Position numbers and translations under genes: made by a program. From the IMG/VR virus record IMGVR_UViG_3300022752_000433, positions 1 to 22,225 of that record: 22,225 bases of DNA. One strand, written 5' to 3'. The DNA comes from a virus. Numbering within the stretch: position 1 is the stretch's first letter; each line of letters begins with the position of its first letter. The notes below the pieces were generated by a model. It was given only the letters and a program-made list of their open reading frames with translations. It did no database searches and was not told the origin of the DNA. Of this stretch, positions 1 through 22,225 are shown in pieces.

Positions 1-1
1 A

Positions 2-136
2 CACACTGCAATTAGCCGATGGATTGAAGCTGGAATTCCCGTACCTCAAGTTGCCAACTGGGCTGGTAACACCAGTGAGATTATTTTTAAACACTATTGC
101 AATAGCACAAAAGAATACGAGATGCCTGAGCTTTGA
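2..136 (+). CDS. Tyrosine recombinase (integrase), C-terminal fragment
   Basis: The window opens inside this gene; 44 residues and the TGA stop are visible. The reading starts with HTAISRWIEAG, continues through VPQVANWAGN and ends with FKHYCNS. This is the order expected at the end of a phage integrase: the HT after the second catalytic Arg, the 'LGH' position (here AGN), and the HxY nucleophile tyrosine. The family catalyses site-specific integration and excision between attP and attB. Asn stands where the classical family has His or Trp, a variant I believe is common in phage integrases. The N-terminal domain and the first catalytic residues lie outside the window. No tRNA-like att sequence is recognisable just downstream. 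The identification is good although only the tail is seen. Confidence 0.8.
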   Translation, partial: HTAISRWIEAGIPVPQVANWAGNTSEIIFKHYCNSTKEYEMPEL

Positions 137-176
137 CTGGCCTACATGCTACAATTACCAAAGATGCTTTATCGTT

Positions 177-506
177 ATGGCTATCGATTACACTTGGAAA
201 ATCGCCCAATTAGAACGCGAAACGAAAGATGGTTTTGTTTTTACGGCTCACTGGACCATTAATGCCCTAGAAATTGAAGAAGACAAGCAATATTCAGCCA
301 GTGCTTATGGTTCAATTGGTTTTCAACGTCCTGAGAATTTAATTCCTTTTGAAGAATTAGATGAAGAATTAGTTATAAGCTGGGTAAAAGAATCCATGGG
401 AGAAGAGCAAGTAGAAAGCATAGAAGCAGCTATGAATGGGCAGATTGCCGAACAAAAAGCTCCTACCAAAGCACAAGGACTGCCCTGGAGTCAAAACAGC
501 GACTAA
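177..506 (+). CDS. Conserved phage protein, function unknown
   Basis: A 109-residue protein beginning MAIDYTWKIAQLERETKDG and ending APTKAQGLPWSQNSD. The pattern (W-x-I near the N-terminus, 'ER.T.DGFVFTAHW', 'AYGSIGFQRPE', 'EELVISWVK', and a C-terminal GLPW) matches a widespread family of small phage proteins with no established function, usually near structural genes. The open frame extends back to position 24, but that part overlaps the integrase tail and does not look like protein; the ATG at 177 (GTTATGG) fits the family N-terminus. It is first in a same-strand run of small virion-region genes. Confidence 0.75.
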   Translation: MAIDYTWKIAQLERETKDGFVFTAHWTINALEIEEDKQYSASAYGSIGFQRPENLIPFEELDEELVISWVKESMGEEQVESIEAAMNGQIAEQKAPTKAQGLPWSQNSD

Positions 507-532
507 GATAGGCATTGATTCATTGTTTTATC

Positions 533-712
533 ATGGCTTGCAAAAAAAGTGCGCTAGTGACTGCCATCAATTCTTATGTGGCTGCTCGTTTAACTAACGA
601 TAGTCCTTTGATCAATGCTGCAGCAGGCATATTACAACCATTGCTTGATTCCATTGAATATGCCCCTGAAGAAGATGAAACCACTGGTGTCGATGATAAG
701 ACAGAAAGCTGA
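533..712 (+). CDS. Small protein, unknown
   Basis: A 59-residue protein starting MACKKSALVTAINSY and ending in an acidic tail (EEDETTGVDDKTES). The ATG has the ATCATGG context typical of the window; an in-frame TTG at 515 would add six residues but lacks support. Residues 5-40 look helical and mildly hydrophobic (INAAAGILQPLLDSI), without a clear membrane segment. The stop overlaps the next start (TGATG at 710-714), suggesting translational coupling. I do not recognise the family. Confidence 0.6.
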   Translation: MACKKSALVTAINSYVAARLTNDSPLINAAAGILQPLLDSIEYAPEEDETTGVDDKTES

Positions 713-858
713 TGGGAGTTAAATCAAAAGGAGGAAACGCAGCTCTCAAGCGCGAGCATGATCCTGGCGCTCCCAAGACTACTTCTATTGGGCAAGGCAA
801 ACATTCACGTCCAAGGCGAAAAGGTAAGAAACCAATGAGAGGGCAAGGTACGAGATAA
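712..858 (+). CDS. Small basic phage protein (C-terminal RGQG motif)
   Basis: A 48-residue, very basic protein: MGVKSKGGNAALKREHDPG, then TTSIGQGKHSRPRRKGKK and a terminal MRGQGTR. It starts inside the stop codon of the preceding gene (TGATG). Short basic proteins with an SIGQGK...RPRRK...RGQG pattern recur in phages, including cyanophages, close to virion genes; their role is unknown and nucleic-acid or virion association is only a guess. It has no hydrophobic segment. The reading frame continues cleanly between its coupled upstream gene and the gene at 894. Confidence 0.65.
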   Translation: MGVKSKGGNAALKREHDPGAPKTTSIGQGKHSRPRRKGKKPMRGQGTR

Positions 859-893
859 AACAATTAAAATGAATAAAACAAATAAAAGCTATC

Positions 894-1226
894 ATGGCTC
901 AAAACATAGTTAACGGCGAGCAGTATGAAGCCTTTTTAATTAAAGGCGACATTGATGGCAGTGCAGTAAATATAGAAGGAGAGGTAAATATAAATAAATT
1001 ACAAGGTAAATCTGCATTTGCCATAACCCCTAATGATGGAACAGATTTAACGTCCATTACTACGGGTGTATATGTAGGGTTTACTGGTAATATAAGTCTT
1101 ATCTGTTCTGGTGATACAAACCCAGTCACTTTATTCAATGTGCCAGGTGGTAGTTTTTTACCATTGCAAGTAAAAAGAATTAGATCTTCTTCCACCACTG
1201 CTTCTGGTTTAGTGGGGATTTTGTAA
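894..1226 (+). CDS. Small virion-associated-type phage protein
   Basis: A 110-residue, mostly beta-predicted protein. The C-terminal half carries a recognisable phage pattern: TGVYVGFTGNISLICSG (about 56-72), then a P-G-x-x-LPLQVKRI stretch and SSTTASGLVGIL at the end. Proteins with 'GxYVGxxGN...PxGxxLPxxVKRI...TTAxxLV' are common beside tail or neck genes in many tailed phages and are usually left unnamed; I infer a virion role from this company. The start is ATG in ATCATGG context. The stop TAA shares its last base with the ATG of the next gene (TAATG). Confidence 0.65.
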   Translation: MAQNIVNGEQYEAFLIKGDIDGSAVNIEGEVNINKLQGKSAFAITPNDGTDLTSITTGVYVGFTGNISLICSGDTNPVTLFNVPGGSFLPLQVKRIRSSSTTASGLVGIL

Positions 1227-1354
1227 TGATTTTTACCATCGCTCTTGCTTTTCATAATGCGCTTAATCGTGGCATTACACGTCTTTATTTACTGATGGAA
1301 GATGGCTTATATTTAGAATTAGAAAATGGTCAAATGATTGAATTAGAAGCATAA
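1226..1354 (+). CDS. Very small protein, unknown
   Basis: A 42-residue frame starting MIFTIALAFHNALNRGITRL and ending in a repetitive part, MEDGLYLELENGQMIELEA, where LYLELENG and MIELE look like a short internal beta-hairpin repeat. The ATG overlaps the preceding stop (TAATG), as in other coupled pairs here. It fills the gap between two structural-type genes. No known family is recognised. The compact overlap and sensible composition support it as real. Confidence 0.5.
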   Translation: MIFTIALAFHNALNRGITRLYLLMEDGLYLELENGQMIELEA

Positions 1355-1389
1355 AACCATTACAATGATATTTGCCATGGAAAATTAAG

Positions 1390-2622
1390 ATGGGACAAGT
1401 TATTCGCAGTGGTGAGCAATTTGAAACCAGCATTCAAGCTGATCATCGCGGGCAATTACTTCAACAAGGCCCTGATAGTGGCGCATTAGATGCTTTTGGC
1501 AGGCAGCGCTTTAGCCAACCATTTACATTATTTGATTCCATGTTGCGTTTTACGAAACGCACTGATTTATGGAATGAATCAACAGTAAGCAGCGGCACTA
1601 CTAATTTTTTAACAAATGAAAGTTCATTAGAACTCAAAACAACAGTAGCATCAGGCGACACTGTATTACGTCGCTCACGTAGATATTTCCCATATCAACC
1701 AGGCAAATCTCTGATGATGATGGCTAGCTTTGCTGGCAATCAACCATTGGCTGGTTTAGTGCAAGAAGTGGGATATTTTGATGATAATAATGGCATTATG
1801 CTACGAGCTAATGGTACCACTATACAGTTTGTAATTAGAAGCAAAGCATCTGGTTCTGTTGTAGAAAATATTATTAATCAATCATCATGGAATATTGATA
1901 CGTTTACAGGCTTAGATTTTAGTAAAGTTAATATTTTAATGATTGATTTAGAATGGTTAGGAGTGGGGCGAGTTCGTTGTGGTTTTGTAGTCGATGGTGA
2001 AATCCGTTATTGTCATGAATTTAATCATGCAAATAATATTAATAGTGTTTACATGACATCAGCAATATTACCAGTTTCATATCGCATCCATAATTCTTCC
2101 GCCATTGCTTCTGCCGCCACCTTAAAGCAAATTTGCACCAGCGTTATAAGCGAAGGCGGCTATCAGCCTTCTGGCCCTATTTATATTGTAGGAAGAGGAG
2201 CCTCGTCATTTACTGCTATTTCTTCTGAAACAATGGTGGCTGCTATTCGTATGGCTAGTGGTCGCACTGATAATATAATTTTACCAGCTCAAGTTGATGT
2301 AAGTATTGGTGGTAATTTATCAGCTAATGCTGTAGCACAATGGCGTTTACGCTTAAATCCAACCGTTAGTGGCGAATGGTTAAATGCAGATAATGGCAGA
2401 GGTAATGTGCAGGTAATGGCGAGCGGCACATTCTCTGGTGGCACTGTTGTAGGCGCTGGTCTTACTGCCGCTCGTACTGCTGTTGAATTTACACCTGATA
2501 GTGGACTGGCATTATCGTTAGGACAAACTATTGACAACACTAGCGACATATTAATTTTAACTTTACAATGCAGCTCTTCTCAAAATGCTACCGGCTTGCT
2601 GGGATGGAGGGAATTGGTGTAA
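1390..2622 (+). CDS. Virion structural protein (probable tail fibre or tail-associated)
   Basis: A 410-residue protein. Residues 34-50 read DAFGRQRFSQPFTLFDS, a motif I know from structural proteins of cyanophages and other marine phages ('DAFGRxRxSEPxTLFDS'). The rest is rich in beta-forming, Ser/Thr/Gly/Asn stretches without Cys-rich or enzymatic motifs, as in fibre or tail-decorating proteins. The start chosen is ATG 1390 (MGQVIRSGEQF); a TTG at 1372 would add six residues. Just upstream, a CCATGG at 1376-1381 opens only a three-codon frame (MEN). It lies between small virion-type genes on the same strand. The exact virion position cannot be told from sequence. Confidence 0.7.
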   Translation: MGQVIRSGEQFETSIQADHRGQLLQQGPDSGALDAFGRQRFSQPFTLFDSMLRFTKRTDLWNESTVSSGTTNFLTNESSLELKTTVASGDTVLRRSRRYFPYQPGKSLMMMASFAGNQPLAGLVQEVGYFDDNNGIMLRANGTTIQFVIRSKASGSVVENIINQSSWNIDTFTGLDFSKVNILMIDLEWLGVGRVRCGFVVDGEIRYCHEFNHANNINSVYMTSAILPVSYRIHNSSAIASAATLKQICTSVISEGGYQPSGPIYIVGRGASSFTAISSETMVAAIRMASGRTDNIILPAQVDVSIGGNLSANAVAQWRLRLNPTVSGEWLNADNGRGNVQVMASGTFSGGTVVGAGLTAARTAVEFTPDSGLALSLGQTIDNTSDILILTLQCSSSQNATGLLGWRELV

Positions 2623-2646
2623 GATATAGCATCATATTTCATTGCC

Positions 2647-3036
2647 ATGGACGATCATCACAAAACACCGTCAAATGATAGTCAATCTGTAGCTAAATGG
2701 ATAAATTCTCCTGAATTAAAACAATTGCGTAAAGCATGGTTGCAAAACGAAATGCTAGAAAAAGCTCAAGATGATGCCTGGTGGGATAGCTTAAATAATG
2801 ATGCTAAAAGTCAAGCATTTAGACAAATCACAAAGCTCATACATAAAGCAGATGTACAAGATCGAGGCTCATATCGTCATGCCATGTATGATATTTTTGG
2901 CCTTGGATATTGCGATGGACTGACATATTATATGCAATTGCATAATCTTATCCATCAAGGTCTTGAAGTGGAACAGAAACTTTGCAAGAAGGATGATACT
3001 GATGAACGCAATGATGGTACATGCGGCTTGCCATAG
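2647..3036 (+). CDS. Unknown phage protein
   Basis: A 129-residue, hydrophilic, mostly helical protein starting MDDHHKTPSNDSQSV with a GCCATGG start context. It contains charged and aromatic stretches (ELKQLRKAWLQNEMLEKA, AWWDSL, YDIFGLGYCDGLTYY) and a Cys-containing, acidic C-terminus (KKDDTDERNDGTCGLP). No membrane segment and no family motif is recognised. It is the last gene of the left plus-strand block and faces the minus-strand block; the 62-base gap between them holds a T-run at about 3093-3099 but no convincing terminator hairpin. Confidence 0.65.
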   Translation: MDDHHKTPSNDSQSVAKWINSPELKQLRKAWLQNEMLEKAQDDAWWDSLNNDAKSQAFRQITKLIHKADVQDRGSYRHAMYDIFGLGYCDGLTYYMQLHNLIHQGLEVEQKLCKKDDTDERNDGTCGLP

Positions 3037-3098
3037 TCATTCCTAAGGAAAACATTATTAAGCCAACAATAATTTCCATAAAAACAAAATATCTTTTT

Positions 3099-3497
3099 TT
3101 AGTTTAAGCCATCTAAAGTCCAAGTGATGCGCAATTCACCACCCAAAGCCTTTACATCATCGCTAGCGCTATCAGGAGCCTCGTGAACAATCATCACGGA
3201 GGGAACAATGGCATTGGGCATGGGCGTGATTTCAGCAGCAGGGAACAGCTCCTGAGCCTTCTCTGCAAGCTTCGTTGCAATTACAGCCCGTTCTTCTTTT
3301 TCCCATTGCTTGACTAAAACTACGACTTGCTCATCTACCTTTTTTATTGTTTGCTCAGTTTTCCATTGAGCCCAATCGGCCTTGCACCAAGCCAATAAAG
3401 CTTTCACCCATGGATTAAAAGCAAGCTTAGGCCATTTGCGAATAGCAAATAAAGCTAGCTCATAACATAAAGCATTAAATGGAATATTTTTGCTCAT
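3099..3497 (-). CDS. Unknown protein at the end of the lysis block
   Basis: A 132-residue protein, MSKNIPFNALCYELALFAI..., with a helical N-terminal half rich in Trp and Lys, a charged coiled-coil-like middle (KKVDEQVVVLVKQWEKEER) and a beta-like C-terminus (GELRITWTLDGLN). Its ATG overlaps the endolysin stop (3494-3497, ATGA), so it is probably translated with it. The position immediately after an endolysin would suit an accessory lysis or tail-end gene, but nothing in the sequence shows a function. Confidence 0.6.
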   Translation of the reverse strand: MSKNIPFNALCYELALFAIRKWPKLAFNPWVKALLAWCKADWAQWKTEQTIKKVDEQVVVLVKQWEKEERAVIATKLAEKAQELFPAAEITPMPNAIVPSVMIVHEAPDSASDDVKALGGELRITWTLDGLN

Positions 3498-4453
3498 ATT
3501 TCTTGATAAACACTAACAAATATTGTTCCAGTTTTTGCTAATGGTATAATTTTATCACGAAGGTCAATATTTTTACAACGTACACATCCATGCGTAGGGA
3601 ATAATTGCTGAGTTGGTGCCCAAGCACCAGGCCATCCGCAAGCACTGCCGCCGCCATGAATCATAATTCCAGCCCTGCCATTACCAGCTTCTTGATTCTC
3701 TAGTTCTACCATGTCTAAACTATACCAGCCATAACTCATTAAAGTGCGATCATACGCAGGATTATCTCCCACTTGTTCATAATCGCGATAAATAGCACCA
3801 ATGCGATAAAGGCCAGGAGGGGTATCAGAATTAGTAAGCTTCCATTCTTTGTCTGAATATTGCCCACGAGCTAAACAAGGTATTGTCCATAAAAGTTTTC
3901 CATTAAAGGAAAAAGCTTTCATGGTTTCTGATAAATCGTTAACAATTAAATGATGATCACCAATTTTAAAACCAAAATCTTGAGGGCGTTTTTGGGGTCC
4001 GATAACAGTCATAGTTTTAGGCTCAATAAAAGTAGCAGTTTCAGGAGCATATTCTTTCATTAATTTCGATAGCTTTACCGGATAGTCAGGATCAGTAGCA
4101 TAGCCTTGTTCTTTTAACATACGAGCAGCAGAATAACGATTAGCTGCTCTATTTATTCCTTTATACGATTGCCAATCTTTATACCAATGCTTAACTAAAT
4201 AATCAATTGCAGCAGCTAAGCTAGGGAAATCAATAAAGCCATCTTGAATTGTCACCCATTGACCATCGTACCATTCTTGCGTGGTACGTTTTGTTCCATG
4301 TCCTTTAAGGCCAAATGGATTATTTGCACCAGAAAAGTGCTTCCCAAAGTTACTTTCTACTGCCCATTGAGCTGCTACTAAGTCAGGAAATTTAGCCCCT
4401 ACTTTTTGAGAGTAGAGGCTAACGCCTTGCCAGGTATTAGCAACAATAGTCAC
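3494..4453 (-). CDS. Endolysin: glucosaminidase-type domain fused to YkuD L,D-transpeptidase domain
   Basis: A 319-residue two-domain cell-wall enzyme. Residues about 25-140 match the glucosaminidase (LYZ2-like) lysozyme fold: AVESNFGKHFSGANNPFGLKG with the likely catalytic Glu33, then the 'DF.SL..A..Y' part and 'YAT...Y..KL'. Residues about 165-319 match the YkuD L,D-transpeptidase domain: His266 in IMIHGGG and FPTHGCVR with catalytic Cys290. The first domain would cut glycan strands; the second family normally forms or exchanges peptide cross-links. There is no signal peptide, so release needs a holin. The start is GTG, overlapping the stop of the small membrane gene upstream (GTGA). Its place in a lysis cassette supports the call. 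Confidence 0.85.
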   Translation of the reverse strand: MTIVANTWQGVSLYSQKVGAKFPDLVAAQWAVESNFGKHFSGANNPFGLKGHGTKRTTQEWYDGQWVTIQDGFIDFPSLAAAIDYLVKHWYKDWQSYKGINRAANRYSAARMLKEQGYATDPDYPVKLSKLMKEYAPETATFIEPKTMTVIGPQKRPQDFGFKIGDHHLIVNDLSETMKAFSFNGKLLWTIPCLARGQYSDKEWKLTNSDTPPGLYRIGAIYRDYEQVGDNPAYDRTLMSYGWYSLDMVELENQEAGNGRAGIMIHGGGSACGWPGAWAPTQQLFPTHGCVRCKNIDLRDKIIPLAKTGTIFVSVYQEI

Positions 4454-4593
4454 TTGCTAGCGCGAAAGAAAGTTTTAAGCATATCCATGATCAATTGCAA
4501 AATATTGTTGCTTCTCCAAGGGGAATTGTCAAGAATTTGGTCTGCAGCAGCAACGATGATGCCACCAATAATAAACCATTGAATTGGTTCCAT
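4450..4593 (-). CDS. Small membrane protein, holin candidate
   Basis: A 47-residue protein, MEPIQWFIIGGIIVAAADQI followed by a polar helix rich in Asn, Arg and Lys. Residues 5-21 form a single membrane segment; the rest could be an amphipathic helix (LQLIMDMLKTFFRASK). It starts with ATG in TCCATGG context and its stop overlaps the GTG of the endolysin gene. Size, a membrane helix and direct coupling to an endolysin fit a holin or holin partner, but this rests on context only. Cyanophages carry similar short proteins with a membrane helix followed by a basic tail. Confidence 0.6.
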   Translation of the reverse strand: MEPIQWFIIGGIIVAAADQILDNSPWRSNNILQLIMDMLKTFFRASK

Positions 4594-4618
4594 GAGAATA
4601 AAAGCGTTTAAATAAAGT

Positions 4619-4828
4619 TTAGCGCTTTATTTCCAAAAAGCGCACACGCTCTTCTAGGTGCTTCATGCTTTCAGTTAAGACATCAAGCTTTTCCGTGATA
4701 TTGTCCACTTGAGTGGTGATTTTGACTTGCTGATGTCCTACACTCATCATCATACCGCCAGTGGCAAGAAGCATACCGGCAGTTAGCACCACTGCAAAAT
4801 CCGCAAGTTTTGCCTGCCAGTCTTTCAT
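4619..4828 (-). CDS. Small membrane protein with coiled coil (holin or spanin-like)
   Basis: A 69-residue protein with a short N-terminal polar part, a membrane segment at about residues 12-30 (VVLTAGMLLATGGMMMSVG) and a C-terminal heptad-rich coiled coil (ITEKLDVLTESMKHLEERVRFL). A membrane anchor plus coiled coil is the plan of phage inner-membrane spanins and of some holin partners (established for spanins in general; inferred here). It is first in the minus-strand cassette leading to the endolysin. The region 4829-4918 between it and the divergent HNH gene must hold the promoters of both. Confidence 0.6.
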   Translation of the reverse strand: MKDWQAKLADFAVVLTAGMLLATGGMMMSVGHQQVKITTQVDNITEKLDVLTESMKHLEERVRFLEIKR

Positions 4829-4918
4829 GATAATGAATCAATCCTTTTATTCATTCTACAACTTCCACTATCAATTAAATTAGGCTTTAAGCTTAAAACA
4901 AGCCAATCAAATATCACC

Positions 4919-5398
4919 ATGGGGATAAGCAATGGGCCTGAAGAACTTCTCCATTCGCTTTCTGAATTACGTCCCGGTGATGCAAAACGTCGATATCGAA
5001 AGAGTATTTTTGAAGACTTTCCAACAAGAGGACCATTAGGACATTGTGCTTGCGCTTATTGCGGGAAATGGACTGAAAAACTAACTATTGATCACATCAT
5101 ACCAAAAAGTAAAGGGGGACCACATTTTTCAAGATGGAATAATTCTCCTTGTTGTTTAGCCTGTAATTCAAGTAAAGGCAATTTACTATTATTTGAATGG
5201 TGGCGTCCTCAGCGTTTTTGGTCACAATCTCGCGAGGAAGTATTAATGAGTTGGATTTATAATAATAGTTTTATTAGTGCTCATACTGATTTATCAGACT
5301 GGGAAGCTTGGTGTGAAGCGACACAACGAGCATTGCCATTACATAAAAAGGAGATGCCAATCATTCCATTTCTAATGGGAAGATGCCAAATGGTTTAA
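4919..5398 (+). CDS. HNH endonuclease (free-standing)
   Basis: A 159-residue nuclease with a clear HNH module: zinc ligands CAYC at 45-48, the catalytic part IDHIIPKSKGG (about 57-67, with D58 and H59), Asn74, and the second zinc pair CLAC (79-82) followed by NSSKGN. The family makes nicks or breaks in DNA using one metal ion; in phages it occurs as a free-standing homing enzyme or packaging helper. It lies against the direction of the surrounding minus-strand genes, and its stop abuts the stop of the DUF3310 gene without a gap. This favours insertion as a mobile homing gene. Start context is ACCATGG. Confidence 0.88.
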   Translation: MGISNGPEELLHSLSELRPGDAKRRYRKSIFEDFPTRGPLGHCACAYCGKWTEKLTIDHIIPKSKGGPHFSRWNNSPCCLACNSSKGNLLLFEWWRPQRFWSQSREEVLMSWIYNNSFISAHTDLSDWEAWCEATQRALPLHKKEMPIIPFLMGRCQMV

Positions 5399-5722
5399 CT
5401 AAGATAAGCGTTCTGATGGACCATAACGTTGCACCATATGCATATCAGAATCAATGGGAGTATTCAAAACAGTATTTGCAGCTTCCTCAATTGATTTCCT
5501 GAAAATATCTTCACGATCAAGATAAGCTAATAATTGTTCCAAATACCATTGACACTTCAATAAATCTTCTTTGCCATTTTTGTTTTCGTAACGATATAAA
5601 TATTTAATGCAATTACCTTTAAGGAATCCTTTGAATCCTGCTGGTGTCATAGAAGCTTCAATTGATTCTATACATTCAATGCGGCCAGAAGTGTAATGCG
5701 AAGGATTGATAGGATTAGACAT
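5399..5722 (-). CDS. DUF3310 family protein
   Basis: A 107-residue protein with the features of DUF3310: NPSHYTSGRIECIESIEA at the N-terminus (positions 4-21), GFLKGNCIKYLYRYENKNG in the middle, then KEDLLKCQWYLEQLLAYL. The family is common in phages near nucleotide-metabolism genes and is sometimes annotated as a nucleotide kinase, without firm proof. It follows thyX by two bases on the same strand, which fits a role linked to nucleotide supply. The C-terminal 35 residues are variable. Confidence 0.85.
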   Translation of the reverse strand: MSNPINPSHYTSGRIECIESIEASMTPAGFKGFLKGNCIKYLYRYENKNGKEDLLKCQWYLEQLLAYLDREDIFRKSIEEAANTVLNTPIDSDMHMVQRYGPSERLS

Positions 5723-5724
5723 GA

Positions 5725-6441
5725 TTAAAATTGATAATTGTTTTCAGCAAAAGCATCAAATGCTTCAGGGGCAACTTGATGACCAAGCGTTAATAAAGCT
5801 TCAGCATAAAGCTGAATTTCACCTTGAGCACCATGACTTTTTCGTAATGAAATGAAGTGGAATAGTGCATGTAAACTACATGTCCAAATGAAGCTTGTAT
5901 ATAGCGCAGCAGGCAAAATTGCTCTAGCCTGCTCTTTGCTCACACCAACTAATAATAAGGTTTCATAAGCTTGCTTAGACGCCTCTAGAGCGACGATATA
6001 TTGCCTTAAGGCCAACAATTGGCTTTCGCTATCTAACGGGCCTGCAGAAGTTTGGCGATTACTTTCGTTTTGCTTAACAAATTCCCATGGCACATAAAAC
6101 TCAGCTTCTTTTGCTGTGCAATAACGAAAGCTTTTTTCATTCCAGCCAAGTTGATCATCAACATAAGTAGATGCCACTGTATGTTTCCACCATTGCCTTG
6201 CAACAAACAATGGTGCTTTAATTGCCCATTTAAATACCACCCCTCTAAAAGGAGAAGTATGGTGATGTTTTGCAAGATAACGTAAAAGTTTACCGTCACG
6301 TTCTGTCCAGGTGATACTTTCAGAATCAAAAGATTGCCTAGCATCATTAACTACAGACAAGCTATTCCCCATTGAATCAACTAAACACAAAGAACTTTTA
6401 CCATCATTAAGAGGATCAAGTGAAGATTTATGAACGATCAT
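5725..6441 (-). CDS. thyX: FAD-dependent thymidylate synthase ThyX
   Basis: A 238-residue ThyX, which makes dTMP from dUMP using methylenetetrahydrofolate, NADPH and FAD. Seen: the HHHTSPFRG block (59-67), ARQWWKHT (81-88), NEKSFRY (101-107), and the C-terminal 'LHALFHFISLR...AQGEIQLYAEALL' block. The canonical RHR-x7-S signature is altered to KHT and separated from the conserved Ser by an insert of about eight residues. I chose ATG 6441, which overlaps the upstream stop as ATGA; an ATG at 6453 would add four residues. With the dCTP-deaminase homologue and DUF3310 it forms a nucleotide-supply group. Confidence 0.9.
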   Translation of the reverse strand: MIVHKSSLDPLNDGKSSLCLVDSMGNSLSVVNDARQSFDSESITWTERDGKLLRYLAKHHHTSPFRGVVFKWAIKAPLFVARQWWKHTVASTYVDDQLGWNEKSFRYCTAKEAEFYVPWEFVKQNESNRQTSAGPLDSESQLLALRQYIVALEASKQAYETLLLVGVSKEQARAILPAALYTSFIWTCSLHALFHFISLRKSHGAQGEIQLYAEALLTLGHQVAPEAFDAFAENNYQF

Positions 6442-6722
6442 TTTGGAATGCAAGAAATGGGGCGAATGCGTTGCATTGCAACTATATCAGAAATCAAGCC
6501 TTGCTCTTCATCCCATTTGATAATTGCTGCTTTTCTTCCATTGTTTCCTGTCGTCAATCCTGCAAATAATCCATATATTGAAGTGGGAACTGGGCCAGCA
6601 GCCGTATAAGCAATTAGCACCACTCGTTCCCCTATGGTCCATTCATAGCCTTTAGGAAGCCTGGTGAGAGCATAGCGGCGGGAAACCGGATGCATAATTT
6701 CGGCTTTTTCACCATTCTCCAT
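6438..6722 (-). CDS. Unknown small protein upstream of thyX
   Basis: From ATG 6722 (TCCATGG context) this is 94 residues, MENGEKAEIMHPVSRRYALTRL..., with a beta-rich core (YEWTIGERVVLIAYTAAGPVP) and an end suggesting a small SH3-like or beta-barrel fold (AAIIKWDEEQGLI). The frame stays open to ATG 6791, which would add 23 basic residues, but that start shares its CCATGG with the divergent gene at 6790 and leaves no room for promoters. The stop overlaps the thyX start. Function unknown. Confidence 0.55.
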   Translation of the reverse strand: MENGEKAEIMHPVSRRYALTRLPKGYEWTIGERVVLIAYTAAGPVPTSIYGLFAGLTTGNNGRKAAIIKWDEEQGLISDIVAMQRIRPISCIPK

Positions 6723-6789
6723 GGCCTTTGCAAAGCACTTGCGCCGATCGTTTAGCTGTAGCCTAGTAACGAAAGAAAAGCATTTTGCC

Positions 6790-7161
6790 ATGGCTTCATA
6801 CTGTATCCCAATTGAAATGAATTACAATGGGCGGAAATATATTGCCACCATGGGACCATTTGAACATTCTGCGGAACGTGAATTTGCTTTAACAGTAAAT
6901 AAACGCGCAATTGATAATTGTTCAGACATAAACCAACTCAAACCTGTAGCCTTAAATTTATTACAAGGATGGTGTTCAATGCAAACAGCTTTTCAAAGCC
7001 TAATGTTAGAAAATATTAAACTTCGTCAAGCTTTAGATGTTCGAGATAAAGATTTAAAAGCTGCTGAAGAACTAATGATTCAAGCTGGTAATACTATCGA
7101 GCAGATGCAATGTGAGCGGCAATCAATGAAAGCCATGAAGCTTCCTTGGCCATTTGGCTAG
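6790..7161 (+). CDS. Unknown coiled-coil protein, opposite to neighbours
   Basis: A 123-residue protein from ATG 6790 (GCCATGG): MASYCIPIEMNYNGRKYIAT..., then a helical half with Gln/Glu/Leu-rich heptads (LENIKLRQALDVRDKDLKAA, ELMIQAGNTIEQMQCERQS) and a KLPWPFG end. The N-terminal part looks like a short beta sheet. It is one of two plus-strand genes inside the minus-strand block. Its 3' end overlaps the end of the PD-(D/E)XK nuclease gene by 68 bases in convergent orientation. No family is recognised. Confidence 0.6.
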   Translation: MASYCIPIEMNYNGRKYIATMGPFEHSAEREFALTVNKRAIDNCSDINQLKPVALNLLQGWCSMQTAFQSLMLENIKLRQALDVRDKDLKAAEELMIQAGNTIEQMQCERQSMKAMKLPWPFG

Positions 7162-7459
7162 TTAAGAGGAAGATCGTCCAGTTGCTTGTATATGCGAGAT
7201 TGTATTTGCAACAATCACGCTCATAACCGCTACCAGTGACATGACGGCCACGAATGTAAATGCCACCTTGGATTTCGATGCCAGTGCAACTGTCGGAGTG
7301 AGCAAAGTCAAGACGATACCTTTTTGAACGTTTACTTTTGGAATAGCGCTTTTGATAATCAACTTCCCATGCTGGAATATCAGAAAATTCTCTTTCAAGA
7401 ATTAAATTAGGAAACTGAGATTGCCAAAGACTAAGGAATTGATCTTCAATAGCGCTCAA
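7094..7459 (-). CDS. PD-(D/E)XK nuclease-like protein
   Basis: A 121-residue protein with the order of a small PD-(D/E)XK nuclease: YRLDFA (Asp51), GIEIQGG (Glu62-x-Gln64), then GRHVTGSGYERDCCKYNLA with Asp82 and Lys85, and a final strand WTIFLLT. The pattern resembles phage nucleases of the Vsr/DUF559/VRR-NUC type that cut branched or nicked DNA; Gln in place of Lys in the ExK position occurs in such families. It lies four bases after the dCTP-deaminase homologue on the same strand, in a recombination and nucleotide gene group. Resolvase or repair nuclease is the likely role. Confidence 0.7.
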   Translation of the reverse strand: MSAIEDQFLSLWQSQFPNLILEREFSDIPAWEVDYQKRYSKSKRSKRYRLDFAHSDSCTGIEIQGGIYIRGRHVTGSGYERDCCKYNLAYTSNWTIFLLTSQMAKEASWLSLIAAHIASAR

Positions 7460-7462
7460 TGG

Positions 7463-8053
7463 TTAAACTGCAGCGAATTGTACTCTAGACGATTGTTTCT
7501 GGTAAATGCCTTCATATGGCTTGCTGGTTTCATCAATACCAAAAAGCACCAGTTGTGCAATACCTTCATTTGCATAAATACGAATGGGAGTTTTTGTTGG
7601 ATTTATTAGACACATCGTTAAATGACCAGTCCACCCAGGTTCAATGGGAAGAATATTAGCAATAAGACCACAACGACCATAAGTAGATTTACCTTCGCAT
7701 AAAGCGAATACATTATTGGGCATTGATATTAATTCAAGACTTGTACCTAATGCATAAGTATTAGGAGGAAGAATAAAGTAACATGAGCCATCTTCTTGCT
7801 CTTGTAAAATTGCATCAGCAACACTAGCTTTGTAATTTTTAGGATCAACTATAGAACCATCAAAAAAATTTTCTGAAGGTTCATGAACTAAAAATTCAAC
7901 AGAAGACAATCTAATGTCATAACCTGCTTGTGATAAACCATAAGAAATTGCTTTTGTACCATTATCAAGTGTACGTCGTTTTTCACTAATAAATGGCAAG
8001 AAAATATCGTTTTCAGCTAACTGAATGATTTGTTTGTCATTAAGCAGGGTCAT
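7463..8053 (-). CDS. dcd: dCTP deaminase family protein with altered catalytic position
   Basis: A 196-residue member of the dCTP deaminase/dUTPase fold. Seen: SQAGYDIRLS (41-50), GKSTYGRCGL (121-130), ILPIEPGWTGHLTM (134-147) and IYANEGIAQLVLF (159-171), which line up without gaps with the cyanobacterial-type Dcd pattern. Working enzymes convert dCTP to dUTP, feeding ThyX. In family members the strand after PxWxG reads 'TLE(F/I)xN', with the Glu acting as the base; here it is TMCLIN, with Cys148 (codon TGT, 7610-7612). Activity is therefore uncertain. The start overlaps the stop of the upstream membrane gene (ATGA). Confidence 0.85.
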   Translation of the reverse strand: MTLLNDKQIIQLAENDIFLPFISEKRRTLDNGTKAISYGLSQAGYDIRLSSVEFLVHEPSENFFDGSIVDPKNYKASVADAILQEQEDGSCYFILPPNTYALGTSLELISMPNNVFALCEGKSTYGRCGLIANILPIEPGWTGHLTMCLINPTKTPIRIYANEGIAQLVLFGIDETSKPYEGIYQKQSSRVQFAAV

Positions 8054-8229
8054 GATGATGAAGAAGAAAAACGACTAAAAGCACTACCAATAAGCCAAGC
8101 CAAAATGGTGACAGGCCAAAAGGGCAAAGACGGCCAGATGGCGGTCAATGCCCAAGCAGCTAAACAAGCTACTGCCAAATTTAAGGCAACATAAAGAATG
8201 ACAGCCAAGATAATGACAGAAGCTTTCAT
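8050..8229 (-). CDS. Small protein with two membrane segments
   Basis: A 59-residue, strongly hydrophobic protein: MKASVIILAVILYVALNLAV opening a long first segment (about 4-31), then a Trp/Pro turn (IWPSLPFWP) and a second segment (VTILAWLIGSAF), ending in R-F and five Ser. It starts with ATG in ACCATG context, and its stop overlaps the dcd start (ATGA), placing it in the same transcript. Role unknown; holin-like size and topology, but it is far from the endolysin. Confidence 0.6.
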   Translation of the reverse strand: MKASVIILAVILYVALNLAVACLAAWALTAIWPSLPFWPVTILAWLIGSAFSRFSSSSS

Positions 8230-8232
8230 GGT

Positions 8233-8481
8233 TTAGAAGACGTCGTTGGTTTCAACGTCATTTTGCCACACACTAGCATAGCCTTTAGGGCCATCTTTAT
8301 CACCTTTGACTTTAACGCTGCCCGTCAAGTTAGGTGCCTTGTCAGAAGTGCGCTTTTCATTTACCCATACGGCCATATCAAGCGAATAGTTACCACGTTC
8401 ATTGGGACCAGCTTTCTTCAATGCGTTAAGCACTTCAGGAGTTAAGTCGATTGCAGCGGTGATTGGGGGCCTGTTGGCCAT
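8233..8481 (-). CDS. Small protein in the recombination operon, possible DNA-binding
   Basis: An 82-residue protein starting MANRPPITAAIDLTPEVLNA (ACCATGG context, GGAG about nine bases upstream). The middle (MAVWVNEKRTSDKAP and PKGYASVWQND) has the W-x-N...K...G...S-x-W rhythm of small beta-sheet phage proteins, and the C-terminus is acidic ending in Phe (ETNDVF), recalling single-strand-binding protein tails. It lies between the RecB-like nuclease and the dcd group. Calling it an SSB would go beyond the evidence. Confidence 0.6.
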   Translation of the reverse strand: MANRPPITAAIDLTPEVLNALKKAGPNERGNYSLDMAVWVNEKRTSDKAPNLTGSVKVKGDKDGPKGYASVWQNDVETNDVF

Positions 8482-8530
8482 GGTGTTTCTCCGTGGGAGT
8501 GTTGGTGATGCCCTGTTGGGCTTGCTTATC

Positions 8531-9301
8531 TTACCCCTTATCCATCGTTAAAGCAAATGCTTTTCCGCCTGGATAGAACTGATTGAAGTATCTCTTAATA
8601 GTGTCTTGCATGACGGCTTGCTGTTGCACCAGTTCAAAGCCATCCATCTGCAATATTTGTAGTTCTGCTTCGCATTCAGGTGCTTCGGGGTCATATACGC
8701 TGATCACGCAATAGGCGGCTTCAACATCGATGCCATACATTTGCTCTGCTGCCATTGAATAAGCGCCGAGTTGTTTTTTATAATCCGCTAGTTGATAATC
8801 AGGCTTCACCTTGTAACTGGTTTTCCAATCCATTAGCGCAATAGCACCATCAGCCATAAGTGCTAATTGATCTAACGTTCCTGAATAGCCAATACCTTCA
8901 TCTCCGCCCCACCAAGCCACTGCACTTTCAGCTAATAATGGCTTATCAATTAGCTCCAGAAAGGGTTCAATGGCATTGAAATATGGCTGCCATTCTGCTT
9001 TATGTTCTAAATGATATTCAATGTCTTCACCATTGAATAAATCTTCTATTACGCCATGCATCCAAGTGCCGCGATCAGCAGCAAGCCTCGTGCGACGATT
9101 TGCCTCTTCATCTCCCACTCGTTTACGCCAGTTAATTAGGGCCATGATCTTACTAACTGGTGCCATGGAAGATAGTACAGTGGTAACAGAAGGCAGAAGC
9201 ATTCCTTCTGGAATATTTGGGAACTGGCTACAGGTGTAATGGCGTTTACCATTAAGCGAGATCCGACTGGGTTCGTAACGGGCAAGTTGATGATTTTTCA
9301 T
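8531..9301 (-). CDS. RecB/Cas4-like PD-(D/E)XK exonuclease
   Basis: A 256-residue nuclease of the RecB/Cas4-like superfamily. In order: RGTWMHGVIED (77-87; the RGTxxH motif), AESAVAW with Glu125, YSGTLDQLAL with Asp144, ALMDWKTS with Asp158 and Lys160 (the D-x-K centre), and KKQLGAYSMAAE (175-186; the QxxxY motif). Such phage enzymes resect double-stranded DNA to give 3' tails used by an annealing protein. That partner is encoded immediately upstream at 9408-10367. No Cas4-type cysteine cluster is seen. Confidence 0.88.
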   Translation of the reverse strand: MKNHQLARYEPSRISLNGKRHYTCSQFPNIPEGMLLPSVTTVLSSMAPVSKIMALINWRKRVGDEEANRRTRLAADRGTWMHGVIEDLFNGEDIEYHLEHKAEWQPYFNAIEPFLELIDKPLLAESAVAWWGGDEGIGYSGTLDQLALMADGAIALMDWKTSYKVKPDYQLADYKKQLGAYSMAAEQMYGIDVEAAYCVISVYDPEAPECEAELQILQMDGFELVQQQAVMQDTIKRYFNQFYPGGKAFALTMDKG

Positions 9302-9378
9302 TCGCTAAATTTCAGCTCTTGTCATAATGCCTCACTGAATAAAGAACCATTTTCATCAAGAGAATAAGTGCCAGCGAA

Positions 9379-9397
9379 GGCTCGCGCAAAGCGAGCC
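9379..9397 (-). other. Hairpin between the annealing protein and exonuclease genes
   Basis: A perfect 7-bp stem (GGCTCGC/GCGAGCC) with a 5-nt loop lies just after the stop of the annealing protein gene in the direction of transcription. It is not followed by a T-run, so a processing or mRNA-stabilising hairpin fits better than an intrinsic terminator. The 106-base gap between the two genes has no other clear element; a 26-codon GTG frame at 9402-9322 crosses it. Confidence 0.4.
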
Positions 9398-9407
9398 ACC
9401 ACTAGAT

Positions 9408-10367
9408 CTATTTCTTTCCCTGCACAAAAACTTCCACCTCCTTTAATGCTTGTTCCGTTGACACTTCACAAGCTTTCCTTAAAGTATCTAGCTCGCTAGT
9501 CATTTGAGCTTTAGTTAATTTCAATCCTTCCTCTTTAATCCATGCCGTGACCATGGTGGTTACTACATTGGCAAACATTGCCGCATCTTTAATGTCATCA
9601 CCTTTAGAAAGGCCAAGGGCTTCCAACGCTGTTTTACCAGCAATCATGCTCCTGCGTTCTTCTCCATAGCCGAGGGGATTGGCTTTACAGAAGCTAAGAA
9701 GTGCTTCCTTGCCGTTAAATTCACTACCACTGGCGGCAGGAATCCCTGTTGCTCCAGGAACAGCAGCATGCTCTGCAACTGGCGATGCTTTCGTGCTTGC
9801 CCTCGCAGCAGACTTCGTTGCTTCCTGTTGGAGCGGGAGTTTAGTAGGTTCCGTTTCATCACTTTTAGGGATGTCTTCACCAGAATAAAGCTTGAGCCCT
9901 AAACCAGTAAAAGTTGCAATACATTTAACACTTGCTCGTTGGATATTATCGCTTACTTGACGAGCATCAAGTTCTTTCACTGCATTATGTTTATTATCCA
10001 TAATGGGAAATACTAATGATGGAGTGCGACGACATCCATCAGTTAAATATGGGCGTAATAACCAGCAGCCAATCTGACCAAATACTGGCCATCCCATTGT
10101 ACTTTCTTCAAATGCTACAAATAGTGTTGGGAATTGTTCTTTTAAATAACGAAAAGCAAAAGGCCATGATAAATAAGAAAGGCCCTTATAGTTCTTCTCA
10201 ACATGTTCGCCAATAGCAAGTTCATAAGCTTTAGTAAAAGCTTCAGGCGAAATTTCTAACGGAGAAAAAACGCCATTCATTCTATCAGACATAAAAGCAG
10301 CAGCAGGTGATTGCATGAATTTAGGATCGTAGAGGAAATAAGAAGAAGAAGGAAAAGAATTAGTCAT
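9408..10367 (-). CDS. Single-strand annealing protein, DUF1071 (Sak3-like) type
   Basis: A 319-residue protein with the DUF1071 pattern: YKGLSYLSWPFAFRYLKEQF (residues 60-79), LVFPIMDNKHNAV (118-130) and NIQRASVKCIATFTGLGL followed by YSGEDIP (141-167). The family belongs to the phage single-strand annealing proteins of the Sak3 type, which pair complementary strands in recombination. A flexible Ala/Thr/Pro-rich linker (about 170-215) joins a helical C-terminal domain with many Lys and Glu. I chose ATG 10367, which overlaps the upstream stop (ATGA). Together with the RecB-like exonuclease downstream it makes a two-component recombination system. Confidence 0.82.
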   Translation of the reverse strand: MTNSFPSSSYFLYDPKFMQSPAAAFMSDRMNGVFSPLEISPEAFTKAYELAIGEHVEKNYKGLSYLSWPFAFRYLKEQFPTLFVAFEESTMGWPVFGQIGCWLLRPYLTDGCRRTPSLVFPIMDNKHNAVKELDARQVSDNIQRASVKCIATFTGLGLKLYSGEDIPKSDETEPTKLPLQQEATKSAARASTKASPVAEHAAVPGATGIPAASGSEFNGKEALLSFCKANPLGYGEERRSMIAGKTALEALGLSKGDDIKDAAMFANVVTTMVTAWIKEEGLKLTKAQMTSELDTLRKACEVSTEQALKEVEVFVQGKK

Positions 10368-10615
10368 TCGTAGCAATTATTACAAAGGTCGTAAAATAAA
10401 ATAACTTTTGATGGTATTTCAGTTTCCTGAGTTACCATACTGTTACCAGGGAGGGGCCAATGGGGGCAAACTCTCACGTCAGAAATGGTTTCGACGTGTT
10501 CCCAGTCAAATCCTTCCGTTAGAGCATTTGGCTCAAACGAAAGCAAAACTTCAGTGTCTTCAGACACCGTTTGAGTGGCGGCAGTCAGAGCTGTAATCAA
10601 TTCGTGGATTGTCAT
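10364..10615 (-). CDS. Small protein, unknown
   Basis: An 83-residue protein, MTIHELITALTAATQTVSED..., with a helical start, a DTEVLLSFEPN strand, and an end PSKVILFYDLCNNCYE carrying a Cys-x-x-Cys-like pair. It overlaps both neighbours by ATGA junctions (10612-10615 and 10364-10367), so it belongs to the same translation-coupled chain as the ribbon-helix-helix gene and the annealing protein. A TTG at 10624 is a poorer start. The family is not recognised. Confidence 0.6.
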   Translation of the reverse strand: MTIHELITALTAATQTVSEDTEVLLSFEPNALTEGFDWEHVETISDVRVCPHWPLPGNSMVTQETEIPSKVILFYDLCNNCYE

Positions 10616-10839
10616 GGCAGGCAAGGGGATGGAAGGGAGTGATCAATAATTAATGGCCAAACGCTATTTGACAGCGTGGCATTGCCCTCAAAAACAGGGC
10701 ATGAACGAATGAGTCGTTCCAGGGCTTCAGAACGAGACAAATCACCATCTCGTGCAATTGCAGTGAGGTGATTGTATGCCTGATCTGACAAGGTGAAATG
10801 GCGGCGATGCTTACCACCGTCATAGGGGCTTTTCGGCAT
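10612..10839 (-). CDS. Ribbon-helix-helix-type small DNA-binding protein
   Basis: A 75-residue protein with a basic start MPKSPYDGGKHRRHFTLSDQ followed by AYNHLTAIARDGDLSRSEAL and ERLIRSCP. The short strand (RRHFTLS) followed by two helices with LSRSEALERLI is typical of CopG/MetJ-type ribbon-helix-helix proteins, which bind operators as dimers. As first gene of the minus-strand recombination operon, and divergent from the primase-helicase, it may control both promoters (inference). ATG 10839 has the ATCATG context; an upstream GTG at 10863 is possible. Confidence 0.65.
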   Translation of the reverse strand: MPKSPYDGGKHRRHFTLSDQAYNHLTAIARDGDLSRSEALERLIRSCPVFEGNATLSNSVWPLIIDHSLPSPCLP

Positions 10840-10984
10840 GATTATTGCAAAGGTCATGCCCACAATACCGCTTCAGCAAGCCCCTGCCACCATTTCTTTC
10901 ATAAGGATTGCTTATGGCCACAAGACCTTGCAAGCCGCTGATATTGCTGTAATGATGGTAAATGCAATTCCTTGCGCTGCGCTA

Positions 10985-12961
10985 ATGGCCTTTTCGATTC
11001 TTGATTTTTTAGACCAGTTGACTCGCAGTTCAGAGGATAAAAGCAAATTTATCTGTCCGGCCTGTGGTGGTAATAATTTTTCGATAAATAAAACCAATGG
11101 TGCTTATTCTTGTTTTAATGATCCAAGTCCAGCTCATCGAGCAGAAATCCGCGATAAATTAGCTCCAATGGTGCGATGGGAAAAGCCTCCTCGAAGTGCA
11201 AAATCATATTCATTTCCTTATTTCGATAAAACGGGCACTGAAGTGGTGGTAGTGCATCGTGATGATACCAGCGGCACTAAACGCATTTGGCAAAATTTTC
11301 CAACCATTGATACTACTGTCCCTAGCCATAAATTGCAATTACAACAAATAAAAGCTGGGATATTACCTTATAAATATAATGAAGCAATTGAATTTAGTAA
11401 AGAAAGTGGACTGCCAATAATAATTGTAGAAGGTGAACTTACGTGTGATGCAGTATGGTCTATTGGTTTACCATCAGTTACTTTTCTTGGTGGCAGCAAG
11501 CAATATCGTACTAATGGTGATTATTCACAATTATTTAAACAACATAAATTAGTACTAGCACCTGATCGTGATGAACAAGGTGTGGCATTTATGCGTGAAA
11601 TTGAAACTGATAATCCTGGTGCTCAATGGTTATATGCAGATCCAAAATCATGGGAATGGCGTAATCTTCCTAGTGGCAATGGGTTAGATCTAGCTGATTA
11701 CATTGCAGAAGGTGCTAGTAAAGATGATTTATTAGCTTCAATTACAACTAGCCGTCATAAAGGGCAAGACGGTAAACCATCTTATGAAGAAATTCTTACC
11801 ACCATTGAAAATTTTATTGGGCTTTATGCTAATGATGCTCGTACTGTTTATGAATTTACATCATGGTTAGAGCAACGTGGCATAAAGATGAGTCAACAGA
11901 ATATTGATAAAATTATTGAAGATGCCAAATATCGTATTTATGGCCGTGAAGAAATTGAAACAATTGATGCTCTTACTATTGCAAATTCTGAGGAATGTAG
12001 GGAATGGTTAATTGCAGGTATTATGCCACTAGGAAGTGTAATGTTATTAGCTGCATCAGGTGGTACAGGTAAATCAACTTTAATTTATAATTGGGCTTTA
12101 AATGTTGCATTAGGACAAGAGTGGAGTGGTAGAAGATGTATGAAAGGAAAAAGTTTGATTATTCAATCAGATGAACCATTAGTTGATACCAGTGAAAAAT
12201 TAAACATTATTGGTTATAAGGAAGCAGGATTAAAGGAAAATACTATTGCCTTTTGGGAAAATTGGCGTTTTGGCCATATAAATCAATTAGAAGAATATGT
12301 GCAAAAACATCGCCCTTTATTTATTGCCATTGATTCATTAACGGCTTGTTTAGCAGGCATGGAAGTTGATTTGGTGCGCAGCAATGCAGGGGATGTTATT
12401 TATGGCCTTCGTGATATTGCAAATAAATATAAAACTAGCATTTGTATTTTGCACCATTTAAATAAGAATGGTGGTACCAGGGATTCAAGCAGTTTTGTTG
12501 ATAATGTAAGTGAAGTGGTGAAACTTACTCGTCCTGATAATTGTCCTGATACGAACCAGTTTCATTTTGAATGGACAAAAAGCAGAAGCGGCCTCACTGG
12601 AAAGCATTTGCTACAACGTGATTCATTAAATTATGGTTGGCATTATGCGGGGCCATTGAGTGGTTCCCTAAAAGAGCTAGAGCAATGTGTTGGTGCTGTT
12701 AAACGTCGTAAGAAAGAGCGGTTCACTAGACTTGAGGTGTCGATGCTGGCAGGTGTAGAGCTATCTGTCGCAGGTAAGATGCTGGAAGTTGCTCGTCGTC
12801 AGGGATTGATTACCAGTACGCTGCAAACTGGTCCTAATGGAGAAAAGACGAGGCTCTATCATTCGTGGGATTATGTGGCAGAAGAATGGACTGGCCCTGA
12901 TATAGAAGAGGAAGAAGAGAAGGAAGAGGAGCGGATGGTAGAAATGGAAGAGTTCTTTTAA
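10985..12961 (+). CDS. Primase-helicase (zinc finger, TOPRIM-like, RecA-fold helicase)
   Basis: From ATG 10985 (MAFSILDFLDQL) this is 658 residues. Domains in order: zinc-binding CPACGG (24-29) with a downstream Cys at 43; a TOPRIM-type region with IIIVEGE (145-151) and LAPDRDEQG (191-199); and a RecA-like helicase with Walker A GGTGKST (359-365), Walker B LFIAIDSL (445-452) and CILHHLNKNGGTRDSSS (487-503), as in RepA/AAA_25 enzymes. This layout makes primers and unwinds DNA at the phage fork. The last 25 residues are acidic and end EEFF. The frame is open back to ATG 10838, but that part has no domain features and would collide with the divergent gene; 10840-10984 probably holds promoters. 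Confidence 0.85.
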   Translation: MAFSILDFLDQLTRSSEDKSKFICPACGGNNFSINKTNGAYSCFNDPSPAHRAEIRDKLAPMVRWEKPPRSAKSYSFPYFDKTGTEVVVVHRDDTSGTKRIWQNFPTIDTTVPSHKLQLQQIKAGILPYKYNEAIEFSKESGLPIIIVEGELTCDAVWSIGLPSVTFLGGSKQYRTNGDYSQLFKQHKLVLAPDRDEQGVAFMREIETDNPGAQWLYADPKSWEWRNLPSGNGLDLADYIAEGASKDDLLASITTSRHKGQDGKPSYEEILTTIENFIGLYANDARTVYEFTSWLEQRGIKMSQQNIDKIIEDAKYRIYGREEIETIDALTIANSEECREWLIAGIMPLGSVMLLAASGGTGKSTLIYNWALNVALGQEWSGRRCMKGKSLIIQSDEPLVDTSEKLNIIGYKEAGLKENTIAFWENWRFGHINQLEEYVQKHRPLFIAIDSLTACLAGMEVDLVRSNAGDVIYGLRDIANKYKTSICILHHLNKNGGTRDSSSFVDNVSEVVKLTRPDNCPDTNQFHFEWTKSRSGLTGKHLLQRDSLNYGWHYAGPLSGSLKELEQCVGAVKRRKKERFTRLEVSMLAGVELSVAGKMLEVARRQGLITSTLQTGPNGEKTRLYHSWDYVAEEWTGPDIEEEEEKEEERMVEMEEFF

Positions 12962-12984
12962 ATAGTGAGATAAAACAATTCACG

Positions 12985-13006
12985 AAGGCCCTTTGGGGCC
13001 TTTTTT
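12985..13006 (+). terminator. Intrinsic terminator after the primase-helicase
   Basis: A 7-bp stem (AAGGCCC/GGGCCTT) with a TTTG loop followed by six T in a row, 24 bases after the stop codon. It is a textbook rho-independent shape. Confidence 0.85.
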
Positions 13007-13053
13007 AATGGAAACAATTGCGATTATAATTTATTAACCATTGCATTTTTTCC

Positions 13054-13227
13054 ATGGTAATCATCAATCAACCAGCTCCAGCCCCCCTTGATCCACCAGC
13101 AGCTCCCCTGGCGGAAGCCCCCCTAGATATGCCAGCAGCCCCCCTCGATATGCCTTTCACTGTAATTTTGCCTGATGATGCTGAAGAAGAGGAAGAAGAG
13201 GAAGAAGACGATTATCCAATTGCTTAA
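13054..13227 (+). CDS. Small Pro/Ala-repeat protein with acidic tail
   Basis: A 57-residue frame, MVIINQPAPAPLDPPAAPLA, with three imperfect repeats of APLDMPA (visible in the DNA as repeated CAGC...CCCCCT...GAT), then FTVILPDDA and eight Glu in a row followed by DDYPIA. The start is ATG in TCCATGG context, 48 bases after the terminator, so it has its own promoter region. It would be unstructured and strongly acidic. No known family; the composition could be a DNA mimic or a binding tail, but that is speculation. Confidence 0.5.
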   Translation: MVIINQPAPAPLDPPAAPLAEAPLDMPAAPLDMPFTVILPDDAEEEEEEEEDDYPIA

Positions 13228-13241
13228 CTGGCACAATTAAG

Positions 13242-13440
13242 CTTGGTGGGGGGGAGTAGAATCGTCCCGAAGACTTTCAAATCGCTTCTACGCGCCTGGG
13301 AAGTCTGAAATCTCTTGTCCTGCGGCGCTTTTAGCTAAGCGGGTCAATGGGAAAAGCAAAAGTTTTAGCCCTTTCGCTTAGCACCGTACGAGCAGGTAGA
13401 CCCCCAAGGTCGTCATTCATAAGGTGCTTTAAATTTCTTT
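13242..13440 (+). ncRNA. Candidate structured RNA in a GC-rich gap
   Basis: The 270 bases between the genes at 13227 and 13502 have no reading frame, but 13242-13440 is richer in G+C than the flanks and full of pairings. CTTGG at 13242 with GGG at 13248 can pair with CCCCCAAG at 13401-13408. AGACTT (13271-13276) pairs with AAGTCT (13301-13306). GCTAAGCG (13334-13341) pairs with CGCTTAGC (13375-13382) around a GGGAAAA...TTTT..CCC hairpin. AGCACC (13380-13385) can pair with GGTGCT (13423-13428) before a TTTAAATTTC stretch, excluding part of the previous helix. I do not recognise a known RNA family or a tRNA. Confidence 0.4.
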
Positions 13441-13501
13441 CGCTTTCATTGTTGCCTTTAATGGTTTTATGGTAAGCTAATGATGTTTATTGCACCTTGT
13501 T

Positions 13502-13744
13502 ATGCCTTTTCGTCCTATTTCTCCTGAAGTGCTTCCTTCATTGGAACATAAGGGATTAGAGGTGACTGTATTAAATCATCATGGCTATTCAATGCCTGAT
13601 CGTGGTGCAGCTCCTAAAAGCAGAATGCTATATGGAGCAAGAGATAAAAAAGGCGAGCGCCATTGGCGCTCAAGCCTAGAAGAAATCATTCAATTGATTG
13701 ATCGCAACTTTGCACCCTCGCCATTGTCTAATCATGACCGTTAA
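13502..13744 (+). CDS. Unknown small protein
   Basis: An 80-residue protein, MPFRPISPEVLPSLEHKGLE..., with a short beta-rich part (LEVTVLNHHGYSM), then RMLYGARDKKGERHWRSSLE and a helical end EEIIQLIDRNF. ATG 13502 is preferred over an in-frame TTG at 13490. It precedes a run of overlapping or closely spaced plus-strand genes up to 16209. No family recognised; the small compact fold with a helix after 'W' is common in phage accessory proteins. Confidence 0.6.
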   Translation: MPFRPISPEVLPSLEHKGLEVTVLNHHGYSMPDRGAAPKSRMLYGARDKKGERHWRSSLEEIIQLIDRNFAPSPLSNHDR

Positions 13745-14075
13745 TAATATGGATTTAAATGAACCAATGGAAGAACTAATGGAAAAATTAAAAAATATTA
13801 AATTGCAGCAAAAAGTACTTAACGAATCTGAAGCATTATGCAAAGAAGAAATACAACAATTTATGCAACAAAATGGCATTGAAAAAGAAACAACAATTCA
13901 TGGTTCAGTGCGACTACAACAACGCGCCAATAAGCAATATGATAATAACATTCAACATATGGAACAAGAACTAAAAGAAGCTAAAAAATTAGCTGATGAT
14001 TTAGGTGATTATCAAATTTTAAATTATAAAGAAAGCCTAGTATATTTGCCTCCCAAAGAAGAACAATTCTTTTAA
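13734..14075 (+). CDS. Coiled-coil protein, unknown
   Basis: About 113 residues from ATG 13734 (MTVNNMDLNEPMEELMEKLK...); ATG 13749, after the upstream stop, is an equally good start. It is almost wholly helical and charged: MEKLKNIKLQQKVLNESEAL, then QQFMQQNGIEKETTIHGSVR and YDNNIQHMEQELKEAKKLAD. It ends in an acidic/aromatic PPKEEQFF. The two-helix plan with a central 'GIEK...' turn recalls phage Gp157-like nuclease-protecting proteins, but the likeness is weak. It is three bases from the next gene. Confidence 0.6.
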   Translation: MTVNNMDLNEPMEELMEKLKNIKLQQKVLNESEALCKEEIQQFMQQNGIEKETTIHGSVRLQQRANKQYDNNIQHMEQELKEAKKLADDLGDYQILNYKESLVYLPPKEEQFF

Positions 14076-14077
14076 CC

Positions 14078-14776
14078 ATGCCAACTCCCCTTATTAATTT
14101 TCCTGATGAGCAATCTGAATTGCGTCATGGTTTAAAGGTATTAGTAGATTCTGGTTTAACTTTTGAACAGGTGGAAAAGATTAGAGAAAAGATTGGTTAT
14201 GGCCCCGGTAAAATTCCATATACAAAAGAAACCACTGGTTTAAGACGTTATATGGTGCAAGAATTATTATCAGCTAACTTAAGCAATTCACAAATAGCAA
14301 GAATATTAAAACTCAGCAAAGAAACAGTTAATGCTGATAGACAACAAAACAGAAGTCTATGGACTGAAAGTATATTAAAAAGCCAAGATTGTCATCGCGC
14401 TAGATTATTAAATGAAGCGATGGAATTAAAAGAACAAGCATTATTACAATTTGAAGCTAGTAAAAAACGAACAGTTACAACAGTTTCAGAAAGGGGAGAG
14501 ATGATTACCGTCACAGAATCTGCAGGGGAGTCATCATTCCTTACTGTTGCAAAGAATTGCTTAGAACAACAAGCAAAAGTATTAGGTTTATATGAAATTA
14601 AACCACAAGGTGAAGAAAAGAAAAGTTATAAAAATTTCTTAGATGATATTGCTAAAACCATTGGTGATGTAAAAGAAAAAGAAGAAAAAGCACAAGCTAT
14701 TGATGCAACTTTTACTATAGCTGAAAATGATGAACCAACTGAACCACCATCGGCACTGGCAACTATAAGAATATAA
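14078..14776 (+). CDS. Possible terminase small subunit (helix-turn-helix protein)
   Basis: A 232-residue protein with a helix-turn-helix at about 68-90 (LSNSQIARILKLSKETVNAD) preceded by a helical domain and followed by a long helical part including ARLLNEAMELKEQALLQFEA and FLTVAKNCLEQQAKVLGLYE. An HTH followed by '...A..CL...AK.LGLYE' is typical of small terminase subunits, which recognise the packaging site and form a ring. The C-terminus is acidic and flexible. No large subunit follows in this window, so a DNA-binding regulator remains possible. The start is ATG in ACCATGC context. Confidence 0.55.
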   Translation: MPTPLINFPDEQSELRHGLKVLVDSGLTFEQVEKIREKIGYGPGKIPYTKETTGLRRYMVQELLSANLSNSQIARILKLSKETVNADRQQNRSLWTESILKSQDCHRARLLNEAMELKEQALLQFEASKKRTVTTVSERGEMITVTESAGESSFLTVAKNCLEQQAKVLGLYEIKPQGEEKKSYKNFLDDIAKTIGDVKEKEEKAQAIDATFTIAENDEPTEPPSALATIRI

Positions 14777-14783
14777 AATAATC

Positions 14784-14918
14784 ATGGAACTGTTGACAAT
14801 TGCGCTAATATCCGCCATGCTGGTATTGCGTTTCTTACTGCTCCATGAATTTTTCTTCAGTGGACGATTTCCTTCGTCAGGCCAAGTCAGTAAAAGAGGA
14901 GACGATTGCTTCCATTGA
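14784..14918 (+). CDS. Short single-pass membrane peptide
   Basis: A 44-residue frame, MELLTIALISAMLVLRFLLL followed by a polar basic tail (SKRGDDCFH). The first 20 residues form one membrane helix. It starts eight bases after the preceding stop in ATCATGG context and overlaps the start of the next gene by 74 bases in another frame. It could be real, or chance in the leader of 14845. No function is assigned. Confidence 0.35.
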   Translation: MELLTIALISAMLVLRFLLLHEFFFSGRFPSSGQVSKRGDDCFH

Positions 14919-15300
14919 TGACAATCTAACTCCTTTTTTTGAAGATACAGGGTTGATTGGAGTGCCGCCTATATTAGCTGATTCCATTGCCACTTTAGTA
15001 AAAACATATGGTGATGAAACATATCGACAAATTGCTTTATTTGCTATTAATCAATGGCATAGTTATCATTCTAATGTTTTACGTAAACAAATTAATAATG
15101 ATTGTATTCAAGAGGGTTTAGCTATTATGAATGATTTAAGTTGCCTTAGCACAATATTACAATTATTGCAACAAACATGTAGCTTTTCTGGTGATGAGCA
15201 ATGGTTCAAAATGATAAAAACTAAAATTACTCATGCCATGTTAGAAAAACTTGAAGAGGATAATATTTCTCTTGAAGATTACCTGGAGCAAAGCAAATGA
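14845..15300 (+). CDS. Unknown phage protein
   Basis: A 151-residue, mainly helical protein, MNFSSVDDFLRQAKSVKEET..., with stretches PPILADSIATLVKTYGDETY, RQIALFAINQWHSY and a Leu/Cys-rich middle (LSCLSTILQLLQQTCSF), ending in an acidic SLEDYLEQSK. No membrane helix and no known motif is visible. Its stop overlaps the start of the next small gene (ATGA, 15297-15300), so the two are probably co-translated. AT-rich codon use matches the block around it. Confidence 0.65.
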   Translation: MNFSSVDDFLRQAKSVKEETIASIDDNLTPFFEDTGLIGVPPILADSIATLVKTYGDETYRQIALFAINQWHSYHSNVLRKQINNDCIQEGLAIMNDLSCLSTILQLLQQTCSFSGDEQWFKMIKTKITHAMLEKLEEDNISLEDYLEQSK

Positions 15301-15464
15301 TAATAGGAAATATGATGGATGTTTTTACCATTGTTCTTACTAATGGTGATCAGTTTTCTTTTATTGCAAGAGATAAAATAATGGCAATGCAATTAGCAAT
15401 GGAATTAAATGTAAGTCAAGCAGTTGTAAATATTTATCAATTACAGGAGCCGGATCATGTCTAA
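15297..15464 (+). CDS. Small protein bridging two genes
   Basis: A 55-residue protein, MIIGNMMDVFTIVLTNGDQF..., then a helix with KIMAMQLAMELNVSQAVVNI and an end QLQEPDHV. The ATG overlaps the preceding stop by ATGA, and its own end overlaps the ATG of the next gene by eight bases (15457-15464). A short beta hairpin followed by a helix is the visible plan. The tight two-sided overlap strongly supports translation; the function is unknown. Confidence 0.6.
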   Translation: MIIGNMMDVFTIVLTNGDQFSFIARDKIMAMQLAMELNVSQAVVNIYQLQEPDHV

Positions 15465-15804
15465 CTCTATTACCATTGATCCTAATACTTTACCACCATC
15501 GGTGTTATTGTATATGCCACCATTATTAAAAGCAAAGGCAAAAGCAATTGCTGCTCAAGAACCATTAGTACATCCAGTGTGGCGTAAATTTGAAGAACGT
15601 GGTAATCATTTTGTGGTGCGTACTAATGATTTAAAAGATATTGAAGAAGTGGCTGATTGGGCTAAAAGTTGGTTGATGGAACCAGAAGAACAATTAAGCA
15701 AAAGAATGCGGCAAGCATTTCAATCTGTAGTAGATCGCACATGTCGTCATGTATTCTTTCGGCAAGTAGGTAAATATCATGTTATTGCAGAAGGCTGGAA
15801 ATAA
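15457..15804 (+). CDS. Unknown phage protein
   Basis: A 115-residue protein, MSNSITIDPNTLPPSVLLYM, then a helix PPLLKAKAKAIAAQEPLVHP and an alpha/beta part (FEERGNHFVVRTNDLKDIEE, VADWAKSWLM). It ends with a basic strand region (RHVFFRQVGKYHVIAEGWK). The pattern 'NHFVVRTND...IEEVADWAKSWL' looks like a small conserved fold, but I cannot name it. The start has the ATCATG context and overlaps the previous gene by eight bases. Confidence 0.65.
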   Translation: MSNSITIDPNTLPPSVLLYMPPLLKAKAKAIAAQEPLVHPVWRKFEERGNHFVVRTNDLKDIEEVADWAKSWLMEPEEQLSKRMRQAFQSVVDRTCRHVFFRQVGKYHVIAEGWK

Positions 15805-15839
15805 TAAGTTTTACTAATCATAAATGGATGTAAATGGGC

Positions 15840-15868
15840 TTGACAATGGCAATAGGAATGGTGATGAT
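15840..15868 (+). promoter_or_regulatory. Possible sigma70-type promoter
   Basis: A perfect TTGACA (15840-15845) is followed after 17 bases by GATGAT (15863-15868), four of six to TATAAT. It lies 23 bases before the ATG at 15892. It is one of few places in the window with a -35-like hexamer at the right spacing; the -10 is weak. Confidence 0.3.
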
Positions 15869-15891
15869 GACGGAGCCTTCACGCAATCCCC

Positions 15892-16209
15892 ATGGTTCCC
15901 ACAATCCAAACTGAACACGACGGCAGCATCTCTGCTTTCACTTCTAACGACAAATTAGTAATGAACTATGGCCGTCCCATAGTAAATTGCTACCTAGAAA
16001 TCAAACAATTGCACGACAGCATTACAACATTAGAAGAGTTGCTTTCTGATGTTGAACTGTGTCATAAAATCACCATTATGGAACTGCTTGCTGTTTTGAA
16101 AACTGCTTCTCAAAAGCACGAGCTAGAACATGATGAAATTACAGCCGCTCCTACTGCTGATGATCAGCTTGCTTATTTAGTGGCTTATGCTGCTGCAATT
16201 GGCATTTAA
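15892..16209 (+). CDS. Unknown phage protein
   Basis: A 105-residue, acidic protein, MVPTIQTEHDGSISAFTSND..., with a helical body (YLEIKQLHDSITTLEELLSD, CHKITIMELLAVLKTASQKH) and an Ala-rich end (DDQLAYLVAYAAAIGI). The ATG lies in CCCATGG context behind a possible promoter at 15840. It is the last gene before the strong terminator at 16239, closing the AT-rich plus-strand block. No family is recognised. Confidence 0.6.
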   Translation: MVPTIQTEHDGSISAFTSNDKLVMNYGRPIVNCYLEIKQLHDSITTLEELLSDVELCHKITIMELLAVLKTASQKHELEHDEITAAPTADDQLAYLVAYAAAIGI

Positions 16210-16238
16210 TTAAAACTATTTAATTTCATGCAAAAAGA

Positions 16239-16260
16239 AGGGGCCTTACGGCCCCTTTCT
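16239..16260 (+). terminator. Intrinsic terminator with TTAC loop
   Basis: A 7-bp stem (AGGGGCC/GGCCCCT) around TTAC, then TTCTTTCT. It lies 30 bases after the stop at 16209. It contains the first of three CCTTACGG octamers found within 140 bases. Confidence 0.8.
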
Positions 16261-16298
16261 TTCTATTGGCCTCCGATAGCTTAGCTCCTGAACACAGG

Positions 16299-16390
16299 GA
16301 CAGGAAGCCTTACAGGCTAACCATGAGCGCCCGGCATCCCTTACGGGGTAGCCCTTCCTGTCAAAACCGTCCAGCCTTACGGGGAGGACC
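16299..16390 (+). promoter_or_regulatory. Hairpin-rich leader upstream of the RlpA-like gene
   Basis: GACAGGAAG (16299-16307) can pair over nine bases with CTTCCTGTC (16354-16362). This encloses a small hairpin AGCCT-TAC-AGGCT and a larger one, GGCATCCC (16333-16340) with GGGGT-A-GCC (16345-16353) around TTAC. A further hairpin GTCC...GGAC (16369-16389) again has CCTTACGG at its tip. There is no reading frame that explains the sequence. It may be a structured 5' leader controlling the exported protein gene at 16505, or a separate small RNA. Confidence 0.4.
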
Positions 16391-16504
16391 GACCAACAAA
16401 AGAATCATAACATCAATACCACTAAAACGCAACCCTTTCATTTGTGGTACCATGAAGGTTGCTGCTGGGAGACCTGCAGCCCTTGCTATTTATTCTCCAA
16501 AACA

Positions 16505-16867
16505 GTGCTTAAATCATTTTTTCTTTCTGCTTCCATTGCCCTTGGTGCTTTTGCGCCTAATGCAGTGGAGGCTGCTTCAATGTGTTCTCATGCCAGCTTC
16601 TATGGCCATGGTGATGGCTATGCCTGGCAAACAATGGCTAATGGTCAGACGATGAATCCGCAAGCCCTTACTACGGCCCATCGCTACTTACCATTTGGCA
16701 CCAGGCTTCTAGTGAGCAATTCAAACAATGGTAAAAACGTTGTCGTAACAGTTACAGACAGGGGACCATTTATTGCTGGTCGAGAGCTTGATCTTAGTTA
16801 TGGGGCATTTAATAGAATTGCGAACCCTGGCCAAGGTGTGGCGAGGGTGTGTTGGTCTAAGGCATAA
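16505..16867 (+). CDS. Exported RlpA-like double-psi beta-barrel protein
   Basis: From GTG 16505 this is 120 residues: a signal peptide LKSFFLSASIALGAFAPNAV ending at about Ala23, then an RlpA/DPBB domain with SFYGHGDGYAWQTMANG (31-47), ALTTAHRYLPFGTRLLV (54-70, His59), VVVTVTDRGPF (79-89, Asp85) and GRELDLSYGAFNRIA (92-106). RlpA enzymes are lytic transglycosylases acting on peptidoglycan lacking stem peptides; the His and Asp of the active site are kept. It would act in the periplasm. An ATG at 16452 (ACCATG) is in another frame. As a phage gene it could help wall entry, lysis or alteration of the lysogen's envelope. Confidence 0.75.
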   Translation: MLKSFFLSASIALGAFAPNAVEAASMCSHASFYGHGDGYAWQTMANGQTMNPQALTTAHRYLPFGTRLLVSNSNNGKNVVVTVTDRGPFIAGRELDLSYGAFNRIANPGQGVARVCWSKA

Positions 16868-16887
16868 TATTGAGGTGTGAGGTATTG

Positions 16888-16910
16888 GCGGGCTTAGGCC
16901 CGCTTTTTTA
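16888..16910 (+). terminator. Intrinsic terminator after the RlpA-like gene
   Basis: A 6-bp GC stem (GCGGGC/GCCCGC) with a TTAG loop followed by six T and ATTT. It lies 20 bases after the stop codon. Confidence 0.88.
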
Positions 16911-17012
16911 TTTCTTTGGATTGAGATCCAGCCAGCTTTGTAAAGAAAAATCACAAACTCCTTGCCAGATCCGGCTCGTCTCGTAATATGCAATTGCCTT
17001 CCTACTGAAACC

Positions 17013-17195
17013 ATGCACGTTCCTTCCATTCGCACCTCCATCGTCCTATTAGGTGCTGCCGCTGGCTTGATTGGCCTGGCCCTAATCGTGCCGGAGCCCC
17101 CAGTACATGATCTCCCTGGTCTGGCCGCCTGTCAACTGCTCCACCCTGATCGCTACTGCCGCCTCACCTATGCCCCTAGTACAATTACACCATAA
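17013..17195 (+). CDS. Small membrane-anchored protein with Cys residues
   Basis: A 60-residue protein, MHVPSIRTSIVLLGAAAGLI, with a membrane segment at about 8-27 and then a Pro-rich and Cys-containing outer part (GLAACQLLHPDRYCRLTYAP). The ATG has ACCATGC context, 103 bases after the terminator at 16910. The gap holds a 5-bp hairpin TGGAT-TGAG-ATCCA at 16916-16929 but no GNRA hairpin like those of later genes. The two Cys, nine residues apart, could form a disulphide outside the membrane. Function unknown. Confidence 0.5.
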   Translation: MHVPSIRTSIVLLGAAAGLIGLALIVPEPPVHDLPGLAACQLLHPDRYCRLTYAPSTITP

Positions 17196-17263
17196 GCAAA
17201 GCTGATCGTTTAAGCCGTTGTTTTTCTGCCCTCCATGGGCAATAATTAATTCACTACCACCAC

Positions 17264-17275
17264 GGGCGCGAGCCC
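17264..17275 (+). promoter_or_regulatory. 5' GNRA hairpin, copy 1
   Basis: GGGC-GCGA-GCCC: a 4-bp stem closed by a GNRA tetraloop, ending 14 bases before the ATG at 17290. An AATAAT box (17241-17246) lies 17 bases upstream. Confidence 0.5.
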
Positions 17276-17289
17276 ACCACCATCCAACC

Positions 17290-17574
17290 ATGGACAAAAC
17301 CACTCTCATCAAAAACTTCATCCATGATGCTGGCAGCAGCATTATCAGCGTGAGCTTCATTAAGCAAAATGGCGAGCAGCGCTCACTACAATTTAATCCG
17401 CTGGATGCACAGGAAATTAAGGGCACCGGCTATGCATTAAAAAATCCTGCCATCATTCGCTGTCGTGATTTCACCATCGCTAAAAACAATGGTGCAGGGG
17501 CATGGAGGTCATTTGATTGTGAGCGTGTGGTGAGCATTAAAGCCAGGGGCAACGTTTTGGAGTTTCAGCCATGA
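17290..17574 (+). CDS. WYL_2/DUF2693-like SH3-fold protein
   Basis: A 94-residue protein, MDKTTLIKNFIHDAGSSIIS, then VSFIKQNGEQRSLQFNPLDA, a central loop, FTIAKNNGAGAWRSFDCERV and VSIKARGNVLEF. The order 'V.F.K.(N/D)G..R...FNPLDA...W.....R....' followed by a final strand resembles the WYL_2 (DUF2693) small beta-barrel family that many phages encode. The role of that family is unknown. It begins ACCATGG behind GNRA hairpin copy 1. Its stop overlaps the next ATG (ATGA, 17571-17574). Confidence 0.6.
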   Translation: MDKTTLIKNFIHDAGSSIISVSFIKQNGEQRSLQFNPLDAQEIKGTGYALKNPAIIRCRDFTIAKNNGAGAWRSFDCERVVSIKARGNVLEFQP

Positions 17575-17756
17575 GCACAGCAGTTGCTACCAAACCAGAT
17601 GCAGAATTTTCGCTATGGGGCCGCGATCCTGCTGGCACATGGCACTGGTTTGGTAATGGTTCCCGCCAGGAACTAGAGTTAAAAGCCAAAGGTTTGAAAT
17701 TTTTATTTACCAATCGATTATGGGAGGTGGTGCCTGGCACTGATCCACCGCATTAA
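17571..17756 (+). CDS. Small protein, unknown
   Basis: A 61-residue protein, MSTAVATKPDAEFSLWGRDP, then GTWHWFGNGSRQELELKAKG and LKFLFTNRLWEVVPGTDPPH. The WG.DP.GTWHWFGNG motif with a following helix and strand suggests a compact alpha/beta fold. It is coupled to the preceding gene by ATGA and is followed after 24 bases by a strong terminator, so the pair forms one two-gene unit. I do not recognise the family. Confidence 0.6.
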   Translation: MSTAVATKPDAEFSLWGRDPAGTWHWFGNGSRQELELKAKGLKFLFTNRLWEVVPGTDPPH

Positions 17757-17780
17757 TTGTTTCAATTAGTAACGCTAATC

Positions 17781-17808
17781 AGCCAGGGGTGGCTTCCTGG
17801 CTTTTTTA
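17781..17808 (+). terminator. Intrinsic terminator
   Basis: A 7-bp stem (AGCCAGG/CCTGGCT) with an 8-nt loop, then a run of T (seven counting the last stem base). It ends the 17290-17756 two-gene unit; an AT box of the next cassette follows after only four bases. Confidence 0.88.
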
Positions 17809-17826
17809 GTGCAATAATTTAGGGAC

Positions 17827-17842
17827 GGAGGCGAGAGCTTCC
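17827..17842 (+). promoter_or_regulatory. 5' GNRA hairpin, copy 2
   Basis: GGAGGC-GAGA-GCTTCC: a 6-bp stem (one G-T pair) with a GNRA tetraloop, ending 19 bases before the ATG at 17862. An AATAAT box (17813-17818) ends eight bases before the stem, so the hairpin should lie at or near the mRNA 5' end. Confidence 0.55.
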
Positions 17843-17861
17843 ACCCACCAACACGAAAACC

Positions 17862-18116
17862 ATGGCCAACACCATTGGAACCATTCGTCGATTCACTGCG
17901 AACGACAACGAAGCGCTCACCACTGCGGCCCTACGATTCGCCAATCGTCATCTCGCAACTGAGGCCGACAGTGACTATACGTGGCATGAATTGCAGCTCC
18001 TCGACGATTCGAGGCTGCGTCGGTTGTGGCAGGCATGTCTATGTAGAGCCCTCCGTGTGCCTGTCTCGGCTGATATCACCGTTGCGCATGGCTACGTTGC
18101 CTATCACGTCCGCTAA
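17862..18116 (+). CDS. Small protein, unknown
   Basis: An 84-residue protein, MANTIGTIRRFTANDNEALT, continuing LRFANRHLATEADSDYTWHE and a basic, Cys-containing middle (RLRRLWQACLCRALRVPV), ending DITVAHGYVAYHVR. ACCATGG start behind GNRA hairpin copy 2. Codons are GC-rich (many GCC, CTC, CGT), unlike the AT-rich genes before 16209. An alternative frame here gives a longer reading, but only this one begins at the consensus start. Family not recognised. Confidence 0.6.
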   Translation: MANTIGTIRRFTANDNEALTTAALRFANRHLATEADSDYTWHELQLLDDSRLRRLWQACLCRALRVPVSADITVAHGYVAYHVR

Positions 18117-18150
18117 TCCTCACTCACCATTCACCATCACCACCACTGTC

Positions 18151-18369
18151 ATGCACCATCCCTCGTACGAAGCCCGCTTAGAGGCCGACCGTCGAGCCCA
18201 GCATTCTGGCTATGGCATCAAGAAGTTTCATTGCGCCGATGGCACCATCCGGTGGGAAGCTTATGGCTGGGAGCGCCTCACTGAGCTGACCACACATACT
18301 ACGTCCTACGGCTTATTTGATCACCAGTGGGAAGCCGAGCAGTATTTCAACAACATCATCAATGGCTGA
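18151..18369 (+). CDS. Small protein, unknown
   Basis: A 72-residue protein, MHHPSYEARLEADRRAQHSG, then FHCADGTIRWEAYGWERLTE and a Tyr/Phe/Trp-rich end (YGLFDHQWEAEQYFNNIING). It starts at ATG 18151 (GTCATG), 34 bases after the previous stop; the gap is a run of CACC/CAT repeats without a hairpin, so it is probably read from the same transcript. Many aromatic residues suggest a folded small domain. Family not recognised. Confidence 0.55.
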   Translation: MHHPSYEARLEADRRAQHSGYGIKKFHCADGTIRWEAYGWERLTELTTHTTSYGLFDHQWEAEQYFNNIING

Positions 18370-18371
18370 TC

Positions 18372-18662
18372 ATGAAATACATTTCTCGCGACGAATTACT
18401 GGCAGTGGGAGCCTCTCTCACCTGGGCTGATGCCCATGTATTCACTGGCAAACTTTATGACCAAGCTTTTCAACAACGTCGCCTCGGTGGCTCTTCCTCG
18501 GAAGGCTTTGCTTCTGGGGAGTTCAATGGAAAGGCTGTGAAATGCTCGATTGTGCCTCGCTGCATGGGCGGCGGGCGCTGGAGCAGCACCACCATTTGGA
18601 CAGTGAACGGCAGGCGCGTAACGCAGAAAAAGCTCATTGATGCCGTTTGTAAAGCTTTGTGA
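18372..18662 (+). CDS. Small protein, unknown
   Basis: A 96-residue protein, MKYISRDELLAVGASLTWAD, then AHVFTGKLYDQAFQQRRLGG, a basic Gly/Ser-rich middle containing two Cys (KCSIVPRCMGGGRWSST) and an end WTVNGRRVTQKKLIDAVCKA. The ATG is two bases after the preceding stop, in ATCATG context. It closes the three-gene unit that starts at 17862 and is followed by the TTCG-loop hairpin at 18668. The middle beta part with a C-terminal helix is all I can describe. Confidence 0.58.
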   Translation: MKYISRDELLAVGASLTWADAHVFTGKLYDQAFQQRRLGGSSSEGFASGEFNGKAVKCSIVPRCMGGGRWSSTTIWTVNGRRVTQKKLIDAVCKAL

Positions 18663-18667
18663 CAAAC

Positions 18668-18683
18668 GGGGGCTTCGGCCTCT
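18668..18683 (+). terminator. TTCG-loop hairpin, weak terminator
   Basis: GGGGGC-TTCG-GCCTCT: a 6-bp stem with two G-T pairs and a UUCG-type loop, five bases after the stop at 18662. No T-run follows directly, so it may stabilise the mRNA end rather than terminate. The next cassette's AT box begins eight bases later. Confidence 0.4.
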
Positions 18684-18707
18684 AATGGCTGTATTGTTCT
18701 TTTGTTC

Positions 18708-18719
18708 GGCAGCGATGCC
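18708..18719 (+). promoter_or_regulatory. 5' GNRA hairpin, copy 3
   Basis: GGCA-GCGA-TGCC: a 4-bp stem with a GNRA tetraloop, ending 14 bases before the ATG at 18734. A TATTGT box (18692-18697) ends ten bases upstream. Confidence 0.5.
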
Positions 18720-18733
18720 CTTTTCTTTTTCCC

Positions 18734-18994
18734 ATGGCAACCATCCCCACTATTCATCTCAACGGCACCGGCTTCACCGATCTGCGCGACGGCTACGCTG
18801 CCGCCTGCGATGCCATCGACAAGGCCATTGATGCCCTGGCCAAGGCGGAGTCAAATGGTCGGGATTTTTATCCACAAGGTCCAGATGCTTTTTACCAGCA
18901 TCGCCAAGAAAGGCAAGCTGCTTTTGACAATCTTTGTGCTGCCCATGCTTACGTGGGCGAGATGCTCATTGGCATTTGCGATCAGCAGCGCTGA
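18734..18994 (+). CDS. Small helical protein, unknown
   Basis: An 86-residue protein, MATIPTIHLNGTGFTDLRDG, then a long helix (YAAACDAIDKAIDALAKAES), an aromatic loop (GRDFYPQGPDAFYQHRQERQ) and a second helix (AFDNLCAAHAYVGEMLIGIC). The two-helix plan with 'HLNG(T)' at the start is a phage pattern that I cannot name with certainty. It starts CCCATGG behind GNRA hairpin copy 3 and ends 29 bases before a strong terminator, making a single-gene unit. Confidence 0.62.
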   Translation: MATIPTIHLNGTGFTDLRDGYAAACDAIDKAIDALAKAESNGRDFYPQGPDAFYQHRQERQAAFDNLCAAHAYVGEMLIGICDQQR

Positions 18995-19023
18995 TTGTAA
19001 AGATAAGCAACAGTGATTGTTCA

Positions 19024-19046
19024 GGGGCTGTTGCCAGCCCCTTTTT
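19024..19046 (+). terminator. Intrinsic terminator
   Basis: A 7-bp stem (GGGGCTG/CAGCCCC) with a TTGC loop followed by five T. The TATTGT box of the next cassette starts four bases later. Confidence 0.9.
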
Positions 19047-19065
19047 GCTCTATTGTTAGTTCAAC

Positions 19066-19079
19066 GAGCCGAGAGGCTC
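19066..19079 (+). promoter_or_regulatory. 5' GNRA hairpin, copy 4
   Basis: GAGCC-GAGA-GGCTC: a perfect 5-bp stem with a GNRA tetraloop, ending 15 bases before the ATG at 19095. A TATTGT box (19051-19056) ends nine bases upstream. Confidence 0.58.
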
Positions 19080-19094
19080 TCCTCCCTCAAAACC

Positions 19095-19469
19095 ATGACT
19101 CGCATCAACCACACTGTTGAACAGTTCACCACCGCCGACGCCTACACCAGCTTCAATGGCCTCAACACCATCCGCCTGACAGTCACCCTGCCCGACTGGC
19201 ACCAGCCCTTCCCCTCTCAGCAGGGTGCTGCTAACCCTCGCCAGCTTGAAATGGTCGGCTTGCTCCACGTAAGCCGCGCTTGGCATATAAATGGTCCCGT
19301 GATGGATCAATGGACTATTTCTACTCTTGGCGGCCCTGTGCAGGTGCCTGCTGGTACCATCATTGAGACAGATGAGCTTCCCGAAGTGTGGGAGGCCAAT
19401 TCCAAGCCTGCTGCCCCCGGCAAAAAGGAATGGTTCGCCTATTCCAATGGTCGCACGGGCTTTTGTTAA
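19095..19469 (+). CDS. Unknown beta-rich protein
   Basis: A 124-residue protein, MTRINHTVEQFTTADAYTSF, then NTIRLTVTLPDWHQPFPSQQ, RQLEMVGLLHVSRAWHINGP, a strand region (WTISTLGGPVQVPAGTIIET) and an aromatic end (KKEWFAYSNGRTGFC). It is probably a small beta-barrel or sandwich. ACCATG start behind GNRA hairpin copy 4; a strong terminator follows 11 bases after the stop, so this is a single-gene unit. No family recognised. Confidence 0.6.
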   Translation: MTRINHTVEQFTTADAYTSFNGLNTIRLTVTLPDWHQPFPSQQGAANPRQLEMVGLLHVSRAWHINGPVMDQWTISTLGGPVQVPAGTIIETDELPEVWEANSKPAAPGKKEWFAYSNGRTGFC

Positions 19470-19479
19470 GTATTGTTAC

Positions 19480-19505
19480 AGGCCCCTTCCCAGGGGCCTC
19501 TTTCG
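19480..19505 (+). terminator. Intrinsic terminator
   Basis: A perfect 8-bp stem (AGGCCCCT/AGGGGCCT) with a TCCC loop followed by CTTTCGTT. The next cassette's TATTAT box starts four bases later. Confidence 0.85.
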
Positions 19506-19523
19506 TTCTATTATTCATTCAAC

Positions 19524-19537
19524 GAGGCGCGAGCTTC
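19524..19537 (+). promoter_or_regulatory. 5' GNRA hairpin, copy 5
   Basis: GAGGC-GCGA-GCTTC: a 5-bp stem (one G-T pair) with a GNRA tetraloop, ending 16 bases before the ATG at 19554. A TATTAT box (19509-19514), five of six to TATAAT, ends nine bases upstream. Confidence 0.58.
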
Positions 19538-19553
19538 ACCATCATCTTCAACC

Positions 19554-19793
19554 ATGACTTCCTCCTTCCGCGAAGACCAGCTTGCCTGGACCATTGCCCA
19601 CTTTTTTTGTGACGCCAAGCCTGGTGACATTCTGAGCCTGCCTGGAGCATCCCTGCTCACCAAAGCCCCTGACGGCAGCTTCTCCCTGACACGTTCTACA
19701 TTCATGGTTTCCCGCCTGGTTGATCCCACCAGCGACAAGGTCGCTGCAACAGTGCTTCGATGGGAAAGGGAAGGGGCGCAGGAGGCGGCATGA
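19554..19793 (+). CDS. Small protein, unknown
   Basis: A 79-residue protein, MTSSFREDQLAWTIAHFFCD, then AKPGDILSLPGASLLTKAPD, FSLTRSTFMVSRLVDPTSDK and VAATVLRWEREGAQEAA. The middle 'PGD.LSLPG.SL' followed by strands suggests a small beta domain. ACCATG start behind GNRA hairpin copy 5. Upstream in-frame codons reach 19473 but cover the terminator and hairpin, so the start at 19554 is secure. The stop overlaps the next ATG (ATGA). Confidence 0.62.
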   Translation: MTSSFREDQLAWTIAHFFCDAKPGDILSLPGASLLTKAPDGSFSLTRSTFMVSRLVDPTSDKVAATVLRWEREGAQEAA

Positions 19794-19960
19794 ACGTTCC
19801 AAACCACCAGCACAACAGCGGCAAGCCTCCCAGGCGGAGGCTCAAGCCACAAGCATTAAGGGCTGCCAAAGCCCGCAGACAAGCCCTTCTCAACCAATTT
19901 AACCATGGAAACCATCAACATCATTGCAATCAGCGCCAAGGGCAAAAGTCGCATTGGTAA
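19790..19960 (+). CDS. Small basic protein overlapping neighbours
   Basis: A 56-residue frame, MNVPNHQHNSGKPPRRRLKP, then QALRAAKARRQALLNQFNHG and a His/Gln-rich end. It is strongly basic with no hydrophobic part. It starts within the stop of the preceding gene (ATGA) and overlaps the first 56 bases of the gene at 19905 in another frame. The coupling argues for it, the low-complexity composition argues against; a nucleic-acid-binding role would only be a guess. Confidence 0.4.
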   Translation: MNVPNHQHNSGKPPRRRLKPQALRAAKARRQALLNQFNHGNHQHHCNQRQGQKSHW

Positions 19961-20102
19961 ACGGCTCACCACTGTCATAGTGGAGCAAAACCACCACGAT
20001 AAACTATTTGTTGTTATTAAAGACAACAATGGTAAAGTTAATCAGTGCCGATGGATTAAAAAAGTAAATGATCCTGATTTTTGTATTATTGATCAAGATT
20101 AA
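19905..20102 (+). CDS. Small beta-rich protein, unknown
   Basis: A 65-residue protein, METINIIAISAKGKSRIGKR, then LTTVIVEQNHHDKLFVVIKD and NNGKVNQCRWIKKVNDPDFC, ending IIDQD. Alternating strands and charged turns suggest a small barrel fold. The ATG has ACCATGG context. Codon use becomes AT-rich again from about 19970 on, unlike the GC-rich cassettes before it. No family is recognised. Confidence 0.62.
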   Translation: METINIIAISAKGKSRIGKRLTTVIVEQNHHDKLFVVIKDNNGKVNQCRWIKKVNDPDFCIIDQD

Positions 20103-20139
20103 TTATTAACAACTATTTCTTTCCCATTGCTTTAAAACC

Positions 20140-20304
20140 ATGATCACCATTCGCACTTATCAAGATGATAATTTTCATGCTGGGGCTACGATAACTAGCT
20201 ATCAGTTTGATGATTATGATTATTACGAAGAAGATGAAAATGAAGAAGAAGATGAATTTTTCGATCCTTCGTCTTCTGCCTTGTCTGCTGCTGAGAGGAA
20301 TTGA
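20140..20304 (+). CDS. Small acidic protein, paralogue of the next gene
   Basis: A 54-residue protein, MITIRTYQDDNFHAGATITS, then YQFDDYDYYEEDENEEEDEF and FDPSSSALSAAERN. The middle is almost only Asp, Glu and Tyr. Its first ten residues match those of the next gene (MITIHTYQDN), so the two arose by duplication. The ATG has ACCATG context; the stop overlaps the next start (TGATG at 20302-20306). Acidic phage proteins often bind host DNA-binding proteins, but nothing specific is shown here. Confidence 0.55.
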   Translation: MITIRTYQDDNFHAGATITSYQFDDYDYYEEDENEEEDEFFDPSSSALSAAERN

Positions 20305-20507
20305 TGATTACTATTCACACCTACCAAGACAACGGCCCCTATTTTTCAGCAATGATTCTCATTGACTATTTCTCAAAAGCCTGTTGCCAGGGCACAGAAT
20401 TGCTAGAGGGCTGGTATTGGTATGAGGATGATGGAGAGGAAGTGGGAGGGCCGTATGAAGATGAAGAAGCCGCCATCGAGGCGGCTCAGGAACGCAAGGG
20501 CTGGTGA
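20304..20507 (+). CDS. Small acidic protein, paralogue of the previous gene
   Basis: A 67-residue protein, MITIHTYQDNGPYFSAMILI, then DYFSKACCQGTELLEGWYWY and a strongly acidic part EDDGEEVGGPYEDEEAAIEA ending in a basic AQERKGW. It begins in the TGATG overlap, with GAGAGGAA upstream acting as a Shine-Dalgarno-like site, one of the few in the window. The last base of the stop is the first base of the 21-bp iterons. Function unknown. Confidence 0.6.
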   Translation: MITIHTYQDNGPYFSAMILIDYFSKACCQGTELLEGWYWYEDDGEEVGGPYEDEEAAIEAAQERKGW

Positions 20508-20569
20508 GACCCGGCTGCGAATGTATAAGATCCGGCTAGGGTTGTATAAGACCCGGCTAGGTTTGTATA
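20507..20569 (+). repeat. Three 21-bp direct repeats (iteron-like)
   Basis: Units 20507-20527, 20528-20548 and 20549-20569 share AGAYCCGGCT at the left and TGTATA at the right, with differences only in the middle and one C/T change. A 21-bp period equals two helical turns, so proteins bound to each unit would lie on one face, as for iterons. They abut the CTTAAC array directly. An initiator-binding site is the leading reading, by analogy only. Confidence 0.75.
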
Positions 20570-20746
20570 AAGGCCCTTAACTTTTTCTTAACTTGTTCTT
20601 AACCTAATCTTAACTTGTTCTTAACCTTTTCTTAACCTATCCTTAACCTATCCTTAACCTGTTCTTAATCCAATCTTAACCTAACCTTAACCTGTTCTTA
20701 ACCTAACTTTAACCTGTTTTTAACTTTCTTAACCTTCCCTTAATCT

Positions 20747-20760
20747 AGTACAAGTGTACT
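20747..20760. promoter_or_regulatory. Cyanobacterial LexA-type box 1
   Basis: AGTACAAGTGTACT matches RGTACNNNDGTWCB at every position and extends to a 16-bp palindrome (TAGTACA-AG-TGTACTA). It interrupts the CTTAAC array between the units at 20739 and 20764. Confidence 0.65.
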
Positions 20761-20842
20761 ATCCTTAACCTTTTCTTAACCTTCTCTTAACCTATCCTTA
20801 ACTTAACCTTTCCTTAACCTTTCCTTAAACTGTTCTTAACCT

Positions 20843-20856
20843 GGTACAAATGTACT
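20843..20856. promoter_or_regulatory. Cyanobacterial LexA-type box 2
   Basis: GGTACAAATGTACT also fits RGTACNNNDGTWCB at every position. It lies 96 bp from box 1, centre to centre, and again sits in a 25-bp interval (units at 20835 and 20860). Confidence 0.65.
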
Positions 20857-21000
20857 ACTCTTAACCTATGTTTAACCTGCCCTTAACTTAATCTATCCTT
20901 AACCTACTCTTAATCTAATCATAATTTAATCCATCCTTAACTTAAGCTTAACTAGTTCTTAACTTAACCTGCTCTTAACCTTTCCTTAACTTAAAGCTAT

Positions 21001-21186
21001 TAATTGCCCAGGAGGTCCTCCTGAGCTTGCGCCTACTTTATGGCGCCTATATTGTCAAGGCAAAGCGATTGATCGGTGGCCACTTCCCAAACCGTCCTAA
21101 TATGTTGGTACGTTGCGCGATTGTTTGGCATCCTTTACTAGTCAGCTTGAGCGATCGGCTGATCAATCCTTGTTTTCTTCAAACCA
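21001..21186 (+). other. Gene-free leader of the Gp88-like gene
   Basis: No reading frame is supported here. Inverted repeats are present: CAGGAGG-T-CCTCCTG at 21009-21023; GCGCC/GGCGC at 21029-21033 and 21042-21046; and GATTGATC (21067-21074) facing GATCAATC (21161-21168). The last pair flanks a GCGATCGG sequence similar to the cyanobacterial HIP1 octamer. The promoter of the 21187 gene should lie here, but no clear -35/-10 pair stands out. Confidence 0.45.
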
Positions 21187-22068
21187 ATGCTTGCCATTAA
21201 TTCCCGCGCTACGCTCCCCACTGATCTAGGCTCATTCGCTAAAAAGTTTAAGATTGACCCGCGCTCCCTATTGTCAACTAATCCCAAAGTTGAAAAGTCG
21301 GCAATTCAAACTTACATCTTACACCTAGCACCAGCTAACACTTCCGGGGTAAATGTTTGCCCTGGTGCTGGCAATTGTGCTAAAATTTGCTTACACTTTG
21401 CAGGTAATCCCGTCTATATGAATGCCAAACAAGCAGCCAGAATTCGCCGGACCTTAGCCTATGCCAGCGATCCTCAGCAATTTATGCGCTTAATTATCTG
21501 TGCAATATTAGGCAAAGTTAATAAACACCGCCCCGGTGAATCGTTAGCTTTTAGACTTAATGGAACTAGTGATATAGCCTTCGAAACTATAGACTTTGAT
21601 ATATTGCCTGATTTCGCGAGATTTTGTCGGATTAAATTCGGCGCTATATTGCCACTAGGTAAGCGTAATATCTTTGAAATATTTAATTATTTAATGGCTA
21701 ACGATCCAAGCTTAAAAGTGCAGTTTTACGATTACACCAAAATTAGACGTAATTGGGCAGAATGTAAGCGCTTAGGCTATCACTTAACATTTAGTTTTGA
21801 TGGTTACAGTAACCGTGCCAACTTCAAATTAGCTGCCAGCGCTATTTCTAACGGGGTAAATATTGCCGCAGCGTTTAACATTAAAAAGAGTGAAACTTTG
21901 CCTAAATTCGCTTATTTGGGCACTCGTAAGTTATCCGTCATTGATGGCGACCTGACGGATCACAGACCTAGTGACCCTTCAGGCTATCACATCATAGGAC
22001 TGCGCTTTAAGCTTCCCCATGGCGTGAAATATACTGAAGCCGAAAGGCAAGCGTTCTGTTTAGGTTGA
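21187..22068 (+). CDS. Gp88-family phage/plasmid protein
   Basis: A 293-residue protein with the Gp88 pattern: HLAPANTSGVNVCPGAGNCA followed by KICLHFAGNPVY (46-77; Cys58, Cys64, Cys68), RIRRTLAYASDPQQFM (86-101) and FRLNGTSDIAFE (about 122-133). The later part, VQFYDYTKIRRNW and YHLTFSFDGYSN, also fits. The family is found in phages and plasmids and has no proven function; the spaced Cys could bind metal. The ATG is CCAATG, behind the array and LexA-like boxes, so SOS control is possible. A hairpin terminator follows 12 bases after the stop. Confidence 0.72.
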   Translation: MLAINSRATLPTDLGSFAKKFKIDPRSLLSTNPKVEKSAIQTYILHLAPANTSGVNVCPGAGNCAKICLHFAGNPVYMNAKQAARIRRTLAYASDPQQFMRLIICAILGKVNKHRPGESLAFRLNGTSDIAFETIDFDILPDFARFCRIKFGAILPLGKRNIFEIFNYLMANDPSLKVQFYDYTKIRRNWAECKRLGYHLTFSFDGYSNRANFKLAASAISNGVNIAAAFNIKKSETLPKFAYLGTRKLSVIDGDLTDHRPSDPSGYHIIGLRFKLPHGVKYTEAERQAFCLG

Positions 22069-22079
22069 GGCCGCTTGCA

Positions 22080-22107
22080 GCCCCCATCGCTTAGATACGA
22101 TGGGGGC
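22080..22107 (+). terminator. Hairpin terminator after the Gp88-like gene
   Basis: A perfect 10-bp stem (GCCCCCATCG/CGATGGGGGC) with an 8-nt loop, followed by CTTAATT. The T-run is poor, but stem strength and placement support termination. Confidence 0.7.
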
Positions 22108-22112
22108 CTTAA

Positions 22113-22121
22113 TTATCCACA
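22113..22121 (+). promoter_or_regulatory. Perfect DnaA box
   Basis: TTATCCACA matches the consensus DnaA box at all nine positions. It stands just after the terminator and before a 100-base AT-rich stretch, a setting suited to origin opening. Only one perfect copy was noticed, so an origin is not proven. Confidence 0.5.
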
Positions 22122-22182
22122 GGGAAAATCCATTAATTAACACTAACTAAAACGCCACTAAATATCATAAACTAATCTTAAC

Positions 22183-22212
22183 ATTAGCATTACTTATATT
22201 AGCACTACTTAT
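22183..22212 (+). repeat. Tandem 15-bp repeat
   Basis: ATTAGCATTACTTAT (22183-22197) is followed directly by ATTAGCACTACTTAT (22198-22212), 14 of 15 identical. The region 22122-22225 is AT-rich with no gene, and runs to the window edge. Confidence 0.6.
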
Positions 22213-22225
22213 CATAGGGAGCAGT

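Follow-up and report, generated by a model that had tools for sequence, protein, structure and literature searches.

Why should five genes for unrelated proteins each be preceded by a short hairpin that is closed by one of only two GNRA tetraloops? The question arises from a 22,225-base stretch of viral DNA (hereafter, the window), which constitutes an entire IMG/VR virus record and for which such an arrangement had been predicted from the letters alone. Upon re-checking the sequence, we recovered all five hairpins with the predicted stems and loops (Table 1), the loops being either GCGA or GAGA in every case, and the five proteins indeed have neither a Pfam match nor any obvious similarity to one another. 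An AT box with promoter-like spacing accompanies four of the five copies, the exception being copy 1, which has no well-spaced -10 box and whose AT box lies ~16 nt from the hairpin, unlike the family mode. The hairpins end 14, 19, 14, 15 and 16 nt before the ATG (copies 1–5). RNA folding of the predicted leaders returned these hairpins as the minimum-energy structure, and a T run is as a rule absent on their 3' side, so that they do not have the form of intrinsic terminators. Scanning the 36 likely gene starts of the window for a GNRA hairpin of ≥4 bp with ≤1 GU pair within 45 nt upstream retrieved exactly these five, compared to ~0.5 expected on the basis that 1.4% of plus-strand 45-mers contain such a hairpin.

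Table 1. Features of the hairpin region of the window; model R1 scores of the window copies, like those of the S-CBS4 copies, belong to members of the training set and do not provide independent support.
Feature	Coordinates	Strand	Basis
AT box AATAATT, atypical, ~16 nt before hairpin copy 1	17241..17247	+	sequence; spacing
Hairpin copy 1, GGGC-GCGA-GCCC	17264..17275	+	model R1, 20.4 bits (training sequence)
Gene behind copy 1, 94 aa, no Pfam match	17290..17574	+	
Terminator-like inverted repeat and T run before copy 2	17781..17807	+	sequence
AATAAT, -10-like box of copy 2	17813..17818	+	sequence
Hairpin copy 2, GGAGGC-GAGA-GCTTCC, 6 bp, one G-U	17827..17842	+	sequence, folding
Gene behind copy 2, 84 aa, no Pfam or PHROG match	17862..18116	+	
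TATTGTT, -10 box of copy 3	18692..18698	+	sequence; near-invariant in 126 copies
Hairpin copy 3, GGCA-GCGA-TGCC	18708..18719	+	model R1, 34 bits (training sequence)
Gene behind copy 3, 86 aa	18734..18994	+	
Intrinsic-terminator-like hairpin and T run before copy 4	19024..19046	+	sequence
TATTGTT, -10 box of copy 4	19051..19057	+	sequence
AAC, predicted transcript 5' end of copy 4	19063..19065	+	inferred from -10 spacing
Hairpin copy 4, GAGCC-GAGA-GGCTC	19066..19079	+	model R1, 43 bits (training sequence)
Gene behind copy 4, 124 aa	19095..19469	+	
Terminator-like inverted repeat before copy 5	19480..19499	+	sequence
TATTATT, -10 box of copy 5	19509..19515	+	sequence
Hairpin copy 5, GAGGC-GCGA-GCTTC	19524..19537	+	model R1, 41.5 bits (training sequence)
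Gene behind copy 5, 79 aa	19554..19793	+	

A megablast search of the window against cultured phages returned no near-identical match. Its gene content corresponds, largely in order, to that of Synechococcus phage S-CBS4 (host CB0101), with virion proteins, endolysin, HNH endonuclease, thyX, dCTP deaminase, exonuclease, Sak annealing protein and a RecA-like primase-helicase, followed by small genes. The primase-helicase is 57% identical between the window and S-CBS4, and is encoded in all seven near-full-size relatives examined (68–74 kb). The genes behind the hairpins are small, and most of them belong to no known family. Homologues could be followed across relatives. The copy-1 family (MDKTTLIKSF...) carries the same hairpin module in relative L015, homologues of the copy-4 gene (NHTVEQ...) are likewise preceded by the module, S-CBS4 gp104, which is similar to the copy-5 gene, bears a hairpin leader, and homologues of the copy-3 gene carry the module in at least 20 relatives, with stems that differ from phage to phage (GGCG/CGCC, GAGGC/GCCTC, AAGGC/GCCTT, GGGCC/GGTCC). 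Synechococcus phage S-H1, which encodes a copy-3 protein homologue, yielded no convincing hairpin copy by scan or model, no plasmid relatives of the copy-4 protein were found, and a blastn search of the short consensus against cultured phages gave chance-level matches only.

The module family is real and extends far beyond the window. More than 120 distinct copies were collected upstream of many unrelated ORFs in related environmental phages, using 34 relatives selected via the primase-helicase and 68 contig stretches selected via the hairpin pattern; a promoter-only pattern, with no hairpin in the query, already retrieved hairpin-bearing relatives. The order of elements is the terminator of the previous gene, a TATTGTT -10 box, TTCAAC, the hairpin with a stem of 4–8 bp, a G-poor linker of 14–20 nt and the ATG. 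TATTGTT followed by TTCAAC is near-invariant in the former part across 126 copies, 102 of 127 copies (~80%) have a terminator-like repeat ahead of the hairpin, and the repeated unit comprises the whole intergenic region, including a TTGTNAC motif near the previous stop codon. Whole-record scans of the near-full-size relatives and of S-CBS4 revealed up to seven copies per genome, the strong ones lying nearly all on a single strand and clustered together within a few kilobases. Homologous genes carry different module copies in different phages, and promoterless operon genes (window 17571 and 18372; the S-CBS4 homologue gp103) are devoid of the hairpin. In the cultured phage S-CBS4 the module has diverged, with a TATAGTT box and the stems GGCCG/CGGTC and GGGCCG/CGGTCC, located near positions 67590 and 68729 of its record, while the loops are still GCGA. 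A few degenerate copies were also encountered (L048 759, L050 2830 and L103). As to a host origin, one exact pattern searched in 84,980 genomes gave 21 scattered matches, none of them cyanobacterial, which is about the chance number for a pattern of this length.

To avoid circular counting, the loop sequence was evaluated in three less biased ways. Among relatives selected by the primase, tetraloop hairpins in a promoter-hairpin-ORF context were led by GCGA (10) and GAGA (8), with at most three for any other tetraloop. When nothing but the promoter and the ORF served to choose sites, GAGA or GCGA formed the loop in 100 of the 103 hairpins with a tetraloop. Finally, 2.9 million contigs were scanned with the pattern TATTGTTNNNTCAACGNNNCGNNAGNNNC, in which loop positions 2–3 and three stem positions per side are left free, and all 48 unique copies proved to be GAGA (28) or GCGA (20). 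GCAA is a rare exception found in hairpins of other sequence contexts. These comparisons indicate that the loops are, as a near-strict rule, restricted almost entirely to GAGA and GCGA.

The stems follow a different logic, in that their sequence drifts while their pairing is kept. In an alignment of 54 sequences, 97.7% of cells are paired compared to 72% after shuffling, and two-sided changes number 62 compared to 20, with all five pairs showing such changes; when the partners are slid, only 26–55% are paired. As the rows of this alignment were picked partly for pairing, the 48-copy contig scan provides the cleaner evidence, and there the three free stem pairs are complementary in 47 of 48 unique copies. 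The copies are related by descent, so that none of these counts represents independent events. At the second stem position counted from the loop, 70 copies have G-C and 56 have C-G, and the third and fourth pairs are often G-U. Such swaps together with frequent G-U pairs place the constraint on RNA and not on a DNA operator. The covariation proposed from five stems within a single genome is thus upheld on the larger set, and the paired stems on whose presence at the same position in related phages the original prediction hinged are found there. Taken together, the comparative data support a genuine repeated RNA element common to related phages at the same position.

With respect to its placement, the -10 hexamer ends 8.9 nt (SD 1.3) before the stem, whereas the gap between hairpin and ATG varies more (16.4 nt, SD 2.5). 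Because the spacing to the promoter is the tighter of the two, the hairpin should form at the 5' end of the mRNA. Assuming that +1 is the seventh nucleotide after the -10 hexamer, 109 of 126 copies are predicted to have 2–4 unpaired 5' nucleotides. The proposal that the hairpin constitutes the mRNA 5' end, as predicted from spacing, fits four of the window copies, but not the atypical copy 1. A further suggestion, that the hairpin replaces a Shine-Dalgarno sequence, found no specific support. The linker is rich in C, T and A (6% G) and lacks an SD-like motif (AGGA/GAGG/GGAG) in 127 copies; however, such a motif is equally missing from 24 of the 31 non-hairpin starts of the window, and since most genes of the window thus do without it, replacement was rejected as a specific role.

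The reading that we tentatively favour, and to which we would give close to an even chance, is that of one family of structured 5' leaders in which a 5'-terminal hairpin hinders 5'-end-dependent decay, and whose loop is additionally recognised by a putative factor. Transcription would start at an A located 2–4 nt before the stem, such that each short, mostly single-gene mRNA would begin with the hairpin, and the 14–20 nt open track behind it may serve for ribosome landing. Besides RNase E, cyanobacteria possess RNase J, a 5'-3' exonuclease that is essential (PMC10989914), and in cyanophage P-SSP7 antisense RNA reportedly guards phage transcripts against RNase E (PMC9692554). The 5'-terminal hairpin could similarly shield the message from 5'-end sensing by host RNase E and from 5'-3' digestion by RNase J. 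Protection alone would not demand GAGA or GCGA, as UUCG or GAAA should serve equally well. Since the loop is stricter than stability needs, a putative loop reader, protein or RNA, is suggested; selection appears to keep G(A/C)GA and not just any stable tetraloop, and we infer from this that a factor of phage or host origin would recognise the loop. A stronger version, possible although rather doubtful in our judgement, sees in the G(A/C)GA hairpin an RNA tag at the 5' end with a dedicated reader, which would unite the unrelated genes into one post-transcriptional regulon by a stem-independent loop code.

Several other explanations have to be weighed against these observations. The retention of loop identity while stems drift, and its sharing by many unrelated genes as in a regulon, would also be expected of a translational or stability operator to which one phage or host RNA-binding protein binds to switch the whole cassette, end protection being secondary; small arginine-rich phage peptides have short hairpins with GNRA-fold loops as their classic targets, which adds to the appeal of this idea. 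We nevertheless consider it unlikely, given that the spacing is fixed to the promoter and not to the start codon, and that binding to a hairpin 14–20 nt away from the ATG would not obviously block initiation by itself. A small hairpin close to the 5' end that has a GNRA-type loop and is preceded in ~80% of copies by a terminator-like repeat also brings to mind antitermination of the nut/boxB or put type, in which the nascent hairpin would modify RNA polymerase for readthrough of the intergenic terminators. Readthrough would make a separate promoter and element for each gene needless, however, and an RNA that starts with the hairpin would leave no room for a boxA before it, as only about AAC separates the predicted start from the stem, which renders this alternative improbable.

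The remaining two alternatives dispense with an RNA function. Inverted repeats that are placed at +1 and keep a constant distance to the -10 box could be a DNA-level signal, namely the operator of a dimeric repressor; yet the stems vary freely, with compensating substitutions and numerous G-U pairs, around a fixed unpaired centre, the opposite of conserved half-sites, and we give this possibility hardly any weight. It is very unlikely, too, that the modules have no function in expression and are merely homologous junctions, spread by recombination that shuffles small genes between phages. Repetition of the entire intergenic unit, TTGTNAC and terminator included, and the occurrence of different copies on homologous genes in different phages are both consistent with such exchange, but homology alone would not maintain pairing through double changes. 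We thus judge three of these alternatives, namely antitermination, an operator in the DNA and junctions that serve recombination alone, to be less likely than the family of structured, putatively loop-recognised 5' leaders.

Overall, these results, obtained from sequence alone, reveal that a widespread group of cyanobacterial siphoviruses carries many copies of one family of structured leaders, and point to an as yet undescribed RNA tag that many messages of unrelated small genes would have in common at their start. Its presence in cultured phage S-CBS4 of Synechococcus CB0101 renders it directly testable. The family bears on how phage messages survive in picocyanobacteria, hosts that possess RNase E as well as RNase J; a loop reader, if there is any, would represent a new RNA-binding activity, and a leader of such a short, modular and loop-specific kind would be of use as an expression part.

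Within the openly searchable literature on GNRA or 5'-end hairpins in phage leaders, we found no description of this element; a number of known systems nonetheless share some of its features. Stem-loops of the ompA type lie within a few nucleotides of the transcript start and are expected to hinder 5'-end-dependent decay. To our knowledge, 5'-terminal stabilising stem-loops of this type occur in single leaders and have no set loop sequence, whereas here one loop rule is common to >120 phage leaders, for which stabilisation is putative. The lambdoid boxB (nut) is likewise a short phage RNA hairpin, with a GNRA-like pentaloop, but it occurs together with boxA and only once or twice per genome, in contrast to a tetraloop hairpin that lacks an upstream boxA and is predicted to open many transcripts. 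Rfam also includes structured leaders of cyanophage genes, namely manA, wcaG and PhotoRC-II, found in T4-like phages or marine samples (PMC2864571); these models have no match here, and Rfam 15 as a whole gave none at the gathering threshold across the window or at E-values up to 5 across positions 16900–20200. Halovirus HF2 has repeated intergenic promoter modules, with archaeal promoters, before several of its genes (PMC8707807); a covarying RNA hairpin leader is not known to be described for them. Closest in distribution are the SAS and ESAS elements of cluster K mycobacteriophages, many copies of which lie upstream of the start codons of unrelated genes, as do the hairpins described here. 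SAS is a 13-bp primary-sequence motif of the GGGATAGGAGCCC type that contains an SD core and adjoins the start codon, and ESAS includes inverted repeats, for which the authors saw little support for an RNA hairpin, as departures from the consensus do not keep pairing (PMC3203893). The cyanophage element, in contrast, is devoid of an SD core, has stems that covary, and sits at the promoter and predicted 5' end.

Repetition seems, from the sequence, to extend beyond the hairpin to the entire intergenic unit. A conserved motif, approximately TTTGTGAAGC[AT]TTGTNACA, is placed immediately ahead of the terminator of the preceding gene, and in related loci about half of the hairpins have it ~50 nt upstream; TTGTNAC was present in 66 of the 127 module copies, compared to an expectation of ~0.02 per copy. 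When all copies were considered, the GAGA loop was closed almost exclusively by C-G (51/52), and closure of the GCGA loop was varied (C-G, 53; G-C, 11; A-U, 11). Within the small-gene cassette of related environmental phages, one group of sites carries the -10 box followed by GATTGATTGTTATTC and lacks the hairpin, thereby providing a natural comparison set.

Coordinates of the features in the window and in related phages
Feature	Sequence	Position	Remark
Motif TTTGTGAAGC[AT]TTGTNACA	window	18657, 19473	overlapping or just past preceding gene's stop codon
TATTGTT then GATTGATTGTTATTC, no hairpin	L004; L006; L048; L093	3419; 2903; 2710; 1913	inside cassette
TTAACC/CTTAAC-type short repeats	window	20580-21000 (~420 bp)	dense, iteron-like
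GCGA/GAGA hairpins near starts, no standard -10 box	L129 (S-CBS4)	38663, 39829, 40502, 41676, 42138	additional
gp086	L129 (S-CBS4)	36649-37380	annotated 'Rnase E'

The TTAACC/CTTAAC repeat region of the window has the small-gene cassette on one side and a gene of the GP88 family on the other, with 31 occurrences of TTAAC within 460 bp vs 26 across the remainder of the window.

In the cultured Synechococcus phage S-CBS4, part of the additional hairpins may represent diverged or unannotated copies, and the one at 42138 suggests an unannotated gene on the + strand, overlapping gp100. The sole match of the window protein encoded at 14078-14776, the positional counterpart of S-CBS4 gp086, was a weak, below cut-off one to HTH (GerE), so that the 'Rnase E' label of gp086 merits checking.
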